This document shows positions 1-64,000 of a DNA stretch of 64,000 nt, in pieces. Origin of the DNA: Streptomyces sp. NBC_01244 (GTDB lineage Bacteria > Actinomycetota > Actinomycetes > Streptomycetales > Streptomycetaceae); contig NZ_CP108488.1 in the NCBI RefSeq assembly GCF_035987325.1, positions 6,200,001 to 6,264,000 on the forward strand, written 5' to 3'. Under the pieces are notes generated by a model. It made no database searches, was not told the origin of the DNA, and saw only the letters and a program-made list of their open reading frames with translations. A program made the translations under genes and the position numbers. Numbering within the stretch: the first letter of the stretch is position 1; each line of letters opens with the position of its first letter.

Positions 1-120
1 CGTATCGGGGCCCGGGCCGTCGTGTATCGGGGGCCGCTCCGGTGTGTATCGGTCCGGTAGTGGGCGGGTGGCTGCCGCTGCGCGGGGCGATGTCCCCTAC
101 CCGCCCTTCCACCGTTCCCC
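1..120. other. Intergenic left edge, no gene seen
   Basis: No convincing coding sequence is visible. The segment holds three short GTATCGG-type repeats near positions 3, 24 and 46 and then runs into the 23-bp tandem array. Apparent reading frames here have no ribosome binding site and consist of repeat translation. The gene to the left, if any, lies outside the window. Confidence 0.6.
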
Positions 121-419
121 GGGCTGCGCCCCCGGACCCGCTGGGGCTGCGCCCCCGGACCCGCTGGGGCTGCGCCCCCGGACCCGCTGGGGCTGCGCCC
201 CCGGACCCGCTGGGGCTGCGCCCCCGGACCCGCTGGGGCTGCGCCCCCGGACCCGCTGGGGCTGCGCCCCCGGACCCGCTGGGGCTGCGCCCCCGGACCC
301 GCTGGGGCTGCGCCCCCGGACCCGCTGGGGCTGCGCCCCCGGACCCGCTGGGGCTGCGCCCCCGGACCCGCTGGGGCTGCGCCCCCGGACCCGCTGGGGC
401 TGCGCCCCCGGACCCCGCG
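121..419. repeat. 13-copy tandem repeat of a 23-bp G/C-rich unit
   Basis: The unit GGGCTGCGCCCCCGGACCCG plus CTG recurs every 23 bases starting at 121, 144, 167 and so on to 397. The copies are essentially identical, and the last one changes to GGACCCCGCG. The array is followed by CAACGCCGGCGGGGCTGG, which matches the tail of a common extragenic Streptomyces element; a single related copy lies at 46984-47070. Because 23 is not a multiple of 3, all three frames stay open and create false ORFs. The array sits just downstream of the histidine kinase stop codon, so it probably lies in transcribed 3' sequence. The GGGCTGCGCCCC core can form stacked hairpins. The unit looks like one element amplified by slippage. 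Confidence 0.95.
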
Positions 420-460
420 TCTCAACGCCGGCGGGGCTGGATTTGGCTGGTGCGCGGTGG

Positions 461-1708
461 TCAGGTGGGCAGGTGCAGTGTGGCGACCGCGCCGCCGTCC
501 GGGGCGTTGGCGAAGCGGAGGTCGGCGCCGAGGACCCGGGCCTGGCCCAGGGCGATGGTCAGGCCCAGGCCGTGGCCCGAGCCGCGCTCCGCCCGGCCCG
601 TGTGGAAGCGGCGCGGGCCGTGGCTCAGCAGGTCGGCGGGGAAGCCGGGGCCGTGGTCGCGTACGACGACCGTGCGGCCCTGGACGGTGACCCGGACCGG
701 GGTCCGCCCGTGCCGGTGGGCGTTGACGACGAGGTTGCCGACGATCCGTTCGAGGCGGCGCGGGTCGGTCTCCACGCCCTCGGCCTGTCCGGTGACGTCG
801 ATCTCCGCGGCGAGGCCCGTGCGCGCCACGGCCTCGGAGACGACCGCGCCGAGCGGGACCCGGGCGTGGACCGGCAGTTCGGCGCCCGCGTCGAGCCGGG
901 AGATCTCCAGGAGGTCCTCGACCAGTCCGCGCAGATCGCGTACCCGGGCCCGGAGCAGGTCCTCCGTCTCCCCGGGCGCCAGCAGGTCGGCCGCGGCCAG
1001 CAGACCGCCGACGGGCGTGCGCAGTTCGTGGGCCACGTCGGCGGTGAACCGGCGCTCGTCGCGCAGTTTGCGGCCGAGGGTGTCGGCCATGAGGTCGACG
1101 GTGGCGGCGATGTCGTCGACCTCGTCGCGACCCCGGGTGGGGCCGGTGCGGGCGTCCAGGTCCCCGGCGGAGATCCGGCTCGCGGTCTCGGAGACCCGGC
1201 TCAGCCGGCGGCCGAGGAGCCCGGCGCCGTAGACCGCGAGGGGCGTGGCCGCGGCGAGGGCGATCAGGGAGGCCACCGTCATGGTGGCGTCGAGCCGGCG
1301 CAGTCCGTAGAGATCCGGGTTCGTGTTGACGCCGTAGGCCAGCACCGGGCTGCCGGGGCCGCCGACGCGCTGCGCGGCCCAGGCGGTCGGCCCGCTGTTC
1401 CCGTCGACGTGCCCGTCGTACGCCGTGTGCCGGTCGCCGTCGGCCGGGTCGCGCAGTGCTGCGGGCAGTCCGGGCGGATCGAGCTCGGCTCCCTCGATGA
1501 GGGTTCCGGTGCGCCGGTAGGTGTCCATGGCCGAGTGCACGGTGTTGAAGGCCCGCATCTCGGCCCGGGACCGGATGTCCGACGCGGTCCAGAAGTGCAC
1601 GAGCAGGCCCACCGCCACCGCGACCAGGCAGGCCGTGGCCGCGGCCAGGGCGGCGATCTTCCAGCGCAGGGGGACGCGGCCCGGCCGCGGCTTCTCGAAG
1701 GGGGTCAC
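461..1708 (-). CDS. Two-component sensor histidine kinase
   Basis: A membrane sensor kinase of about 415 residues. A first membrane segment (about residues 15-38) is followed by an extracytoplasmic region of about 110 residues, a second membrane segment, a HAMP linker, the HisKA box DVAHELRTP with the phospho-acceptor His, an N box (NLVVNAHRHG), G1 (DHGPGFP) and G2 (GSGHGLGL). All catalytic motifs are intact. The GTG start lies 5 bases after the response regulator stop, so the two are co-transcribed and the regulator is its partner. The layout resembles CseC/MtrB-type Streptomyces kinases. The signal sensed is unknown. Its position after the nar and porphyrin genes suggests a respiratory or envelope cue, which is inference only. 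Confidence 0.9.
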   Translation of the reverse strand: MTPFEKPRPGRVPLRWKIAALAAATACLVAVAVGLLVHFWTASDIRSRAEMRAFNTVHSAMDTYRRTGTLIEGAELDPPGLPAALRDPADGDRHTAYDGHVDGNSGPTAWAAQRVGGPGSPVLAYGVNTNPDLYGLRRLDATMTVASLIALAAATPLAVYGAGLLGRRLSRVSETASRISAGDLDARTGPTRGRDEVDDIAATVDLMADTLGRKLRDERRFTADVAHELRTPVGGLLAAADLLAPGETEDLLRARVRDLRGLVEDLLEISRLDAGAELPVHARVPLGAVVSEAVARTGLAAEIDVTGQAEGVETDPRRLERIVGNLVVNAHRHGRTPVRVTVQGRTVVVRDHGPGFPADLLSHGPRRFHTGRAERGSGHGLGLTIALGQARVLGADLRFANAPDGGAVATLHLPT

Positions 1709-1713
1709 CGGTC

Positions 1714-2451
1714 TCAGCGCTTGAGCTTGTAGCCGAAGCCGCGGACCGTTTCGATCCGGTCCCGGCCGAGCTTGCCGCGCAGCCGCTGCACGCACAGGTC
1801 GACGACCCGGCTGTCGCCGTCCCAGCCGTAGTCCCAGACGTTGCGCAGCAGGGTGTGCCGCTCGAGCACGATGCCCGGGTGGGCGGCGAACTCCAACAGC
1901 AGCTTCAGCTCGGTCGGGGTGAGCGCCACCGGGGTTCCGCCGACGGCCACGTCCAGGCCGCCGGTGTGCAGGGTCAGGTCCCCGAAGGTCAGCAGTTCCC
2001 CCTCGGACGGTCCGGGTTCTTGTTCTGTGGCCGCCCCCGCCGGGGCGGGGGCGTAGGTGGCGCGCCGCAGCAGCGAGCGGATGCGGGCCACGAGCACGTT
2101 GGTGTCCACGGGCTTGACCACGTAGTCGTCCGCCCCGGCCTCCAGGCCGGCGACGATGTCCAGCCCGTCGCCGCGGGCCGACATCATCAGGACGGGGACC
2201 AGGCTGGTCTCCCGGACCTTGCGGCACAGGCCGATCCCGTCGAGGCCGGGCAGCATCACGTCGAGGATCAGCAGGTCGAAGTCCTCGTCGCGGAAGGATT
2301 CGAGGCCCGTGAGCCCGTCGGCGGCGGCCCGCACCGTGTACCCGTAGCGCTCCAGGGAGACGGTGAACGAGCGGCGCATCAGCTCGTCGTCCTCCACCAG
2401 CAGCAAGCGAACGGGTCGCGGGGCGGCGGGAGCCGGGGTGGGGGAGGACAC
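1714..2451 (-). CDS. OmpR/PhoB-family response regulator
   Basis: A protein of about 245 residues with an N-terminal receiver (VEDDE acidic pocket, phospho-acceptor Asp in LLILDVMLPGLDG, switch residues in MMSARG, Lys in VVKPVD) and a C-terminal winged helix (LTPTELKLLLEFAAHPG ending RGFGYKLKR). The GTG start at 2451 precedes SSPTPAPAAPRPVRLLLVED. It is followed after 5 bases by the kinase gene. A three-copy 10-bp direct repeat lies 20-50 bases upstream, the arrangement often bound by this regulator class, so autoregulation is likely. The closest recognised family is CseB/MtrA-like. Targets are not known from sequence. Confidence 0.92.
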   Translation of the reverse strand: MSSPTPAPAAPRPVRLLLVEDDELMRRSFTVSLERYGYTVRAAADGLTGLESFRDEDFDLLILDVMLPGLDGIGLCRKVRETSLVPVLMMSARGDGLDIVAGLEAGADDYVVKPVDTNVLVARIRSLLRRATYAPAPAGAATEQEPGPSEGELLTFGDLTLHTGGLDVAVGGTPVALTPTELKLLLEFAAHPGIVLERHTLLRNVWDYGWDGDSRVVDLCVQRLRGKLGRDRIETVRGFGYKLKR

Positions 2452-2470
2452 GGGGGACGACTCCTGTGCG

Positions 2471-2500
2471 GCGGACGGGTGCGGACGGGTGCGGACGGGT
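2471..2500. promoter_or_regulatory. Three direct 10-bp repeats upstream of the response regulator
   Basis: GCGGACGGGT occurs three times back to back at 2471, 2481 and 2491, in the 164-base gap between the porphyrinogen oxidase stop and the regulator start. PhoB/OmpR proteins commonly bind direct repeats spaced about one helical turn apart, so this is a candidate autoregulatory operator. It could also be simple G/C slippage. Confidence 0.45.
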
Positions 2501-2615
2501 ACCGATGAAGACGATAGGGCCGCGGCAGCCGTACATTCCGTAGCCGCGGCCCCGCGGGCCGATGAGATGAAAAGCCGAGCGTCCGCTGATACCCGCCCGA
2601 TACGAACGCCGCGCG

Positions 2616-3995
2616 CTACGGCCGGGCCAGGACCTGCTTCGCGGCCGCGCGCCCCGTCGCGACGCAGGCGGCGACGCCCACGCCCTCGTACGCCGCTCCG
2701 CACAGGGCGATGCCCGGGAGCTTGCCGGCGGCCTCGCGGATGCGGGCGACGCGCTCGCGGTGCCCGACGCCGTACTGGGGCAGGCCCCGGTCCCAGCGGG
2801 TGACGCGGGTGGCCAGGGGTTCGCCCATGGGGCCCACCGCGTGGTGGAGCTCGGCGATGGCCGAGCGGACCAGGTGGCGGTCGGGGCGGCCGAGCAGTTC
2901 GTCCTCCCCGATGCGGCCGATGGAGGCGCGGAGCACGAAGGTCTCGGGGGCTGCGTCGTGCAGCCAGGACCACTTGTTGGAGAGGAAGGAGGCGGCCTTC
3001 AGGGTGTGGCCGTCGACCGGCGGGACCAGGAAGCCGTTGCCCTCGGGGAGGAAGTGGGCCTGGGCGCGGGAGAAGGCCATGGTGATGACGGCCGTCGAGG
3101 CGTGCGGGATCGAGGAGAGCTCGGCCTCGGCGAGCGGGGAGTGCGGGCGCAGCAGCTCCGCCGCCGCGAAGGCGGGAAGGGCGAGGATCACCGCGTCGGC
3201 CTCCATCGTCAGCGCGCCGTCGCCGGTCATCGCCTGGACGCGCCAGCGGCCGTCGGTGACCCGCTGGAGCGAGCGGGCCGTCGTCCCGGTGAGGATGCGG
3301 GCTCCGCAGGCTTCCGCGACGGCCGCCGGGAAGCGCCCGGTGCCGCCGACGACGCCCTGGACGGCCACGGCCCCCGAGCGGGGGGCGCCGGCGGCGCGCA
3401 TCCGACGCAGGGCCGGGAGGAGCGGGGTGCCCTGCTCCGCGAGGGCCGCGATCCGGGGCATGGCCGCGCGCAGCGAGAGCCGGTCGGCGAGGCCGGCGTA
3501 GACGCCGCCCAGCATGGGTTCGATGAGCCGGTCCACGGCCTCCTGGCCGAAGCGGCCGCCCAGGTACTCGGCGACCGAGCAGTCCTCGGTGAGCGGGGTG
3601 GCCGGGAGGGTCTCCTCGGCGGCGACGCGTCGCAGGCCCTCGGGGGAGAGCAGTCCGGTGCCGGCCAGCGCGGAGGGGTCGGTGGGGACGCCCATCACGT
3701 GTCCGGCGGGCAGCGGGCGCAGGGCGCCGTTGGTCCAGATGGTGGTGGCGGCCTTCGCGGGGTCGCAGAGGGCCTCGCCGAGTCCGACGGCGGCGGCCAG
3801 TTCCACGGCTTCCGGGCGCAGGGCCATGAGGGATTCGGCGCCCTCGTCGACGGTGATGCCGGCGATGGTGCCGGTCCGGAGCTTCCCGCCGACCTTGGCG
3901 TGGCTCTCCAGGACGGTCACATCGGCCTGGCCGCGCAACTGCCACGCGGCGGCCAGACCGCTGATCCCGCCACCGATGACGATCACTGAACGCAT
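2616..3995 (-). CDS. hemY: Protoporphyrinogen/coproporphyrinogen oxidase (HemY/CgoX type)
   Basis: An FAD flavoprotein of 459 residues that oxidises a porphyrinogen to the porphyrin in haem synthesis; in Gram-positives the usual substrate is coproporphyrinogen III. The dinucleotide-binding motif VIGGGISGLAAAW starts at about residue 5, the mid-region is typical of the family (SVAEYLGGRFG, LIEPMLGGVYAG), and the C-terminal GAAYEGVGVAACV closes the FAD site. GGAG lies 6 bases before the ATG. It is downstream of a radical SAM gene and the narGHJI operon, so it may be a paralog serving cytochrome b of NarI rather than the housekeeping copy. A 69-base gap with an inverted repeat separates it from the radical SAM gene, suggesting its own promoter. 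Confidence 0.88.
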   Translation of the reverse strand: MRSVIVIGGGISGLAAAWQLRGQADVTVLESHAKVGGKLRTGTIAGITVDEGAESLMALRPEAVELAAAVGLGEALCDPAKAATTIWTNGALRPLPAGHVMGVPTDPSALAGTGLLSPEGLRRVAAEETLPATPLTEDCSVAEYLGGRFGQEAVDRLIEPMLGGVYAGLADRLSLRAAMPRIAALAEQGTPLLPALRRMRAAGAPRSGAVAVQGVVGGTGRFPAAVAEACGARILTGTTARSLQRVTDGRWRVQAMTGDGALTMEADAVILALPAFAAAELLRPHSPLAEAELSSIPHASTAVITMAFSRAQAHFLPEGNGFLVPPVDGHTLKAASFLSNKWSWLHDAAPETFVLRASIGRIGEDELLGRPDRHLVRSAIAELHHAVGPMGEPLATRVTRWDRGLPQYGVGHRERVARIREAAGKLPGIALCGAAYEGVGVAACVATGRAAAKQVLARP

Positions 3996-4033
3996 TGTGT
4001 TCTCCCGTGGCCCCGAGGCCGTGGTCGATATGT

Positions 4034-4054
4034 TCCCATATGAAACGTATGGGA
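4034..4054. promoter_or_regulatory. Inverted repeat in the hemY-like promoter region
   Basis: TCCCATA-N7-TATGGGA is a perfect 7-bp inverted repeat in the 69-base gap between the radical SAM stop and the porphyrinogen oxidase start. It is AT-rich compared with its surroundings and is placed like an operator about 40 bases upstream of the start codon. No known regulator motif is recognised. Confidence 0.5.
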
Positions 4055-4064
4055 GCGGGGTGGG

Positions 4065-5282
4065 TCAGCGCCTCATGCTTTCGGCCAGAGCCCTGAGTTC
4101 CTCCTGGTAGGGGAAGCTGCCGGGCTCGTACGCGCAGTACGGGTCCGCTTCGAGCACGTCGCGCGTGAAGCCGTACGCCCGGGAGCGCGACCCCCCGCAC
4201 ACCGTCTTGAACTCGCACGCCCCGCACGTGCCGCGCAGCAGCGAGGGGTCGCGGAGCTTGGTGAAGAGCGCCGATCCCCGGTAGATCTCGGTCAGCGGGT
4301 GGTTCTTCACGTTGCCCGCCGAGAGCGGCAGGAAGCCGCTGGGGTGCACCTCGCCCGTGTGCGAGATGAAGACGAAGCCGCGGCCCGAGGAGACGTCCAT
4401 GGGCGGCCGGCGCACGGCCCGCCGCTCCCCGTCGAAGACCCCCAGCTCGCGGGCTCGGGCCGAGAGGCGCTCGTGGAGCGGGCCCAGGACGGGCTTCTCG
4501 CCGCGCGCGTCCAGGACGGTGCGCTGCAGCGCGACCCGCCGGAAGTGGTGGCCCTCCGTCGTCTTGGTCGCCATCACCGCCCCGCAGTCGTACAGGAAGT
4601 GCAGGACGTCCTCGATCTCGGCGGCGGTCAGGGAGTCCAGCTGTTCCCCGCGCCCGGTCGGGACCAGGACGAAGCCCGACCACAGCATCGCGCCCTCGCG
4701 CTTGACCAGTGCCGCTATGTCGGCGAGGTCCTCCAGGCTGTCGCGGGTGACCGTGGTGTTGATCTGCACCTTGAGTCCGAGCTCCCGGGCGGCCCGCCAG
4801 CCCTCCAGCGTCCAGTCGTAGACCCCGGGCACGCCCCGGAAGGCGTCGTGGCGCTCGGGCGTGGAACCGTCCAGGGAGAGCGAGAGCGCGATGGCCCCCG
4901 CTTCCCGGACCGCTACGAGGTTCTCCCGGGTCAGCGTCGGCGTGCCCGACGGGGACACCGCGACCCGCAGGCCGAGCGAGGTCCCGTACGCGACCAGGTC
5001 GGTGAGGTCGGTGCGCTGGAAGGGGTCCCCGCCGGTGATCACGAAGAGCGGGCCGGGCTTGCCGAAGGCGGCGATCTGGTCCATCACCCGGCGGGCGTCC
5101 GCCCCGTCGAGCTCCTCGGGGTGGCGCAGGGTCTGCGCCTCGGCCCGGCAGTGCAGACAGGCCAGCGGGCAGGCCCGGGTGGCCTCCCAGATGACGATGA
5201 AGGGCCGGTCGGAGACCGCGCGGCGGGGCTGCCGCACGACGGTGTGGGAGGACCGGGTGGTGTGTGCGGGGCGAGAGGTCAC
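4065..5282 (-). CDS. Radical SAM/SPASM protein, AhbD/NirJ-like (TIGR04053-like)
   Basis: About 405 residues. An N-terminal radical SAM cluster motif CPLACLHC (CxxxCxxC) follows the lead-in RPFIVIWEATRA. A glycine-rich SAM site (VITGGDPF) and a C-terminal SPASM-type cysteine set (CGACEFKTVCGG, later a further Cys) would hold extra 4Fe-4S clusters. The lead-in and SPASM layout match the TIGR04053-like group and resemble haem-tailoring enzymes such as AhbD (iron-coproporphyrin III to haem) and NirJ. The GTG start at 5282 overlaps the narI stop by four bases, so it is translationally coupled to the nitrate reductase operon. A role in haem maturation is inference; peptide modification is the alternative. 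Confidence 0.8.
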   Translation of the reverse strand: MTSRPAHTTRSSHTVVRQPRRAVSDRPFIVIWEATRACPLACLHCRAEAQTLRHPEELDGADARRVMDQIAAFGKPGPLFVITGGDPFQRTDLTDLVAYGTSLGLRVAVSPSGTPTLTRENLVAVREAGAIALSLSLDGSTPERHDAFRGVPGVYDWTLEGWRAARELGLKVQINTTVTRDSLEDLADIAALVKREGAMLWSGFVLVPTGRGEQLDSLTAAEIEDVLHFLYDCGAVMATKTTEGHHFRRVALQRTVLDARGEKPVLGPLHERLSARARELGVFDGERRAVRRPPMDVSSGRGFVFISHTGEVHPSGFLPLSAGNVKNHPLTEIYRGSALFTKLRDPSLLRGTCGACEFKTVCGGSRSRAYGFTRDVLEADPYCAYEPGSFPYQEELRALAESMRR

Positions 5283-6004
5283 GAGACGCGCTCCCAGCCG
5301 CGCTTGCTCGGGCGGTTGGCGAGCTGCTCGGGGTCCCGCTTGCGGTAGACCACGTACGGCCGGAACAGGTACTTCAGCGGCACCGAGAACATGTGCACCA
5401 GGCGCGAGTACGGGATCAGCGCGAACAGCGTGAACCCGAAGAGGATGTGGACCTTGAAGGCGAGCGGGGCGCCCGCCATCAGGTGGTAGTCCGGGGTGAA
5501 GGTGAACAGGCTGCGGAACCACGGGGAGATGCCGTCGCGGTAGTTGTAACCGTCCGTCATCCCGGCCGAGTTCAGCAGGGTCGCCGTCAGCCCGAGGATC
5601 ATCGCGCCGAGCAGGAACGAGTACATCAGGTGGTCGCTGCGCAGCGTCGCCCTGCGCACGGCCGGCACCTTGAAGCGCCGGTAGACCAGGATCCCGATGC
5701 CCACGGCGGCCGCGACGCCCGCGACCGTGCCGGTGGAGAGCGCCATCAGGTGGTACGCGTGGTCGCTCAGGCCCACCGCGTCGGTCCAGCTCTTGGGGAT
5801 GAGCAGGCCGACCACGTGGCCCACGATCACGAAGAGCATGCCGAAGTGGAAGAGCGGCGAGCCGATGCGCAGCAGCCGCGACTCGTGCAGCTGCGAGGAG
5901 TGCGTGGTCCAGCCGAACTTGTCGAAGCGGGCCCGCCAGACCGTGCCCGCGATGAGCAGGGCGATCGAGACGTACGGGAGTACGCCCCACAGGAGGAGGT
6001 CCAT
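5279..6004 (-). CDS. narI: Respiratory nitrate reductase gamma subunit (cytochrome b)
   Basis: The 241-residue membrane subunit takes electrons from menaquinol and passes them through two b haems to NarH. Five hydrophobic segments are visible, starting MDLLLWGVLPYVSIALLIAGT, with candidate haem-ligand histidines in the segments around LFHFGMLFVIVGHVVGL and in KVHILFGFTLF. Length is normal for NarI. Its ATG shares one base with the narJ stop (TGATG), and its own stop overlaps the radical SAM start, indicating tight co-translation. Confidence 0.95.
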   Translation of the reverse strand: MDLLLWGVLPYVSIALLIAGTVWRARFDKFGWTTHSSQLHESRLLRIGSPLFHFGMLFVIVGHVVGLLIPKSWTDAVGLSDHAYHLMALSTGTVAGVAAAVGIGILVYRRFKVPAVRRATLRSDHLMYSFLLGAMILGLTATLLNSAGMTDGYNYRDGISPWFRSLFTFTPDYHLMAGAPLAFKVHILFGFTLFALIPYSRLVHMFSVPLKYLFRPYVVYRKRDPEQLANRPSKRGWERVS

Positions 6005-6726
6005 CAGGCGGGCATCCTTTCGGAGGCGGCGGCAGCGGTCGAGTAGGCCGTCGTGGGCCAGGGGAGGTCGGTCGGGACCGCTCCGGGGAAGTCGGCCGGC
6101 ATGTCGAGGCCCGGCCCGAACGGTTCGAGCGCCGAGCCCGCGCCCACCAGCTCCTGCGGCGGCCCGTTCCTCGCGAGGGCCTTCGCCTCCGCCTTGGTCT
6201 CGGGGGAGGGCCCGGGCAGCGTCGCGCAGACGGCCTCCAGGATCCGGGCGTACGGGGATCCGAACTCGGTGAGCGCCAGGCGCAGCAGCTCCAGCCCGGC
6301 CCGGTGCTCCTGGAGCAGCCGGGTGCCGGCCTCCTCCTCGCGGGCGGCGAACTCCAGGGCCACCGGGAGGAAGTCGGGCAGTTCCTCACCCGCGAACTCC
6401 AGCCCGAAGTCCCGGTAGATCCGCTTCAGCCGGACCAGGGACAGCCCGCGCCGGCGAGTGTCCCCGTCGACCCACCAGGTGAGGTAGAGGCAGCGCCGGT
6501 TGCGGGTGTCGAAGGTGGAGGTGTACTGGGAGCACAGCTCGATCGGGGTCTGGACCTCGGCCTCGTCCAGGAACGCGCCGAGCAGCGCGGCCGGTTCGGC
6601 GGGCGCCCCGGCGAGGGCCGCACGGAGCCGCGGGAGTTCGTCGTGGAAGTAGTCGCCGGGGTACTGCAGTACGCAGCCCGCGACCAGCCGCACCAGTGCG
6701 TCACCACTCATCGGATTCCGGATCAC
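6004..6726 (-). CDS. narJ: Nitrate reductase assembly chaperone NarJ
   Basis: A cytoplasmic chaperone of about 240 residues that inserts the molybdenum cofactor into NarG before membrane docking. The family signature YTSTFDTRNRRCLYLTWWV is present, followed by the helical DTRRRG region. The GTG at 6726 was chosen because AGGAGG lies 5 bases upstream and it overlaps the narH stop (GTGA); an internal ATG at 6711 is the alternative. The C-terminal 50 residues are Pro/Ala-rich and variable. Confidence 0.93.
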   Translation of the reverse strand: MIRNPMSGDALVRLVAGCVLQYPGDYFHDELPRLRAALAGAPAEPAALLGAFLDEAEVQTPIELCSQYTSTFDTRNRRCLYLTWWVDGDTRRRGLSLVRLKRIYRDFGLEFAGEELPDFLPVALEFAAREEEAGTRLLQEHRAGLELLRLALTEFGSPYARILEAVCATLPGPSPETKAEAKALARNGPPQELVGAGSALEPFGPGLDMPADFPGAVPTDLPWPTTAYSTAAAASERMPA

Positions 6727-8279
6727 GAACGCCTCCTGGTATCCCCGAGATTGAGCATCACCCGGGGTTCGGGCAGTGCGGCGACGGGGCAGCCCTGCTC
6801 CGCGTCGTTCAGCGGGTGCGAGTCGGCGAGCGCGTCGGCCTCGGCGCGGGCGGCGCTGGGGATCACGAAGCGGTCCTCGATCTTGGCGATGGCGAGGAGC
6901 CGGAACATGTCCTCCATCTCCTGCCCGGACAGCCCGACGGCCCGCGCGATCGACTCGTCGCGCTCCTCGCCCAGGTTGACCCGGCGCATGTAGGCGCGCA
7001 TCGCGGCCATCCGGCGCAGCACCGCCTCCACGGGCACGGTGTCGCCGGCGGTCAGGACCTCCGCGAGGTACTCGACGGGGATGCGCAGGGACTCGATGGC
7101 ACCGAAGAGGTTTCCGGCGTCCTCGCCGTCGCTGCCGGTGGCGGCGACGGCCTCGACCACGGGGGAGAGCGGCGGGACGTACCAGACCATCGGCATCGTC
7201 CGGTACTCCGGGTGGAGGGGGAGGGCGACCTGGTAGGTGGCGATCAGGTCGTAGACCGGGGAGTTGCGGGCCGCGTCGAGCCACTCGTCGGTGATGCCGG
7301 CCGCGCGGGCGGCGGCGATCACGGCGGGGTCCGCGGGGTCGAGGAAGCACTCCACCTGGAAGGGGTACAGATCGTGCTCGTCCTCGACCGCTGCGGCCTC
7401 GGCCACCTTGTCGGCGTCGTAGAGCATCACGCCGAGGTAGCGCATCCGGCCCACGCACGTCTCCGAGCACACGGTCGGCATGCCGACCTCGATGCGCGGG
7501 AAGCAGAAGGTGCACTTCTCGGCCTTGCCGGTCTGGTGGTTGAAGTACACCTTCTTGTACGGGCATCCGGTCACGCACATCCGCCAGCCGCGGCACTGGT
7601 CCTGGTCGACCAGGACGATGCCGTCCTCCTCGCGCTTGTACATCGCGCCGGAGGGACAGGAGGAGACGCACGCGGGGTTGAGGCAGTGCTCGCAGATCCG
7701 CGGGAGGTAGAACATGAAGCTCTGCTCGAACTCGAAGCGGATCTTCTCGCCGACCGCGTCGCGGATCTTCTCGATGATCGGGTCCTGCGGGGCGTGCGTG
7801 GGCGCGCCGCCGAGGTTGTCGTCCCAGTTCGGACCCCACTCGATCTTGTCGATGGGCTCGCCGGTGAGCTGGGAGACGGGCCGGGCGGTGGGCATGTCGT
7901 CGCCCGCCGGGGCCTCGGTGAGGTTCTTGTACTCGTAGGTCCAGGGCTGGTAGTAGTCGTCGATCTCCGGCAGGTCCGGGTTCGCGAAGATTTTGCCCAG
8001 CTTGGCGAGCCGGCCGCCCGCCTTGAGGCGGAGCTTGCCGGAGCGGGTGCGCTCCCAGCCGCCCTTCCACTTCTCCTGATCCTCCCAGCGGCGCGGGTAA
8101 CCCTGGCCGGGGAGGGTCTCGACGTTGTTGAACCAGACGTATTCGGTGCCCTGCCGGTTGGTCCACGCCTGCTTGCAGGTGACCGAGCAGGTGTGGCAGC
8201 CGATGCACTTGTCGAGGTTCATGACCATCGCGACCTGTGCCATCACACGTCCGATAGTGGCTTCGCCACGGGGCATCAC
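6723..8279 (-). CDS. narH: Respiratory nitrate reductase beta subunit (Fe-S)
   Basis: An electron-transfer subunit with four iron-sulphur clusters. The cysteine groups are CIGCHTCSVTC, CEHCLNPACVSSCPSG, CRGWRMCVTGCPYKK and CTFCFPRI..CSETC. The Trp in CRGW replaces a cysteine, the known feature that makes one cluster 3Fe-4S. The first possible start, GTG at 8279, has GGAG 6 bases upstream inside the narG end and gives 518 residues; ATG at 8243 (MAQVAMVMNLDKC) gives 506 residues and matches the usual family N-terminus. The gene directly abuts the narG stop. Confidence 0.95.
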   Translation of the reverse strand: MMPRGEATIGRVMAQVAMVMNLDKCIGCHTCSVTCKQAWTNRQGTEYVWFNNVETLPGQGYPRRWEDQEKWKGGWERTRSGKLRLKAGGRLAKLGKIFANPDLPEIDDYYQPWTYEYKNLTEAPAGDDMPTARPVSQLTGEPIDKIEWGPNWDDNLGGAPTHAPQDPIIEKIRDAVGEKIRFEFEQSFMFYLPRICEHCLNPACVSSCPSGAMYKREEDGIVLVDQDQCRGWRMCVTGCPYKKVYFNHQTGKAEKCTFCFPRIEVGMPTVCSETCVGRMRYLGVMLYDADKVAEAAAVEDEHDLYPFQVECFLDPADPAVIAAARAAGITDEWLDAARNSPVYDLIATYQVALPLHPEYRTMPMVWYVPPLSPVVEAVAATGSDGEDAGNLFGAIESLRIPVEYLAEVLTAGDTVPVEAVLRRMAAMRAYMRRVNLGEERDESIARAVGLSGQEMEDMFRLLAIAKIEDRFVIPSAARAEADALADSHPLNDAEQGCPVAALPEPRVMLNLGDTRRRS

Positions 8280-11200
8280 TTAGAACTCCACCTTCTGGTC
8301 GCGGCGGCGGATGACCGTCACCTCGTCGCGCTGGTTTCCGGTCGGGCCGAGGTAGTTGAAGGCCCAGGTCAGCTGGGCGTAGCCGCCGATGAGGTGGGTG
8401 GGCTTGAGCATCACCCGGGTCAGCGAGTTGTGGATGCCGCCGCGGCGGCCGGTCTTCTCCGTCTTGGGGACGCCGACCGTGCGCTCCTGCGCGTGGTTCA
8501 TGTAGACCGTGCCGGGCGGCATCTTGTGGGAGACGATCGCGCGGGCGGTGATCACGCCGTTGCGGTTGACCGCTTCGATCCAGTCGTTGTCCGCGACGCC
8601 GATCGCCTCGGCGTCCTGCGGGGACATCCAGACCGTCTGGCCGCCGCGTCCCAGGGTCATCATGTAGAGGTTGTCCTGGTACTGGCTGTGGATCGCCCAC
8701 TTGTTGTGCGGGGTCAGGTACCGGACGGCCACCGACTTCGCCTTCTCGTCGATCGTGCCGAGCTCGGGCTCCCCGTACAGGGTGTGCATGTTCAGCGGCG
8801 GCTTGTAGACGGGGAGGGACTCCCCGACCTCGTGCAGCCAGTCGTGGTCGATGAAGAAGTGCTGGCGGCCGGTGAGGGTGTGCCAGGGCTTGAGGTGCTC
8901 GGTGTTGATCGTGAAGGCCGTGTACCGGCGCCCACCGGACTCGGAGCCCGACCACTCCGGCGAGGTGATCACCGGGACCGGGCGGGCCTGGGTGTCGGCG
9001 AAGGTGATCCGCTTGCCCTCGGCCTCGGCGGCCAGGTGGGCCATCGGGGTGCCGACCTTCTTCTCCAGGGTCTCGAACCCCTGCGTGGCGAGGCGGCCGT
9101 TGCTGGTGCCGGACAGCGAGAGGATCGCCTCGCAGGCCTGCTGGGCCGTCTCCAGGCGCGGGCGGCCGTCGGCGACGCCGCCGCGGACCGTGCCGTTCTT
9201 CGCGCCGAGGTAGGCCACCTCTTCGGCCACGTCGAAGGTGACCGCCTTCGTGGTCACGCCCAGCGTGTCGACGAGCGGGCCGAGCGCGGCGAACTTCTCG
9301 CCGACCGCCCCGTAGTCCCGCTCCACGACCGCCAGGTTGTACATGGTCCGGCCCGGTACGGGCTCGCACTCGCCCTTCGACCAGTCCAGCGCGACCCCGC
9401 CGGGCTGCGCCATCTCACCGCCCGGGGTGTCGTGCTGCAGGGCGGTGGCGACCAGGTCCTTGCGCACGCCCAGGTGCGTCTTCGCGAGCTCACCGAACCG
9501 CTCGGCCAGCCCCTTGAAGGCGTCGTAGTCGGAGCGCGCCTGCCACGGCGGGTCCACGGCCGGGGTGAAGGCGTGCAGGAAGGGGTGCATGTCCGTGGAG
9601 GACAGGTCGTGCTTCTCGTACCAGGTGGCCGCCGGGAACACCACGTCCGACAGCAGCGTCGTGGACGTCATCCGGAAGTCCATGGACATGAGCAGGTCGA
9701 GCTTGCCCTCCACGTCCTCCTCCCGGTACGTCACGTCCTTCGGCGTGCAGCGCGGCCCGTCCTCGGGCAGGTTGGAGTGGGTCCCCAGGAGGTGCTTGAG
9801 GAAGTACTCGTTGCCCTTGGAACTGGAGCCCAGCAGGTTGGCCCGCCACACGTTGAGCACGCGAGGCCAGTTGCCCGGGGCGTCCGGGTCCTCGCCGGCG
9901 AAACCGAGCTCGCCGCTCCTGAGCTGCTCGACGGCGGACGCCACCGGGTCCTCGGCCTCGCCCAGGTCCAGCGGGTTGCGGTCGAAGGTCGGGTACGAGG
10001 GCATCCAGCCCATCCGGGCGCTCGCCGCCAGGCAGTCCGAGCCCGTCATGCCCTCGAAGGCGCCGGAAGCGAGCGGGGAGGCGAGCGCCTCCGCCGGAAG
10101 CGTGTCGTAGCGCCACTGGTCGGTGTGCAGGTAGAACCAGGCCGCGCCGATCATCTGGCGCGGCGGGCGCGACCAGTCGGAGGCGGCGGCCAGCGTCGCC
10201 CAGCCGGTGACCGGGCGGCACTTCTCCTGGCCGACGTAGTGGCCCCAGCCGCCGCCGTTGCGGCCCTGGCAGCCGGTGAGGGTGAGCAGGGCCAGGAAGG
10301 AGCGGTAGATGGTCTCGGAGTGGAACCAGTGGTTGGTGCCCGCGCCCATCAGGATCATGCAGCGGCCCCGGGACTGCTCGGCGGTCTGCGCGAACTCCCG
10401 TGCCACGCGCGCCGCCTGGGCCGCCGGGACCGAGGTCAGCGACTCCTGCCAGCCGGGGGTGCCCGGGGCGCTCGCGTCCTCGTAGCCCGTGGGCCACACG
10501 CCGGGCAGGCCCTCGCGGCCGACCCCGTACTGGGCGAGCATCAGGTCGAAGACGGTGGTGACCAGCCGCTCCCCGCCCGCGGTCGCCAGGCGCCGTACGG
10601 GCACACCGCGGCGGATGGTGCCGCGCGGCTTCCCGTCCTCGCCCACGCCCTGCTCGTCGTCCTCGAAGCGGGGGAGGGTGATCTCCACGCCCTCGCCGTC
10701 GGCGGCGTGGAGGGTCAGGCGCGGGACGGTGTCGCCGAGTTCGAGATTCCACTCGGGCTTCTCGTTCTTGCCCCAGCGGTGGCCGAGCGTGCCGTTCGGG
10801 ACGACGGCCTCGCCGGTCGTGTCGTCGATCAGGACGGTCTTCCACTGCGCGTTCTCAGTGTCCTGACCGAGATCGGCGGCGGTGACGAACTTGCCGGGAA
10901 CCAAGCCCTGTTCGGTTTCACTGAGGGACACCAGGAAAGGCAGGTCCGTGTACTGCCGGACGTAGTCCGTGAAGAAGGGAGTCTGCTGGTCGACGAAGAA
11001 TTCCTTGAGGATGACATGGCCCATCGCGAGGGCCAGCGCACCGTCCGTACCGGGGTGCGGGTGCATCCATTCATCGGCGAATTTGGTGTTGTCCGCGTAA
11101 TCGGGGGAAACGGTGACGACCTTCTGGCCGCGGTAGCGGGCCTCGGCCATCCAGTGGGCGTCCGGGGTACGCGTGACGGGAACGTTCGAGCCCCACATCA

Positions 11201-11987
11201 TCAGGTACGCGGCGTCCCACCAGTCACCCGACTCCGGGACGTCCGTCTGGTCCCCGAAGACCTGCGGGGAGGCGACCGGAAGGTCGGCGTACCAGTCGTA
11301 GAAGGACAGCATCGGCGCACCGATGAGCGAGTGGAAGCGGGCGCCGGCCGCGTGCGAGGCCATCGACATCGCCGGGATCGGCGAGAAGCCGGCGACACGG
11401 TCCGGACCGTGCTCCTTGATCGTGTGCACGTGGGCGGCCGCGACGATCTCCGTCGCCTCCTCCCACGTCGCCCGCACCAGCCCGCCCTTGCCGCGCGCCT
11501 GCTGGTACGTACGCCGGCGCACCGGGTCGGACTGGACGTCGGCCCAGGCCTCGACCGGGTCGCCGAGGCGCGCCTTGGCCTCGCGGTACATCTCCAGCAG
11601 GGCGCCGCGCACGTACGGGTAGCGCACCCGGGTGGGGGAGTAGGAGTACCAGGAGAACGAGGCGCCGCGCGGGCAGCCGCGGGGCTCGTACTCGGGGCTG
11701 TCGGGACCCACCGAGGGATAGTCGGTGGACTGCGTCTCCCAGGTGATGATCCCGTCCTTGACGTAGACCTTCCACCGGCAGGAGCCCGTGCAGTTCACGC
11801 CGTGGGTGGAGTACACGACCTTGTCGTGGCTCCACCGGTCGCGGTAGAAGGCCTCCGCGGCGCGGCCGCCGGTGTGGTGGACGGTCCGCAGGTCGCCGGA
11901 GACCTCGGCGGTCCTGAAGAAGCTGCCCGCCTTGATCAGCGATTCGGCGGCGTCCTGGTGTCCGTCGCGTATGTGGCGCTCGTTCAA
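8280..11987 (-). CDS. narG: Respiratory nitrate reductase alpha subunit (molybdenum catalytic)
   Basis: The 1235-residue catalytic subunit reduces nitrate to nitrite at a bis-MGD molybdenum centre on the cytoplasmic side. The N-terminal HGVNCTGSCRWKVY contains the His and Cys ligands of the FS0 4Fe-4S cluster, and the following GCPRGASFS is typical of NarG. TTG at 11987 is preferred because GGAGG lies 6 bases upstream (first residues M-NERHIRDG); a further TTG at 12035 would add 16 residues without a good ribosome site. It is the first gene of narGHJI. Molybdenum cofactor supply links it to moaE at 47.2 kb. No nitrate transporter (narK) is present in the window. Confidence 0.96.
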   Translation of the reverse strand: MNERHIRDGHQDAAESLIKAGSFFRTAEVSGDLRTVHHTGGRAAEAFYRDRWSHDKVVYSTHGVNCTGSCRWKVYVKDGIITWETQSTDYPSVGPDSPEYEPRGCPRGASFSWYSYSPTRVRYPYVRGALLEMYREAKARLGDPVEAWADVQSDPVRRRTYQQARGKGGLVRATWEEATEIVAAAHVHTIKEHGPDRVAGFSPIPAMSMASHAAGARFHSLIGAPMLSFYDWYADLPVASPQVFGDQTDVPESGDWWDAAYLMMWGSNVPVTRTPDAHWMAEARYRGQKVVTVSPDYADNTKFADEWMHPHPGTDGALALAMGHVILKEFFVDQQTPFFTDYVRQYTDLPFLVSLSETEQGLVPGKFVTAADLGQDTENAQWKTVLIDDTTGEAVVPNGTLGHRWGKNEKPEWNLELGDTVPRLTLHAADGEGVEITLPRFEDDEQGVGEDGKPRGTIRRGVPVRRLATAGGERLVTTVFDLMLAQYGVGREGLPGVWPTGYEDASAPGTPGWQESLTSVPAAQAARVAREFAQTAEQSRGRCMILMGAGTNHWFHSETIYRSFLALLTLTGCQGRNGGGWGHYVGQEKCRPVTGWATLAAASDWSRPPRQMIGAAWFYLHTDQWRYDTLPAEALASPLASGAFEGMTGSDCLAASARMGWMPSYPTFDRNPLDLGEAEDPVASAVEQLRSGELGFAGEDPDAPGNWPRVLNVWRANLLGSSSKGNEYFLKHLLGTHSNLPEDGPRCTPKDVTYREEDVEGKLDLLMSMDFRMTSTTLLSDVVFPAATWYEKHDLSSTDMHPFLHAFTPAVDPPWQARSDYDAFKGLAERFGELAKTHLGVRKDLVATALQHDTPGGEMAQPGGVALDWSKGECEPVPGRTMYNLAVVERDYGAVGEKFAALGPLVDTLGVTTKAVTFDVAEEVAYLGAKNGTVRGGVADGRPRLETAQQACEAILSLSGTSNGRLATQGFETLEKKVGTPMAHLAAEAEGKRITFADTQARPVPVITSPEWSGSESGGRRYTAFTINTEHLKPWHTLTGRQHFFIDHDWLHEVGESLPVYKPPLNMHTLYGEPELGTIDEKAKSVAVRYLTPHNKWAIHSQYQDNLYMMTLGRGGQTVWMSPQDAEAIGVADNDWIEAVNRNGVITARAIVSHKMPPGTVYMNHAQERTVGVPKTEKTGRRGGIHNSLTRVMLKPTHLIGGYAQLTWAFNYLGPTGNQRDEVTVIRRRDQKVEF

Positions 11988-12219
11988 GGCGACCCTCCAG
12001 GCCGGAATAAAAGGCGGTGCGTGGGGTCCGGGCAAGATGACCCAGACACGACGCTACGCCCGGCGCGGAGGCGAATCCGATGACAAAGGTCCCGTACGGG
12101 CGTGACCTAATTCCGGTCTTTCACAGGTCGAGTGGATGCCACGCTGGAGAAGGCCAACTCCTTTGTACGGCCGGAAAATTACGAGCCCGAATACCAATTA
12201 GCGGGGAAGGTCGCAGAAC
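11988..12219. promoter_or_regulatory. narG / ywiC divergent promoter region
   Basis: A 232-base gap between divergent starts. It contains an inverted repeat AGGTC-N12-GACCT at 12087-12108, with the palindrome CCCGTACGGG nested in its spacer at 12091-12100, and a second GGTC-N7-GACC at about 12104-12118 on the plus strand reading GACC-TAATTCC-GGTC. These lie about 100 bases upstream of the narG start. No clear FNR box (TTGAT-N4-ATCAA) or DevR-type dormancy box was found. Confidence 0.4.
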
Positions 12220-12960
12220 GTGCCGCCGAAGAAGGTCTCCTGGATCCCGGACCAGCACGGGGCGTGGGCGATGCTCACGGTGCCCTTCCTCGCGGGCACG
12301 TTCCTCTCGCCGCGGCCCGGATGGCAGCACGCCCTGCTCCTGACGGCCTGGCTCCTCGGCTACGCGGCGGTCTTCCACGCCCAGCAGTGGCTGCGCCTGC
12401 GCCGGGTCGCGGCCAGGCGCCCGGAGGTGGCGCGGCGGCACGTCCGCCCGGCCCTCGTACTCGGCGCGGCGACCGCCCTGGCGGGGATCCCGCTCGCGGT
12501 GCTCCACCCCTGGCTGCTGCTCGCGGGCGCGGCGGCGGCGCCCTTCGTGGCCGTGAACTCCTGGTTCGCGCTGCGGAACCGCGAGCGCGCCCTGGCCAAC
12601 GGACTGGCCGCGGTGGTCCCGGCGTGCGGGATGCTGCTGGTGGCGGCGCGGCTCGGAGGGGGCGGCCTGCCCTGGGCGCCGGCCGCCGCCTGCCTGCTGT
12701 ACTTCGCGGGCACGGTCCCGTACGTGAAGACGATGATCAGGGAGCGGAACTCCCGTACGTACTACCGCGGTTCGGTGGCCTACCACGCGATGGCCACCGC
12801 CCTGGCGGCCTGCCTCTCCCCGTGGCTGGCCCTCCCCTTCGCGGCCTACCTGGCCCGGGCCGCGGCGCTCCCCGGCCGCGGGCTCAAGGTGGCGGTGGTC
12901 GGCACCGTCGAAATCGTCGGGTCTGCGGCCCTGCCGGCTTCGCTGCTGCTGATCTTCTGA
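12220..12960 (+). CDS. ywiC: YwiC-like integral membrane protein
   Basis: A 246-residue polytopic membrane protein with about seven or eight hydrophobic segments. The N-terminal signature WIPDQHGAWAMLTVPFLAG and the mid-protein FVAVNSWFALRNRERALANGL match the YwiC-like family. Its biochemical function is unknown. B. subtilis ywiC lies between fnr and narG, so the same neighbourhood in two phyla points to a role in nitrate or anaerobic respiration. Start GTG with GAAGG 9 bases upstream. It is transcribed away from narG and is a single-gene unit here. Confidence 0.85.
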   Translation: MPPKKVSWIPDQHGAWAMLTVPFLAGTFLSPRPGWQHALLLTAWLLGYAAVFHAQQWLRLRRVAARRPEVARRHVRPALVLGAATALAGIPLAVLHPWLLLAGAAAAPFVAVNSWFALRNRERALANGLAAVVPACGMLLVAARLGGGGLPWAPAAACLLYFAGTVPYVKTMIRERNSRTYYRGSVAYHAMATALAACLSPWLALPFAAYLARAAALPGRGLKVAVVGTVEIVGSAALPASLLLIF

Positions 12961-12982
12961 CGGGTGCGACGCCGGGGGTGTT

Positions 12983-13942
12983 TCAGAGGGGCAGGGAGCG
13001 GAACTCGTCCAGGACGGCGAAGCCCGTGCGGTCGTACAGGCTCATCGCCACCTCGTTGCCGCCGAACACGTTGAACATCAGCGCCTCGTCGCCGCCCTGC
13101 CGGACGGCCCACTCGCCGACGGACATCGCGGCGCGGCCGAAGCCCTTGCCGCGGTGCTCCTCGTACACCTCCAGCGAGAAGCCGAAGGTGACGCCCGGCA
13201 GGTGGCCGTGGTTCACCCAGCCCGTGCCGATCACCTGCCCGTCCGCCTCCATCGCGTAGAAGGCGTGCCCGGGGGTGCGGTAACCCTGCGGGAGGTACCG
13301 GGCGAAGTCCTCGTCGGACTTGGCCCGGGCCTGCTCCGGGGTCAGGGCTCCGGCCCGGACGATGTCCGCGACGTACGCGGCCACCTCGCCGGCGTACCAG
13401 CCGGGGTACTCCTCCTGGGTGAGCCGGCGGACGCCCAGGCCCGGCGGCAGCTCGGGGCGCTCGGCCACGGCGCGCATCCGGTTCTGGCCGCGCACGGGGT
13501 AGCCGGCGAACAGTCCGGCTGTGGTTGTGGTTGTGGCCGCGGGTCCCGGTTCGGCTGCGGCTTCGGCCCCGGCTCCCGATCCGCCGCTGAGCCGGACCTC
13601 CACCCGCCCTGCGCCCCGCTCGGCGCACCACCGCTCGGCCCACGTGCGGGCCGCGGCCGCCGCCTCCGGTGCCACTGCCGTCAGGTCGTGGATCCGGCCC
13701 ACGGTGGCTCCGTTGTCCTCGGACACCCCGACCGCGATCCATCCGGCGTCGCCGTCCGTGGCCACCGTCCAGCCGTCGACGCCCTTCAGCGCCCGCTCCA
13801 GCAGGGCCCGGGCGAGGGGCTCCGAGCACCCCGCGGCCCGGTACCCGGAGAGCACCCGCTCCTCGAAGCCGACCCGCCACTCGGCCCGGTCGGATACGAC
13901 CTGTATGCCGCTCGTGCTGCTTGCCCCGCTGGTCCCGTTCAT
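12983..13942 (-). CDS. GNAT-family N-acetyltransferase, possible tandem domains
   Basis: 319 residues. The C-terminal half carries an acetyl-CoA site (VYEEHRGKGFGRAAM, a Q/RxxGxG/A motif) and the closing motif NEVAMSLYDRTGF typical of GNAT enzymes. The N-terminal half is GNAT-sized and acidic but shows no clear CoA loop, so it may be a decayed first domain. The two halves are joined by a Gly/Ala/Thr-rich linker that includes a run of six threonines. The substrate cannot be inferred. Confidence 0.8.
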   Translation of the reverse strand: MNGTSGASSTSGIQVVSDRAEWRVGFEERVLSGYRAAGCSEPLARALLERALKGVDGWTVATDGDAGWIAVGVSEDNGATVGRIHDLTAVAPEAAAAARTWAERWCAERGAGRVEVRLSGGSGAGAEAAAEPGPAATTTTTAGLFAGYPVRGQNRMRAVAERPELPPGLGVRRLTQEEYPGWYAGEVAAYVADIVRAGALTPEQARAKSDEDFARYLPQGYRTPGHAFYAMEADGQVIGTGWVNHGHLPGVTFGFSLEVYEEHRGKGFGRAAMSVGEWAVRQGGDEALMFNVFGGNEVAMSLYDRTGFAVLDEFRSLPL

Positions 13943-13983
13943 CCGGCCACCCTAAGCAGGGCTCCGACCGGGCTCCAGGGGAT

Positions 13984-16830
13984 TTAGATCGCTTCCTTGC
14001 GCGTCAGGAAGTTGAAGGAGATCCACCCCGGCAGCACCGGCAGCCAGAACGTCACCACGCGGAACAGCAGCACCGCCGAGAAGGCCACCTGGCCGTCCAG
14101 CCCCGCCGCGACCAGGCCCAGCGTCAGCGCGCCCTCCACCGCTCCGATGCCGCCCGGTGTCGGAGCGGCCGAGCCGAGGGCGTTGCCGGCCAGGAAGACC
14201 ACCGCGATGCTCGCGTAGCTGATGGCCTCGCCGCCGCCGAAGGCGCGGATCGAGGCGTCCAGGCACATCACGAAGCAGCCCGTCAGCAGCAGCATTCCGC
14301 CGATGCCGGTCAGGAGTTTCTGCGGCCGCTGGAGCACGTCCAGCATGCGCGGGACCACTCCGGCGAACAGGGCCCGTACCCGGGTCGCCACGAACTTCCG
14401 CAGGAAGGGCACGGCCGTCACCACGAGCACCAGCACGGCCACCGTCAGCAGACCGGCGATGACCGTCCTCGACGGGGTCATCTCGGGGGTCTTCTCGGTC
14501 CCCGTCAGATAGCCGAAGGACAGCAGCAGCAGGATGTGGCTCGCCAGCCCGAAGAGCTGCGAGGCGCCCACGCTGGCCACGGCGAGTCCGGGCCGGATGC
14601 CCGCCCGCTGGAGGAAGCGGGTGTTCAGCGCGACACCGCCGACCGCGGCCGGAGCCACCAGCTTCACGAAGGATCCGGCGACCTGGGCCAGTACGGTCCG
14701 CAGGAACGGCACCCGCTCGGGTACGAAGCCCAGCAGGCTCATCGCCGCCGCGAAATAGGTGAGCGCCGAGAAGGCGAGCGCCACCCCGACCCAGCCCCAC
14801 TGCGCGTCGCCGATCGTGGTGGCGAAGTCGACGTGCGCGATCTGGGTGACCAGGAAGTACGCGCCGAACGCGCCCGCGATGAACGACACCAGCGTGCGCG
14901 GCCGGATCCGCTCCAGCCGGGCCGGTTCCACCGGCGCCTGCGGGCGGATCAGCAGCACCTGCTGGCGGATCTGGCTCAGCAGATCCTCCTCGCGGGCCCC
15001 GTCGAGCGCGTCGTCCAAAGCCTTCTTCTCGGCCTTCTTCTCGACGGCTGAGCGGGTGGCGGGCGAGGCGGAGCCCGCCTCGCGCAAGGCCTTCGCCGCC
15101 CGCGAGGACTCCAGTACGGCTTCCCGCTCGCGGTCCGCCCGCTCCCGCGCCAGCTTGCGCAGCGTCGCCCGCGTGGAGCGGCTCAGCGCGATCGGCTGGA
15201 GCAGCGGCAGGCAGTCCGCCACCGCGTCCGGGCCGAGCACCGACACCGCCGAGGCGACCGAGCGCTCGGCGCCGACCCGCAGGCCGAGGGTGGTGAGCAG
15301 CTGCGCGATGTCCATGCGCAGCACGAGGTCGCCGGCCGCGATCTCGCCGCCGCGCAGATCGGTCAGGGTGATGGTGCCCGCCGCGGCGCCACCGCCGGCG
15401 GTGGCGCCGGTGCCGCTGCCGGAACGATCCACCACGAGCGCGTCCCCGGTCAGCCGCCGGTGCGCGATCCGCCGGGACTGCAGGGCCCGTACCTGCTGCC
15501 AGGCGTTGCGGCTCAGCTCGTCGGTGATCTCCTCGTCGGCCAGCTGGTCCAGGCTCCGGCCGCCCAGGTGCTCGTAGACGAGCATCACGGCGTCCGGACC
15601 CAGCTCGGAGGTGGCGATCAGCTTGGGCGCGTTGGCTCCGGCGGCGATGGCCGCGTACGCGAGCAGCGCCTCCTGCTCCAGCGCCTGGCGCAGGGACTGC
15701 AGACTGCGCCGGGTGGTGATCCCCCGCAGCGTCAGGCGGCGCCAGACCCGGTAGTAGAAGCCCTGGGCCTGCTGCTCCCGGTCCACGACGGTGACGTCGA
15801 GGGGCGGGCCGTCCTCCAGGGTGACGTGGTAGCGCCGCCCGCGGTCGCTGACCTCGGTGCTGTCGCCGCCTTCCGGGGACTCGGCGCGCATCGCGCTGAC
15901 CGGCTGGAAGCCGACCCGGCGCAGTCCCGCGAGGAGGTTCTGCCCGGTGGGGCGGACGTTCGGCGAGCCGACCGCGTACAGGGTTCCGTACGCGACGCTC
16001 CAGCCGATCAGCACGGTCAGGATGATCGAGAAGGGGGTGGTGTAGCCGCCGACCAGCATCGCGAAGGCGTCCAGCAGCAGGACCACCCACAGGGCGACGC
16101 GCCAGCGGGGACGCCGGGTCATCCCGACGGCCGTCATGTACGCGATCACGGGCGCGAGGTAGCCGTGGACCGGATCGGTGAGGGCCCCGTCGGCCATGGT
16201 GGGACGGGTGAGGGCCTCCTGGATGGTCGTGGGCGCGGCCTGGGAGACCCAGAGATCGGTGGCGAGGGTGACCCCGTGCGCGAGGACGGCGGCGAGCACG
16301 CCGTCGGCGATGCGCAGTCCGTCGCGTTTGATCAGCCTCTCGATGGCGAAAGCCACCGGGACGAGGAGCACGGCGATGCTCGAGACCAGCCCGGCGACCT
16401 TGATCAGCACGTCGGGCGCCTGGCCCGTGCCGTTGCTGATGTCGGCTTCCAGACCCGCGGTGGTGCCGTGGGCGAAGGCGGCGATGGCGAGGACGACGGC
16501 GATGCCGAGGATTCCGACGAGGAGGCGTACGAGGTCGGAGGGGCGGTGCACCCGGGCGGCGAGCAGCGGCTCGTCGACCTCGACCTGGTCGGCGGCCGTC
16601 GGGGTGTGGCCGTGCGGGGTCTCGACGTCCTCGGGGGCCGGGTCCGGAGCGGGGGCCGGAGGCGGAACCGCCGCCTGGGCCTGGGCCTGGGGCTGGGCCT
16701 CGGTCTGGGCCTCGGTCTGGGCCTGAGAGGGAGCCGCCGGCAGGTCCGCGTGCGCGTCCTCGCGGCCCTGTGGCGGGCCTTCGTCTGGGCGCGCGCCGTC
16801 GTTCGCCGCCGCGCCGTCCGGAGGACTCAC
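13984..16830 (-). CDS. Pseudokinase-like domain fused to LPG-synthase/flippase-type membrane domain
   Basis: About 948 residues in four parts: a Gln/Ala/Pro-rich N-terminus with QAQTEAQTEAQ repeats; about six membrane helices (residues about 105-300); a kinase-like cytoplasmic domain (about 320-620); and a C-terminal LPG-synthase-TM/YbhN-type membrane domain with GGVALNTRFLQRAG and the late motif PTPGGIGAVEGAL. In the kinase part, the catalytic loop position reads HRRLTGDAL instead of HxDxxxxN and the DFG position reads TDLRGGE, so catalysis is doubtful. GTG at 16830 (VSPPDG) has GGAG 6 bases upstream; a longer start at 16878 is possible. The likely role is envelope lipid or glycoconjugate transport with a sensory domain. 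Confidence 0.8.
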   Translation of the reverse strand: MSPPDGAAANDGARPDEGPPQGREDAHADLPAAPSQAQTEAQTEAQPQAQAQAAVPPPAPAPDPAPEDVETPHGHTPTAADQVEVDEPLLAARVHRPSDLVRLLVGILGIAVVLAIAAFAHGTTAGLEADISNGTGQAPDVLIKVAGLVSSIAVLLVPVAFAIERLIKRDGLRIADGVLAAVLAHGVTLATDLWVSQAAPTTIQEALTRPTMADGALTDPVHGYLAPVIAYMTAVGMTRRPRWRVALWVVLLLDAFAMLVGGYTTPFSIILTVLIGWSVAYGTLYAVGSPNVRPTGQNLLAGLRRVGFQPVSAMRAESPEGGDSTEVSDRGRRYHVTLEDGPPLDVTVVDREQQAQGFYYRVWRRLTLRGITTRRSLQSLRQALEQEALLAYAAIAAGANAPKLIATSELGPDAVMLVYEHLGGRSLDQLADEEITDELSRNAWQQVRALQSRRIAHRRLTGDALVVDRSGSGTGATAGGGAAAGTITLTDLRGGEIAAGDLVLRMDIAQLLTTLGLRVGAERSVASAVSVLGPDAVADCLPLLQPIALSRSTRATLRKLARERADREREAVLESSRAAKALREAGSASPATRSAVEKKAEKKALDDALDGAREEDLLSQIRQQVLLIRPQAPVEPARLERIRPRTLVSFIAGAFGAYFLVTQIAHVDFATTIGDAQWGWVGVALAFSALTYFAAAMSLLGFVPERVPFLRTVLAQVAGSFVKLVAPAAVGGVALNTRFLQRAGIRPGLAVASVGASQLFGLASHILLLLSFGYLTGTEKTPEMTPSRTVIAGLLTVAVLVLVVTAVPFLRKFVATRVRALFAGVVPRMLDVLQRPQKLLTGIGGMLLLTGCFVMCLDASIRAFGGGEAISYASIAVVFLAGNALGSAAPTPGGIGAVEGALTLGLVAAGLDGQVAFSAVLLFRVVTFWLPVLPGWISFNFLTRKEAI

Positions 16831-17008
16831 ACCCTGCTCCTTTCCCGTCACTTCCGTCTCTTCTTGATCACGTATCACGCGTCACCGCCCGGAAGATGGT
16901 GGCATGGACCGACGCCCGCGGGGGGCAGCAGGGTGCGAGCCGGTCCGGAACACCGGCTTCCACGCGCTTGCCGCTCCCCTGTGGGTCCGGTGCGGCACCA
17001 TGGGCCGA

Positions 17009-17368
17009 ATGAGCGAAGAGCTGCCGGCGTACGCGGAGCGGGTGCTGGAGGCGGCCGAGCGGATTCCGCCCGGCCGGGTGATGACGTACGGCGACATCGC
17101 GGAGTGGCTCGGCGAGGGCGGGCCGCGTCAAGTGGGCCGGGCCATGGCCCTGTACGGCGGAGCCGTGCCCTGGTGGCGCGTGGTGCGGGCGGACGGCCGT
17201 CCGCTGCCCGGCAGCGAGCGGCGGGCGCTGGAGAACTACCGGGCCGAGGCCACCCCGCTGCGGCTCACCGGCGACGGCGAACCGCGGCTCGACATGCGGC
17301 GGGCACGCTGGGACGGGCACGACGGGGACCACGACGGGGACACAGCGCGGGACGAAGGTCACATGTGA
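17009..17368 (+). CDS. Alkyltransferase-like protein (ATL), MGMT-fold without catalytic Cys
   Basis: 119 residues. The MGMT DNA-binding fold is clear (IPPGRVMTYGDIAEWLG, RQVGRAMA, then ENYRAEA). The active-site PCHR of O6-alkylguanine transferases is replaced: the sequence reads VPWWRVV, with Trp in place of the acceptor Cys. That is the hallmark of ATL proteins, which bind O6-alkylguanine and hand lesions to nucleotide excision repair. The ATG at 17009 was chosen because upstream residues in the same frame do not resemble the family. It lies beside the adnAB recombination genes, but 276 bases of non-coding DNA separate them. Confidence 0.88.
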   Translation: MSEELPAYAERVLEAAERIPPGRVMTYGDIAEWLGEGGPRQVGRAMALYGGAVPWWRVVRADGRPLPGSERRALENYRAEATPLRLTGDGEPRLDMRRARWDGHDGDHDGDTARDEGHM

Positions 17369-17644
17369 CAGCTTCGGCCATGTGCGGCCCGGAGGGGTGG
17401 TCGAAGGGACGTGCGAAACCCCGTACGGGGGATGCGGGGGACCGGATGGCAGTGAGGACGGGACTCCCGGGGAAACTGCGCCCGCCGCGCGCCGTGCCGT
17501 AGCGTTGCCTCTTCGGCTTCGGCTTCGGCCACCGCTTCGGCCAAGGCTTCGGCCGCGGCCACCGCCCGGGCCGTCACCACAGCAGCAGCAACCGCTGCGG
17601 CAGCGACCGCCGCAACGGCAGACCCACCAGGACCGGCACCCCAC
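17369..17644. other. Low-complexity intergenic region before adnA
   Basis: Contains CTTCGG and GGCCACCGC-type repeats (about 17510-17575) followed by CAGCAGCAACCG-type repeats. No ORF with a ribosome site was found, and no clear promoter or hairpin terminator is visible. Confidence 0.5.
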
Positions 17645-20600
17645 GTGAACACCTCTTCCTCCGACGGCCACCGCACCGAGCGGCGGCGTACGCGGACCCC
17701 GGACGCGTACCGCCTGGTGCGTACCGGTGCGGAGCGGGTGGATCCCCCTGTGCTGGACGCAGCGCAGCGGGCGGTGGTTGAGCACACCGGCGGCCCGCTG
17801 CTCGTCCTGGCCGGACCGGGCACCGGAAAGACGACCACCCTGGTCGAGGCGGTCGCCGCCCGCGTGGAGTCCGGGACCGACCCCGCCCGCGTCCTGATCC
17901 TCACCTTCAGCCGCAAGGCCGCGGTGGAACTGCGCGACCGGACCGCCCTGCGGCTCGGCGGGGCGCGCGCCCCGCAGGCCACCACCTTCCACTCCTTCTG
18001 TTACGGACTGGTCCGCGCCCACCAGGACGCCGAACTCTTCGCGGACCCGCTGCGCCTCCTCTCCGGCCCGGAGCAGGACGTCATGGTCCGTACCCTCCTC
18101 GAAGGCCAGCGCCGGATCCGCTCGATCCGCTGGCCGGACGACCTGCGGGCCGCGCTGACCACGCGGGGCTTCGCGGACGAGGTCCGCGCGGTGCTCGCCC
18201 GAGCCCGCGAGCTGGGCCTGGGCCCGACGGCCCTGTCCGACTTCGCGTCCCGCATCGGCCGCCCGGACTGGAAGGCGGCGGCGGCCTTCCTCGCCGAATA
18301 CCTGGACGTCCTGGACCTCCAGGGCACCCTGGACTACGCGGAACTCCTCCACCGCGCGGTCCTCCTCGCGGAGCGCACCCCGTCGCTGTCGTCCCTGTAC
18401 GACGTGATCTACGTGGACGAGTACCAGGACACGGACGCCTCGCAACTGCGCCTGCTGCGCGCGCTGGCCGGCCCCTCCGGCCGGCTGACCGCCTTCGGCG
18501 ACCCCGACCAGTCGATCTACGCCTTCCGCGGCGCGGACATCAACAACATCCTGGACTTCGAGACCTCCTTCCCCGGAGCGCAGGTCCACGCCCTGACGAT
18601 CTCCCGCCGCTCGGCCTCGGTCCTCCTGACCGCCACCCGCCACCTGACCACCCGCATGCAGGTGCCGCGCCTGCCCTCGGCGGCGGTACGGGCCCACCGC
18701 GCGCTCGCGTCGACCCGCGAGGGCGGCCGGGTCGAGGTGTTCACCTACCCCACGGCCGGCGCGGAACTGGACAACATCGCCGACATCCTGCGCCGGGCCC
18801 ACCTGGAGGAGGGCGTGCCGTGGCAGGACATGGCCGTCCTGGTCCGCGCGGGCGGCCGCACCCTGCCGCAGATGCGCCGCGCCCTGATCGCGGCGGGAGT
18901 CCCGGCCGAAACCGACGGCACGGACGCCCCCCTCCGCCACGAGCCGGCCATAGCCCCCCTCCTCACGGCCCTCCGCACCCTCGCGGAATCCCACACCGCG
19001 CCGACCCCACCCGACCCGGCCACCCCCGCATCCGCCGAGGCCCCGCCACCCCAGGACGACCTCCCCGACGAAGCCGACCCCGCTTCCGTCACCGCGGACG
19101 CCACTGCGAGCGAGCCCACGCGCACTTCCGGGGCGGATGCCCGGGATGCCCCCCTCGCCGCGGCAGGCGGCACCGTTCCGCCCGGCTCCGCCGCCACGGC
19201 CGGCACCGGCCTGTCCGGCTCCGCCGCCGCCCCGGCCGGGGCGCAGGGCGTGCTTCCTGACGCGGTCGGCGGTGCGGGCGAGCCCACTCGCACTTCCGAG
19301 GCGGATGCCCGGGATGCCTCCCTCGCCGAGGTAGGCGGCACCGGCCTGTCCGGCTCCGCTGACGTCCCGGCCGTGCCGGAGGGCGAGCTTCCCGACGCGG
19401 TCGGCGGTGCGGGCGAGCCTGCTCGCACTTTTGGGGCGGGTGGGCGGGAGACTTCGTCCGCCGCCGCGGCCGGCACCGGCCTGTCCGGCTCCGCCGCCGC
19501 CCCCGCCGGGGCGCAGGGCGTGCTCCCCGACGGAGTCGGGGCCGTTTCCGGTGGCGAGGGCGGGCTTGCCGGTGCGGACGGGGCGGGTGGGCGGGACACC
19601 TCACCCGCCGCCGAAGGCGGCGCCGGCGGGCCCGGCACCGAGGCCGGACCCGGATCCGGCGAGCCCGCCGCAGGCGAAGCGTGGATCGGGGTCGAGGCCG
19701 CGCTCGTGCTGCTGTCCTCGCCGCTCGGCGGGATGGACGCCGCCGACCTCCGCCGGCTCGGCCGCGCCCTGCGCGACGAGGAGCGGGCCGCCGGCGTCCG
19801 CACCCCCGCGCCCTCCGACGTCCTCCTCGCCCGCGCCCTCGCGGAGCCGGAGCGGCTCGTCGCCCACGACCCCGCCTACGCCCGCGGAGCGCAGCGCCTC
19901 GGCCTGCTGCTGCGCAAGGCCCGCGAACTCCTCGCCGGCGGCGGCACCGCCGAGGAGGTCCTGTGGACCCTCTGGGACGGCACCCCCTGGCCGCAGCGCC
20001 TCGAACGCAGCGCCCGCCGCGGCGGGCCCGCCGGCCGCAACGCCGACCGTGACCTCGACGCCGTCTGCGCGCTCTTCGACACCGCCGCCCGCGCGGAGGA
20101 ACGTACCGGCGGCCGCGGCGCCCTCAACTTCCTCGAACAGCTCGAGGCCGAGGACATCGCCGGAGACACCCTCACCCCCCGCGCCACCCGCCGGGAAGCC
20201 GTCCGCCTGATGACCGCGCACCGCTCCAAGGGCCTGGAGTGGGGCCTCGTCGTCGTCGCGGGCGTCCAGGAAGGGCTCTGGCCCGACCTGCGCCGCCGCG
20301 GCTCCCTCCTCGAAGCCGACCGCATCGGACGCGACGGCCTCGCCGAACCCCTCACCCCCGGCGCGCTCCTCGCCGAGGAGCGCCGCCTGTTCTACGTCGC
20401 CGCCACCCGCGCCCGCGACCGCCTCGTCGTCACCGCCGTCAAGGCCCCCGCCGAGGACGGCGACCAGCCCTCCCGCCTCCTCACCGAGCTCGGCGTCCCC
20501 GTCAAGGACGTCACCGGCCGCCCCCGGCGCCCCCTCGCCGTCCCCGCGCTCGTCGCGGAACTCCGCGCCACCACCGTCGACCCCGACGCCTCGCCCGCCC

Positions 20601-21565
20601 TGCGCGACGCCGCCGCCCGGCGCCTCGCCCGGCTCGCCGTGCTCACCGACGACGAGGACCGCCCGCTGGTCCCCGCCGCGCACCCGCAGCGCTGGTGGGG
20701 CCTGTACGAGCCCACCCGCAGCAGCGTCCCGCTCCGCGACCGCGACCACCCCGTCGCCCTGTCCGGCTCCGCCCTGGAGCAGCTCGCCAACACCTGCTCC
20801 CTCCAGTGGTTCCTTGGCCGCGAGGTCAAGGCCGACGCCCCCTCCACCGCCGCCCAGGGCTTCGGCAACGTCGTCCACGTCCTCGCCGACGAGGTCGCCT
20901 CCGGCCGCACTCCCGCCGACCTCGCCGTCCTCATGGAACGCCTCGACTCCGTCTGGGACTCGCTCGCCTTCGACGCCCCCTGGAAGTCCCGCCAGGAGAA
21001 GGACAACGCCCGCGCCGCCCTGGAGCGCTTCCTGCGCTGGCACACCACCGACCGCGGCGGCCGGGCGGCCGTGGCCACCGAGCACGACTTCGACGTCACC
21101 CTCGAAGCGGGGGAGTACGCCGTCCGGGTGCGCGGCTCCATGGACCGGGTCGAGGCGGACGCGCAGGGCCGGGCGTACGTCGTCGACTTCAAGACCGGCA
21201 AGTCCGCGCCGACCGCCAAGGAGGTCGAACGGCACCCGCAGCTCGCCGTGTACCAGCTCGCCGTGCGCGAGGGCGCCGTCGACGACGTCTTCGACGGACT
21301 GCGCCCCGCACCGGGCGGCGCCGAACTCGTGCAGCTGCGCCAGGGCGCCGCCCAGCGCGACGGCGGCGACACCGTGCCCAAGATCCAGGCGCAGCAGGCC
21401 CTGGAGGGCGGCGCTCCCGGCGAATGGGTCGGCGACCTGCTCGCCACCGCGGCCGGCCGGGTCCTCGACGAGCGCTTCGCGCCCGTCCTGGGCAAGCACT
21501 GCGACCACTGCTCCTTCCGCGCCTCGTGCAGCGCCCGCCCGGAGGGCCGCCAGACGGTGGAGTAG
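17645..21565 (+). CDS. adnA: AdnA-like ATP-dependent helicase-nuclease subunit
   Basis: A superfamily 1 helicase/nuclease of about 1306 residues for double-strand break end resection; AdnAB replaces RecBCD/AddAB in actinobacteria. Walker A GPGTGKTTT lies at about residue 58, Walker B/II at VIYVDEYQD, motif VI region at YVAATRARD. The C-terminal PD-(D/E)XK nuclease has VVDFKTGK and QLAVYQ, framed by four cysteines (NTCSLQW and HCDHCSFRASC) expected to hold a 4Fe-4S cluster. Residues about 450-680 are a Gly/Ala/Pro/Ser-rich insertion with three imperfect repeats, absent from the typical 1050-residue homologs. The GTG start is followed 44 bases after its stop by adnB. AdnA assignment rests on the GPGTGKT motor and Fe-S nuclease. 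Confidence 0.88.
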   Translation: MNTSSSDGHRTERRRTRTPDAYRLVRTGAERVDPPVLDAAQRAVVEHTGGPLLVLAGPGTGKTTTLVEAVAARVESGTDPARVLILTFSRKAAVELRDRTALRLGGARAPQATTFHSFCYGLVRAHQDAELFADPLRLLSGPEQDVMVRTLLEGQRRIRSIRWPDDLRAALTTRGFADEVRAVLARARELGLGPTALSDFASRIGRPDWKAAAAFLAEYLDVLDLQGTLDYAELLHRAVLLAERTPSLSSLYDVIYVDEYQDTDASQLRLLRALAGPSGRLTAFGDPDQSIYAFRGADINNILDFETSFPGAQVHALTISRRSASVLLTATRHLTTRMQVPRLPSAAVRAHRALASTREGGRVEVFTYPTAGAELDNIADILRRAHLEEGVPWQDMAVLVRAGGRTLPQMRRALIAAGVPAETDGTDAPLRHEPAIAPLLTALRTLAESHTAPTPPDPATPASAEAPPPQDDLPDEADPASVTADATASEPTRTSGADARDAPLAAAGGTVPPGSAATAGTGLSGSAAAPAGAQGVLPDAVGGAGEPTRTSEADARDASLAEVGGTGLSGSADVPAVPEGELPDAVGGAGEPARTFGAGGRETSSAAAAGTGLSGSAAAPAGAQGVLPDGVGAVSGGEGGLAGADGAGGRDTSPAAEGGAGGPGTEAGPGSGEPAAGEAWIGVEAALVLLSSPLGGMDAADLRRLGRALRDEERAAGVRTPAPSDVLLARALAEPERLVAHDPAYARGAQRLGLLLRKARELLAGGGTAEEVLWTLWDGTPWPQRLERSARRGGPAGRNADRDLDAVCALFDTAARAEERTGGRGALNFLEQLEAEDIAGDTLTPRATRREAVRLMTAHRSKGLEWGLVVVAGVQEGLWPDLRRRGSLLEADRIGRDGLAEPLTPGALLAEERRLFYVAATRARDRLVVTAVKAPAEDGDQPSRLLTELGVPVKDVTGRPRRPLAVPALVAELRATTVDPDASPALRDAAARRLARLAVLTDDEDRPLVPAAHPQRWWGLYEPTRSSVPLRDRDHPVALSGSALEQLANTCSLQWFLGREVKADAPSTAAQGFGNVVHVLADEVASGRTPADLAVLMERLDSVWDSLAFDAPWKSRQEKDNARAALERFLRWHTTDRGGRAAVATEHDFDVTLEAGEYAVRVRGSMDRVEADAQGRAYVVDFKTGKSAPTAKEVERHPQLAVYQLAVREGAVDDVFDGLRPAPGGAELVQLRQGAAQRDGGDTVPKIQAQQALEGGAPGEWVGDLLATAAGRVLDERFAPVLGKHCDHCSFRASCSARPEGRQTVE

Positions 21566-21609
21566 GCCGCGCGGCGGGGACTGTCGGTGCGTGCGGCTAG
21601 CCTTTTTAC

Positions 21610-24600
21610 GTGTCCGCGCGTCCGTCCGTTCCCCAGGGCCCCGTTCCCCAGGGCCCCGTTCCCCAGGGCCGTGTGCCCCGGGGCCAACCGGCCCTCACCG
21701 ATCCCGAGCAGCTCAAGGAGCTCCTGGGGATCCCCTTCACGCCCGAACAGATGGCCTGCGTCACCGCCCCGCCCGCCCCGCAGGTCATCGTGGCCGGCGC
21801 CGGCTCCGGCAAGACCACCGTCATGGCCGCCCGCGTGGTCTGGCTCGTCGGCACCGGCGCGGTCGCACCCGAGCAGGTGCTCGGCCTGACCTTCACCAAC
21901 AAGGCCGCCGGCGAGCTCGCCGAGCGGGTACGGACCGCCCTCGCGCGGGCCGGGATCACCGATCCGGACCCCTCCCCGGCCGAGGCCGACTCCGCGGGAG
22001 GGGAGCCGCGCATCGCCACCTACCACGCCTTCGCCGGACAGCTCCTCAAGGACCACGGCCTGCGCATCGGCCTGGAGCCCAGCGCCCGGCTGCTCGCCGA
22101 CGCCACCCGCTTCCAGCTCGCCGCCCGTGTACTGCGCGAGGCCCCCGGGCCCTACCCGTCCCTCACCAAATCCGTTCCCGACCTGGTCAGCGACCTGCTC
22201 GCGCTCGACGGGGAGCTCTCCGAGCACCTCGTACCGCCGGAGCGCCTGCGCGCGTACGACACGGAGCTGCTCTCCGCCCTCGCGGACGTGAAGCTGAGCA
22301 ACGAGGACCTGCGCAAGGTGCCCGAGGCGGTCCGCGGCCGCCTCGAACTCCTCGAGCTCGTCTCCCGCTACCGCGCCGCCAAACGCTCCCGCGACCTCCT
22401 CGACTTCGGCGACCAGATAGCCCTCTCCGCGCAGCTCGCCACCACCCGGCCCGAGGTCGGCGCCCTGCTGCGCGAGGAGTTCCGCGTCGTCCTGCTCGAC
22501 GAGTACCAGGACACCTCGGTCGCACAGCGACTGCTGCTGTCCGGGCTGTTCGGCGCCGGCACCGGGCACGCGGTGACCGCCGTCGGCGACCCCTGCCAGG
22601 CCATCTACGGCTGGCGCGGCGCCTCCGTGGCCAACCTGGACGACTTCCCCGAGCACTTCCCGTACGCCGACGGCAGTCCCGCCACCCGCTTCTCCCTCAG
22701 CGAGAACCGGCGCAGCGGCGGCCGCCTCCTGGACCTGGCCAACGAGCTCGCCGTCCCGCTGCGCGCCCTGCACGAGGGAGTCGAGGCCCTGCGCCCCGCA
22801 CCGGGTGCGGAGCGCGACGGCTCCGTCCGGTGCGCGCTGCTGGAGACCCACGCCCAGGAGCTCGACTGGATCGGCGACTCCATCGCCCACCTGGTCCGTA
22901 CGGGAACCGAGCCGCGCGAGATCGCCGTACTGTGCCGCTCGGGCGGGGACTTCGCGCGGATCCAGGCGGTCCTCGTCGAGCGCGACGTCCCGGTCGAAGT
23001 GGTCGGCCTGTCCGGCCTGCTCCACCTCCCGGAGGTCGCGGACCTCGTCGCCGTCTGCGAGGTCCTCCAGGACCCGGGAGCCAACGCCGCGCTCGTCCGG
23101 CTGCTCATCGGGCCGCGCTGGCGGATCGGCGCCCGCGACCTGGCGCTGCTGGGCCGGCGCGCCCGCACGCTGATCTCCCGCTCCTCCCCCTCCTCCTCCG
23201 ACGACGACCGCCTCGCGGCGGCGGTGGAGGGCGTGGACCCGGCGGAGATCGTGTCGCTGGCCGACGCCCTGGAAACCTTCCTGGACGGCGCGGGCCAGTC
23301 CGCACCCGACCAGCTGCCCTTCTCCGCGGCCGCCCGGGTCCGCTTCGCGCACCTGGCCCAGGAACTGCGCGACCTGCGGCGTTCCCTCTCGGACCCCCTG
23401 ATGGACGTCCTGCACCGCGTCCTGGCGACGACCGGCCTCGACGTGGAGCTGGCCTCGTCCCCGCACGCCCTGGCGGCCCGCCGCCGGGAGACCCTGTCGA
23501 GCTTCATGGACGTGGCGGCCGGCTTCGCCTCCCTCGACGGCGAGGCCTCCCTCCTCGCCTTCCTCGGCTTCCTGCGCACGGCGGCCCAGTACGAAAAGGG
23601 CCTGGACCACGCTCTCCCCGGCGGGGAGAACACGGTCAAGGTCCTCACGGCCCACAAGTCCAAGGGCCTGGAATGGGACGTGGTGGTGGTCCCCGACCTC
23701 TCCGCCGGCTCCTTCCCGAAGGAGAAGGCCCCGGAGGCCTGGACCTCGTACGCGAAGGTCCTCCCGTACGCCCTGCGCGGGGACGCGCCGACCCTCCCGC
23801 CCACACCGGAATGGACCTCGCCGGGCCTGCGCGCCTTCAAGTCGGCCCTCAAGTCCCACAAGGCCGTAGAGGAGCTCCGCCTCGGCTACGTCACCTTCAC
23901 CCGCCCGCGCTCGCTCCTCCTGGCCTCGGGCCACTGGTGGGGCCCGACCCAGAAGAAGCCGCGCGGCCCGTCCTCCTTCCTCTCCGCCCTGTACGAACAC
24001 TGCGCCGCGGGCCACGGCGAGATCGAAGCCTGGGCCGACACCCCCGCCCCGGACGCGGAGAACCCGGCCCTCTCCACGGACTCCACCCCCGACCACTCCT
24101 GGCCGCTCCCCCTGGACCCCACCTCCCTCACCCTCCGCCGAGCCGCCGCCACCCTGGTCGAGTCCTACCTCCACCCGACCCGCGAGGGGTCCTCGGGCCA
24201 CCGGGGGACCCCGGGCGCCTCGGACCGCGCGCGGACACCGGGCCGGTCGGGGTACGCCGACCCCCCGGAGGCACCGGAGTACCCGGCCGCCCCGGAGGAC
24301 GCCTACCTCTGGCCCCCGCACTGCGAAGACCCCGCCTACGACGATGAGCCCCCGGCCCCGTGGCCGGACCCGGCTGAAGCAGCCGCCGGGGGGGACGCCC
24401 CGTGGCCCGACCAGGCCGAAGGGCCCACCGCCGCGGCGATCCCGAGGCCGGACCCGGCCGACGGGCCGACCGCCACGGCCGCCACCAGGCCGCAGACCGG
24501 GCCGGGCCGGGGTGCGCCCGCAGGCCACCCCGGCACAGGCGTGCACGCCGCCGCGGGCGGCACCCCGCAGGGGGTCCGGGGCGAAGCCCCGGTTTCGGGA

Positions 24601-25824
24601 AGGGGCGGGGCGGGGGAAGAAGCCCCCCCGACCCCCCTGTGGCCGCAGGACACCGCCCGCTCCACGTCCCGCCCGGTCCCGGCCGCGCCCGGCACCGCCG
24701 ACCCCCTGTGGCCGGAGGACGCAGCCCCGTCCCGGTCCGCACCCCAGCCGTACCCCGCCGCGCCCGGCAGCGCCGACCCCCTGTGGCCGGAGGACGCAGC
24801 CCCGTCCCGGTCCGCACCCCGCCCGCGCCCCGCCGCGCCCGGTGCAGCCGACGACGACTTGTGGCCCGAGGACGCGGACGAGGACGCGGCCGGGGACGCC
24901 GACTGGGCCGCCGCCAAGCCCCCGCCGCGCCCCGCCGCGCCCGGCGACGACCTGTGGCCGGAGGAAGCCGACTGGGCCGAGCCCGGGCCCCGCCCGCGCC
25001 CCGTGACACCCGGCGAAGCCGTCCCGTGGCCCGGCCCCGTGGCCGTACCCGGTACCGGCCCGCTCACCCCCGAGGACGCAAGAGCCATCGCCTCCTGGGA
25101 CCGCGACCTCGACGCCCTGGAGGGCGAACTCCGCCGAGCCCGCGAGGCCGTCCGCGACGTGGAGCTCCCACCCGCGCTCTCCGCGAGCCAGCTGCTCCGT
25201 CTCGCCTCCGACGAGCAGGGCTTCGTACGCGACCTCGCCCGCCCCATGCCCAAGCCCCCGCAGCCGGCCGCCCGTCAGGGCACCCGGTTCCACGCCTGGG
25301 TGGAGTCCCGCTTCGAGGAGCTCCCGCTGCCGCACCTCGACGTCCTCGACCCCCTCACCGACCTCCCCGGAGCCCAGCCCCCCGGAGGGGACGGCTCCGA
25401 CCAGGACATCGCCGACGAGGCCGACCTCGACTCCCTCAAGGCGGCCTTCGAGCGGAGCGCGTACGCCGACCGGACCCCGTTCCGCATGGAGGTCCCGGTC
25501 CAGCTGACCCTCGCCGGCCGGGTGATCCGCGGCCGGATCGACGCCGTCTACCGCACCGAGGAGCCGGACGGCGGCAGCGCCGGCTACGAGATCGTCGACT
25601 GGAAGACCGGCCGCACCACGGAGGCCGACCCCCTCCAGCTGGCCGTCTACCGCCTGGCCTGGGCGGAGGCCACGAACACCCCCCTCTCCCGGGTCACGGC
25701 AGTGTTCCTGCACGTCCGCAGCGGCCGCGTGATCCGCCCCCGGAACCTTCCCGACCGTGCTCGTCTTGAGCAGATCCTCCAAGGCAAAACGGACACGGAA
25801 AGTGACCATCGAACGGACGGCTAG
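21610..25824 (+). CDS. adnB: AdnB-like ATP-dependent helicase-nuclease subunit
   Basis: About 1404 residues. Walker A AGAGSGKTTVMAARVVWLV (about 60-78), Walker B VVLLDEYQDTS, the helicase signature LTAHKSKGLEWD and motif VI YVTFTRPRS lead to a C-terminal nuclease (IVDWKTGR, QLAVYRLAW). It would be the lead motor of AdnAB. Residues about 853-1150 are an insertion rich in Pro/Ala/Asp with repeated LWPED-type motifs. The N-terminus has three PQGPV repeats from a 15-bp tandem repeat (21631-21675). GTG start close behind TAGCCT suggests a leaderless or very short leader mRNA. Family members are about 1100 residues, so this copy is expanded by about 300. Confidence 0.88.
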   Translation: MSARPSVPQGPVPQGPVPQGRVPRGQPALTDPEQLKELLGIPFTPEQMACVTAPPAPQVIVAGAGSGKTTVMAARVVWLVGTGAVAPEQVLGLTFTNKAAGELAERVRTALARAGITDPDPSPAEADSAGGEPRIATYHAFAGQLLKDHGLRIGLEPSARLLADATRFQLAARVLREAPGPYPSLTKSVPDLVSDLLALDGELSEHLVPPERLRAYDTELLSALADVKLSNEDLRKVPEAVRGRLELLELVSRYRAAKRSRDLLDFGDQIALSAQLATTRPEVGALLREEFRVVLLDEYQDTSVAQRLLLSGLFGAGTGHAVTAVGDPCQAIYGWRGASVANLDDFPEHFPYADGSPATRFSLSENRRSGGRLLDLANELAVPLRALHEGVEALRPAPGAERDGSVRCALLETHAQELDWIGDSIAHLVRTGTEPREIAVLCRSGGDFARIQAVLVERDVPVEVVGLSGLLHLPEVADLVAVCEVLQDPGANAALVRLLIGPRWRIGARDLALLGRRARTLISRSSPSSSDDDRLAAAVEGVDPAEIVSLADALETFLDGAGQSAPDQLPFSAAARVRFAHLAQELRDLRRSLSDPLMDVLHRVLATTGLDVELASSPHALAARRRETLSSFMDVAAGFASLDGEASLLAFLGFLRTAAQYEKGLDHALPGGENTVKVLTAHKSKGLEWDVVVVPDLSAGSFPKEKAPEAWTSYAKVLPYALRGDAPTLPPTPEWTSPGLRAFKSALKSHKAVEELRLGYVTFTRPRSLLLASGHWWGPTQKKPRGPSSFLSALYEHCAAGHGEIEAWADTPAPDAENPALSTDSTPDHSWPLPLDPTSLTLRRAAATLVESYLHPTREGSSGHRGTPGASDRARTPGRSGYADPPEAPEYPAAPEDAYLWPPHCEDPAYDDEPPAPWPDPAEAAAGGDAPWPDQAEGPTAAAIPRPDPADGPTATAATRPQTGPGRGAPAGHPGTGVHAAAGGTPQGVRGEAPVSGRGGAGEEAPPTPLWPQDTARSTSRPVPAAPGTADPLWPEDAAPSRSAPQPYPAAPGSADPLWPEDAAPSRSAPRPRPAAPGAADDDLWPEDADEDAAGDADWAAAKPPPRPAAPGDDLWPEEADWAEPGPRPRPVTPGEAVPWPGPVAVPGTGPLTPEDARAIASWDRDLDALEGELRRAREAVRDVELPPALSASQLLRLASDEQGFVRDLARPMPKPPQPAARQGTRFHAWVESRFEELPLPHLDVLDPLTDLPGAQPPGGDGSDQDIADEADLDSLKAAFERSAYADRTPFRMEVPVQLTLAGRVIRGRIDAVYRTEEPDGGSAGYEIVDWKTGRTTEADPLQLAVYRLAWAEATNTPLSRVTAVFLHVRSGRVIRPRNLPDRARLEQILQGKTDTESDHRTDG
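24568..24616. repeat. Extragenic-type G/C element embedded in the adnB coding sequence
   Basis: GGGGTCCGGGGCGAAGCCCC followed by GGTTTCGGGAAGGGGCGGGG is a palindromic G/C element of the sort normally found between Streptomyces genes, related in reverse complement to the 121-419 unit. Here it is read in frame inside the variable insertion of AdnB, so the insertion may have grown partly by capture of extragenic repeats. Confidence 0.55.
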
Positions 25825-25834
25825 GCTCGTGGCC

Positions 25835-27244
25835 ATGAGCGACACCCCGGCGGACAGCGTCGTCCGCACGTACATCGAAACCCACCGCGCGGCCTTCCTC
25901 GACGACCTCGCCGACTGGCTCCGCATCCCCTCCGTCTCGGCCCAGCCGGAGCACGCGGACGACGTACGGCGCAGCGCCGACTGGCTGGCCGCGAAGCTCA
26001 AGGAGACCGGTTTCCCGGTCACCGAGGTCTGGCAGACGGCCGGCGCCCCCGCCGTCTTCGCCGAATGGCCGAGCGAGGACCCCGCCGCCCCCACCGTCCT
26101 CGTCTACGGGCACCACGACGTGCAGCCCGCGGCCCTCGCCGACGGCTGGCACACCGACCCGTTCGAGCCGGTGATCAAGGACGGCCGGATGTACGGGCGC
26201 GGCGCCGCCGACGACAAGGGACAGGTCTTCTTCCACACCCTCGGCGTCCGGGCCCACCTCGCCGCGACCGGCGCGTCCGCCCCCGCCGTGCACCTCAAGC
26301 TGATCATCGAGGGCGAGGAAGAGTCCGGTTCCCCGCACTTCCGCGCCCTCGTGGAGCGCGAGGCGGCCCGCCTCGCCGCCGACGTCGTGATCGTCTCCGA
26401 CACCGGCATGTGGTCCGAAACCACGCCCACCGTCTGCACCGGCATGCGCGGCGTCGCCGACTGCGAGATCGACTTCTTCGGCCCCGACCAGGACATCCAC
26501 TCGGGTGCCTTCGGCGGCGCCGTGCCGAATCCGGCCACCGTCGCCGCCCGCCTCGTCGCGGCCCTGCACGACGCGGACGAGCGGGTCACGATCCCCGGCT
26601 TCTACGACAACATCGCCGAGCTCACCGACGCGGAGCGGGCGCTGATCGCCGAGCTCCCCTTCGACGAGAGCGAGTGGCTCCGTACGGCCAAGTCCTACGC
26701 GGCCTCGGGCGAGGCCGGCTACTCCACGCTGGAGCGCGTCTGGGCCCGCCCGACCGCCGAGGTCAACGGCATCGGCGGCGGCTACCAGGGACCCGGCGGC
26801 AAGACCATCGTGCCCGCCTCGGCGCACCTGAAGCTGTCGTTCCGCCTGGTCTCCGGGCAGGACCCCTACGAGGTCGAGACGGCCGTGACGGCCTGGGTCG
26901 CGGAGCGCGTCCCGGCCGGGATCCGGCATGCCATCACCTTCGGCGCCCCGACCCGGCCGTGCCTGACCCCGCTGGACCACCCGGCGCTGCAGTCGGTCGT
27001 ACGCGCCATGAGCAGGGCCTTCGGCCAGAAGGTCCGCTTCACGCGGGAAGGCGGCTCGGGGCCGGCGGCCGACCTCCAGGACGTGCTGAACGCCCCCGTC
27101 CTCTTCCTCGGGATCTCCGTGCCCTCCGACGGCTGGCACTCGCCGAACGAGAAGGTCGAGCTCGACCTGCTCGCCAAGGGGGTCGAGACGGCCGCCTACC
27201 TCTGGGGCGACTTGGCCGCCCACTGGAAGCCGGCGTCCGCTTGA
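25835..27244 (+). CDS. M20-family dipeptidase/metallopeptidase
   Basis: 469 residues. A zinc-dependent exopeptidase: metal ligands lie in VYGHHDVQP (His, Asp), GRGAADDKGQ (Asp), EGEEESGSP (catalytic Glu and Glu ligand), VSDTGMW (Asp) and the late HSPNEKV (His). The dimerisation domain begins near DIHSGAFGGAVPNP. Length and motifs fit the M20 CNDP-like dipeptidase group. The ATG is preceded by a weak ribosome site and starts 10 bases after adnB, so it may be read from the same transcript although the functions appear unrelated. Confidence 0.92.
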   Translation: MSDTPADSVVRTYIETHRAAFLDDLADWLRIPSVSAQPEHADDVRRSADWLAAKLKETGFPVTEVWQTAGAPAVFAEWPSEDPAAPTVLVYGHHDVQPAALADGWHTDPFEPVIKDGRMYGRGAADDKGQVFFHTLGVRAHLAATGASAPAVHLKLIIEGEEESGSPHFRALVEREAARLAADVVIVSDTGMWSETTPTVCTGMRGVADCEIDFFGPDQDIHSGAFGGAVPNPATVAARLVAALHDADERVTIPGFYDNIAELTDAERALIAELPFDESEWLRTAKSYAASGEAGYSTLERVWARPTAEVNGIGGGYQGPGGKTIVPASAHLKLSFRLVSGQDPYEVETAVTAWVAERVPAGIRHAITFGAPTRPCLTPLDHPALQSVVRAMSRAFGQKVRFTREGGSGPAADLQDVLNAPVLFLGISVPSDGWHSPNEKVELDLLAKGVETAAYLWGDLAAHWKPASA

Positions 27245-27352
27245 CGACGCCACAGGCGCCGCACGCGCCTTGCACGCCGCACACGCCACCGCACACCCGT
27301 CCGTCCTGCTGAGCCTGCCTGTGTCCCGCCACCGGGGGAGTTGGAAGTACCT

Positions 27353-28294
27353 GTGAGCACCCATACCGAGTCCGAGCGCCCGATCTCGCTGGCCGCGCCC
27401 AGCGGAATCGACCGCGCCGCGCACCACCGCCTCGACGAGGCGTGGCTCGCCGCGGCGTGGAGCCACCCCAGCACCCGTGTCTTCGTCGTCTCGGGCGGCC
27501 AGGTCCTGATCGACGACGCCCCCGACGGCGGCACCGCGATCGTGATGACCCCGGCCTTCGAGGCCCCGGTCACCGAGACCCACCGGTACTTCCTGGGGAC
27601 CGACGAGGACGGCGTACGGTACTTCGCGCTGCAGAAGGACTCGCTGCCCGGCCGCATGGACCAGTCGGCCCGCCCGGCCGGCCTGCGCGAGGCCGGAATG
27701 CTGCTCTCCGCGCGGGACGCCGGGCTGATGGTGCACGCGGTGGCGCTGGAGAACTGGCAGCGCATGCACCGTTTCTGCTCCCGCTGCGGCGAGCGCACGG
27801 TGGTCGCCGCGGCCGGGCACATCCGCCGCTGCCCGGGCTGCGGGGCCGAGCACTACCCGCGGACCGACCCGGCCGTGATCATGCTGGTCACGGACGATCA
27901 GGACCGCGCGCTGCTGGGCCGCCAGGTGCACTGGCCCGAGGGCCGCTTCTCCACCCTCGCGGGATTCGTGGAGCCGGGCGAGTCGATCGAGCAGTCGGTG
28001 ATCCGCGAGGTGTGGGAGGAGGCGGGCGTCAAGGTCGGCGAGGTCGACTACGTCGCCAGCCAGCCCTGGCCGTTCCCGTACAGCCTGATGCTGGGCTTCA
28101 CGGCGCGCGCCGTGACCTTCGACATCGAGGTCGACGGCGACGAGATCCAGGAGGCCCGCTGGTTCTCCCGCGACGACCTGCGCACGGCGATCGAGTCCGG
28201 CGAGGTCCTCCCGCCGGCGGGCATCTCCATCGCGGCCCGCCTGGTCGAGCTCTGGTACGGAAAGCCGCTCCCGAAGCCGGTCACGAACGCCTGA
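27353..28294 (+). CDS. nudC: NAD(H) pyrophosphatase / NudC
   Basis: About 313 residues. A four-cysteine zinc ribbon (CSRCGER and CPGCGAE) precedes the Nudix box GFVEPGESIEQSVIREVWEE (continuing AG), and the NudC-defining SQPWPFPYSLM follows. NudC enzymes cleave NADH and remove NAD caps from RNA 5' ends. GTG 27353 is preferred over TTG 27341, which sits directly on the G-rich ribosome site. A strong terminator follows at 28316. The gene order dipeptidase-NudC is close but with a 108-base gap. Confidence 0.93.
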   Translation: MSTHTESERPISLAAPSGIDRAAHHRLDEAWLAAAWSHPSTRVFVVSGGQVLIDDAPDGGTAIVMTPAFEAPVTETHRYFLGTDEDGVRYFALQKDSLPGRMDQSARPAGLREAGMLLSARDAGLMVHAVALENWQRMHRFCSRCGERTVVAAAGHIRRCPGCGAEHYPRTDPAVIMLVTDDQDRALLGRQVHWPEGRFSTLAGFVEPGESIEQSVIREVWEEAGVKVGEVDYVASQPWPFPYSLMLGFTARAVTFDIEVDGDEIQEARWFSRDDLRTAIESGEVLPPAGISIAARLVELWYGKPLPKPVTNA

Positions 28295-28315
28295 CCCGCC
28301 CCACCCGTACACCGG

Positions 28316-28345
28316 CGAAGGCCCCCGCTCCGGCGGGGGCCTTCG
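28316..28345 (+). terminator. Hairpin terminator after nudC
   Basis: CGAAGGCCCCCGC-TCCG-GCGGGGGCCTTCG, a 13-bp stem just after the nudC stop codon, between convergent genes. There is no U-tract on the plus side, as is common in Streptomyces. Confidence 0.8.
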
Positions 28346-28412
28346 TGGCTCACGCCTGCTCACCCTGGCCGGACTGCCCGCTCTGCCGGCCCTGGCCGGA
28401 CTGCTCGGACTG

Positions 28413-29261
28413 CTAGCTCCGGCCGGACTGCTCGGACAGCCGGTCGAGGCGGGCGCGCTGGGTTTCGGTCAGCCGGAGGCCTTCCGCCGCGAGGTTCTCC
28501 TCCAGGTGGGAGATCCGGGCCGTGCCCGGGATCGGGAGGATGACCGGCGAGCGGCCCAGGAGCCAGGCGAGTGCCACCTGCGTGGGGGTGGCCCCGGCCT
28601 CGGCCGCCACGGCGGCGATCTCGGCGGTCGCCCCGGACCGCCCCCGGGCGACGGTGGCCCAGGGCAGGAACGCGATGCCCGCCGCCTCGCAAGCCGCGAG
28701 CACGGGCTCGTGCTCCCGGTCGAGCAGGTTGTAGCGGTTCTGCACGCTCGCGATGTCGACGATCTCCCGGGCCGCGCCGAGTTCGCCGACGGTGACCTCC
28801 GACAGCCCGATCCGGCCGACCTTGCCCTCGGCCCGCAGGTCCCGCAGCGCGCCGATCTGATCGGCGAGCGGCGTCCGCGGATCGATGCGGTGCAGCTGGA
28901 GCAGCTCGATCCGCTCGACCCGCAGCCGGCGCAGCGCCTGCTCGACCTGCTCGCGCAGCGCGGCCGGCCGCGCGTCCTGCGTCCAGTCGCCCGACGGGAC
29001 GGATCGGGCGATGCCGACCTTGGTGGTGACGAGGACCCCGTCCGGATACGGGTGCAGGGCCTCGGCCAGCAGCTCCTCGTTGGCGCCCCAGCCGTACATG
29101 TGGGCGGTGTCGATCAGCGTGACGCCCAGCTCGACGGCCCGCCGGGCCACCGCGAGGGAACCCTCACGGCCCGGACCCGGGTCCGTGGCCAGGTGCATGG
29201 CCCCGAAACCGAGCCTGCGCACTTCCAGATCCCCACCGATGCGAAACACGGTCGTGGTCAC
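28413..29261 (-). CDS. Aldo/keto reductase
   Basis: 282 residues, NADPH-dependent TIM-barrel oxidoreductase. The tetrad is visible: Asp in LIDTAHMYGWGANEE (with Tyr), Lys in LVTTKVGI, His in LLQLHRID. The C-terminal VILPIPGTARISHLEEN is the cofactor-binding end. Closely resembles the plant auxin-induced/YajO-like branch of the family. Substrate unknown. It is convergent with nudC and has no obvious operon partner. Confidence 0.92.
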   Translation of the reverse strand: MTTTVFRIGGDLEVRRLGFGAMHLATDPGPGREGSLAVARRAVELGVTLIDTAHMYGWGANEELLAEALHPYPDGVLVTTKVGIARSVPSGDWTQDARPAALREQVEQALRRLRVERIELLQLHRIDPRTPLADQIGALRDLRAEGKVGRIGLSEVTVGELGAAREIVDIASVQNRYNLLDREHEPVLAACEAAGIAFLPWATVARGRSGATAEIAAVAAEAGATPTQVALAWLLGRSPVILPIPGTARISHLEENLAAEGLRLTETQRARLDRLSEQSGRS

Positions 29262-29312
29262 GTGCCGCTCCCTCCCCCTTGTTCAAGCTCGTCCAAGTGA
29301 TCGCGAACGCAG

Positions 29313-29336
29313 AAGCCCCCGCCTCGGCGGGGGCTT
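29313..29336 (-). terminator. Hairpin terminator after mycoredoxin gene
   Basis: AAGCCCCCGCC-TC-GGCGGGGGCTT stem lies 23 bases downstream of the mycoredoxin stop and upstream of the aldo/keto reductase start, so it separates these two minus-strand genes. Confidence 0.8.
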
Positions 29337-29358
29337 TCCGTGCGTGGTGTTCAGCACA

Positions 29359-29619
29359 TCAGACGGCGAGGGCCTGCTTGACCTGGGCCAGGCTCGGGTT
29401 CGTCATGACGGACTCGCTGCCCGCGGAGGAGGTGACGAGGACGGTGGGAACCGTCTGGTTGCCGCCGTTCGCCTTCTCCACGAACGCCGCGGACTCGGGG
29501 TCGAGCTCGATGTTGATCTCGGTGTAGGCGATGCCTTCCCGGTCCATCTGGCTCTTCAGCCGACGGCAGTAGCCGCACCAGGTCGTGCTGTACATCGTGA
29601 CCGTTCCCGCGTCCTGCAT
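29359..29619 (-). CDS. mrx1: Mycoredoxin-1 (glutaredoxin-like)
   Basis: 86 residues, thioredoxin fold with the redox motif WCGYC near residue 14 and cis-Pro site TVPTV. Mycoredoxins reduce mycothiol-mixed disulphides, the actinobacterial counterpart of glutaredoxin. A perfect sigma-R-type promoter, GGAAT-N18-GTT, lies about 55 bases upstream, which places the gene in the thiol-oxidative stress regulon. The start ATG has GGAG in reach. It is divergent from uvrD2. Confidence 0.92.
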   Translation of the reverse strand: MQDAGTVTMYSTTWCGYCRRLKSQMDREGIAYTEINIELDPESAAFVEKANGGNQTVPTVLVTSSAGSESVMTNPSLAQVKQALAV

Positions 29620-29671
29620 GCTGCGCTCTCCATTCGTGGATGCTCGTCGGCCCGGTTGGCCCGAGTGGTTG

Positions 29672-29697
29672 AACGTACGGGACCGCGCGCCCATTCC
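29672..29697 (-). promoter_or_regulatory. Sigma-R-type promoter of the mycoredoxin gene
   Basis: Read on the minus strand: GGAAT (29697-29693), 18 bases, GTT (29674-29672). This is an exact match to the Streptomyces sigma-R consensus GGAAT-N18-GTT and is correctly placed for mrx1. Confidence 0.8.
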
Positions 29698-29818
29698 CGC
29701 CCGCCCGCGGGAGGGTGCCCGTACCCCGCTCCGGTACGACCATGTTCCCGTCGGACGAGTACCGGCGGCCTGTGGACGGATTTCCCGGCCTCCCCACGAG
29801 ACCTGGCAGCATGGCGGG

Positions 29819-31984
29819 GTGACATCAGCAACGCACTCCTCATCCTTCACGCCCGGCGCCGACTCGGCCGACGCGGTGCTCCTGGGCCTGGACCCGGAGC
29901 AGCGCGAGGTCGCGACGACCCTGCGCGGGCCGGTGTGCGTGCTCGCGGGCGCCGGCACGGGCAAGACCCGGGCGATCACCCACCGCATCGCCTACGGGGT
30001 CCGTTCCGGCCAGCTGATGCCGGCGAGCGTGCTGGCCGTCACCTTCACCAACCGGGCCGCCGGCGAGATGCGCGGCCGCCTGCGCGAGCTGGGCGCGGGC
30101 GGGGTGCAGGCGCGGACCTTCCACTCCGCCGCCCTGCGCCAGCTCCAGTACTTCTGGCCCAAGGCGGTCGGCGGCGACGTGCCCCGGCTGCTCGAGCGCA
30201 AGATCCAGTTCGTCGCCGAGGCGGGCGCGCGCTGCCGCATCCGCCTCGACCGGGGCGAGCTGCGCGATGTCACCGGCGAGATCGAGTGGGCGAAGGTCAC
30301 CCAGACGGTGCCCGCCGACTATCCGGCGGCCGCCCGCAAGTCCGGCCGCGAGGCCCCCCGGGACCTGGCCGAGATCGCCCAGATCTACGGGACGTACGAG
30401 CAGCTCAAGCGCGACCGCGGCATGATCGACTTCGAGGACGTGCTGCTCCTCACCGTCGGTATCCTGCAGGACCGCCACGACATCGCCGAGCAGATCCGCA
30501 CCCAGTACCAGCACTTCGTCGTCGACGAGTACCAGGACGTCAGCCCGCTCCAGCAGCGGCTGCTGGACCTCTGGCTCGGCGAGCGCGACACCCTCTGCGT
30601 GGTCGGCGACGCCAGCCAGACGATCTACTCCTTCACCGGTGCCACCCCCGACCACCTGCTGAACTTCCGCACCAAGTACCCGCAGGCCACCCTGGTCAAG
30701 CTGGTCCGCGACTACCGCTCCACGCCGCAGGTGGTCCACCTCGCCAACGGGCTCCTCGCCCAGGCCAAGGGCCGCGCCGCCGAGCACCGCCTGGAGTTGG
30801 TCTCCCAGCGCGAGACCGGCCCCGACCCGGTCTACGCCGAGTACCCCGACGAGCCCGCCGAGGCCGAGGGCATCGCCCACCGGATCCGGGACCTCGTCGC
30901 GGCCGGCGTCCCGGCGGGCGAGATCGCCGTGCTCTACCGCATCAACGCCCAGTCCGAGGTCTACGAGCAGGCCCTCGCCGACGCCGGAGTCCCCTACCAA
31001 CTGCGCGGAGCCGAGCGCTTCTTCGAGCGCGCCGAGGTGCAGAAGGCGATCCTCGCCCTGCGCGGAGCCGCCCGCTCCGGCGGCAACGACCGGCTGCTCG
31101 ACGACGTCGTGGAGCTCGGCTCCCAGGTCCGGGCCGTCCTCAGCTCCACCGGCTGGACCGGCGAACCGCCCGCCGGTTCCGGCGCCGTCCGTGACCAGTG
31201 GGAATCGCTGGCCGCGCTGGTCCGGCTCGCCGAGGACTTCGCCCGCAGCCGGCCGTCCGCGACCCTGGCCGACCTGACGATCGAGCTGGACGAACGCAAG
31301 GCCGCCCAGCACGCCCCGACCGTCCAAGGCGTCACCCTCGCCTCGCTGCACGCGGCGAAGGGCCTGGAGTGGGATGCCGTGTTCCTCGTGGGCCTGACCG
31401 ACGGCATGATCCCGATCACCTATGCGAAGACGGACGAGCAGGTCGAGGAGGAGCGCCGGCTGCTCTACGTCGGCGTCACCCGCGCCCGGCACCACCTGAC
31501 GCTCTCCTGGGCCCTCTCCCGGACTCCGGGCGGCCGCGGGTCCCGACGCCCCAGTCGCTTCCTGAACGGCCTGAGGCCGGGCTCCCTGGCACCGGGAAGC
31601 AGGCCGGGCGGTCCGGTCGAGCCCGGTGCCCGCAAACGGGGCCGCCGCGGCCCGGCCGTGTGCCGGGTCTGCCGCAAGACCCTGACCGACGCCGGCGAGC
31701 TGAAACTGATGCGCTGCGAGGACTGCCCTTCGGACATGGACGAAGGGCTCTACGAGCGGCTGCGCGACTGGCGCGCCGTCCAGGCGAAGGAGCAGGGCAT
31801 GCCCGGCTACTGCGTCTTCACGGACAAGACGCTGATGGCCATCGCGGAGGCCGCACCCTCGCAGGAGGGAGAGCTCTCGATGATCTCCGGCGTGGGCGCC
31901 CGGAAGCTGGAGCGGTACGGAGCGGACGTGCTGGCCATCTGTGCAGGTGGGGACCCCGGGACGGAAGATCCTGGCGACGCGTAG
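29819..31984 (+). CDS. uvrD2: UvrD2-type DNA helicase with HRDC domain
   Basis: 721 residues. Superfamily 1 helicase: Walker A LAGAGTGKTRAI, motif II VVDEYQDVSP, HAAKGLEWD, YVGVTRARHH. After a basic linker comes a four-cysteine zinc module (CRVCRKT and CEDCPSD) that in mycobacterial UvrD2 supports helicase activity, then a C-terminal HRDC domain ending ISGVGARKLERYG. GTG at 29819 is chosen because the upstream frame lacks homology. The gene is divergent from mrx1 and lies upstream of wblC, the order known in streptomycetes. Confidence 0.93.
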   Translation: MTSATHSSSFTPGADSADAVLLGLDPEQREVATTLRGPVCVLAGAGTGKTRAITHRIAYGVRSGQLMPASVLAVTFTNRAAGEMRGRLRELGAGGVQARTFHSAALRQLQYFWPKAVGGDVPRLLERKIQFVAEAGARCRIRLDRGELRDVTGEIEWAKVTQTVPADYPAAARKSGREAPRDLAEIAQIYGTYEQLKRDRGMIDFEDVLLLTVGILQDRHDIAEQIRTQYQHFVVDEYQDVSPLQQRLLDLWLGERDTLCVVGDASQTIYSFTGATPDHLLNFRTKYPQATLVKLVRDYRSTPQVVHLANGLLAQAKGRAAEHRLELVSQRETGPDPVYAEYPDEPAEAEGIAHRIRDLVAAGVPAGEIAVLYRINAQSEVYEQALADAGVPYQLRGAERFFERAEVQKAILALRGAARSGGNDRLLDDVVELGSQVRAVLSSTGWTGEPPAGSGAVRDQWESLAALVRLAEDFARSRPSATLADLTIELDERKAAQHAPTVQGVTLASLHAAKGLEWDAVFLVGLTDGMIPITYAKTDEQVEEERRLLYVGVTRARHHLTLSWALSRTPGGRGSRRPSRFLNGLRPGSLAPGSRPGGPVEPGARKRGRRGPAVCRVCRKTLTDAGELKLMRCEDCPSDMDEGLYERLRDWRAVQAKEQGMPGYCVFTDKTLMAIAEAAPSQEGELSMISGVGARKLERYGADVLAICAGGDPGTEDPGDA

Positions 31985-31993
31985 AAACTCGTC

Positions 31994-32034
31994 GGAAAAA
32001 TAGTTTGCACATGCCCAGCGAAGCCCCATAGGTT
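31994..32034 (+). promoter_or_regulatory. WblC-type autoregulated promoter
   Basis: An AT-rich block GGAAAAATAG sits directly upstream of a -35 TTGCAC (32005-32010), followed by an 18-base spacer and -10 TAGGTT (32029-32034). In WhiB7/WblC-dependent promoters an AT-rich stretch just upstream of the -35 element is what the WblC AT-hook contacts. Transcription should start near 32041 and give a leader of about 650 nt. Confidence 0.65.
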
Positions 32035-32153
32035 CTTAGCAACGGAAACGGTGGCTTCTCCGAAGCCCCCGATCCGTGCTGTACTTATCCGAATACGCAT
32101 GGGACCAGGCCTCCGGGCCGAAGTCTCCGAGACGCCGAGAGGAGGCGAGACCA

Positions 32154-32525
32154 GTGACCAGCTTCATCACCACCACCAAAATGACCGATCGCTCGGTCGC
32201 CGCTTCCTGCACTCTCGGCTCCTCCACGCTCCTTGCCCTCACGGGTACCGGTCTGCCGGTCACCGGTCTGTCCGCCATTTGCGCCGACAGCTCCGTCCGG
32301 CCCGCCGCGCCGAGCGCGCTGCCGATCCGTGAGCGCAATGAGCGACCGACCCAGGCACCGGTGGCAGTACTGGCAGCAGAAGCCCAGGCGCATGGCGCCT
32401 ATGCCTTTGCGGCCGCAGCCGGTGCCGGTGCCGCCAGTGTCGGATTCAAGACGCAGCAGACGAAGAAGCAGCACCACCTGATGTGGGCCTACCGCGGGCT
32501 CGAACCCTGGAGTGATCCAGTCTGA
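32154..32525 (+). CDS. wblC leader ORF (upstream ORF)
   Basis: A GTG-started frame of 123 codons with GAGGAGG 8 bases upstream, ending in MWAYRGLEPWSDPV and a stop. It has no recognised domain and is Ala/Thr-rich. Its stop codon falls inside the first hairpin of the wblC attenuator, so its translation rate can set downstream RNA folding. A shorter frame starting at the internal ATG of MWAYRGLEPW is an alternative. The product is probably dispensable as a protein. In actinobacterial whiB7/wblC leaders, ribosome stalling by translation-inhibiting antibiotics on such an upstream ORF relieves termination. Confidence 0.6.
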   Translation: MTSFITTTKMTDRSVAASCTLGSSTLLALTGTGLPVTGLSAICADSSVRPAAPSALPIRERNERPTQAPVAVLAAEAQAHGAYAFAAAAGAGAASVGFKTQQTKKQHHLMWAYRGLEPWSDPV

Positions 32526-32605
32526 TCTGACGATCAGACCGGCGCCTTCAGGGCCGCGGAACCCCACCCGGGATCCGCGGCCCTTCTGTTTGTCCCCGAA
32601 CAGGG
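32521..32605 (+). terminator. Intrinsic attenuator in the wblC leader
   Basis: Three stems follow the leader ORF: TCTGATC-TGAC-GATCAGA (32521-32538), which overlaps the ORF stop; AGGGCCGCGGA (32550-32560) paired with TCCGCGGCCCT (32574-32584), followed by TCTGTTTGT, a Rho-independent terminator; and GTCCCC-GAACA-GGGGAC just after. The first stem is short and would be melted by a ribosome at the stop codon. A mutually exclusive pairing was not worked out by hand. Confidence 0.7.
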
Positions 32606-32693
32606 GACGACGGACCGAAGGGGCGAGGTACCCCAGCCGCCCCCGGCCGACCGGCCGGAACGACTAGACGAACAAGACGAGGAAGAAACCACC

Positions 32694-33065
32694 GTGCAAC
32701 TCGAAGCGCACGCCCCGTCCGTACCGAAGACCCAGACCCTCTCCCCGCCCGCAGTCCCGGAGGACTCCACCTTGACTCCCCTCACCGCGCTGACCGCGCT
32801 CGACGACGCCATCGAGAACCTCGGCGTGCCCGTCGCCTGTCGCACCTACGACCCCGAGGTCTTCTTCGCCGAGTCCCCGGCCGACGTCGAGTACGCGAAG
32901 TCCCTCTGCGGCACCTGCCCGCTGGTCGAGGCCTGCCTCGCCGGTGCGCTGGAGCGCCGCGAGCCCTGGGGTGTCTGGGGAGGCGAGCTCTTCGTCCAGG
33001 GTGTCGTCGTCGCCCGGAAGCGTCCCCGTGGCCGTCCGCGCAAGAACCCGGTCGTTGCGGCATGA
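32694..33065 (+). CDS. wblC: WhiB-family transcription factor WblC (WhiB7 ortholog)
   Basis: 123 residues. Cluster ligands are Cys49, Cys72, Cys75 and Cys81 (C-x22-CxxC-x5-C), followed by the turn WGVWGGE (92-98) and a C-terminal AT-hook RPRGRPRKNP (110-119), which distinguishes the WblC/WhiB7 branch. It binds the primary sigma factor and activates antibiotic-resistance genes. The GTG start is preceded by AGGAAGAAACC. Expression is controlled by its own AT-rich promoter and by the leader attenuator. The stop overlaps the next start (ATGA). Confidence 0.95.
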   Translation: MQLEAHAPSVPKTQTLSPPAVPEDSTLTPLTALTALDDAIENLGVPVACRTYDPEVFFAESPADVEYAKSLCGTCPLVEACLAGALERREPWGVWGGELFVQGVVVARKRPRGRPRKNPVVAA

Positions 33066-33394
33066 CCGCCAACGGAACCATCGACCGCCCCCTCACGCAC
33101 GACCCCCTGAAGCAGGCCCTCATGTCCCCCCACGCCACCACGAGCGAGCAGCCGCACGGCTCCGCCACCGCAGACTTCATCACCGCCGGCGCGATCACCT
33201 CGCGTCAGAACAGGACCCGCGAAATGCAACTCATCCCAGAAGCCATGGCTCGTGCCCATATGGACGACCGCATGCGTGAGGTCGACGCCGAGCGTCGCGC
33301 CGTGCGCCTGGTCGCCGCGCGGCGCATGCAGCGCCGAGCCGAGCGCGTCTCGCTGCGCGCCCGGCGCGCGCTGGCCATGGCCGTCATGCACTAA
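33062..33394 (+). CDS. Small basic protein coupled to wblC, function unknown
   Basis: 110 residues, ATG overlapping the wblC stop by four bases, so it is co-translated with wblC. No known domain. The N-terminal half is unstructured, and the C-terminal half (residues 60-110) is a strongly basic helix (ERRAVRLVAARRMQRRAERV), which could bind nucleic acid. A strong terminator follows. Coupling suggests a role in the WblC response; nothing more can be said from sequence. Confidence 0.75.
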   Translation: MTANGTIDRPLTHDPLKQALMSPHATTSEQPHGSATADFITAGAITSRQNRTREMQLIPEAMARAHMDDRMREVDAERRAVRLVAARRMQRRAERVSLRARRALAMAVMH

Positions 33395-33425
33395 GACAGA
33401 GCTGGAAGACGGCTCGAAACAAACC

Positions 33426-33463
33426 ACCGGGGGGACCGGCCCGAACGGGCCGGTCCCCCCGGT
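33426..33463 (+). terminator. Strong terminator of the wblC transcript
   Basis: ACCGGGGGGACCGGCCC pairs with GGGCCGGTCCCCCCGGT around a CGAACG loop, about 17 bp of near-uninterrupted stem, 30 bases after the small basic protein gene. Confidence 0.9.
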
Positions 33464-33508
33464 GCGTTGCGGACCGCCCGCCGGCCCCGGCGGGGATATC
33501 GTCAGGAG

Positions 33509-33715
33509 GTGGACCAGCCGACTCCCCACCCGGCACCGCCGGGAACCGAGGCCCCGCCCGTCGTCTGCGCGCGCTGCGGCGCCCAGTCCCCGGCCGGCGC
33601 CCCGCCCACCTGGACCTGCTCCGTGGAGAACGGGACCAGACAGTACTTCTGCGTCGACTGCGCGCGTGCGAACCTCCGCGCCATCGAAGGCCGCCTCGAC
33701 TCCGCCTGGTGGTGA
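33509..33715 (+). CDS. Small zinc-ribbon-like protein
   Basis: 68 residues with CARCG near residue 19 and CVDCA near residue 50, a spacing fit for one structural zinc, flanked by Pro-rich N-terminus. GTG 33509 directly abuts AGGAG and lies about 7 bases after TATCGT, so the mRNA may be leaderless. It resembles small conserved streptomycete hypotheticals. It is convergent with the ABC1 kinase gene. Confidence 0.7.
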   Translation: MDQPTPHPAPPGTEAPPVVCARCGAQSPAGAPPTWTCSVENGTRQYFCVDCARANLRAIEGRLDSAWW

Positions 33716-33748
33716 GCGCCCGCCCGCGCCCGCCTGCCGCGGCCCGGC

Positions 33749-35080
33749 TCAGGCCTCGTCGGGCAGGAACCCCGGCAGCCAGGAGTCCAGTTCCTCGCGG
33801 AGCCTGACCGTGGCGCCGAGCTGGCACAGCACCCCGATGGTGCTCAGCGTCACCCGGTGGATCAGCAGGTAGGAGGGCGGCAGGTTGATCTGCCGGCCCA
33901 ACTGGTGCGCGGGGGAGCGGGGGTCGGCGATCCGCGCGGCCTGGCCGCGCAGCCAGGTCCGCGTGAAGGTGAACTCCTCGGCCTCGGCCGGTTCGAGCAT
34001 CGGCCTCAGGTAGTCGAGCACGGCGTCGGCTTCCAGCTCGATGGACTCGCGCACGAACCCCTCCGCGCGCAGGTGCCCGTAGACCCCTTCGGCATCGGCG
34101 TCCAGCGCCATCCGCAGCGACCGGCCGATGGGCTTGGGCCAGCCGCCCGGCAGCCGGTCGACGGTTCCGAAGTCCAGTACGCCCAGTCGCGTCCGGCCGT
34201 CCGCCCCGGCGATCAGCCGGAAGTTGCCCGGGTGCGGGTCGGCGTGCAGCAGCCCGGTGCGCGCGGGGCCGGAGAAGAGGAACCGGGCCAGCAGCTGTCC
34301 GGCGCGGTCGCGCTCCTCCGGGGTCCCGTCGGCGATCACCTCCGACAGCGGGGTCCCCTCGATCCAGTCGGTCACCAGCACCTGGTCGCTCTGGTGCACC
34401 ACGTCCGGCACGACCACGTCCTCGTCGCCGTCGAAGGCGTCCGCGTGCGTCCGCTGTGCCTCGGCCTCCAGCTCGTAGTCCAGCTCCTCCGAGACCCGGT
34501 CGCGCAGCTCCTTGATCAAGGGCTTGATGTCCATGCCCGGGATCAGCGGCCCGAGCAGCCCCGCGAACCGGCTCAGCTGCTTCAGGTCCGACAGCAGGGC
34601 CTCGCCGGCCCCCGGGTACTGGACCTTGACCGCCACCTGGCGGCCGTCGTGCCACACAGCCCGGTGCACCTGCCCGATCGAGGCCGCCGCGGCGGGCTTG
34701 TCCTCGAACTCCTCGAACAGATCCCGCCAGTCCGCGCCGAGCCGCTCCGACAGCACCTGGTGCACGGTGGCCGCGGGCAGCGGCGGGGCCGCCTCCTGCA
34801 ACTTCGTCAGCGCGGCCCGGTAGGGCCCGGCGACTTCCTCGGGCAGCGCCGACTCGAAGACCGAGAGCGCCTGGCCGAACTTCATGGCGCCCCCCTTCAG
34901 CTCTCCCAGTACGCGGAACAGCTGCTCGGCGGTGCGCTGCTGGAGCTCGCGCGCCACTATCTCCGCCGACTTGCCGCCGATCCGCTTGCCGAGCCCCCAA
35001 GTGGCCCGGCCCGCTATGCCGAGCGGCAGCGCGGCCAGCTTGACGGTACGGGTGACCGCCTTCCGGGGAAGATCAGACAT
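33749..35080 (-). CDS. ABC1/UbiB-family atypical kinase
   Basis: 443 residues. The family hallmarks are present: KGGAMKFGQALS (the KxGQ motif that blocks the active site), AAASIGQVHRA in place of the glycine loop, VAVKVQYPG (Lys), LDYELEAE, HADPHPGNF (catalytic loop) and LDFGT (metal site). UbiB proteins are linked to quinone metabolism or transport, so menaquinone is plausible here. ATG 35080 has GGAGGGG 4 bases upstream. It is divergent from the STAND ATPase gene. Confidence 0.93.
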   Translation of the reverse strand: MSDLPRKAVTRTVKLAALPLGIAGRATWGLGKRIGGKSAEIVARELQQRTAEQLFRVLGELKGGAMKFGQALSVFESALPEEVAGPYRAALTKLQEAAPPLPAATVHQVLSERLGADWRDLFEEFEDKPAAAASIGQVHRAVWHDGRQVAVKVQYPGAGEALLSDLKQLSRFAGLLGPLIPGMDIKPLIKELRDRVSEELDYELEAEAQRTHADAFDGDEDVVVPDVVHQSDQVLVTDWIEGTPLSEVIADGTPEERDRAGQLLARFLFSGPARTGLLHADPHPGNFRLIAGADGRTRLGVLDFGTVDRLPGGWPKPIGRSLRMALDADAEGVYGHLRAEGFVRESIELEADAVLDYLRPMLEPAEAEEFTFTRTWLRGQAARIADPRSPAHQLGRQINLPPSYLLIHRVTLSTIGVLCQLGATVRLREELDSWLPGFLPDEA

Positions 35081-35304
35081 GAGCCCCTCCAATTCCCAGA
35101 CAGCTGAACCGCAAGCGGCGTTCGGGGGAGTCCTCCGAAGGCCTTTCCGGCCAAAGGCATCCTGTCATGGCCCTCAGCGCCCACCCCGGCCGAGTCTCCT
35201 GCCCGGAACCCGGCGGGAATCCACCGGTCGGCGGACGGCGGCCGCCCCCATGGGACAGCATGGTTCTGGAGCGAGCCGCGCAATACCGGTGGAAGGGCTG
35301 GGGG

Positions 35305-38300
35305 ATGGCGGGACGGGGACCTTCGAGGCAGGAGCTGATCCGGCGACGCCGTTCCATCGGCTTCATCGGCAGACAGGGCGAGGTCAGCGCCTTTCGCGTG
35401 GCCCTCAGGCAGCCCCCGGAGGAAGCGGCGCAGTTCCTCTTCCACATTCGAGGCCCCGGCGGTGTCGGTAAATCGACCCTGGTACGGCACCTGGAGACCA
35501 TCGCCCGCGAGGCCGGGGCGGTCACCGCGTCCGTGGACGAGTCGGCCGCGGACGTCATCGAGACGATGGAGGCCGTCAGCGCCCAGTTCACCCAGCGCGG
35601 CCTGGCCATGAAGGGCTTCGACAAGCTGCTGGCCACCTATCGCCAGCGCCGGCACGAGGCCGACGCCGGAGTCCTCGCGGCCGCCACCGGGCCCGACCCG
35701 GTGACCGGAGCCGCCCCGCCCCCGTCCCCTTCCAGCATGATCGCCTCGCAGCTCGGCCTCGCCGGGCTCGGCATGATCCCGGGCGTCGGTGCGCTCACCG
35801 GCGTGGTCGACCCGAACCAGGTCGCCGCCGGCGCGGACCGGGTCAAGGCCCTCCTCAGCACCCGGCTGCGCAGCCACGGAGACGTGGAGCTGGTCCTCTC
35901 CCCGCTGGACGCGTTGACCCCGGTGTTCCTCGAAGAGCTCGCCGAGGTGGCACGCAGACACCCGTGGATCGTGCTCTTCTTCGACACCTACGAGCGCACC
36001 GCTCCCATGCTGGACACCTGGCTGCGCGACGTACTGGGCAGCGAACGCTACGGGGAGTTCCCCGCGAACGTGCTGGTCACCCTGGCCGGACAGTCGAAGC
36101 TGGCCGCCCGCACCTGGGAGGACTGGCACGACCTGGTCACCGACTGGCCGCTGGAGGTCTTCACCGAGACCGAGGCACGTCTCCTGCTCACCGGAAAGGG
36201 AGTCACCGACGAGCGGGTCGTGGAGGTGATCTTGCGCCTGTCGGGCCGGCTTCCGGTCCTGGTCTCGACCCTGGCCGAGACGCAGCCGGGCACGGTGGAG
36301 GAGGTGGAGGAGATCGGGGACCCGAGCGGCACCGCCGTCGAGCGGTTCCTGAAGTGGGTGCCCGACCCCGCCCACCGGGCCGCGGCCCTGGCCTGCGCGT
36401 TCCCGCAGGAGCTGGACGAGGACGTCTACCGGGCCGCGGTCGAGGAGGAAGCGGCCGAACTCTTCGGCTGGCTCCGGTCGATGCCCTTCGTCACCGACCG
36501 CTCGGGCCACTGCCGCTATCACGAGGTGGTCCGGAGCGCGATGCTGCGCCTGCAGCGCAGGCAGTCCCCGATCCGGTGGGAGCAGCTCCACACCCGGCTG
36601 GCCGACGCCTTCCGGCGGCGGCGCGAGCGCCTGGAGGAGGCGACGGCCCCGGCCGAGGGGTGGTGGTCGGACGAAACCTGGCGCGGCCACCGCCTGCAGG
36701 AGGCCTACCACCGCCTCTGCGCCGACCCCCGCACAGCCCTCCCGTCCCTGCTCCGGGACCTGGTCGACGCCTACGACCACGGCATCACCACCCTCCGCCG
36801 CTGGACCGCCGTCCTGGCGGCGGCGGGGCGCGACACGGACTCCCCGGACCTCACCCGCTGGTCCCAGGACCTCGGCACGGCCCTGGACCAGCCGGCCCCG
36901 GCCACCGCGGCGTTGACGCTGCTCCTGACCCGAGCCGGCCTCGCCCCCGAAGGCAGGGCCCTGGCCCTGACCCTGCGCGGCCGGGACCACCACAGTGCCG
37001 AGGACTACGCGCAGGCCATAGCCGACTACACCGATGCCCTCGCGCTGAACCCCCAGGCCGAGCGCGCCTACTCCGGCCGGGCCCTGGCCTACACGCTGAC
37101 ATCGAGCAACGAGGCGGCGATCGCGGACTACACCCGGGCCATGGAACTCGATCCGGACCAGATCTCCAGCTTGATCAGGCGGGGGTTCCTGTACCGCTTG
37201 TCCGGCAGGTACGAGGAGGCCCTTGCCGACCTCGACCGTGCGACGCAGATCGGCCCGGACGATCACCAGGCGCTCACCGGCCGCGCCGCGATCTATTACT
37301 CGATGGCCCGATACGAGGAAGCCCTGGCCGGTTTCACTCGAGCTCTGGCAATCCAGAGCAACAACAAGGCCTGGGTTTTGACTAGTCGGGCCGAAACCTT
37401 CAGGGCGATGAGCCGCGACGCGGAGGCGTTCGAGGACTACAGGCGGGCCATCGAGCTCTCTCCGGACTACGCCTGGGCCTTCATCAGCCGCGCCTTTACC
37501 CTGCGCGGTCTTGGGCGGAACGAGGATGCCTTGGCCGACTTCATGCGGGCCGTCGAGGTGAGTCCTGACGACGCCACAGCGGTCGCCGGCAGAGCCGATA
37601 CCCATCGGGCGACGGGGCGGTACGAGGATGCCTTGGTGGACTACACCCGGGCCATCGAACTCGACCCGAACTCCGGCTGGGCATGGGCCGGCCGCGGGGA
37701 CAGCCTCCTGTCGCTGGGACGGTACGACGAGGCCCTGGCCGATTTCGATCGCGCCACCGATCTCGCGCCGGACCATTCGTGGGCTTTCTCCCTGCGCGCG
37801 ATGACCTGGGCGAAGCTCGGCCACTTCGAGCGGGCCCTCGACGACTGGGACCACGTCTGTGAGATCAGCCCCGACAACAGTTGGGGCATCAGAAGGAGGG
37901 CTGATTACCGCCGCCTGCTGGGCTCGCACGAAGAGGCCTTGGTCGATTACGGTCGCGCGGTCGAGCTCCGCCCCGCAGATGCCTCCACACTCACCGCTCG
38001 AGGTCTGGCTTACCGCCTGCTCGGTCACTATGACGAGGCGCTCAACGACCTCATCCGGTCCCTCGCGCTCGACCCCGATGACGCGTGGACGCACTACGAG
38101 ATGGCCGTAGTCAGGGCCGCGCTCGGGCACCCGGATCGTGACCGCCACCTGACGCGCGTGGTGGAACTGCGGAGCTCTCCTGATGCCGGAGTGCCGGATG
38201 TCCTCGAAGCGGACAGCCTCCTTCTCGCCTACTGTCTGATGCCCGACTGGGAGAGGGCCGAGGAGCGCCTCGCGGAGTTTTTGGAAGCCGCTCCGCTGCC

Positions 38301-38427
38301 GGGGGAACTGCACGCCCTGCCCATCAACCTCCGCAGCCTCATCCCCGTGATCCCGGCAGCCGAGGCCCGCATCGAGGGGTTCTGCCGGGTACTCGAGGCG
38401 AGGCTCACGACCGCGCCTCCTGCCTAG
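35305..38427 (+). CDS. STAND-type P-loop ATPase with C-terminal TPR array
   Basis: About 1040 residues, function not recognised. Residues 50-58 form a Walker A (GPGGVGKST) and IVLFFDTYE (about 222-230) a Walker B, followed by a winged-helix-like region (CAFPQELDEDVYRAAVEEEAAELFGWL). From about residue 560 to 960 run ten or more TPRs of 34 residues (signature ALADYxRAIELxPD). This is the layout of STAND signal-transduction ATPases, which include anti-phage sensors and regulators. No N-terminal effector domain is seen (only about 40 residues precede the P-loop). ATG at 35305 has GGAAGG upstream. Its second half (about 37.1-38.3 kb) uses more A/T-ending codons than its neighbours, suggesting recent acquisition. 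Confidence 0.8.
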   Translation: MAGRGPSRQELIRRRRSIGFIGRQGEVSAFRVALRQPPEEAAQFLFHIRGPGGVGKSTLVRHLETIAREAGAVTASVDESAADVIETMEAVSAQFTQRGLAMKGFDKLLATYRQRRHEADAGVLAAATGPDPVTGAAPPPSPSSMIASQLGLAGLGMIPGVGALTGVVDPNQVAAGADRVKALLSTRLRSHGDVELVLSPLDALTPVFLEELAEVARRHPWIVLFFDTYERTAPMLDTWLRDVLGSERYGEFPANVLVTLAGQSKLAARTWEDWHDLVTDWPLEVFTETEARLLLTGKGVTDERVVEVILRLSGRLPVLVSTLAETQPGTVEEVEEIGDPSGTAVERFLKWVPDPAHRAAALACAFPQELDEDVYRAAVEEEAAELFGWLRSMPFVTDRSGHCRYHEVVRSAMLRLQRRQSPIRWEQLHTRLADAFRRRRERLEEATAPAEGWWSDETWRGHRLQEAYHRLCADPRTALPSLLRDLVDAYDHGITTLRRWTAVLAAAGRDTDSPDLTRWSQDLGTALDQPAPATAALTLLLTRAGLAPEGRALALTLRGRDHHSAEDYAQAIADYTDALALNPQAERAYSGRALAYTLTSSNEAAIADYTRAMELDPDQISSLIRRGFLYRLSGRYEEALADLDRATQIGPDDHQALTGRAAIYYSMARYEEALAGFTRALAIQSNNKAWVLTSRAETFRAMSRDAEAFEDYRRAIELSPDYAWAFISRAFTLRGLGRNEDALADFMRAVEVSPDDATAVAGRADTHRATGRYEDALVDYTRAIELDPNSGWAWAGRGDSLLSLGRYDEALADFDRATDLAPDHSWAFSLRAMTWAKLGHFERALDDWDHVCEISPDNSWGIRRRADYRRLLGSHEEALVDYGRAVELRPADASTLTARGLAYRLLGHYDEALNDLIRSLALDPDDAWTHYEMAVVRAALGHPDRDRHLTRVVELRSSPDAGVPDVLEADSLLLAYCLMPDWERAEERLAEFLEAAPLPGELHALPINLRSLIPVIPAAEARIEGFCRVLEARLTTAPPA

Positions 38428-38432
38428 CCCCC

Positions 38433-39539
38433 TCATGCCCTCACCCCCTGCTCCACCAGGACACCGGCCGCCGCGCACGGGCAGTCGGGGTGCGGTTGGA
38501 CCGGGGTGGACTGCCAGGTGAGCGTCGGGAGGGAGGCCTCCCAGCGGGTGCCGGTGGAGGCGGGGAGTTCGCCGTCGAGGAAGGACAGGGCGTGGGCCGC
38601 GGCCAGGCCGGCCACGGCCGTGGAGAGGCCGAGGTCGCAGGCGGCGGCGGTCCGGCGGCGGTGGGCCGAGCGCCACTGGACCAGCATGCGCGGCCAGGCC
38701 GGGTCCCGCTCGATCCGGTCGCGCTCCATACAGCCGGCGCAGGCCGTGGCTCCGGGCAGGACCAGCGGCCCCACCAGCCCGGTGCCCTCCAGTACCCCCG
38801 CGTACAGGTGCGGGGTGCCGGTGGTGACCCAGTCGGCCGCCGTCTCCGGATCGGGGGCCCAGGACTGCAGCCCGTCCCGGGGCGCGACCACCACCAGGGC
38901 CAGCCCCGGCTCCGGTCCCTCGCTCTCCCCGGTCCGCGGCCCGCGTCCGGGCGCGGCGTCGCGGACCGCCGTCCGCGCGGCTTCGGCGCGCAGGCGTCCC
39001 ACGCTGCCGGGGCCCAGACCTCCCGGTGCCACGTCCGCAGGCTGCGCGCGGCCCCCGTCGAGCACCTCGACCCGGCCGATGCCCGCTCCGGCCAGGACCG
39101 AGGCGATCACCGCGCCCACCCGTCCGCTCCCGCGCACTTGAACCCGTATCACCCGGCGGGCGGCGACCCCCTGTAAGTCCCCGCCCGGCCGGGGGCGGAC
39201 CAAGGACAGCGACCCCAGGTCCGGGCCGAGCCGCTCCAGAGCCTCGGGGCGGTCCCGCACCGCCTGGGCGCGAGGGCCGCCCGCCGTGGCGTCGTCGAGC
39301 AGCCCGGCCGCCGCGAGCCTGCGCACCACCTCGTCGACCCGGCCGTCCGGGAGACCCATCGCCTTGCCCTCCGACCGGAGCAGCTCCATGCCCCGCGTCC
39401 CGTCGATCAGGTCGAGGAGCGAGCCCGTGGCCGTGTCCACCGGGCCGAGCACCACCGCATGTGCGGGCGTCACACCGAATTGCACCGTCTGCAGATCCCG
39501 CCAGGCCCGGGCCAGCGCCGGCTTCACCTTCGGATACAT
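38433..39539 (-). CDS. ThiF/E1-like protein with N-terminal RRE-like domain
   Basis: 368 residues. Residues about 1-90 look like a PqqD-like winged-helix RiPP-recognition element; about 125-155 is a Rossmann-like nucleotide fold (RVQVRGSGRVGAVIASVLA, then VEVLDGG). CAGCMERD and the C-terminal CPC could form one zinc site. It resembles proteins annotated as TOMM precursor leader peptide-binding or ThiF-family. No partner cyclodehydratase or precursor peptide is next to it, so it may be an orphan. ATG 39539 has GGGAGG 6 bases upstream. It ends 5 bases after the STAND gene on the opposite strand. Confidence 0.75.
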   Translation of the reverse strand: MYPKVKPALARAWRDLQTVQFGVTPAHAVVLGPVDTATGSLLDLIDGTRGMELLRSEGKAMGLPDGRVDEVVRRLAAAGLLDDATAGGPRAQAVRDRPEALERLGPDLGSLSLVRPRPGGDLQGVAARRVIRVQVRGSGRVGAVIASVLAGAGIGRVEVLDGGRAQPADVAPGGLGPGSVGRLRAEAARTAVRDAAPGRGPRTGESEGPEPGLALVVVAPRDGLQSWAPDPETAADWVTTGTPHLYAGVLEGTGLVGPLVLPGATACAGCMERDRIERDPAWPRMLVQWRSAHRRRTAAACDLGLSTAVAGLAAAHALSFLDGELPASTGTRWEASLPTLTWQSTPVQPHPDCPCAAAGVLVEQGVRA

Positions 39540-39785
39540 CGCGGTCCTCCCTCGATTCGCCGCTCGATTCACGCCCCCGCATTCCCCTGCGGCCGCGTCG
39601 CTTTCCGCAAGATTGCCCGCCCTGCGAAAGACCTGCTCAAGTTTGTCCACAGGCGAGTGGTATTGGGCATATGAAATGAATGCTTGGGGTTCTTTGGAGT
39701 ATCCGTGCCGCCGACTGCGCATCGGTTCGTGTTCGACCGCGGGCGGGGCGGGACTTCGGCCGTGGCGAGCGGGTACCGTCATGGC

Positions 39786-40325
39786 GTGTCCGCCGATCCA
39801 CCGCAGCGCGCCGTCGAAGTCCGCCGGAGCGCACGCCGCCGAAGGACCGTATCCGCCTACCGCGAGGGTGATCGTACGGTCGTCCTCATCCCTGCCCGGA
39901 TGTCCGAGGCCGAGGAGCAGCGCTGGGTGGGCGTCATGCTCGACAAGCTGGCGGCCCAGGAGAGCAAGCGCACCCTCGGGGACGCGGAACTCGCCGAGCG
40001 CGCCGAGCGTTTGTCCGAGCAGTACTTCGGTGGCCGCGCCCGCCCCCGCACGGTCCGCTGGGTGACCAACCAGAACACCCGCTGGGGCTCCTGCACCCCG
40101 GCCGAAGGCAGCATCCGGCTCTCGCACCGCATCCAGGGGATGCCGGAGTACGTCGTCGACTACGTGCTGCTGCACGAGCTGGCGCACCTCCTCGTGCCCG
40201 GCCACGGCCCCAGCTTCTGGGAACTCCTGGAGGCGTATCCGCGCACCGAGCGGGCGCGCGGATACCTCGAAGGAGTCGTCGCCGCCGAACGCCTTCCGAC
40301 GGTCCCCGCCGCCCGCGAGGAATGA
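39786..40325 (+). CDS. M48/YgjP-type zinc metallopeptidase (WLM, DUF45)
   Basis: About 179 residues. The zinc-binding motif HELAHLLVPGH is in the C-terminal third, preceded by NTRWGSCTPAEGSIRLSHR, the sequence typical of the YgjP/SprT-like group. Cytoplasmic, with no signal peptide. The GTG at 39786 is preferred because upstream codons read as non-homologous; the ribosome site is weak and the mRNA may be leaderless. Its target is unknown. Confidence 0.9.
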   Translation: MSADPPQRAVEVRRSARRRRTVSAYREGDRTVVLIPARMSEAEEQRWVGVMLDKLAAQESKRTLGDAELAERAERLSEQYFGGRARPRTVRWVTNQNTRWGSCTPAEGSIRLSHRIQGMPEYVVDYVLLHELAHLLVPGHGPSFWELLEAYPRTERARGYLEGVVAAERLPTVPAAREE

Positions 40326-40355
40326 TCCGCATTTGTCCGCTATATGCCCGTCATG

Positions 40356-40386
40356 TCACGCCTCGTGATATGTACCGGGTCGGTAC
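40356..40386. promoter_or_regulatory. Two inverted repeats upstream of the terD-AIM24 cluster
   Basis: TCACG-CCT-CGTGA (40356-40368) and GTACCG-GGT-CGGTAC (40372-40386) lie four bases apart. A candidate -10 (TAGCCT, about 40416) follows and the start codon is at 40465. Placed as an operator pair. Confidence 0.45.
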
Positions 40387-40464
40387 CGACTTGGCCGGAT
40401 GTCCGAGGTTGCCGTTAGCCTGAGCGGCACGCATTCACAGTCGGGATGGGGGACGGTCTTACGT

Positions 40465-42105
40465 ATGGCCAGGGAATTCCAACGCGGTCACAAGGCCAAA
40501 ATCAGTGATCTGACACCGGGCACAGACCTCTATGTGGGTGTCCAGATCGCCGGGCCAGGACTCGCCATCGACATCAGCTGCTTCGGCCTCGACGTCAACG
40601 AACAGCTTTCGGACGACCGCTACTTCGTCTTCTTCAACCAGCCGAAGTCGCCCGAGGAGTCCATCCAGCAGCTCGGCACGCAGGCCGGCGACACGGAGTC
40701 CTTCCGGGTGACCCTGGACCGCATTCCGGCCGGCATCCACAAGCTCTCCTTCGCCGCCTCGATCGACGGCGCCGGGCAGATGTCGCAGATCGGCCCCGGC
40801 TACATCCGCATCGTGGCGGGCGGTGAGGAGGTCGTCCGGTACTCCTTCTCGGGCTCGGAGTTCAGCACCGAGCGCGCGCTGATGATCGGCGACTTCTACC
40901 TCAAGGACGTATGGCGCTTCGCCGCCGTCGGCCAGGGCTTCGACGGCGGGCTCGCCGCGCTGCTCCAGAACTTCGGCGGCGAGGTCGCCGAGGAGGAGCA
41001 GCCCGCACCCCAGGCGCAGGCACCGGCCGCAGCGCCCGGCTTCGCCCCGCCCCCGCAGGCCGCCGCCCCGGCACCCTCCTTCGGTGCTCCCGCCCAGGCG
41101 CAGCCCCCGGCCCCGGCGCCCTCCTTCGGCGCGCCGCCCCAGGCCCCGGCCCCCGCCCAGGCCCCCGCCCCGGCACAGGTCCCGGCCCCCGCGCCGTACC
41201 AGCAGCCCGTCCACGCGGCCCCCACCATGGCCGCACCGATGGGCGCCCCCCTGGCCCCGCCCGCCCCCGCGCCCTACGGGCAGGTCCCGCCGCCCGCCCC
41301 GGCCCCGGCGCCGTACGGGCAGCAGCCGCAGCCCTCGTACGGCCAGGTCCCCGGCCAGCAGCAGCCCCCGTACGGCCAGCAGCCCGGCTTCGGCCAGCAG
41401 CCCCAGGGCTACGGCCAGCCCGCGACGGCGGTGCCCGCCGCCGGCGCCGGACTCGCCGCCGCCCTCCAGCCGTACAAGGAAGCACCCACCGGCGCCCGCT
41501 GGACCCCGCAGAACCAGCAGCTCATGCGCGTCGACCTGGCCATGGGCGGCCAGGCCGTCCTCGCCCGCCAGGGCAGCATGGTCCTCTACCAGGGCAAGGT
41601 CGACTTCAGCTACAAGGGCGCGGGCTTCGCCGGCCGCGTCGTCGGCAACGCCACCGGCCAGGAGATGCAGCTGATGCGCTGCGCCGGCCGCGGCCAGGTC
41701 TTCCTCGCGGAGGAAGGCGCCCACCTGCACGCCATCGAGCTCCAGGGCGACGCCATCTGCGTCTCCGCCGAGAACGTGCTCGCCTTCGACGAGTCGCTCC
41801 AGCACGAGGTCCGCCGCATCGAGGGCCACGGCATCCCGGGCGGCGCCCTGTTCACCATGCAGTTCCAGGGCACCGGCACGGTGATCGTCAAGACGCACGG
41901 CGTGCCCGTCGTCCTGCCCGTCACCCCGACCACCTTCGCGGACAGCAACGCCATCGTCGCGTGGTCGGCCGCCTCCCAGGTGATCATCTCCAGCCAGGTC
42001 CGGCTGCGCCGCAACGCGTATCCCGGCCACAGCGGGGAGACCGTGAACCTCCAGTTCCGCGGCGCTCCCGGCAACTTCATCGTCGTCCAGCCGTACGAGG
42101 TCTGA
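40465..42105 (+). CDS. TerD-AIM24 fusion protein
   Basis: About 546 residues. Residues 1-175 form a TerD domain (VQIAGPGLAIDISCFGLDVN with Asp residues of the calcium sites, then FNQPKSPEESIQQLG, IRIVAGGEEVVRYSFS). A Pro/Ala/Gln-rich linker (about 180-335, with repeats of the APSFGAP and YGQ type) follows. The last 210 residues are an AIM24/TRAP-like beta-prism (LMRVDLAMGGQAVLARQGSMV). The ATG has GGGGGAC upstream. TerD proteins are linked to tellurite and stress resistance; AIM24 function in bacteria is unknown. First gene of a three-gene cluster. Confidence 0.9.
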   Translation: MAREFQRGHKAKISDLTPGTDLYVGVQIAGPGLAIDISCFGLDVNEQLSDDRYFVFFNQPKSPEESIQQLGTQAGDTESFRVTLDRIPAGIHKLSFAASIDGAGQMSQIGPGYIRIVAGGEEVVRYSFSGSEFSTERALMIGDFYLKDVWRFAAVGQGFDGGLAALLQNFGGEVAEEEQPAPQAQAPAAAPGFAPPPQAAAPAPSFGAPAQAQPPAPAPSFGAPPQAPAPAQAPAPAQVPAPAPYQQPVHAAPTMAAPMGAPLAPPAPAPYGQVPPPAPAPAPYGQQPQPSYGQVPGQQQPPYGQQPGFGQQPQGYGQPATAVPAAGAGLAAALQPYKEAPTGARWTPQNQQLMRVDLAMGGQAVLARQGSMVLYQGKVDFSYKGAGFAGRVVGNATGQEMQLMRCAGRGQVFLAEEGAHLHAIELQGDAICVSAENVLAFDESLQHEVRRIEGHGIPGGALFTMQFQGTGTVIVKTHGVPVVLPVTPTTFADSNAIVAWSAASQVIISSQVRLRRNAYPGHSGETVNLQFRGAPGNFIVVQPYEV

Positions 42106-42116
42106 GGGAGCCCCAC

Positions 42117-42815
42117 ATGAATGCCATGAACGCAATGAACCAGCAGCTCGCGGGCTACGCCCCCACCCCCGTCACGGCCCGCATGGAGAACCACGGCCGC
42201 GCGATGCTCAAGGTCGCCATGCAGAGCGGCCAGGACCTCTTCGCGCGCACCGGATCGATGGTCGCCTACGAGGGCTTCGTGCAGTACGAGCCCAACCCGC
42301 CGGCCGTCCGCCAGATGGCCTCGCAGTGGCTCACCGGCGAGGGCGCCCCGCTCATGAAGTGCACGGGCGACGGCCTGCTCTACCTCGCCGACTACGGCGC
42401 GGACGTCGTCGTGATCAACCTCAACAACGACTCGCTCTCCGTCAACGGCACCAACCTGCTCGCCTTCGACGCCCACCTCCAGTGGGGTGTGGAGCGGGTC
42501 AAGGGCATGGCCAAGTTCGCCGGCCAGGGCCTGTTCAACGTGTCGGTCGCCGGCACCGGCTGGGTCGCGATCACCTCGCGCGGCACGCCGATCGTGGTCG
42601 ACTGCGGCCGCGGCGAGGACGAGACGTACGTCGACCCCGACGCGCTCGTCGCCTGGTCCCCGAACCTCAAGGTCAAGGGCAAGCGCAGCTTCAAGGCCTC
42701 GTCGATGCTCGGCCGGGGCAGCGGGGAGGCCTACCAGATGGCCTTCTCCGGCCAGGGCATCGTCGTCGTACAGCCCAGCGAGGACAGCACCGACCGGCTC
42801 CGGGCCCGGGGCTGA
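42117..42815 (+). CDS. AIM24 family protein
   Basis: 232 residues, AIM24 beta-prism domain (GSMVAYEGFVQYEP, FNVSVAGTGWVAITSRGTP). The N-terminus repeats MNAMNAMNQ. It starts 11 bases after the TerD-AIM24 stop with GAGGGAG upstream and is the second of three tandem paralogs. No signal peptide. Confidence 0.9.
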   Translation: MNAMNAMNQQLAGYAPTPVTARMENHGRAMLKVAMQSGQDLFARTGSMVAYEGFVQYEPNPPAVRQMASQWLTGEGAPLMKCTGDGLLYLADYGADVVVINLNNDSLSVNGTNLLAFDAHLQWGVERVKGMAKFAGQGLFNVSVAGTGWVAITSRGTPIVVDCGRGEDETYVDPDALVAWSPNLKVKGKRSFKASSMLGRGSGEAYQMAFSGQGIVVVQPSEDSTDRLRARG

Positions 42816-42832
42816 GGGGGAGAAGACACACC

Positions 42833-43588
42833 ATGCAGAGCTCACTTTTCGCCCACGCAGAGGCGCAGTCCCAGGAGCGGTACGCGGTCCAGAACCCGCA
42901 GCTGCTGCGGGTCTCGCTGAGCGGCTCCGACGACGTCCTCGCCCGCAAGGGCGCGATGGTCGCCTACCAGGGGATCATCGACTTCGACGGCGAGTACCAG
43001 AGCACCACCCAGCGCAATGCCCGCGCCCGCACCGGCGAGGGCCTCGACCTGATGCGCTGCTCCGGCCAGGGCACGGTCTACCTCGCCAACCTGGCGCAGT
43101 ACGTCCACGTCGTGGACGTGGACCAGGAGGGCCTCACGGTCGACAGCAGCTACGTGCTGGCCCTGGACTCCACCCTGCACACCGAGGCCATCGCGGTGGA
43201 CAGCCAGTACGGGATCTCCGGCTCCGGCAAGTACCAGCTCAACATCACCGGCCGCGGCAAGGTCGCGCTGATGACCTCCGGGCAGCCGCTGATGCTGCAG
43301 GTCACGCCCGACAAGTACGTCAACGCCGACGCGGACGCCATCGTCGCCTGGTCCACCTCGCTGCGCGTGCAGATGCAGGCCCAGACGCACTCCACCGGCG
43401 TCTGGCGGCGGCGCGGCAACACCGGCGAGGGCTGGGAGCTGAGCTTCCTCGGCACCGGTTTCGCCCTGGTCCAGCCCAGCGAGGCGCTCCCGCCGCAGAA
43501 CGCCCAGATCGGTCAGGGCGCGGCCGCGCAGTTCGGCATGGGCCAGCAAGGCGCCCACGCGCAGAACCAGAACAACGCCTGGAACTGA
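42833..43588 (+). CDS. AIM24 family protein
   Basis: 251 residues, third AIM24 domain of the cluster (GAMVAYQGIIDFDGEYQ, KYQLNITGRGKVALMTSGQP). The C-terminus is Gln-rich and not part of the domain. It starts 17 bases after the previous stop with GGGGGAGAAG upstream and is followed by a strong terminator, ending the operon. The three members differ at the N- and C-termini, which may allow one hetero-oligomer. Confidence 0.9.
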   Translation: MQSSLFAHAEAQSQERYAVQNPQLLRVSLSGSDDVLARKGAMVAYQGIIDFDGEYQSTTQRNARARTGEGLDLMRCSGQGTVYLANLAQYVHVVDVDQEGLTVDSSYVLALDSTLHTEAIAVDSQYGISGSGKYQLNITGRGKVALMTSGQPLMLQVTPDKYVNADADAIVAWSTSLRVQMQAQTHSTGVWRRRGNTGEGWELSFLGTGFALVQPSEALPPQNAQIGQGAAAQFGMGQQGAHAQNQNNAWN

Positions 43589-43609
43589 TCCGGGCACGGA
43601 TGGACGGAC

Positions 43610-43647
43610 GGAAGGGGCGGCCCCGCATCGGCGGGGCCGCCCCTTCC
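43610..43647 (+). terminator. Terminator between AIM24 and Nudix genes
   Basis: GGAAGGGGCGGCCCCGC-ATCG-GCGGGGCCGCCCCTTCC, a 17-bp stem, serving two convergent operons. Confidence 0.9.
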
Positions 43648-43663
43648 CCCTGTTCCCGCAGGC

Positions 43664-44188
43664 TCAGAGCCGCGCCAGGGTCGCCTCCAGCAGCCGCACC
43701 ACCGAGGTGTCGGCCACCTCCGCCACCTGGGCGTACGGGAACCAGCGCAGGTCCAGCGACTCGTCGCTGATCGCTTCGAGGGCCCCGGCCGGCGCCAGCA
43801 CCGCGTACTGCACGTCCAGGTGCCAGTTGCACGGAGCCGGGATCGGGTGCCGGTCCAGGCGCACCGGGCCGCCGGGCAGCAGGGTCAGCCCGTCGGTGAT
43901 GCCGGACTCCTCGCGGGCCTCGCGCATGGCCGCGTCGGCGAGGGTGGCATCACCCGGCTCGCAGTGCCCGCCCATCTGGAGCCACATGCCCAGCTTCTTG
44001 TGCAGGGTCAGCAGGACGCGCTCGCGCTCCGGATCGATCACCAGCGCGCTGCCGGTGACGTGGCCCGCCTCGCAAGGCTTGTAGACCCCGCCGGGATGGG
44101 CCGCGAGGTGCTCAAGGTAGACCTCGCGCAGTTCGGGCTGACCGTCGTAGCCCTTGAGGACGAGGACCGCGTCTTCGTGCAGGGTCAC
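43664..44188 (-). CDS. Nudix hydrolase
   Basis: 174 residues. The Nudix box reads GGHCEPGDATLADAAMREAR followed by EESGI, with the catalytic REAREESG. The N-terminus carries the family lead-in HVTGSALVIDPERERVLLT. GTG at 44188 overlaps the upstream metalloprotease stop by four bases (GTGA), so the two are translationally coupled. Substrate unknown. Confidence 0.88.
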   Translation of the reverse strand: MTLHEDAVLVLKGYDGQPELREVYLEHLAAHPGGVYKPCEAGHVTGSALVIDPERERVLLTLHKKLGMWLQMGGHCEPGDATLADAAMREAREESGITDGLTLLPGGPVRLDRHPIPAPCNWHLDVQYAVLAPAGALEAISDESLDLRWFPYAQVAEVADTSVVRLLEATLARL

Positions 44189-45588
44189 TTGGTGTCGTCG
44201 CCGTCCTGCTCGCGCTTCTGGGCGGCCTCGCCCAGCATCTTGTCGATCTCGGAGAAGTCGAGCTGCTCGCGGTGCACGAACCCGTCCGGGTCGTCCAGGT
44301 CGGAAGCGGTCGGCAGCATGTCCGGGTGCTCCCACAGCCCGTCGCGCCCGTCCACGCCGCGCGCGTCGGTGAGCGAGGCCCACAGCCGCGACGCGTCGCG
44401 CAGCCGGCGCGGCCGCAGCTCCAGCCCGATCAGCGTGGCGAAGGTCTGCTCCGCCGGGCCGCCCGAGGCGCGCCGCCGGCGCATGGTCTCGCGCATGGCG
44501 TCGGCCGAGGTCAGCCGGGGCTTGGCAGCCTCGTGGACGACCGCGTCCACCCAGCCCTCGACCAGCGCGAGCGCCGTCTCCAGACGGGCCAGCGCGGCCT
44601 TCTGCTCGGGGGTGTCCTGCGGCTGGAACATGCCGCCCTGGAGGGCTTCCTGGAGCTGCTCCGGGTTCGACGGGTCGAGCTGGCCGACCACGTCCTCCAG
44701 CTTCGAGGTGTCGACCTTGATGCCCCGCGCGTACCCCTCGACCGCGCCGAAGAGGTGCGAGCGCAGCCACGGCACGTGCGCGAAGAGCCGCGCGTGCGCG
44801 GCCTCGCGCAGCGCCAGGTACAGCCGTACCTCGTCGGAGGAGACGCCCAGGTCCTTGCCGAAGCTCTCGATGTTCAGCGGCAGCAGGGCTGCCTTGCCGG
44901 CCGGGCCCAGCGGGAGCCCGACGTCGGTCGAGCCGACGACCTCGCCCGCGAGGGTGCCCACGGCCTGGCCGATCTGCTGGCCGAACATGGCCCCGCCCAT
45001 GGAGCGCATCATGCCGAGCAGCGGGCCCGCCATGGCCTGCATCTCCTCGGGCAGGACGCCGCCCATGGCCGCGCCGACGCGCTCGGCGACCGGGTCCACG
45101 AGCTCCTTCCACACCGGCAGGGTCGCCTCGACCCATTCGGCGCGGCTCCACGCCACGGCGGTGGCGGCGCCCGACGGCAGCGAGGTGACGTCGTCGAGCC
45201 AGTGGTCGGCGAGGCGCACGGCCTCCTCGACCGCCGACTTCTCGGCGAGGCCCACACTGGCGTCCTTGACCCCGTCCGAGGTGCCCTGGGCCACGGTCTG
45301 GCGGGCGATGTCCTTGGCCATGTCCCAGTTGACCGGACCGCCCTCGTAGCTCAGCATCTGGCCGAGCTGCTGGAAGGCGGCGCCGAGGTCGTTCGGGTTC
45401 ATGGAGCCGAACATCGCGGCGAAGGGGTTGTCGGCGCCCCCCGGACCGCCGGAGCCGCCGGGCAGGCCCGTGCCGAACCCGAACGGATTCGGGCCGCTCT
45501 GACCGCCCTGGTTGCCCTTCTTCTTGCCCTCGTCGCCGTTGTCCGGCTCCTCGGGCGGAAGGCCGAATCCGAATGGGGTGTCGCTCAC
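44185..45588 (-). CDS. Zinc-dependent metalloprotease (DUF2342/zincin-like)
   Basis: 467 residues. The signature REAAHARLFAHVPWLRSHLF contains the putative zinc-site His pair of the DUF2342 family. Gly/Asn/Pro-rich N-terminus and DLGVSSDEVRLYLALREAAH are typical. GTG at 45588 has GAGGAA upstream. It is coupled to the Nudix gene and divergent from the SDR gene. Substrate not known; this family is widespread in actinobacteria. Confidence 0.88.
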   Translation of the reverse strand: MSDTPFGFGLPPEEPDNGDEGKKKGNQGGQSGPNPFGFGTGLPGGSGGPGGADNPFAAMFGSMNPNDLGAAFQQLGQMLSYEGGPVNWDMAKDIARQTVAQGTSDGVKDASVGLAEKSAVEEAVRLADHWLDDVTSLPSGAATAVAWSRAEWVEATLPVWKELVDPVAERVGAAMGGVLPEEMQAMAGPLLGMMRSMGGAMFGQQIGQAVGTLAGEVVGSTDVGLPLGPAGKAALLPLNIESFGKDLGVSSDEVRLYLALREAAHARLFAHVPWLRSHLFGAVEGYARGIKVDTSKLEDVVGQLDPSNPEQLQEALQGGMFQPQDTPEQKAALARLETALALVEGWVDAVVHEAAKPRLTSADAMRETMRRRRASGGPAEQTFATLIGLELRPRRLRDASRLWASLTDARGVDGRDGLWEHPDMLPTASDLDDPDGFVHREQLDFSEIDKMLGEAAQKREQDGDDTK

Positions 45589-45779
45589 GGGTTTCCTCGG
45601 CTCGTAGGGCCGCCGGCGGGAGCCGGCGGGCAATGGGTCGACAACACCACCAGCGTAGACACCAGACCCGCTTCCGGGCTCGGTGCTCCGCGGGCTGCTG
45701 GGCTGCGGCAGGATGGACATCGACTGGTGGGTCCGCGCCACGGCGCGTCCCTACTGAAGACAACCGCTGGAGACGCCTG

Positions 45780-46943
45780 GTGAGTTCCCCAGATCCGCAC
45801 GCTTTGGACGAGCAGGGCCCGGAAGACCGCCCTGAGCACGGCGAGGACGCCCAAGGCGTTCGCCGGACGCGAAACCCGGGCGGTTCCGCGCGCCGAGGCC
45901 CCGTGATCGCCGTGACCGGCGCCGCCTCGGGGGTCGGGGCGGCCTTGGTGACCAGGCTGGCCGCGTCCGAGGAGGTCAAGCAGGTCGTCGCGATCGACGA
46001 GCGGCGCGGGGACTGCACCGACGCGCAGTGGCACCTCCTGGACGTACGGGACCCCGCGATCGCGGAGAAACTGCGCGGCGCGGACGTCGTGGTGCACCTC
46101 GCCCTCGACCTCGACCTGGAGACGGACCCGGCCGCCCGTACGGCGTACAACGTGCGGGGGACCCAGACCGTGCTCACCGCCGCCGCGGCGGCCGGAGTGC
46201 ACCGGGTCGTGCTCTGCACGTCCGCGATGGTCTACGGGGCCCTGCCGGACAACGACATCCCGCTCTCGGAGGACGCCGAGCTGCGCGCCACCGCCGAGGC
46301 GACCGGCGTCGGCGACCTCCTGGAGATCGAGCGGCTGGGCCGCCGGGCGCCGCGCGCGCACCCCGGCCTGAACGTCACCGTGGTCCGCCCGGCCGTACTG
46401 GTCGGCGGCACGGACACCGCGCTGACCCGCTACTTCGAGTCCCCGCGCCTGCTGGTGGTGGCGGGCTCCCGCCCGACCTGGCAGTTCTGCCACGTCGAGG
46501 ACCTGGTCAGCGCGCTGGAGTACGCGGCCCTGGAAAAGGTCGAGGGAGAACTGGCGGTCGGCTGCGAGGGCTGGCTCGAACAGGAGGAGGTCGAGGAGCT
46601 GAGCGGGATCCGCCGCATGGAGCTCCCGTCGGCCGTGGCCCTGGGCGCGGCGGCCCGGCTGCACCGGATCGGCCTCACCCCGTCCCCGGCCGGGGACCTC
46701 GCGTACACGATGCACCCGTGGGTGGTCAGCGTCAGCCGGCTGCACGCGGCGGGGTGGCGGCCGCGCTGGACCAACGAGGAGGTGCTGGCGGAGCTGCTCC
46801 AGGAGGTCGCGGGGCGGCACACCGTCGCGGGGCGCCGACTGGGACGCAAGGACGCGACGGCCGCGGGGGCGGCGGGAGCCACCGTCGCGCTGCTGGGCGC
46901 CGCAGCCGCGATCCGCGCTGCGCGCCGCCGCCGGGGCATCTGA
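45780..46943 (+). CDS. NAD-dependent epimerase/SDR-family protein
   Basis: 387 residues. Extended SDR fold: IAVTGAASGVGAALVTRL (NAD-binding GxxGxxG), DVRDPAIAEKLRGADVVVHLA, the catalytic-type TSAMVYGA (Ser and Tyr with only 3 residues between, so not the usual YxxxK arrangement) and VVRPAVLVGG. The C-terminus has a hydrophobic segment (AAGATVALLGAAAAI) then basic residues, which suggests membrane association. Substrate unknown. GTG at 45780 has GGAG 8 bases upstream. Confidence 0.8.
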   Translation: MSSPDPHALDEQGPEDRPEHGEDAQGVRRTRNPGGSARRGPVIAVTGAASGVGAALVTRLAASEEVKQVVAIDERRGDCTDAQWHLLDVRDPAIAEKLRGADVVVHLALDLDLETDPAARTAYNVRGTQTVLTAAAAAGVHRVVLCTSAMVYGALPDNDIPLSEDAELRATAEATGVGDLLEIERLGRRAPRAHPGLNVTVVRPAVLVGGTDTALTRYFESPRLLVVAGSRPTWQFCHVEDLVSALEYAALEKVEGELAVGCEGWLEQEEVEELSGIRRMELPSAVALGAAARLHRIGLTPSPAGDLAYTMHPWVVSVSRLHAAGWRPRWTNEEVLAELLQEVAGRHTVAGRRLGRKDATAAGAAGATVALLGAAAAIRAARRRRGI

Positions 46944-46983
46944 CGGGGCCCGGGCGGCCCGTCCCGGCCGGGTGCACCGCCGT

Positions 46984-47070
46984 CGCGCAAGCGGCCCCGG
47001 GCTGCGCCCGGGCTCCCGGGGCGCTGCCCCGGACCCCGCTCCTCAAACGCCGGAGGGGCTGGATGTGCCC
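46984..47070. repeat. Extragenic G/C element, family of the left-end repeat
   Basis: Contains GGGCTGCGCCCGGG and GGGGCGCTGCCCCGGACCCC, then CAAACGCCGGAGGGGCTGG. The same right-hand tail (CAACGCCGGCGGGGCTGG) ends the 13-copy array at 419-442. It lies in the gap between the SDR gene and moaE and can form hairpins, so it may also act as terminator for the SDR gene. Confidence 0.7.
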
Positions 47071-47193
47071 CGGACGGTGCTGGACGGCCCGGGCCGCCCT
47101 CCCGTAGCCGACGGATTTCTGTAGGAGGCTCCCAAAGGGGCCGGTGGGGCCCTGGTGAAACTGCTATTCCGCCCGGTCAGCGGCTAAGGCACG

Positions 47194-47664
47194 ATGGAAG
47201 GTATGGCACCGCACTTCGATCACCCCGGCGAGCACGCCGCTCCGGACCCGATCCGGCTGCTCGAAATCCGTGAGACCCCGCTCTCGATCGACGAGGTCTT
47301 CCAGGCCGTCGGCGACGATGCGACGGGCGGTACGACGCTCTTCGTCGGCACGGTGCGCGACCACGACAGCGGGGCGGACGTCGACCAGCTCGGCTACTCC
47401 TGCCACCCCTCCGCCGAGGCGGAGATGCGCCGCGTGGCCGAGCGCGTCGTGGAGAAGTACCCGGTCCGCGCCCTCGCCGCCGTCCACCGCATCGGCGACC
47501 TGTCCGTCGGCGACCTCGCGGTGATCGTCGCCGTGTCCTGCCCGCACCGAGGCGAGGCCTTCGAGGCCGCCCGGATGCTGATCGACGACCTCAAGCACGA
47601 GGTTCCGATCTGGAAGCACCAGACCTTCGCCGACGGCACGGAGGAGTGGGTCGGGGCCTGCTGA
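47194..47664 (+). CDS. moaE: Molybdopterin synthase catalytic subunit MoaE
   Basis: 156 residues. The MoaE family core is present: TTLFVGTVRDHDSG, LGYSCHPSAEAEM, the lysine in VVEKYP, VAVSCPHRGEAFEA, and the C-terminal HEVPIWKHQTFADGTEEWV. It transfers sulphur from MoaD to precursor Z to make molybdopterin, required by the NarG catalytic centre. ATG at 47194 has AAGG upstream; ATG at 47203 is the alternative. Its 3' end is duplicated 160 bases downstream. Confidence 0.93.
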   Translation: MEGMAPHFDHPGEHAAPDPIRLLEIRETPLSIDEVFQAVGDDATGGTTLFVGTVRDHDSGADVDQLGYSCHPSAEAEMRRVAERVVEKYPVRALAAVHRIGDLSVGDLAVIVAVSCPHRGEAFEAARMLIDDLKHEVPIWKHQTFADGTEEWVGAC

Positions 47665-47783
47665 CCGAGGGGTCGGCGGGTAGGCCCGCGGGTCGGTCGG
47701 CGGACGGAGTCCGGCGCGGCCGGCCGAAGCCTGTGAGGCGCCCCTGGCGCCGAGCAGTGCGAGGGGGGCCGTGGAGGATGGGT

Positions 47784-47824
47784 CCTTCGCCGACGGCACG
47801 GAGGAGTGGGTCGGGGCCTGCTGA
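47784..47824 (+). repeat. Duplicate of the last 41 bases of moaE
   Basis: Positions 47784-47824 are identical to 47624-47664, the last 13 codons plus stop of moaE. The 119-base segment between holds no gene. The sequence around the copy does not continue into moaE. Confidence 0.9.
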
Positions 47825-47952
47825 GGCAGGGGTCGGGGCCCGCTTGTTGCCCCGTTCGGACGCGCAACACGCCCTCGATTTGCGTAACCCCTTCCCGGGC
47901 AGCAGCGTTGAAGCCACCAACAACACGTACTTCGGGGTAGGGAGACACGCCC

Positions 47953-48165
47953 ATGGCGTCTTTGGCGTGGTTGCTGATTCCGCTGTTCGCCGCGATCGGA
48001 GCGGCGATATGGGGCAGCTGGGCGGCACGCGACCGCACGGCCGGTGACATATCCGAGCTCGCGGGCTACGCGCGGTTCCGTGAGGCCATGGGCCAGAACG
48101 AACCGGGCGCGGCGAAGGCCGCCGCGGACGCGGACCGCAAGAAGGACACGGTCGACTCCCTCTGA
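47953..48165 (+). CDS. Small membrane protein, conserved hypothetical
   Basis: 70 residues. One N-terminal membrane segment (LAWLLIPLFAAIGAAIWGSW) and a charged Ala-rich tail with EMGQ-type sequence. ATG with GGGAG 8 bases upstream. It sits just upstream of the PDZ-protease gene and may be co-transcribed with it. Function unknown. Confidence 0.8.
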   Translation: MASLAWLLIPLFAAIGAAIWGSWAARDRTAGDISELAGYARFREAMGQNEPGAAKAAADADRKKDTVDSL

Positions 48166-48236
48166 CGCGGGGCGCCGGGCCCCGTACGGACCGGCCCCGG
48201 GGGCCGCTCTTCAGGGCCGTCACGTACTGTCGATCC

Positions 48237-49325
48237 ATGCCACGCCGCACTGCGACGATGCTCGCCTCCACCCTCATGCTGTTCGCGCTGCTCTGCGCGG
48301 GAGTGTTCATGAAGGCCCCGTACTCCGAGATGAGCCCGGGCCCGACCGTGAACACGCTCGGGGACTCGCACGGCGAGCCCGTTCTGAACATCTCGGGGCA
48401 CAAGACGTACCCGACCAGCGGGCACCTGAACATGACGACGGTCCGCGTCACCGGCGCGGACTACGACATGAACCTGCTGGAGGCCGTCTACGGCTGGGCC
48501 GCGGGCGACAACATCGTCGTACCGCACGAGAACCTGTACCCGGACGGCAAGACGGAGCAGGAGTCCACGCAGGAGAACGCCGAGGAGTTCAGCCAGTCGC
48601 AGGAGAGCGCCAAGGTGGCCGCCCTCAAGCAGCTCGGCATCCCGGTCGCCGCCCGCGTGATCGTCGCCTCCGTGGTCAAGGGCAGCCCCTCCGAGGGCAA
48701 GCTGCACGCCGGGGACGTCATCAAGGCCGTGGACGGGACCCCCGTCAAGGCTCCCGAGGACGTGGCCAAGCTGGTCACCAAGCACAAGCCCGGCGAGCCG
48801 GTCGAGTTCACCATCGTGCCCGCCCCCGAGGCCGCCGAGGCCGAGAAGGCGCACCGCGAGCCCACCGGCACGACGAAGGTCACGATCATCGCGGGCAAGG
48901 CGGAGGACGACGGTCACGCGATCGTCGGCATCCGGGCCGGCACCGACCACACCTTCCCGTTCACCATCGACATCAAGCTCGCCGACGTCGGCGGCCCCAG
49001 CGCCGGTCTGATGTTCGCGCTCGGCATCGTCGACAAGCTCACCCCGGAGAACCTGACCGGCGGCAAGTTCATCGCCGGCACCGGAACCATCGACGACGCG
49101 GGCAAGGTCGGCCCGATCGGCGGCATCCAGATGAAGACCATCGGCGCCCGCCAGGCCGGCGCCCAGTACTTCCTGACGCCCGCCGAGAACTGCGCCTCCG
49201 CCGCGGGCGACGTGCCCGACGGGCTGACCCTGGTCAAGGTCTCCACCATCGACGACGCCGTGAAGGCGCTGGAGAAGATCGGCAAGGGGGACACGGCCGG
49301 GCTGACGCAGTGCGCCAAGCCCTGA
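48237..49325 (+). CDS. ylbL: YlbL-like PDZ / Lon-type protease
   Basis: 362 residues. An N-terminal membrane anchor, a PDZ domain (about 150-200; VASVVKGSPSEGKLHAGDVI) and a C-terminal Lon-like S16 domain with catalytic Ser in GGPSAGLMFAL and Lys in GGIQMKTIGA. Predicted to be anchored with the protease outside the cytoplasm, as in the YlbL family. Substrates unknown. ATG with weak upstream site. Confidence 0.9.
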   Translation: MPRRTATMLASTLMLFALLCAGVFMKAPYSEMSPGPTVNTLGDSHGEPVLNISGHKTYPTSGHLNMTTVRVTGADYDMNLLEAVYGWAAGDNIVVPHENLYPDGKTEQESTQENAEEFSQSQESAKVAALKQLGIPVAARVIVASVVKGSPSEGKLHAGDVIKAVDGTPVKAPEDVAKLVTKHKPGEPVEFTIVPAPEAAEAEKAHREPTGTTKVTIIAGKAEDDGHAIVGIRAGTDHTFPFTIDIKLADVGGPSAGLMFALGIVDKLTPENLTGGKFIAGTGTIDDAGKVGPIGGIQMKTIGARQAGAQYFLTPAENCASAAGDVPDGLTLVKVSTIDDAVKALEKIGKGDTAGLTQCAKP

Positions 49326-49375
49326 CCGCGTCCTTCGGCGGCCTCGATCCTTCGGCGGCCTCGCCGCCCTGCCCG

Positions 49376-49948
49376 CTAGTCGAGGAAGGTCGCGGCCAGC
49401 GCCTCGGCGAGCCCCGGCACCAGCGTCGCGCCGGTCAGCACCTCGTTCGCCGAGTCCTTGTCCCGCAGCCGCACGGCCGACTCCCGCGATCCGTCGCGCA
49501 GGACGCCCACGGTCAGCCGCACTTCCTGGCGCTCCGGGTGGGTGGCGACCCACTTGGTGAGCTGCTTGTCGGTGAGCCCCTCCGGTACGGAGGACTCGGC
49601 GGACGGCGGCAGCATCAAGCGCTCCACGGTCAGCGCGCAGCCGAGGATCGACGGGGGCCAGGCGATGGTTCCCAGGAACTTGTCCAGCGGGGTCCCGGCC
49701 GGCACTTCGTCCTGCTCGATCGGGGTGAGCTGGTTCTTGCCCGTGTCGTCCTGGTCGAGGCCGAGCTGGCGGGCGACGCCCGGCGCCTCCTTGCGCAGCT
49801 TGGCCGTGTCGACCAGGGCGAAGAGCCGGGCGGGCTTGTCCCAGCCGAGGGTGGAGGCGTACTCGTCGATTTCGAGGACGGCACGGGTCAGCGGGCTTGC
49901 CGCCATAGGGGTGCCGGGGGACGGCGAAAGGTTGGACATGGGCAACAT
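49376..49948 (-). CDS. PPA1309-like hypothetical protein
   Basis: 190 residues. No enzymatic motif. The core MAASPLTRAVLEIDEYAS and LFALVDTAKLRKEAP match a small actinobacterial conserved family. ATG at 49948 has AGGAGG 5 bases upstream; ATG at 49939 is possible. Convergent with the protease gene, divergent from UPF0182. Confidence 0.8.
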   Translation of the reverse strand: MLPMSNLSPSPGTPMAASPLTRAVLEIDEYASTLGWDKPARLFALVDTAKLRKEAPGVARQLGLDQDDTGKNQLTPIEQDEVPAGTPLDKFLGTIAWPPSILGCALTVERLMLPPSAESSVPEGLTDKQLTKWVATHPERQEVRLTVGVLRDGSRESAVRLRDKDSANEVLTGATLVPGLAEALAATFLD

Positions 49949-49973
49949 CCTGCCTCCTTTCCCCGGGATACCG

Positions 49974-49999
49974 GGAACTGACTAAAGCCTCAGTAAGTT
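49974..49999 (+). promoter_or_regulatory. ECF-type promoter candidate for the UPF0182 gene
   Basis: GGAAC (49974-49978), 18 bases, GTT (49997-49999). This is one base from the sigma-R consensus, on the strand and at the distance expected for the UPF0182 gene (start 50084). Confidence 0.4.
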
Positions 50000-50083
50000 G
50001 CATGAGTGGGCTCTACGATCGGGGGCCCATGCTTTGAAAACTCTCAGCATCACTTACACACAGCGACTTTCGAGGTGCGCACC

Positions 50084-52984
50084 TTGGCTTTCCAGATGCC
50101 GGACCGCGGCGGAGGCCCCTCCGGGCCACGGATGAGAGTCGGCCGCCCCTCCCGGCGCGCCCGGACTCTTCTGATGACCTTGGGCGTGCTGGCCGTCCTG
50201 GCCATGGCGTTCATCATGTTCGCCGGTTTCTGGACGGACTGGCTCTGGTTCCGCTCCGTCAACTACTCCACCGTCTTCACGACGACCCTGTGGACCAAGG
50301 TCGGCCTCTTCGCCGTCTTCGGCCTCCTCATGGCCGGCGCCGTCGGGCTGAACATCTGGCTGGCCCACCGGCTGCGGCCGCCGCTCAGCGCGATGTCGAT
50401 GGAGCAGCAGAGCCTCGACCGCTACCGGATGACCGTCGCGCCGTACCGCAAGTGGCTGCTGCTCGGCATCTCCGCGCTGGTGGGCCTGATCGCGGGCGCC
50501 TCGGCGGCGGGCCAGTGGAAGACCTGGCTGATGTACGTGAACGGGGTGCCCTTCGGCACGAAGGACCCCCAGTTCAACCTGGACGTGTCGTTCTACACCT
50601 TCGACCTGCCCTGGTACCGCTTCCTGCTCGGCTTCGGCTTCGCCGCCGTCGTGCTCTCGGTGATCGCCGCCGCCGTCGTGCACTACCTCTACGGGGGACT
50701 GCGCGTCACGAGCCCGGGTGCGCGGGCCACCGCCGCGGCGACCGGTCACCTGTCGGTGCTGCTCGGTCTCTTCGTCACGCTCAAGGCGGTCGCGTACTGG
50801 CTCGACCGGTACGGCCTCGCCGTGAAGTCCAGCGACTTCAAGGCCGCCGACAACTGGACCGGCCTGCGGTACGTCGACGCCAACGCGTACCTGCCGGCCA
50901 AGACGATCCTCGTCGCCATCGCCGCGATCTGCGCGGTGCTGTTCTTCGCGACGCTGTGGCGCCGCACCTGGCAGCTCCCGGTCATCGGCTTCGGCCTGAT
51001 GGTGCTCTCGGCGATCCTGATCGGCGGGCTGTACCCGGCGATCGTGCAGAAGTTCCAGGTCCAGCCGAACGAGCAGGCCAAGGAATCCCCGTACGTCCAG
51101 AAGAACATCAAGGCGACGCGCGACGCCTACGGGGTCGCCGACGCCTCGGTCACGGACTACCCGGGCCTGCCGGACCCCAAGGCGGACAAGAAGAAGCTCC
51201 GCCAGGACGCCGACACCACGGCGAGCGTCCGCCTGCTCGACCCGAACATCGTGTCCCCGGCCTTCCAGCAGCTCCAGCAGAACAAGGGCTACTACGGTTT
51301 CCCGGCCACGCTGGCGGTCGACCGGTACAAGGGCCAGGACACGGTCATCGGGCTCCGTGAGATCAACCTCGCGGGCATCCCGAAGAACAACTGGATCAAC
51401 GACCACTTCCGTTACACCCACGGATTCGGTGTGGTCGCGGCCAAGGGCACCGAGGTGACCTCGAACGGGGAGCCGCTGTTCACCGAGTCGGGCCTGCCCG
51501 CGCAGGGCAACCTCGGGGAGTACGAGCAGCGGATCTACTACGGCGAGCAGACGAAGCAGTACTCGATCGTCGGCGGACCGCAGAAGGAGCTCGACTACGC
51601 CAACGACTCGGGCGAGAAGGAGACCACCTACCAGGGCGACAGCGGGGTGAGCCTGGGCAACCCGGTCAACCGCGCCGCGTACGCCCTGGCCTTCAGCGAG
51701 CCGCAGATCCTCTACTCCGGCGCCATCGACGACAAGTCGAAGATCCTCTACAACCGGACGCCCAAGGCCCGGGTCGAGGCGGTCGCCCCGTGGCTGACGA
51801 TCGATGGAGCCGTGTACCCGGCGGTGATCGACGGCCGCGTCCAGTGGATCGTGGACGCCTACACCACCACCAACGGCTACCCCTACGCGTCCCGCACCCA
51901 GCTCGGTGACACGACGGCGGACTCGCTGACCAACTCCCAGCGCGCCTTGGTCGCGCAGGAGAACCAGGTCAACTACATCCGGAACTCGGTCAAGGCCACC
52001 GTCGACGCCTACGACGGCACGGTGAAGCTGTACCAGTGGGACACCAAGGACCCGGTCCTCAAGACGTGGATGAAGGCCTTCCCCGGCACGGTGAAGGACA
52101 AGAAGGCGATCTCGCCGGCCCTGATGGAGCACCTGCGCTACCCGCAGGACCTCTTCAAGGTCCAGCGTGAGCTGCTGACCCGCTACCACGTCACGGACCC
52201 GCAGACCTTCCTCAGCGGCAGCGAGGTCTGGGCGGTGCCGGACGACCCGACCACCAAGGCGGGGACGGCCGTTCCGCCGTACTACCTCTCCATGAAGATG
52301 CCGGGTCAGAAGGATCCCAACCAGGCCTTCTCGCTGACCACGACGCTCACGCCGAACGGCAGGGACAACCTGAGCGCCTTCATGGCGGTCAACGCCGATC
52401 CCACCACCGCGGACTACGGCAAGATCCAGTTGCTGAAGCTGCCCACCCAGAACCCGGTGGACGGCCCGAAGCTCGTCCAGGCGAGATTCAACTCCAAGCC
52501 GGAGATCGCCCAGGAGATCAACATCCTGAGCCGGGGCGATTCCCAGGTGGAGTACGGCAACCTGCTCACGGTCCCGCTCGACAAGGGAATGCTCTACGTC
52601 GAGCCGGTGTACGTGCGCGGTGGCGGCCTCAAGTACCCGCTGCTGAAGAAGGTCCTGGTGACCTACGGGGACCAGACGGCCTTCGAGGACACGCTGGAGA
52701 AGGCGCTGAACGTGGTGTTCGGGGCCGAGTCGGCGACCACGCCGCCGACGACCCCGCCGGGCGACGGGACCACCACCCCGCCGCCGGCCAGCCAGGACCC
52801 GACGGTCAAGGCGGCCCTCGCGGATGCGCAGAAGGCGGTCGACGACGCCGACAAGGCGCTCAAGGCCGGCGACTGGGCGGCGTACGGAAAGGCCCAGAGC
52901 GACCTGCAGGCCGCGCTGAAGCGGGCCATCGAGGCCGAGGCGAAGGTGGCGGCGCCCGCGGCCACCCCGACGCCCAGCGGATAG
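50084..52984 (+). CDS. UPF0182 family membrane protein
   Basis: About 966 residues. Seven N-terminal membrane segments (to about residue 320), then a large extracytoplasmic domain with [19 protein letters not shown] and [17 protein letters not shown], and a C-terminal Pro/Thr/Ala-rich tail with a coiled segment. UPF0182 proteins have no proven function. TTG at 50084 (AFQMPDRGG) is preferred because GAGGTG lies 6 bases upstream. A possible ECF promoter lies upstream. Confidence 0.88.
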
Positions 52985-53028
52985 CGGTAATGGTTCCACC
53001 CCGCGTCGTGCTACTGTTGGTTTACCGA

Positions 53029-53102
53029 CGCGGGGTGGAGCAGCTCGGTAGCTCGCTGGGCTCATAACCCAGAGGTCGCAGGTTCAAATCCTGTCCCCGC
53101 TA
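53029..53102 (+). tRNA. Initiator tRNA-Met (CAT), first copy
   Basis: Folds as a standard cloverleaf. Acceptor CGCGGGG pairs with CCCCGCT, leaving C1.U72 mispaired, and the anticodon stem has three G-C pairs (GGG-CTCATAA-CCC), both initiator features. The CCA tail is not encoded. TTTACCGA precedes it and a hairpin terminator follows. Confidence 0.97.
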
Positions 53103-53107
53103 CTGAA

Positions 53108-53144
53108 GACGAAGGCCCGGATCCGATGGATCCGGGCCTTCGTC
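53108..53144 (+). terminator. Terminator of first initiator tRNA
   Basis: GACGAAGGCCCGGATCC-GAT-GGATCCGGGCCTTCGTC, a 17-bp stem, 5 bases after the tRNA. Confidence 0.9.
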
Positions 53145-53304
53145 ATGCCCGATCGAGTTTTTCGCCGACGCGGGGTCACTGGGGTGGGTGAGTTGGGGTG
53201 TGAGCGTGTTTGACTTGTCTCTCTGTGGGCATGTCGACAAAACGCTGTAGTGACCTCACTGACTGCGACATACCAGGTGTACGCGGGTAGCAGGTGATGC
53301 GACG

Positions 53305-55233
53305 ATGGGATTTATGGGGGACAGGTCAACTCTGCTGGAGACAGGGCGGTTTGTGAGGGCGGACTCCGAATCGGATGCGGAGGCCGATGGGGCGGCTCAG
53401 GCCGTTGACGTGCGGACCGCGATGACCACGCGGCCGGTACGGACCACGGCCGCGGCGCCGACCACGCCGGACGTGTCGGACGTGTCAGACGTGTCGGTCG
53501 ATGCGCTGTTCGACGACGCGGTCTTCGGGCTGACCGACGCGGCCGGCGACGCCGCGCTGGAGGCCCGGCACCGGGTCGCCGCCGACAAGGGGGACCCGGG
53601 CGCGATGAGCGTACTCGGGGCCCTCCTGCTGCGCCGCGGCGACCTCGCGGGAGCCGAGCCGTACCTGCGCGGGGCGACCGGGGAGGGCGACCGCGCGGCC
53701 GCCAACAACCTGGGCGTACTCCTGCACCAGCGCGGCTACCCAGAGGAGGCCGCCGGCTGGTGGCGCGTGGCCGCCGTGGCCGGATCCGCTCCCGCCGCGC
53801 ACGCCCTGGGCCGCTACTACCGCGAGCGGGGCGACGAGCCCGCCGCCGAGTACTGGATGCGCCAGGCGGCGGAATCCGGCCATGCCCTGGGCGCCTACGG
53901 CCTCGCCGACCTGCTGGAGCACCGCGGGGACAAGGGCGTCGAGCGGTGGTTCCGCGCGGCCGCCGAGCAGGGGCACCGCGAGGCCGCGTACCGGCTGGCC
54001 CGGCACCTGAGGAAGGGCGACCCGGCCGAGGCCGAGCAGTGGTACCGGCAGGCCGCCGCGCGCGGCCACCGGCGCGCCGGGCTGCACCTGGGCGCGCTGC
54101 TGGAGGCGCGCGGGGAGCTGAAGGAGGCCGGGCGCTGGTACCTGACCTCCGCCAAGCAGGGCGAGGCGCGGGCGGCCTGCGCCCTCGGCTTCCTGCTGCG
54201 CGACGCCGGCGACGAGGAGAACGCGGCCACCTGGTGGCTGCGCGCCGCGCAGGACGGCGACGGCAACGCGGCCAACGCGCTCGGCGCGCTGCACGCCGCG
54301 CGCGGCGAGACCCAGACGGCGGAGAAGTGGTACCGGGCCGCGATGGACGCGGGCGACCAGAACGGGGCGTACAACCTCGCGCTGCTCTGCGCCGCCCAGG
54401 AGCGGACCGGGCCGGCCGAGCAGTGGTACCGGCGCGCCGCGTACGCGGGACACCGCGAGGCGGCCAACGCGCTGGCCATCCTGCTGCTGCAGGGCGGCGA
54501 CGCGGAGGGCGCGGAGCCGTGGTTCTCGAAGGCGGCGGAGGCGGGGAGCGTGGACGCCGCCTTCAACCTCGGGATCCTCTTCGCCAGCCGGGACGAGGAC
54601 CGGACGGCCCTGAAGTGGTACGAGCGGGCGGCCTCGGCGGGACACACCGACGCGGCGCTCCAGGTCGGCATCGCGCTGGTCCGCGACGGCGAGGAGCGGG
54701 CGGCGGAACGCCACCTGCGGTGCGCGGCCGGCGGCGGCAGCGCGGAGGCCGCCTTCCGGCTGGCCGCGCTGTTGGAGTCGTTGGCGCCGCCGCCCGAGCC
54801 GGTCGCCCTGGGCGAGCCGGTGGGCGGAGCCGCGCGCACCGAGAGCGAGGAGTGGTACGAGCGGGCCGCGGAGCTGGGGCACCGGCGTGCCCAGGTCCGG
54901 GTCGGCATGCTGGCCGCCGCGCGGGGCGAGCTGGCGGCCGCCGCGCGGTGGTACCGGGAGGCGGCGGAGGCCGGCTCCCGCAACGGCGCCTTCAACCTGG
55001 GGCTGCTGCTGGCGCGCGAGGGCAACGAGCCCGAGGCGGCGCTGTGGTGGACCCGGGCGGCGGTGGCCGGGCACGGGCGGGCGGCGCTGCGGCTGGGCCT
55101 GCTCGCCGCCCGGCAGGGAGACCTCACGGAGGGGCAGAAGTGGTGCGTCCGGGCCATGGAGCTGGGCCCGGCGGAGGTCTCGGAGCGGGCCGGCCGGCTG
55201 CGCGAGGCCCTGGCCGAGGAGCTGTCCGCGTAG
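53305..55233 (+). CDS. Sel1-like TPR repeat protein
   Basis: 642 residues. From about residue 90 to 620 there are about fifteen Sel1-like repeats of 33-36 residues (pattern AGxxGxAxAAxxLGxLLxxRGD, AExWYRRAA). No enzymatic domain, signal peptide or membrane segment. Sel1 proteins act as scaffolds in signalling. It lies between two identical initiator tRNA genes and is the only gene in the interval. The first 50 residues are Thr/Asp-rich (DVSDVSDVS) and disordered. ATG 53305 and ATG 53314 are both possible. Confidence 0.85.
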   Translation: MGFMGDRSTLLETGRFVRADSESDAEADGAAQAVDVRTAMTTRPVRTTAAAPTTPDVSDVSDVSVDALFDDAVFGLTDAAGDAALEARHRVAADKGDPGAMSVLGALLLRRGDLAGAEPYLRGATGEGDRAAANNLGVLLHQRGYPEEAAGWWRVAAVAGSAPAAHALGRYYRERGDEPAAEYWMRQAAESGHALGAYGLADLLEHRGDKGVERWFRAAAEQGHREAAYRLARHLRKGDPAEAEQWYRQAAARGHRRAGLHLGALLEARGELKEAGRWYLTSAKQGEARAACALGFLLRDAGDEENAATWWLRAAQDGDGNAANALGALHAARGETQTAEKWYRAAMDAGDQNGAYNLALLCAAQERTGPAEQWYRRAAYAGHREAANALAILLLQGGDAEGAEPWFSKAAEAGSVDAAFNLGILFASRDEDRTALKWYERAASAGHTDAALQVGIALVRDGEERAAERHLRCAAGGGSAEAAFRLAALLESLAPPPEPVALGEPVGGAARTESEEWYERAAELGHRRAQVRVGMLAAARGELAAAARWYREAAEAGSRNGAFNLGLLLAREGNEPEAALWWTRAAVAGHGRAALRLGLLAARQGDLTEGQKWCVRAMELGPAEVSERAGRLREALAEELSA

Positions 55234-55290
55234 GGCTCGCCAACTGATTTGCATCTGCCGTCCCCGTTCACGTAGAGTCAGGTTTACCGA

Positions 55291-55364
55291 CGCGGGGTGG
55301 AGCAGCTCGGTAGCTCGCTGGGCTCATAACCCAGAGGTCGCAGGTTCAAATCCTGTCCCCGCTA
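55291..55364 (+). tRNA. Initiator tRNA-Met (CAT), second copy
   Basis: Identical to the first copy in all 74 bases, and also in the flanks TTTACCGA (upstream) and CTGAAG (downstream). C1.U72 and the three G-C anticodon pairs are retained. Confidence 0.97.
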
Positions 55365-55373
55365 CTGAAGGCT

Positions 55374-55406
55374 CGAAGGCCCGGATCCTCTGGATCCGGG
55401 CCTTCG
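55374..55406 (+). terminator. Terminator of second initiator tRNA
   Basis: CGAAGGCCCGGATCC-TCT-GGATCCGGGCCTTCG, the same stem as after the first tRNA with a different loop. Confidence 0.9.
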
Positions 55407-55428
55407 GTCGTTCCTGGATGCAATGCGC

Positions 55429-55453
55429 CAGTTGGATCCAAAGGATCCAACTG
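55429..55453. repeat. Palindrome CAGTTGGATCC-AAA-GGATCCAACTG
   Basis: A perfect 11-bp inverted repeat with a 3-base loop, placed after the second tRNA terminator. It shares GGATCC with both terminators. It may be a second terminator or a protein site. Confidence 0.6.
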
Positions 55454-55471
55454 GATCCCATGTGCGAAAAA

Positions 55472-55504
55472 GAAGGGCCGGGGCTCGGTGAGCCCCGGCC
55501 CTTC
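55472..55504 (-). terminator. Rho-independent terminator of the Fur-family gene
   Basis: GAAGGGCCGGGGCTC-GGT-GAGCCCCGGCCCTTC, and on the minus strand the stem is followed by TTTTTCGC, a genuine U-tract. Confidence 0.9.
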
Positions 55505-55528
55505 GTCGTGTTGTCGTGTCGTCGTTCT

Positions 55529-55945
55529 TCAGGCCCCGGCGCAGTTCGGGCACACGCCGCGGTACGTGACCTCGACCGCCGACACCGTGAAGCCGAAGCG
55601 CTCCGTGTCCGGCAGGTCGGCCAGTGGGTTGCCCGCCGGGTGGACGTCGCGGATCGCCCCGCACTGGGCGCACACCAGGTGCTGGTGGGGGCGGTGGGCG
55701 TTCGGGTCGTACCGCTTGGCGCGCCGGTCCGTGGAAACTTCCAGGACCTCGCCGAGGGTGACGAGCTCGCCCAGCGTGTTGTAGACGGTCGCGCGGGAGA
55801 TCTCCGGCAGCCTGTCCACGGCGCGCGCGTGCACCTCGTCGGCCGTCAGGTGAACGTGGTCACCGTCGAGCACCTCGGCCACGACGCGCCGCTGTGCGGT
55901 CATGCGCCATCCGCGTCCGCGAAGTCGTTCCAGCAGGTCACTCAT
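55529..55945 (-). CDS. catR: Fur-family repressor (CatR/PerR type)
   Basis: 138 residues. A winged-helix DNA-binding half (LTADEVHARAVDRLPEISRATVYNTLGELV) and a metal-binding half with two CxxC pairs (CAQCG, CPNC) and HxH-type ligands (HRPHQHLVC). Divergent from the catalase gene with 149 bases between. In S. coelicolor CatR represses a monofunctional catalase, so the same role is likely here. Inactivation by peroxide through the cysteines or metal site is family knowledge. Confidence 0.88.
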   Translation of the reverse strand: MSDLLERLRGRGWRMTAQRRVVAEVLDGDHVHLTADEVHARAVDRLPEISRATVYNTLGELVTLGEVLEVSTDRRAKRYDPNAHRPHQHLVCAQCGAIRDVHPAGNPLADLPDTERFGFTVSAVEVTYRGVCPNCAGA

Positions 55946-56094
55946 GCACGCCAGCGTAACAGCGGGGGGATTCGGTGTAACTCCCGAATCTGTGTCAACT
56001 TGGATGCTCGCTTGACTTAGACAGAGTCCATCATAGGATCGGTTAGGTTAGGGCGCAGGACAGGTTTGCAGCAAATTTACGCAGGAGGCGCATA
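55946..56094. promoter_or_regulatory. catR-katA divergent control region
   Basis: Contains GATTCGG-N8-CCGAATC (55969-55990), a 7-bp inverted repeat near catR; GACT-N7-AGTC (56014-56028) near the middle; and TTAGGTTAGG (56043-56052), the left half of the Streptomyces iron (DmdR) box whose right half ACCTAA is missing. Each is a candidate operator for a Fur-like protein. Confidence 0.55.
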
Positions 56095-57549
56095 GTGACG
56101 ACGCAGGGACCGCTCACCACGGAGGCCGGAGCTCCGGTTGCTGACAACCAGAACAGCGAGACCGCCGGCATCGGCGGCCCCGTTCTGGTTCAGGACCAGC
56201 TGCTGCTGGAGAAGCTCGCGCACTTCAACCGCGAGCGCATCCCGGAGCGCGTGGTGCACGCCCGTGGCGCCGGTGCGTACGGCACGTTCACGCTGACCCG
56301 TGACGTCTCGCAGTGGACCCGTGCGAAGTTCCTGTCCGAGGTCGGCAAGGAGACCGAGACCTTCCTGCGGTTCTCCACCGTCGCGGGCAGCCTCGGCAGC
56401 GCCGACGCGGTCCGTGACCCCCGCGGCTGGGCCCTGAAGTTCTACACCGAAGAGGGCAACTACGACCTCGTCGGCAACAACACCCCGGTGTTCTTCATCA
56501 AGGACGCCATCAAGTTCCCCGACTTCATCCACACCCAGAAGCGCGACCCGTACACGGGCTCGCAGGAGGCGGACAACGTCTGGGACTTCTGGGGTCTGTC
56601 GCCCGAGTCCACCCACCAGGTGACCTGGCTGTTCGGTGACCGCGGCATCCCGGCGTCCTACCGCCACATGAACGGCTTCGGCTCGCACACGTTCCAGTGG
56701 AACAACGAGGCCGGCGAGGTCTTCTGGGTCAAGTACCACTTCAAGACCGACCAGGGCATCAAGAACCTCACCCAGGCCGAGGCCAACCAGCTCGCCGGTG
56801 AGGACCCCGACTCCCACCAGCGCGACCTGCGCGAGTCCATCGAGCGCGGTGACTTCCCGTCCTGGACCGTGCAGGTCCAGATCATGCCGGCGGCCGAGGC
56901 GGCCGAGTACCGCTTCAACCCGTTCGACCTCACCAAGGTGTGGCCGCACGCGGACTACCCGCTGATCGAGATCGGCAAGCTGGAGCTCAACCGCAACCCG
57001 GAGAACGTCTTCGCCGAGGTCGAGCAGTCGATCTTCAGCCCGGCGCACTTCGTCCCCGGCATCGGTCCGTCCCCGGACAAGATGCTCCAGGGCCGTCTCT
57101 TCGGCTACGGCGACGCCCACCGCTACCGCGTCGGCATCAACGCCGACCACCTGCCGGTGAACCGCCCGCACGCCACCGAGGCGCGCACCAACTCCCGCGA
57201 CGGCTACCTGTACGACGGCCGCCACGCGGGTGCGAAGAACTACGAGCCGAACAGCTTCGGCGGCCCGCACCAGACGGACCGTCCGCTGTGGGTCTCCTCC
57301 GCCGTCACCGGTGGCACGGGCAACCACGCCGCGCCCTCGCACTCCGAGGACAACGACTTCGTCCAGGCGGGCAACCTCTACCGCCTGTACTCGGAGGACG
57401 AGAAGACCCGTCTGATCGAGAACCTCTCCGGCTTCATCGCCAAGGTCTCCCGCGACGACATCGTCGAGCGTGCGATCAACAACTTCCGCCAGGCGGACGG
57501 TGACTTCGGCAAGCGTCTGGAGGCCGCGGTCCAGGCCCTCCGCGGCTGA
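56095..57549 (+). CDS. katA: Monofunctional haem catalase
   Basis: 484 residues, the small-subunit clade 3 size. The catalytic His is in [12 protein letters not shown], the distal Asn in VGNNTPVFF, the proximal Tyr in [12 protein letters not shown], and the [12 protein letters not shown] region fits the haem pocket. Dismutates hydrogen peroxide in the cytoplasm. GTG with AGGAGG upstream. Controlled by the adjacent Fur-family gene. It needs haem, so the haem enzymes on the left of the window also matter to it. Confidence 0.96.
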
Positions 57550-57568
57550 TGGACGGTTTGCCGTAGCA

Positions 57569-57615
57569 GGCCGACGGGCCGGTGCTCCCCAGAGGGGGGC
57601 GCCGGCCCGTCGGCC
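57569..57615 (+). terminator. Terminator between katA and the CBS gene
   Basis: GGCCGACGGGCCGG pairs with CCGGCCCGTCGGCC around a loop containing an inner CTCCCC/GGGGGG pairing, between convergent genes. Confidence 0.85.
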
Positions 57616-57619
57616 GTTC

Positions 57620-58027
57620 CTACGCGGGCACGGCGGCGGGTGTGCCCGTGCGCCGCGCCGGGGCCCAGCAGCGGATGACATCGCGTACGGACACGATGCC
57701 CACCGGGCCGCCCTGCTCCAGGACGATCAGATGACGGAAGCCGCCGTGGGCCATCGCCTCGGCGGCTTCCTGCACGGTGGCGTCGGGGGTGCAGAAGACC
57801 ACGTTGTTGGTGGTGTGCGCGCCCACGGACTCCCGGTCGGGATCGTGGCCCGCGCCGATCGAGTTGAGGATGTCGCGCTCGGTCAGGATGCCGATGCCGC
57901 TGTGTTCGGGGTCGAGGACGACGGCGGCGCCGACGCGCCGGCCGGACATCAGGCAGGCTGCCTGCCGCAGGGTGTGAGTGGGTCCGAGGGTGAGGATCAC
58001 GGTGCTCATGGCGTCGCGGACGAGCAT
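57620..58027 (-). CDS. CBS-domain pair protein
   Basis: 135 residues made of two CBS domains (MLVRDAMSTVILTLGP..., GVGAAVVLDP..GIGILTERDIL; then AEAMAHGGFRHLIVLE..GIVSVRDVI). Such proteins bind adenine nucleotides. No effector domain is attached. ATG has AGGAGG 9 bases upstream. Target unknown. Confidence 0.92.
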   Translation of the reverse strand: MLVRDAMSTVILTLGPTHTLRQAACLMSGRRVGAAVVLDPEHSGIGILTERDILNSIGAGHDPDRESVGAHTTNNVVFCTPDATVQEAAEAMAHGGFRHLIVLEQGGPVGIVSVRDVIRCWAPARRTGTPAAVPA

Positions 58028-58235
58028 GAAGAGAGCCACCTCCTGGTGAGTCCCTCCGCTTGGGTGGGGTGCGCGCGAAGGGCCGCACTTAGAGAAGTCC
58101 TTCACAAGCGCACAAGCGGAGGAGTCTCAGATTCCCACGCGCGGGCAAAGCCAGCAAGGAGGCGCGTGAGGGGCGCTTTCGGCGCCCGCGGGCGCCGGCC
58201 ACCGCCGCCGGCGGCCGGCGCCCGGCCCGTACGCG

Positions 58236-59039
58236 TCAGCCGCGCGGGCGCAGCAGGTCCAGCATCTGCGCGTGCAGCAGCCCGTTGGAGGCCGCCGCGT
58301 TGCCGCCGTGCACGCCGTCCACCCCGTCCAGAGCGGTGAAGCGGCCGCCGGCCTCCTCCACCACGACGGCCAGGGCCGCCATGTCCCACAGGTTCAGCTC
58401 CGGCTCGGCGCACAGGTCGAGCGAGCCCTCGGCGACCATCATGTACGGCCAGAAATCGCCGTAGCCCCGCGTACGCCAGCACGCGCGGGTCAGGTCCAGG
58501 AAGCCGGGCAGCCGCCCCTGCTCCTCCCAGCCGCTCAGCGAGGAATACGCGAAGGAGGCGTCGCCGAGGGTGGCGACCTTGGAGACGCCGAGCGCGGTGG
58601 TCTCGCCGAGCGCGCCGCCCGTGAAGGCACCCCGGCCGCGCGCCGCCCACCAGCGGCGGCCCAGTGCCGGCGCGGACACCACGCCGACGACGGGGCGGAA
58701 GGCGCCGTCGGCCTGCTCCTCCATGAGCGAGATCAGCGTCGCCCACACCGGAACGCCGCGCACGTAGTTCTTCGTACCGTCGATCGGGTCCACGACCCAG
58801 CGGCGCGGGCCGTCGCCCTTGAGGCCGTACTCCTCGCCCAGGATGGCGTCGGCGGGCCGCGCGGCGGAGATCCCGGCCCGGATGATCTCCTCGGTGGCGG
58901 TGTCGGCCTCGCTCACCGGGGTCATGTCGGGCTTGGTCTCGACCTTCAGGTCGAGGGCGCGGAACCGCTCCATCGTGGCGGCGTCCGCCGCGTCGGCGAG
59001 TTCGAGGGCAAGGCGCAGGTCATCGTCATACTCGGGCAT
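58236..59039 (-). CDS. hisN: Histidinol-phosphatase HisN (inositol monophosphatase family)
   Basis: 267 residues. The metal-site motifs are VDPIDGTKNYVRG and NLWDMAALAVVVEEAGG, with ILGEEYG as the first Glu pair. In streptomycetes this member of the family is the histidinol-phosphate phosphatase of histidine synthesis. Because inositol-phosphatases share all motifs, the assignment also relies on actinobacterial context. Confidence 0.88.
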   Translation of the reverse strand: MPEYDDDLRLALELADAADAATMERFRALDLKVETKPDMTPVSEADTATEEIIRAGISAARPADAILGEEYGLKGDGPRRWVVDPIDGTKNYVRGVPVWATLISLMEEQADGAFRPVVGVVSAPALGRRWWAARGRGAFTGGALGETTALGVSKVATLGDASFAYSSLSGWEEQGRLPGFLDLTRACWRTRGYGDFWPYMMVAEGSLDLCAEPELNLWDMAALAVVVEEAGGRFTALDGVDGVHGGNAAASNGLLHAQMLDLLRPRG

Positions 59040-59103
59040 GCCAGAACCCTACCGAGGCGGCCGGGGCGACGCGGAAGGCGTCCACGGTACGGCACGGGCA
59101 CCC

Positions 59104-59128
59104 TTGACAGGATCTGTCGGTCCGTCAA
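59104..59128 (+). promoter_or_regulatory. Promoter/operator of the TetR gene
   Basis: TTGACA (59104-59109) gives a -35. GACAG-GAT-CTGTC (59106-59118) is an inverted repeat overlapping it, and TTGAC-N15-GTCAA is a wider one. Location fits autorepression by the TetR protein. Confidence 0.5.
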
Positions 59129-59172
59129 CTCTGGCTGAGACGTCGACCGGAGGCGTCGAAGGGGAGGCGACG

Positions 59173-59736
59173 GTGCCGACGGCCCGGGAGTCCTTGCTCG
59201 AAGCGGCGGGAGCGGCGCTCGCGGCGCGCCCGTGGCCGGCCGTGCGGATGATCGACGTGGCCGCCGCCGCCGGGGTCTCGCGGCAGACCCTCTACAACGA
59301 GTTCGCGGGCAAGACGGGGCTGGGGCACGCCCTGGTCCGGCGCGACGCGGCCTGGTACCTCGACGGGGTGGACCGGGCCCTGGCCTCCTCGGGCGCCCCG
59401 GCCGAGCGGCTGGCGGCGGTCGTGGAGTGGACCGTGCGCGCGGGCTTCGAGCGACCCCTCGCGCGGGCCCTGCTGACCGGGTGCTGGAACGGCAACTTAC
59501 CCGTCCCGGCCGGCCGCGGGGTCCGGCCGGGGCTGCCCGCGCTGGGGCCCGCCGAGCTGATCCGCGGGGTCCGCGAGCGGGCCGACGCCGTGTTCGGGGC
59601 GCAGGAGGGGGCGCAGCGCTGCGAGCTCGCCGTGCGGCTCGCGCTGTCCTACCTGGTCGCCCCGGCCGAGCCGCCGGGCCACGCCGGGCTGCTCGGCCTG
59701 CTCAGTGCGACGAGCCCGAGAGCTGGAGCCCGATGA
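59173..59736 (+). CDS. TetR-family repressor
   Basis: 187 residues. The N-terminal helix-turn-helix (VRMIDVAAAAGVSRQTLYNEF) is typical of TetR. The C-terminal domain is variable. GTG at 59173 has GGGGAGG 5 bases upstream. It overlaps the opposite SMR gene by 35 bases at their 3' ends, so it probably controls the exporter. Ligand unknown. Confidence 0.9.
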   Translation: MPTARESLLEAAGAALAARPWPAVRMIDVAAAAGVSRQTLYNEFAGKTGLGHALVRRDAAWYLDGVDRALASSGAPAERLAAVVEWTVRAGFERPLARALLTGCWNGNLPVPAGRGVRPGLPALGPAELIRGVRERADAVFGAQEGAQRCELAVRLALSYLVAPAEPPGHAGLLGLLSATSPRAGAR

Positions 59737-60025
59737 CGCCGAGGATCACCAGCGAGATCGAGACGAGTTTGAGGGTGGAGACCAGGTCCCCGAGGAAGAC
59801 CATCCCGTAGATCGCGGTACCGGCCGCCCCGATGCCGGTCCACACCGCGTAGGCCGGCCCCACGTCCAGCTTCTTCAGGGCCAGCGTCAGCAGGCCGAAG
59901 CTGCCGAGTGCGAAGCACGCGAAGGCGATGGTCGGCCACAGCCGGGTGAAGCCGTGCGACAGCTTGAGGCAGACCGCGAATCCCGTTTCCAGGATCCCGG
60001 CGACCACGACCAGCAGCCACGCCAT
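59702..60025 (-). CDS. sugE: SMR-family exporter (SugE/Gdx-like)
   Basis: 107 residues, four membrane helices, with the essential Glu in helix 1 (GILETGFAVCLKLSHGF) and the SugE-type GPAYAVWTGIGAAGTAI in helix 3. The SugE/Gdx branch exports guanidinium, while EmrE relatives export quaternary amines. ATG at 60025. Upstream there is no recognisable guanidine riboswitch. A single SMR gene implies a homodimer. Confidence 0.88.
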   Translation of the reverse strand: MAWLLVVVAGILETGFAVCLKLSHGFTRLWPTIAFACFALGSFGLLTLALKKLDVGPAYAVWTGIGAAGTAIYGMVFLGDLVSTLKLVSISLVILGVIGLQLSGSSH

Positions 60026-60130
60026 GGCGTACGCCTCCCCGCGTCATGTGACGCGTTCACGGGCCGGGCCCGAGCGTCACTTGGTGCGATTATGCATTTA
60101 CCAGACATCGGGTACGGCAAACCCCGCCGG

Positions 60131-60158
60131 TCGATCGCCCATCGATCGCCCATCGATC
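60131..60158. repeat. 11-bp tandem repeat, 2.5 copies
   Basis: TCGATCGCCCA occurs at 60131 and 60142 and half again at 60153, running into the rsgA stop. It lies between sugE and rsgA. Confidence 0.7.
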
Positions 60159-61167
60159 AGTCGCCCTCGCGGCGCTCCCGCGTCTGCAGCAGCCGTCGCA
60201 GGGAGTACAGCCGCGCCGGATCCGCGTGACCGTCCTCCACCCACTTGTCGAGCGCGCAGTCCGGCTCGTCGTGGCTGCACGCGCGCGGGCACTGCTCGGT
60301 CCCCGGCACCAGCTCCGGGAAGGCCAGGATGACCCGCGACGGGTCCACGTGGTGCAGGCCGAAGGACCGGACGCCCGGGGTGTCGATGACCCAGCCGTCG
60401 CCGCCCGGCAGCGGCAGCGCGAGCGCCGAGGTGGTGGTGTGCCGGCCGCGACCGGTCACCGCGTTGACCACGCCGGTCGCGCGCTGGCGGCCCTCGGCGA
60501 CCAGCGAGTTCACCAGCGTGGTCTTGCCGACGCCCGAGTGGCCGACGAAGGCGGTGATCCGGCCGTTCAGGCGCTCGCGCACCCGTTCGGCCGCGTCGCC
60601 CGTCGCCAGCTCCTCGCGGTTGGTGACCACGTAGTTCAGGCCGAAAGTCGAGTAGATCTCCAGGATCTTGTCCGCGGAGGTCAGGTCGGACTTCGTGAGC
60701 ACCAGCAGCGGTTCCAGCCCGGCGTCGTACGCGGCCACCAGGCAGCGGTCGATCATGCGGGGGCGCGGCTCCGGGTCGGCCAGCGCCGTCACGATGGCCA
60801 GCTGGTCGGCGTTCGCGACGACGACGCGCTCGTACGGATCGTCGTCGTCGGCCGTGCGCCGCAGGACGGACTTGCGCGCCTCGATCCGCACGATGCGGGC
60901 GAGGGTGTCCTTCTTGCCGGACAGGTCACCGACGATCCAGACCCGGTCCCCGACCACCGCCGCCTTGCGGCCCAGCTCGCGGGCCTTCATCGCGTGCACC
61001 GGACGGTCCTCGACCAGGCAGGTGAGCCGGCCGCGGTCCACGGTCAGGACGAAGCCCTCGGCCGCGTCCTCGTGCTTGGGGCGGATGGTCGTACGCGGCC
61101 GGTTGCCCTTGGGGTTGGGCCGCTGGCGGATGTCGTCCTCGTCGGTGTGCTTCCCGTACCTGCGCAT
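60157..61167 (-). CDS. rsgA: Ribosome small subunit-dependent GTPase A (RsgA)
   Basis: 336 residues. An N-terminal OB fold, a circularly permuted GTPase with VLTKSDL (G4), GHSGVGKTTLVNSL (G1), DTPG (G3), and a C-terminal zinc finger (CPRACSHDEPDC). It acts in 30S subunit maturation. ATG at 61167 lies 8 bases after the aroA stop, so it is read with aroA. Confidence 0.95.
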   Translation of the reverse strand: MRRYGKHTDEDDIRQRPNPKGNRPRTTIRPKHEDAAEGFVLTVDRGRLTCLVEDRPVHAMKARELGRKAAVVGDRVWIVGDLSGKKDTLARIVRIEARKSVLRRTADDDDPYERVVVANADQLAIVTALADPEPRPRMIDRCLVAAYDAGLEPLLVLTKSDLTSADKILEIYSTFGLNYVVTNREELATGDAAERVRERLNGRITAFVGHSGVGKTTLVNSLVAEGRQRATGVVNAVTGRGRHTTTSALALPLPGGDGWVIDTPGVRSFGLHHVDPSRVILAFPELVPGTEQCPRACSHDEPDCALDKWVEDGHADPARLYSLRRLLQTRERREGD

Positions 61168-61175
61168 GACGGGCC

Positions 61176-62537
61176 CTACGCTCCCACGCCTGCCGGAGCC
61201 GCTTCGGCCCGGGCGAGCATGTCCGCCCACATCTTCGGGAAGTCCGGCAGGGTCTTCGCGGTCGTCGCCACGTTCTCGATGAGCACGCCCTCCACCGCCA
61301 GGCCGATCACCGCGCCGGCCGTGGCCATCCGGTGGTCGTCGTACGTGTGGAAGGTGCCGCCGTGCAGCGCGCGCGGCCGGATCCGCAGACCGTCCGCGGT
61401 CTCCGTGACATCGCCGCCCAGCCCGTTGATCTCCTTGGTGAGCGCCGCCAGCCGGTCCGTCTCGTGCAGCCGCAGGTGCGCGACCCCGCGCAGCACCGAC
61501 TCCGAGTCGGCCAGTGCCGCGACCGCCGCGATGCCCGGGGTGAGCTCCCCGACCTCGCGCAGGTCCACGTCGATGCCGTGGATCTTGCCGGTGCCGGTGA
61601 AGACCAGGCCCGCGTCCGTCAGCTCGCAGGAGCCGCCCATCTCCGTGAAGATCCGGCGCAGCGCGTCACCGGGCTGCGTGGTGCGGCGCGGCCAGTCCGG
61701 GATGGTGACCGTGCCGCCGGTGATCAGGGCGGCCGCCATGAACGGCTGCGCGTTGGACAGGTCCGGCTCCACGACCAGGTCGCGGCCGAGCAGGGCGCCG
61801 GGGGCGACCCGCCAGACGTTCTTCTCGCCGCCGGACTCGGGGGTGTCGACCTGCGCGCCCGCCGCGCGCAGCATCTCCACGGTCATCCGGATGTGCGGCA
61901 TGGACGGCAGGTTGGTGCCCACGTGCCGGACCTCGACGCCCTGGTTGAAGCGCGGGGCGGAGAGCAGCAGCGCGGAGACGAACTGCGAGGAGTTGCTCGC
62001 GTCGATCTCCACGGTCCCGCCCTCCAGGGCCCCGCCGCCCTGGACGGTCAGCGGCAGCGCCCCGCGGCCGTCGTCGTCGATGCGGGCGCCGAGCGTGCGC
62101 AGCGCCGTGATGACCTGGCCCAGGGGGCGCTCGTAGGAGCGCGGGTCCCCGTCGAAGCGGATGTCGCCGGAGGCGAGGGTGGCCACGGGCGGCAGGAAGC
62201 GCATGACCGTGCCCGCGTTGCCGACGTCGACCGTGGCCGGGCCGTGCAGTGCGGCCGGGATGACCCGCCAGGCCTCGCCGGCGTCGCCCTCGCCCGCGGA
62301 GCTGGAGGAGACCGTCTCCTCGATGCCGACGCCCAGCGCGCGCAGCGCGTCGGACATCAGCTGGGAGTCGCGCGAACGCAGCGGGCGGCGGACCCAGCCC
62401 GGCTCGGAGGCGAGCGCGGCGAGCACGAGGGCGCGGTTGGTGACCGATTTGGACCCGGGCACGGTGACGGTGGCCTGGACGGCGGTGTCGGCGAGCGGGG
62501 CGGGCCAGAGGGCGGGGAGAGCGGGAGTCTCGGTCAT
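61176..62537 (-). CDS. aroA: 3-phosphoshikimate 1-carboxyvinyltransferase (EPSP synthase)
   Basis: 453 residues. The shikimate-binding [23 protein letters not shown] and the PEP-binding ITGGTV region, ending with LHETDRL and HDxR-type YDDHRMA. Catalyses the sixth step of the shikimate pathway. ATG at 62537 lies after TTTAGTGG. First gene of the aroA-rsgA pair. Confidence 0.96.
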
Positions 62538-62689
62538 GGCCACCACTTTAGTGGCTTCCCACGGCCGCAGATCTTGATCACCGGGGGAGTCTCGGCGGGC
62601 GGACACCCGCCGGGCGGGGCCGGTCCGCGGCCGGGCAGGGGGCGCTCAGGGGGTGAGCGGCGGCCGGTGGGCGGTCGGTCGGGGGCCGG

Positions 62690-63403
62690 TCACAGGGCCA
62701 GCAGCCAGCGGCCGCCGCCGATCAGCGAGCACAGCGCCACCACGTGGAAGAGCAGGAGCCACACCACCGGGTGCACGTGGGTGAGCCGTCCGAGCTGGTC
62801 CGCGTCGGAGTCGGGCGCCCCGCCGCCCCGGCGCTTCGCCCCCAGCTCGAAGACCGGCCGGACGCCGCCGAGGAGCAGGAACCACACCACGGCGTACGCG
62901 AAGACCGCCTGCACGTCCGCCGGGGCCAGCCAGGAGACCAGTACGAAGGTGGCGCCCGTGACCACCACCGTCAGCAGCCCGTACGCGTTGCGGATCATCA
63001 CCAGCACGGCCAGCAGGAGGGCGGTCGCCGCCCACAGCAGCAGGGTGATCCGGTGCGCCGAGAGCAGGGCCGCCCCGCCGAGGCCGAGCAGGGAGGGCGC
63101 CGTGTACCCGGCGGCGGCGGTGAGGACCATGCCGAGGCCGGTGGGCTTGCCGCGGCTGACGGTGACCCCGCTGGTGTCCGAGTGCAGCCGGATCCCGTCC
63201 AGGCTGCGGCCCGTCAGCAGCGCCAGCAGCCCGTGACCGCCCTCGTGCGCGATGGTGATCGCGTTGCGCGACAGCTTCCACAGCGGCCGGGGGCCCACCG
63301 CGACGAGCGCCACCAGCCCCGTCGTGATCACCAGCCACTGGTCGGGCGCCGCCTGTATGCCGGTGAGCCGGTCCCACAGGCCGGCCGCGGTGCTGGTGTT
63401 CAT
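62690..63403 (-). CDS. M50-like membrane metallopeptidase
   Basis: 237 residues with about five membrane segments and the motif AITIAHEGGHGLLALLTGR (HExxH). The family cuts proteins within the membrane. A second metal ligand is not obvious. ATG at 63403 follows AGGAG. It is divergent from the SRAP gene. Confidence 0.8.
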   Translation of the reverse strand: MNTSTAAGLWDRLTGIQAAPDQWLVITTGLVALVAVGPRPLWKLSRNAITIAHEGGHGLLALLTGRSLDGIRLHSDTSGVTVSRGKPTGLGMVLTAAAGYTAPSLLGLGGAALLSAHRITLLLWAATALLLAVLVMIRNAYGLLTVVVTGATFVLVSWLAPADVQAVFAYAVVWFLLLGGVRPVFELGAKRRGGGAPDSDADQLGRLTHVHPVVWLLLFHVVALCSLIGGGRWLLAL

Positions 63404-63456
63404 GAGGTGGCGGACTCCTTGTGGTGGCGATCGGGTGACATGGCAGTGTGGCAGCC

Positions 63457-64000
63457 ATGTGCGGAAGGTATGCGGCGAGTCGTGGGCCGGAGGAGCTGGC
63501 CGAGGTCTTCGGGGTGGAACGGTGGGAGCCCGAGGAGGTGCTCGCACCCGACTGGAACGTGGCTCCGACGAAAGAGGTCCACGTCGTCCTCGACCGTCCA
63601 CTGAAAGACGCTCCGAGCCCGCGTCCGGTTCGCCAGCTGCGGGTCCTGAAATGGGGGCTCGTCCCGTCCTGGGCGCAGAATCCCGACGGTGCCGCCCGGA
63701 TGATCAACGCCCGGTCCGAGACCATCGCCGAGAAGCCGTCCTTCCGCCGCCCCTTCGCGCAGCGCCGCTGCATCATCCCGGCGGACGGCTACTACGAGTG
63801 GGTCACCGCCCACGACGAGCGGCAGCTCGAGGTCGAGGGGAAGAAGAAGCGGACGCGCAAGCAGCCCTACTTCGTCCTCCCCTCCGACGGCTCCGTCTTC
63901 GCCATGGCCGGGATATACGAGTTCTGGCGCGACCGGACCCTGCCCGACACGCACCCGCTCGCCTGGTGGGCCACCTGCTCCGTGATCACCGCCGAGGCCG
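63457..64000 (+). CDS. yedK: SRAP-domain protein (HMCES/YedK), partial
   Basis: At least 181 residues, cut by the window edge. Cys2 (MCGRYAAS), Asn in PDWNVAPT, MINARSET, and AQRRCIIPADGYYEW with the catalytic Glu. SRAP proteins form a thiazolidine bond between Cys2 and abasic sites in single-stranded DNA and protect them. The frame is open to the last base. The stop lies outside. Confidence 0.93.
   Translation, partial: MCGRYAASRGPEELAEVFGVERWEPEEVLAPDWNVAPTKEVHVVLDRPLKDAPSPRPVRQLRVLKWGLVPSWAQNPDGAARMINARSETIAEKPSFRRPFAQRRCIIPADGYYEWVTAHDERQLEVEGKKKRTRKQPYFVLPSDGSVFAMAGIYEFWRDRTLPDTHPLAWWATCSVITAEA

Follow-up and report, generated by a model that had tools for sequence, protein, structure and literature searches.

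The ferrochelatase route and the AhbA/B route of haem synthesis converge on coprohaem. Its conversion to haem b, the reaction also proposed for the radical SAM protein described here, is carried out by HemQ/ChdC, which needs peroxide and is structurally dissimilar to AhbD; the available excerpt of a 2024 paper adds that a second, oxygen-independent enzyme is required beside HemQ, but is unknown (PMC10965808). In excerpts of three reviews, AhbD (TIGR04545; for example, that of M. barkeri or D. vulgaris) is listed as catalysing the final step of the coproporphyrin pathway in the absence of oxygen, and the Gram-positive gene is left unnamed (PMC7242693, PMC10548856, PMC12670364). A bypass as such is therefore not new. 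Haloarchaea use AhbD of the HVO_2144 type beside ChdC; deletion of this gene in H. volcanii is reported to impair only denitrifying and DMSO-respiring growth, the latter being rescued by haem (PMC5746218, in excerpt). In AhbD of non-methanogenic archaea, the AuxI cysteines are described as replaced by Glu, any residue, Ser and Ser (PMC10452713, in excerpt). With regard to the preceding oxidase, complementation of S. aureus by the CgoX of S. coelicolor is reported to be partial in air and to fail under anaerobic conditions (PMC6620371), so that there is scope for an anaerobic paralog.

The window considered here, a stretch of 64,000 nucleotides from Streptomyces sp. NBC_01244 (contig NZ_CP108488.1), contains a respiratory nitrate reductase operon that includes a radical SAM gene of the NCBIfam family TIGR04053 and a gene for a CgoX paralog. 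It is likely that this operon holds a small haem branch independent of both oxygen and peroxide, working as set out below.

Results

Organisation of the operon

The operon lies on the reverse strand, with narGHJI (11987-5279) followed by the radical SAM gene (5282-4065) and a HemY/CgoX-type oxidase gene (3995-2616); a preliminary description of the sequence had placed the genes in this way, and profile scores agree with it. The alpha subunit gene narG (8280-11987; TIGR01580, 1592.7 bits against a cut-off of 1084) starts with TTG preceded by GGAGGG, and narH, for the beta subunit (6723-8279; TIGR01660, 775 bits), starts at 8279 or slightly further downstream. The chaperone gene narJ (6004-6726; TIGR00684, 104.4 bits when scanned as 6004-6720) has a GTG start overlapping the narH stop, and is itself overlapped by narI (5279-6004; TIGR00351, 211.1 bits; PF02665), encoding the gamma subunit, which we take to be the di-haem b subunit. 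All four nar models scored above their cut-offs. The GTG start of the radical SAM gene (4065-5282) likewise overlaps the narI stop. The series had been described as running without gaps into the oxidase gene; this is true up to the radical SAM gene, but a 69 bp spacer (3996-4064) precedes cgoX (2616-3995; TIGR00562, 200.9 bits against 97.85, a model that cannot separate CgoX from protoporphyrinogen oxidase). Divergent from narG, on the forward strand, is a gene for a YwiC-like membrane protein (12220-12960; PF14256, 112.4 bits), regarded as a neighbour and not claimed for haem function.

The cgoX gene is set off by 69 bp and may have its own promoter; a sigma-70 promoter scan found none, including in the spacer, and the published OsdR consensus was matched neither in the regions preceding narG and the HemQ-linked cgoX nor between the radical SAM gene and cgoX. 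A degenerate DevR-like palindrome, GGGACCTTTGTCAT, lies upstream of narG on the reverse strand (12080-12093; 11/14 match, simulated p 0.113, not significant by itself). A perfect (14/14) box is present in 7 of 15 aligned relatives, or 7 of 16 loci counting the window, and the pattern matches the window 8 times against 22 expected by chance. This candidate site, weak in the window, is only suggestive, because one position of the mycobacterial consensus was relaxed (Y for T) after the sequences had been inspected.

Conservation and association with narG

Fifteen named Streptomyces loci (L009-L022, L064; the nearest at 94-96% identity) have narI directly upstream of the radical SAM gene on the same strand, and cgoX comes next in 14 of them, the contig of the other (L064) stopping at that point. 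As the order recurs, the arrangement is not due to chance. Among 159 evenly drawn genomes of the genus, 21 carry TIGR04053 above its cut-off, and narG is found in 21/21 carriers against 34/138 non-carriers (Fisher p 1e-11, without correction for relatedness). It shares a contig with TIGR04053 in all 21 carriers, at a distance of up to 24 kb overall, up to 10 kb in 20 of them and up to 5 kb in 18, the same-strand layout of the window being found in 6. The preliminary description had suggested a search for this co-occurrence across actinobacteria: it is clear within the genus, but outside it the link is not significant (narG in 5/22 carriers and 23/216 non-carriers, p 0.15), and a general actinobacterial association was rejected. 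As a separate observation, nitrite-reductase-like candidate matches of about 100-130 bits were present in actinobacterial loci.

Outside the genus, neighbours of the gene form a low-oxygen/NO-like set (NarK, hemerythrin, DUF2249, nitroreductase, NMO and PNPOx) that much resembles the OsdR targets of S. coelicolor in the tabulated part of one study (PMC5069765, Table 1). Such neighbours, the lack of a significant narG link in those genomes and the three CgoX copies above cut-off in the window's genome, one nar-linked and two others, would all suit a coprohaem decarboxylase serving general haem supply, the proximity to nar reflecting shared hypoxia regulation and neighbourhood and the nar-linked CgoX being redundant. 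This is less likely than a nar-coupled haem branch given the overlap of narI with the radical SAM gene, the stability of the narI-radical SAM-cgoX order in 14/15 loci and the position of the nar-linked CgoX, which is about 52% identical to the genome's HemQ-linked copy and, although of the same family as the enzymes of S. aureus and S. coelicolor, is a paralog in a clade of its own (15 rows, 100/99). The probability of general supply nonetheless overlaps that of a nar-coupled haem branch because the two share the reaction.

The radical SAM protein and its relatives

The protein scored 478.7 bits against TIGR04053 (curated cut-off 395), an NCBIfam family without a name, with no mention of 'TIGR04053' in the papers searched. 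It is not filed in the AhbD equivalog TIGR04545 because its score of 304.2 bits is below the cut-off of 500; with NirJ (TIGR04051), also a radical SAM enzyme of N-oxide respiration loci, the score was 153.1 bits against 515. Identity as AhbD proper or NirJ proper was rejected on these grounds. In a tree of 79 rows, all kept, TIGR04053 forms one clade (53 rows, 100/99) with TIGR04545 AhbD (14 rows, 100/97) as its sister and AhbC, NirJ and MftC on the opposite side; the two families together are again recovered at 100/97, excluding AhbC/NirJ, with both NirJ rows outside. Seven of the 14 AhbD rows were profile-scanned, five being above the AhbD cut-off and two below it with AhbD as best match; M. 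barkeri AhbD and HVO_2144 were left out, and long branches lead to MftC and to two TIGR04053 rows. The label 'AhbD/NirJ-like' given to the protein at first is thus apt in its first half, as AhbD-like, but it belongs to TIGR04053 and is neither enzyme proper.

Of the 49 alignment columns that TIGR04053 and AhbD each conserve, 44 hold the same residue in the two families. The window protein shares with AhbD the CX3CX2C motif and a C-terminal CX2CX5C...C arrangement. CX3CX2C and C-terminal CX2CX5CX20-38C are present in it and in 24/24 phylum-sample loci, and are not diagnostic because AhbC/NirJ rows have the same cysteines. At the AuxI positions it has E243, V297, S315 and S365, the pattern reported for non-methanogenic archaea. 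Across TIGR04053 the Glu is found in 43/53 rows (Ala in 10), the first Ser in 45/53 (Ala in 8) and the second in 52/53 with one gap; AhbD rows differ, in that their extra SPASM cysteines are mostly Glu/Ser in TIGR04053, the first AuxI position being Cys in 7 of the 14. A search of solved structures matched six sequences, PqqE best, none of them named AhbD or NirJ. Within the family, L068 scored 469.5 bits; two loci retained in the counts scored below the cut-off, L066 (357 bits) being interrupted by a stop that leaves it 319 of about 373 codons and falls before the C-terminal cysteine motif, and L067 (361 bits) having been scanned without its N-terminus. An apparent radical SAM-CgoX fusion (P0101) was not used; a sequencing error is the likelier cause, because the CgoX part is out of frame after about 40 residues.

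Haloarchaeal proteins are part of the TIGR04053 clade, namely those of Haloferax larsenii, Halarchaeum, Halobaculum and Halorussus. The H. larsenii protein scored above the TIGR04053 cut-off (501.6) and below that of AhbD (342.8), and resembles HVO_2144 by gene setting, the HVO_2144 sequence being outside the comparison. The H. volcanii control matched at E<=1e-110, as did that of M. acetivorans; two of three controls, not told apart, were above cut-off. These genes differ from that of the window in being archaeal, with a sirohaem route upstream (PMC8305020, in excerpt), and in adjoining nirK/NOR-type genes instead of lying within narGHJI: annotated nirK adjoins the gene in Halobaculum and Halorussus, the latter also having a HemY-type oxidase two genes away.

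In Thermus, the TIGR04053 gene is part of nirSJM, flanked by nirS and a cytochrome c gene, and its product is called NirJ in the excerpt available (PMC7694296). This setting would favour modification of another tetrapyrrole, for instance at a haem d1 step, the nar-linked gene then making a special cofactor instead of haem b, as would a C-terminal CX2CX5CX20-21C that NirJ is described as having too (PMC10548856). The Thermus protein, however, is a TIGR04053 member that falls inside that clade and not with NirJ, which suggests that it is misnamed; the window's genome (G000) has no match to PF17805, the AhbA/B-type sirohaem decarboxylase, both NirJ loci viewed have Lrp/AsnC-annotated genes adjoining nirJ, and the Glu/Ser positions follow the archaeal AhbD pattern, all of which make a haem d1 role improbable.

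Less credible still is a SPASM-type maturase of peptides or proteins (acting on a RiPP precursor or modifying a Nar subunit): the protein is a radical SAM/SPASM superfamily member with weaker matches to MftC and PqqE, and CGCGG-type candidate RiPP genes occur in haloarchaeal islands, but haem-gene neighbours do not fit, tblastn of all collected loci and the window with two CGCGG peptides and an Htur_1727-type peptide matched haloarchaeal loci only, and no short ORF with a CGCGG/CGCG motif is present in the window's operon or four Streptomyces loci that share its layout. Of two loci with the other layout, L103 has two such ORFs (98 residues, DUF2249-like by eye, and 22 residues) and L104 none. 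Association with RiPP precursors in place of nar genes had been named in advance as evidence against a haem role; with no precursor found among the types scanned (CGCGG/CGCG and haloarchaeal peptides), it is the maturase that was rejected.

Haem genes near TIGR04053 and in its genomes

Neighbourhoods were counted over 77 of 78 loci, a 28% partial match (L086) being excluded; L001-L008 and L087-L096 were not treated as separate loci, and G255 and G073, the same genome with identical match coordinates, were counted once. Haem-gene neighbours occur in several phyla. For instance, G007 has an operon of hemE-cpfC-cgoX-hemQ-radical SAM, and G010 has cgoX, radical SAM, hemE and cpfC together; the gene is adjoined by cgoX in G139, L066 and Halorussus, by ferrochelatase in L065 and L082, and by an AhbC/NirJ1-like gene in G218, G165, G172, G129, G151, L067 and L069. 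Among 25 sampled actinomycetotes (the window and 24 loci, six of which are shorter than 19 kb, ended early by contig ends), haem genes are adjacent in 9 and none of those searched for is in 16.

Unlike AhbD, TIGR04053 is found in coproporphyrin-route genomes. Ferrochelatase (PF00762, which cannot separate CpfC from PpfC) is present in 17 of 27 TIGR04053 genomes, with AhbA/B above cut-off in 0/17, and AhbA/B is present in 7 of the 10 that lack ferrochelatase. A survey of 43 entries, including five genus genomes without TIGR04053, found a HemQ-family gene (PF06778, which cannot separate HemQ from chlorite dismutase) retained in 20 of the 25 phylum-sample carriers; the window's genome has one HemQ, located elsewhere, and a single ferrochelatase. 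Three genomes, G010 (94% complete, a figure for this genome alone), G253 (Planctomycetota) and G254 (UBP9), have ferrochelatase, a HemY-type oxidase and TIGR04053, but HemQ-family, HemF and HemN genes were not detected above cut-off; TIGR04053 in place of HemQ is possible in these.

Discussion

In the favoured haem branch, the nar-linked CgoX paralog would oxidise coproporphyrinogen III, using an electron acceptor that is not oxygen, to form coproporphyrin III, and the genome's single ferrochelatase, for which the gene is present, would insert iron to give coprohaem. The TIGR04053 enzyme would then act like AhbD: a reduced [4Fe-4S] cluster would cleave SAM, and the resulting 5'-deoxyadenosyl radical would remove a beta-hydrogen from each of the two ring propionates, with loss of CO2 generating the two vinyls of haem b. 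Electrons may leave through the auxiliary cluster or another carrier, by analogy with AhbD. The cell could thereby complete haem b, including that destined for NarI, where too little oxygen and peroxide is available for HemQ to work. We infer the substrate, product, electron acceptors, low-oxygen expression and delivery to NarI.

This reading draws on the tree that places TIGR04053 as sister to AhbD, the genetics of HVO_2144, the haem neighbours, the split between ferrochelatase and AhbA/B genomes, the genomes lacking detected HemQ, the nar link within the genus and the CgoX clade. Counted against it are the missed AhbD cut-off, the retention of HemQ and two other CgoX in the genome, the 20/25 carriers with a HemQ-family gene, the 16/25 without a haem neighbour, the Thermus nirSJM locus, the weak DevR-like box and the cgoX spacer. 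The inference of a peroxide-free haem branch with an AhbD-like enzyme, coupled to nitrate respiration, is well supported. The oxygen-limited bypass of HemQ originally proposed keeps its AhbD-like character and, in this genus, its coupling to nar, but as the genome keeps HemQ it is at most conditional.

A broader proposal is more tentative, and is about as likely to fail as to hold: that TIGR04053 is the unknown oxygen-independent coprohaem decarboxylase of Gram-positive bacteria using the coproporphyrin route, assembled in Streptomyces into a nar operon module with its own anaerobic CgoX and replacing HemQ in G010, G253 and G254. The assignment of TIGR04053 and the nar-linked pair look new.

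The gap addressed concerns anaerobic haem synthesis in Gram-positive bacteria, since HemQ needs peroxide. On the evidence of sequence, gene neighbourhood and family tree, the two extra haem genes probably enable the cell to complete its haem when both oxygen and peroxide are absent. If true, this would explain why some bacteria have a second CgoX, given that S. aureus could not grow anaerobically on the S. coelicolor enzyme that was tested. The work singles out a specific, widespread and unnamed family, together with genomes suited to immediate testing.

Organization of the nar operon

The operon occupies the minus strand of the 64 kb window (G000:C1:6200001-6264000, in the window's own genome of 10.0 Mb), successive genes being joined by stop/start overlaps or contact. 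It starts with narG (11987-8280), with which narH (8279-6723) is in contact; narJ (6726-6004) overlaps the narH stop codon, narI (6004-5279) overlaps narJ, and a radical SAM gene (5282-4065), whose closest named relatives, 94-96% identical, are from Streptomyces, the basis on which the window is assigned to that genus, overlaps the narI stop codon. The preliminary description had this run continuing without gaps into a HemY/CgoX-type gene (3995-2616, same strand); the gene order holds, but the final junction contains a 69 bp gap. Downstream of cgoX, also on the minus strand, are a response regulator (PF00072/PF00486) and a CseC-like histidine kinase (461-2508), and a YwiC-like gene diverges upstream of narG. 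Elsewhere in the window, a plus-strand gene (17645-21565) encodes a PD-(D/E)XK nuclease domain fused onto a UvrD-type helicase.

Assignment of the radical SAM protein

The best model for the radical SAM protein was TIGR04053, an NCBIfam family that carries no functional name, at 478.7 bits (cut-off 395). The next-best models were TIGR04545, representing AhbD, which converts coprohaem to haem b (304 bits; cut-off 500), NirJ2 (189 bits), AhbC (162 bits) and NirJ (153 bits). As it exceeds only the TIGR04053 cut-off, the protein was not assigned to AhbD proper. In a 79-row tree, TIGR04053 forms a single clade (53 rows, support 100/99) with AhbD (14 rows, 100/97) as its sister, and AhbC, NirJ and MftC are placed opposite the two. 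Of the seven AhbD rows scanned, five were over the AhbD cut-off and two below, AhbD being the best model for all. An initial designation as 'AhbD/NirJ-like' is therefore apt in respect of the sister relationship to AhbD, but the protein falls under both the AhbD and NirJ cut-offs and lies outside NirJ in the tree.

At 49 alignment positions both TIGR04053 and AhbD are at least 90% conserved, and at 44 of these the residue is identical; seven of the 44 are missing from AhbC/NirJ, and at one position TIGR04053 agrees with AhbC/NirJ and differs from AhbD. TIGR04053 retains the cysteines of the radical SAM motif and of the C terminus, but AhbC/NirJ have them too, which makes them non-discriminating. 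At the AuxI cysteine positions, TIGR04053 has Glu (43/53), a variable residue, Ser (45/53) and Ser (52/53, with one gap), the pattern reported for AhbD of non-methanogenic archaea (PMC10452713). The gene is best explained as probably encoding an AhbD-like enzyme with predicted coprohaem decarboxylase activity. This kind of enzyme is already known, and reviews place AhbD as an anaerobic final step of the coproporphyrin pathway (PMC7242693, PMC10548856, PMC12670364).

A similar protein is encoded by the 'nirJ' of nirSJM on plasmid pTF27b of Thermus thermophilus (L099:7974-9101), a TIGR04053 member found in the same clade as haloarchaeal AhbD-type proteins and apart from proteobacterial NirJ. In the Thermus literature this gene was named for the haem d cofactor; its product may be haem b instead of haem d1.

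Parallels in haloarchaea

In Haloferax volcanii, deletion of ahbD (HVO_2144), which has nirK, norB and blue copper genes nearby, is reported to damage solely growth by denitrification or DMSO respiration, and loss of the ChdC-type pitA to damage aerobic growth alone; added haem rescued DMSO-respiring growth of the ahbD mutant, and denitrifying growth was partly regained only with haem and DMSO (PMC5746218). A TIGR04053 gene of H. larsenii has a like setting (multicopper oxidase, cbb3/NOR-type subunit and halocyanin), as do those of Halobaculum and Halorussus, amid annotated nirK, a cbb3/NOR-type subunit and halocyanin; Halorussus also has a HemY-type gene, two genes downstream of TIGR04053. 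The H. larsenii protein (TIGR04053 501.6 bits, AhbD 342.8 bits) is 44.6% identical to that of the window and falls within the TIGR04053 clade. Three control genomes, H. volcanii and M. acetivorans among them, have matches at E<=1e-110, an unspecified two of the three being over the cut-off. The proposed link of HVO_2144 to TIGR04053 rests on the similar gene setting. Haloarchaeal denitrification-type islands with TIGR04053 also contain CGCGG-type candidate RiPP genes (L098:4977-5276, L142:1-44 and L143:1854-2165), L142 additionally having a TIGR04347 pseudo-SAM gene.

Association with nitrate respiration and haem genes

TIGR04053 occurs in 21 of 159 genomes sampled from the window's own genus, and 55 have a narG match (54 over cut-off); narG is present in 21/21 carriers vs 34/138 non-carriers (p 1e-11, inflated by related genomes). 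The adjacency is nonetheless direct: all 21 carriers have narG within 24 kb, and 18 of them within 5 kb. When 246 genomes were sampled across the phylum, narG was found in 8/25 carriers of TIGR04053 over cut-off vs 25/221 others (p 0.009), falling to 5/22 vs 23/216 (p 0.15) once the genus was removed, such that the anticipated co-occurrence with nar holds within the genus but is not significant beyond it. Across 77 TIGR04053 loci (L086 excluded), a set biased to close relatives, 31 have narG or narI in their flanks.

In the phylum sample, surveyed as 24 loci (L100-L123, six shortened by contig ends) plus the window, a haem-pathway gene adjoins TIGR04053 in 9/25 carriers; none of the haem genes used as queries was near it in the other 16. 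CgoX is adjacent in the window and G139, and G007 has HemE-CpfC-CgoX-HemQ-radical SAM on one strand. In the actinomycetote G010, cgoX, the radical SAM gene, hemE and the ferrochelatase gene cpfC lie inside 7 kb of one contig (L105:2874-9473, G010:C65). AhbC/NirJ1-like genes adjoin in G218, G165, G172, G129 and G151, the four scanned scoring 335-473 bits for AhbC or 374-465 bits for NirJ1, all under cut-offs of 650. Five of nine non-actinobacterial loci (L065-L069, L071-L073 and L082) likewise have a haem gene: ferrochelatase in L065 (Sporolactobacillus) and L082, an AhbC-like gene in L067 and L069, and CgoX in L066, where the radical SAM frame is interrupted. This L066 gene, from a Nitrospinota MAG (7053-8012), stops after 319 of ~373 codons, ahead of the C-terminal cysteine motif, reflecting either damage to the gene or a misassembly. 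In Sporolactobacillus shoreae (L065:9989-12234), TIGR04053 is convergent with a second ferrochelatase gene, the other copy being on a separate contig alongside a HemQ-family gene.

Other actinobacterial neighbours include NMO, NarK (named by eye), hemerythrin, DUF2249, nitroreductase and PNPOx genes. A nitronate-monooxygenase-like family, F2, occurs in 25 TIGR04053 loci (L024-L054 and others; Nonomuraea, Actinomadura, Planobispora and others), mostly adjacent and on the same strand in 23/25. In all six Salinispora loci (L045, L055, L057, L058, L060 and L075), a gene for a small hemerythrin-type protein bearing the motif CNYCGC lies 38-57 bp from TIGR04053. The NMO, NarK, hemerythrin, DUF2249, nitroreductase and PNPOx set resembles predicted OsdR targets of S. 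coelicolor, the table of which includes narG2 and SCO6041-6042 (cgoX-hemQ) (PMC5069765). Upstream of narG, a conserved block is common to 16/16 aligned loci, and a DevR-type palindrome, GGGACYWWAGTCCC, is perfect in 7/16 and degenerate in the window; the published OsdR consensus had no match in the sequences searched. Low-oxygen control of the operon is plausible.

Haem routes and the CgoX paralog

When 27 distinct TIGR04053 genomes were scanned for ferrochelatase (PF00762) and AhbA/B (PF17805), 17 had ferrochelatase, none of these having AhbA/B over cut-off (two had sub-cut-off matches); of the 10 without it, seven had AhbA/B and three had neither over cut-off. TIGR04053 therefore accompanies either upstream route, the sirohaem and coproporphyrin routes being reported to converge on iron-coproporphyrin III (PMC7242693). 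The window's own genome belongs to the ferrochelatase group, having one ferrochelatase, one HemQ-family gene and three CgoX over cut-off; profile scans found no AhbA/B, and no HemF or HemN over cut-off.

HemQ performs the AhbD step using peroxide. Its family (PF06778, which takes in chlorite dismutases too) was detected in 35/43 entries, representing 42 distinct genomes, of which five are from the genus and lack TIGR04053. G010 (94% complete), G253 and G254 have no HemQ family, HemF or HemN over cut-off, yet have ferrochelatase and the HemY type above theirs, with models that cannot separate CpfC from PpfC, nor CgoX from protoporphyrinogen oxidase. TIGR04053 scores 398 bits in G253 and 465 bits in G254, where these absences are provisional because genome completeness is not given. 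G135 and G157 lack a HemQ-family gene and have ferrochelatase (partial in G157), the HemY type not being over cut-off. It is possible that TIGR04053 replaced HemQ in some genomes.

The nar-linked CgoX copies form their own clade (15 rows, 100/99), joined by the radical SAM-linked copy of L023, the flanks of which lack nar; the Streptomyces copies linked to HemQ (10 rows, 98/96) and a third paralog are separate. The third paralog of the window's genome (G000:C2:166032-167438, L151, on a 300 kb contig) clades with G182 and G193 copies. S. aureus CgoX is reported to function with and without oxygen, and S. coelicolor cgoX to complement S. aureus partially under aerobic conditions and not at all anaerobically (PMC6620371). 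This gap would be filled by a second CgoX able to work without oxygen, encoded next to an anaerobic coprohaem decarboxylase.

Discussion

It is likely that the nar operon carries a small, predicted oxygen- and peroxide-independent haem branch, in which its CgoX paralog and TIGR04053 radical SAM protein would act together with the genome's single ferrochelatase, and which may supply NarI in particular. The literature search found no mention of TIGR04053, and no report of a nar operon with a radical SAM gene and CgoX in titles or abstracts among the matches listed; within that literature, three things look new: the assignment to TIGR04053, a module in the nar operon that includes a CgoX of its own, and the HemQ-less genomes. 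The anaerobic enzyme converting coprohaem to haem was still termed unknown in one report (PMC10965808), and the TIGR04053 radical SAM protein is a clear candidate for this missing activity.
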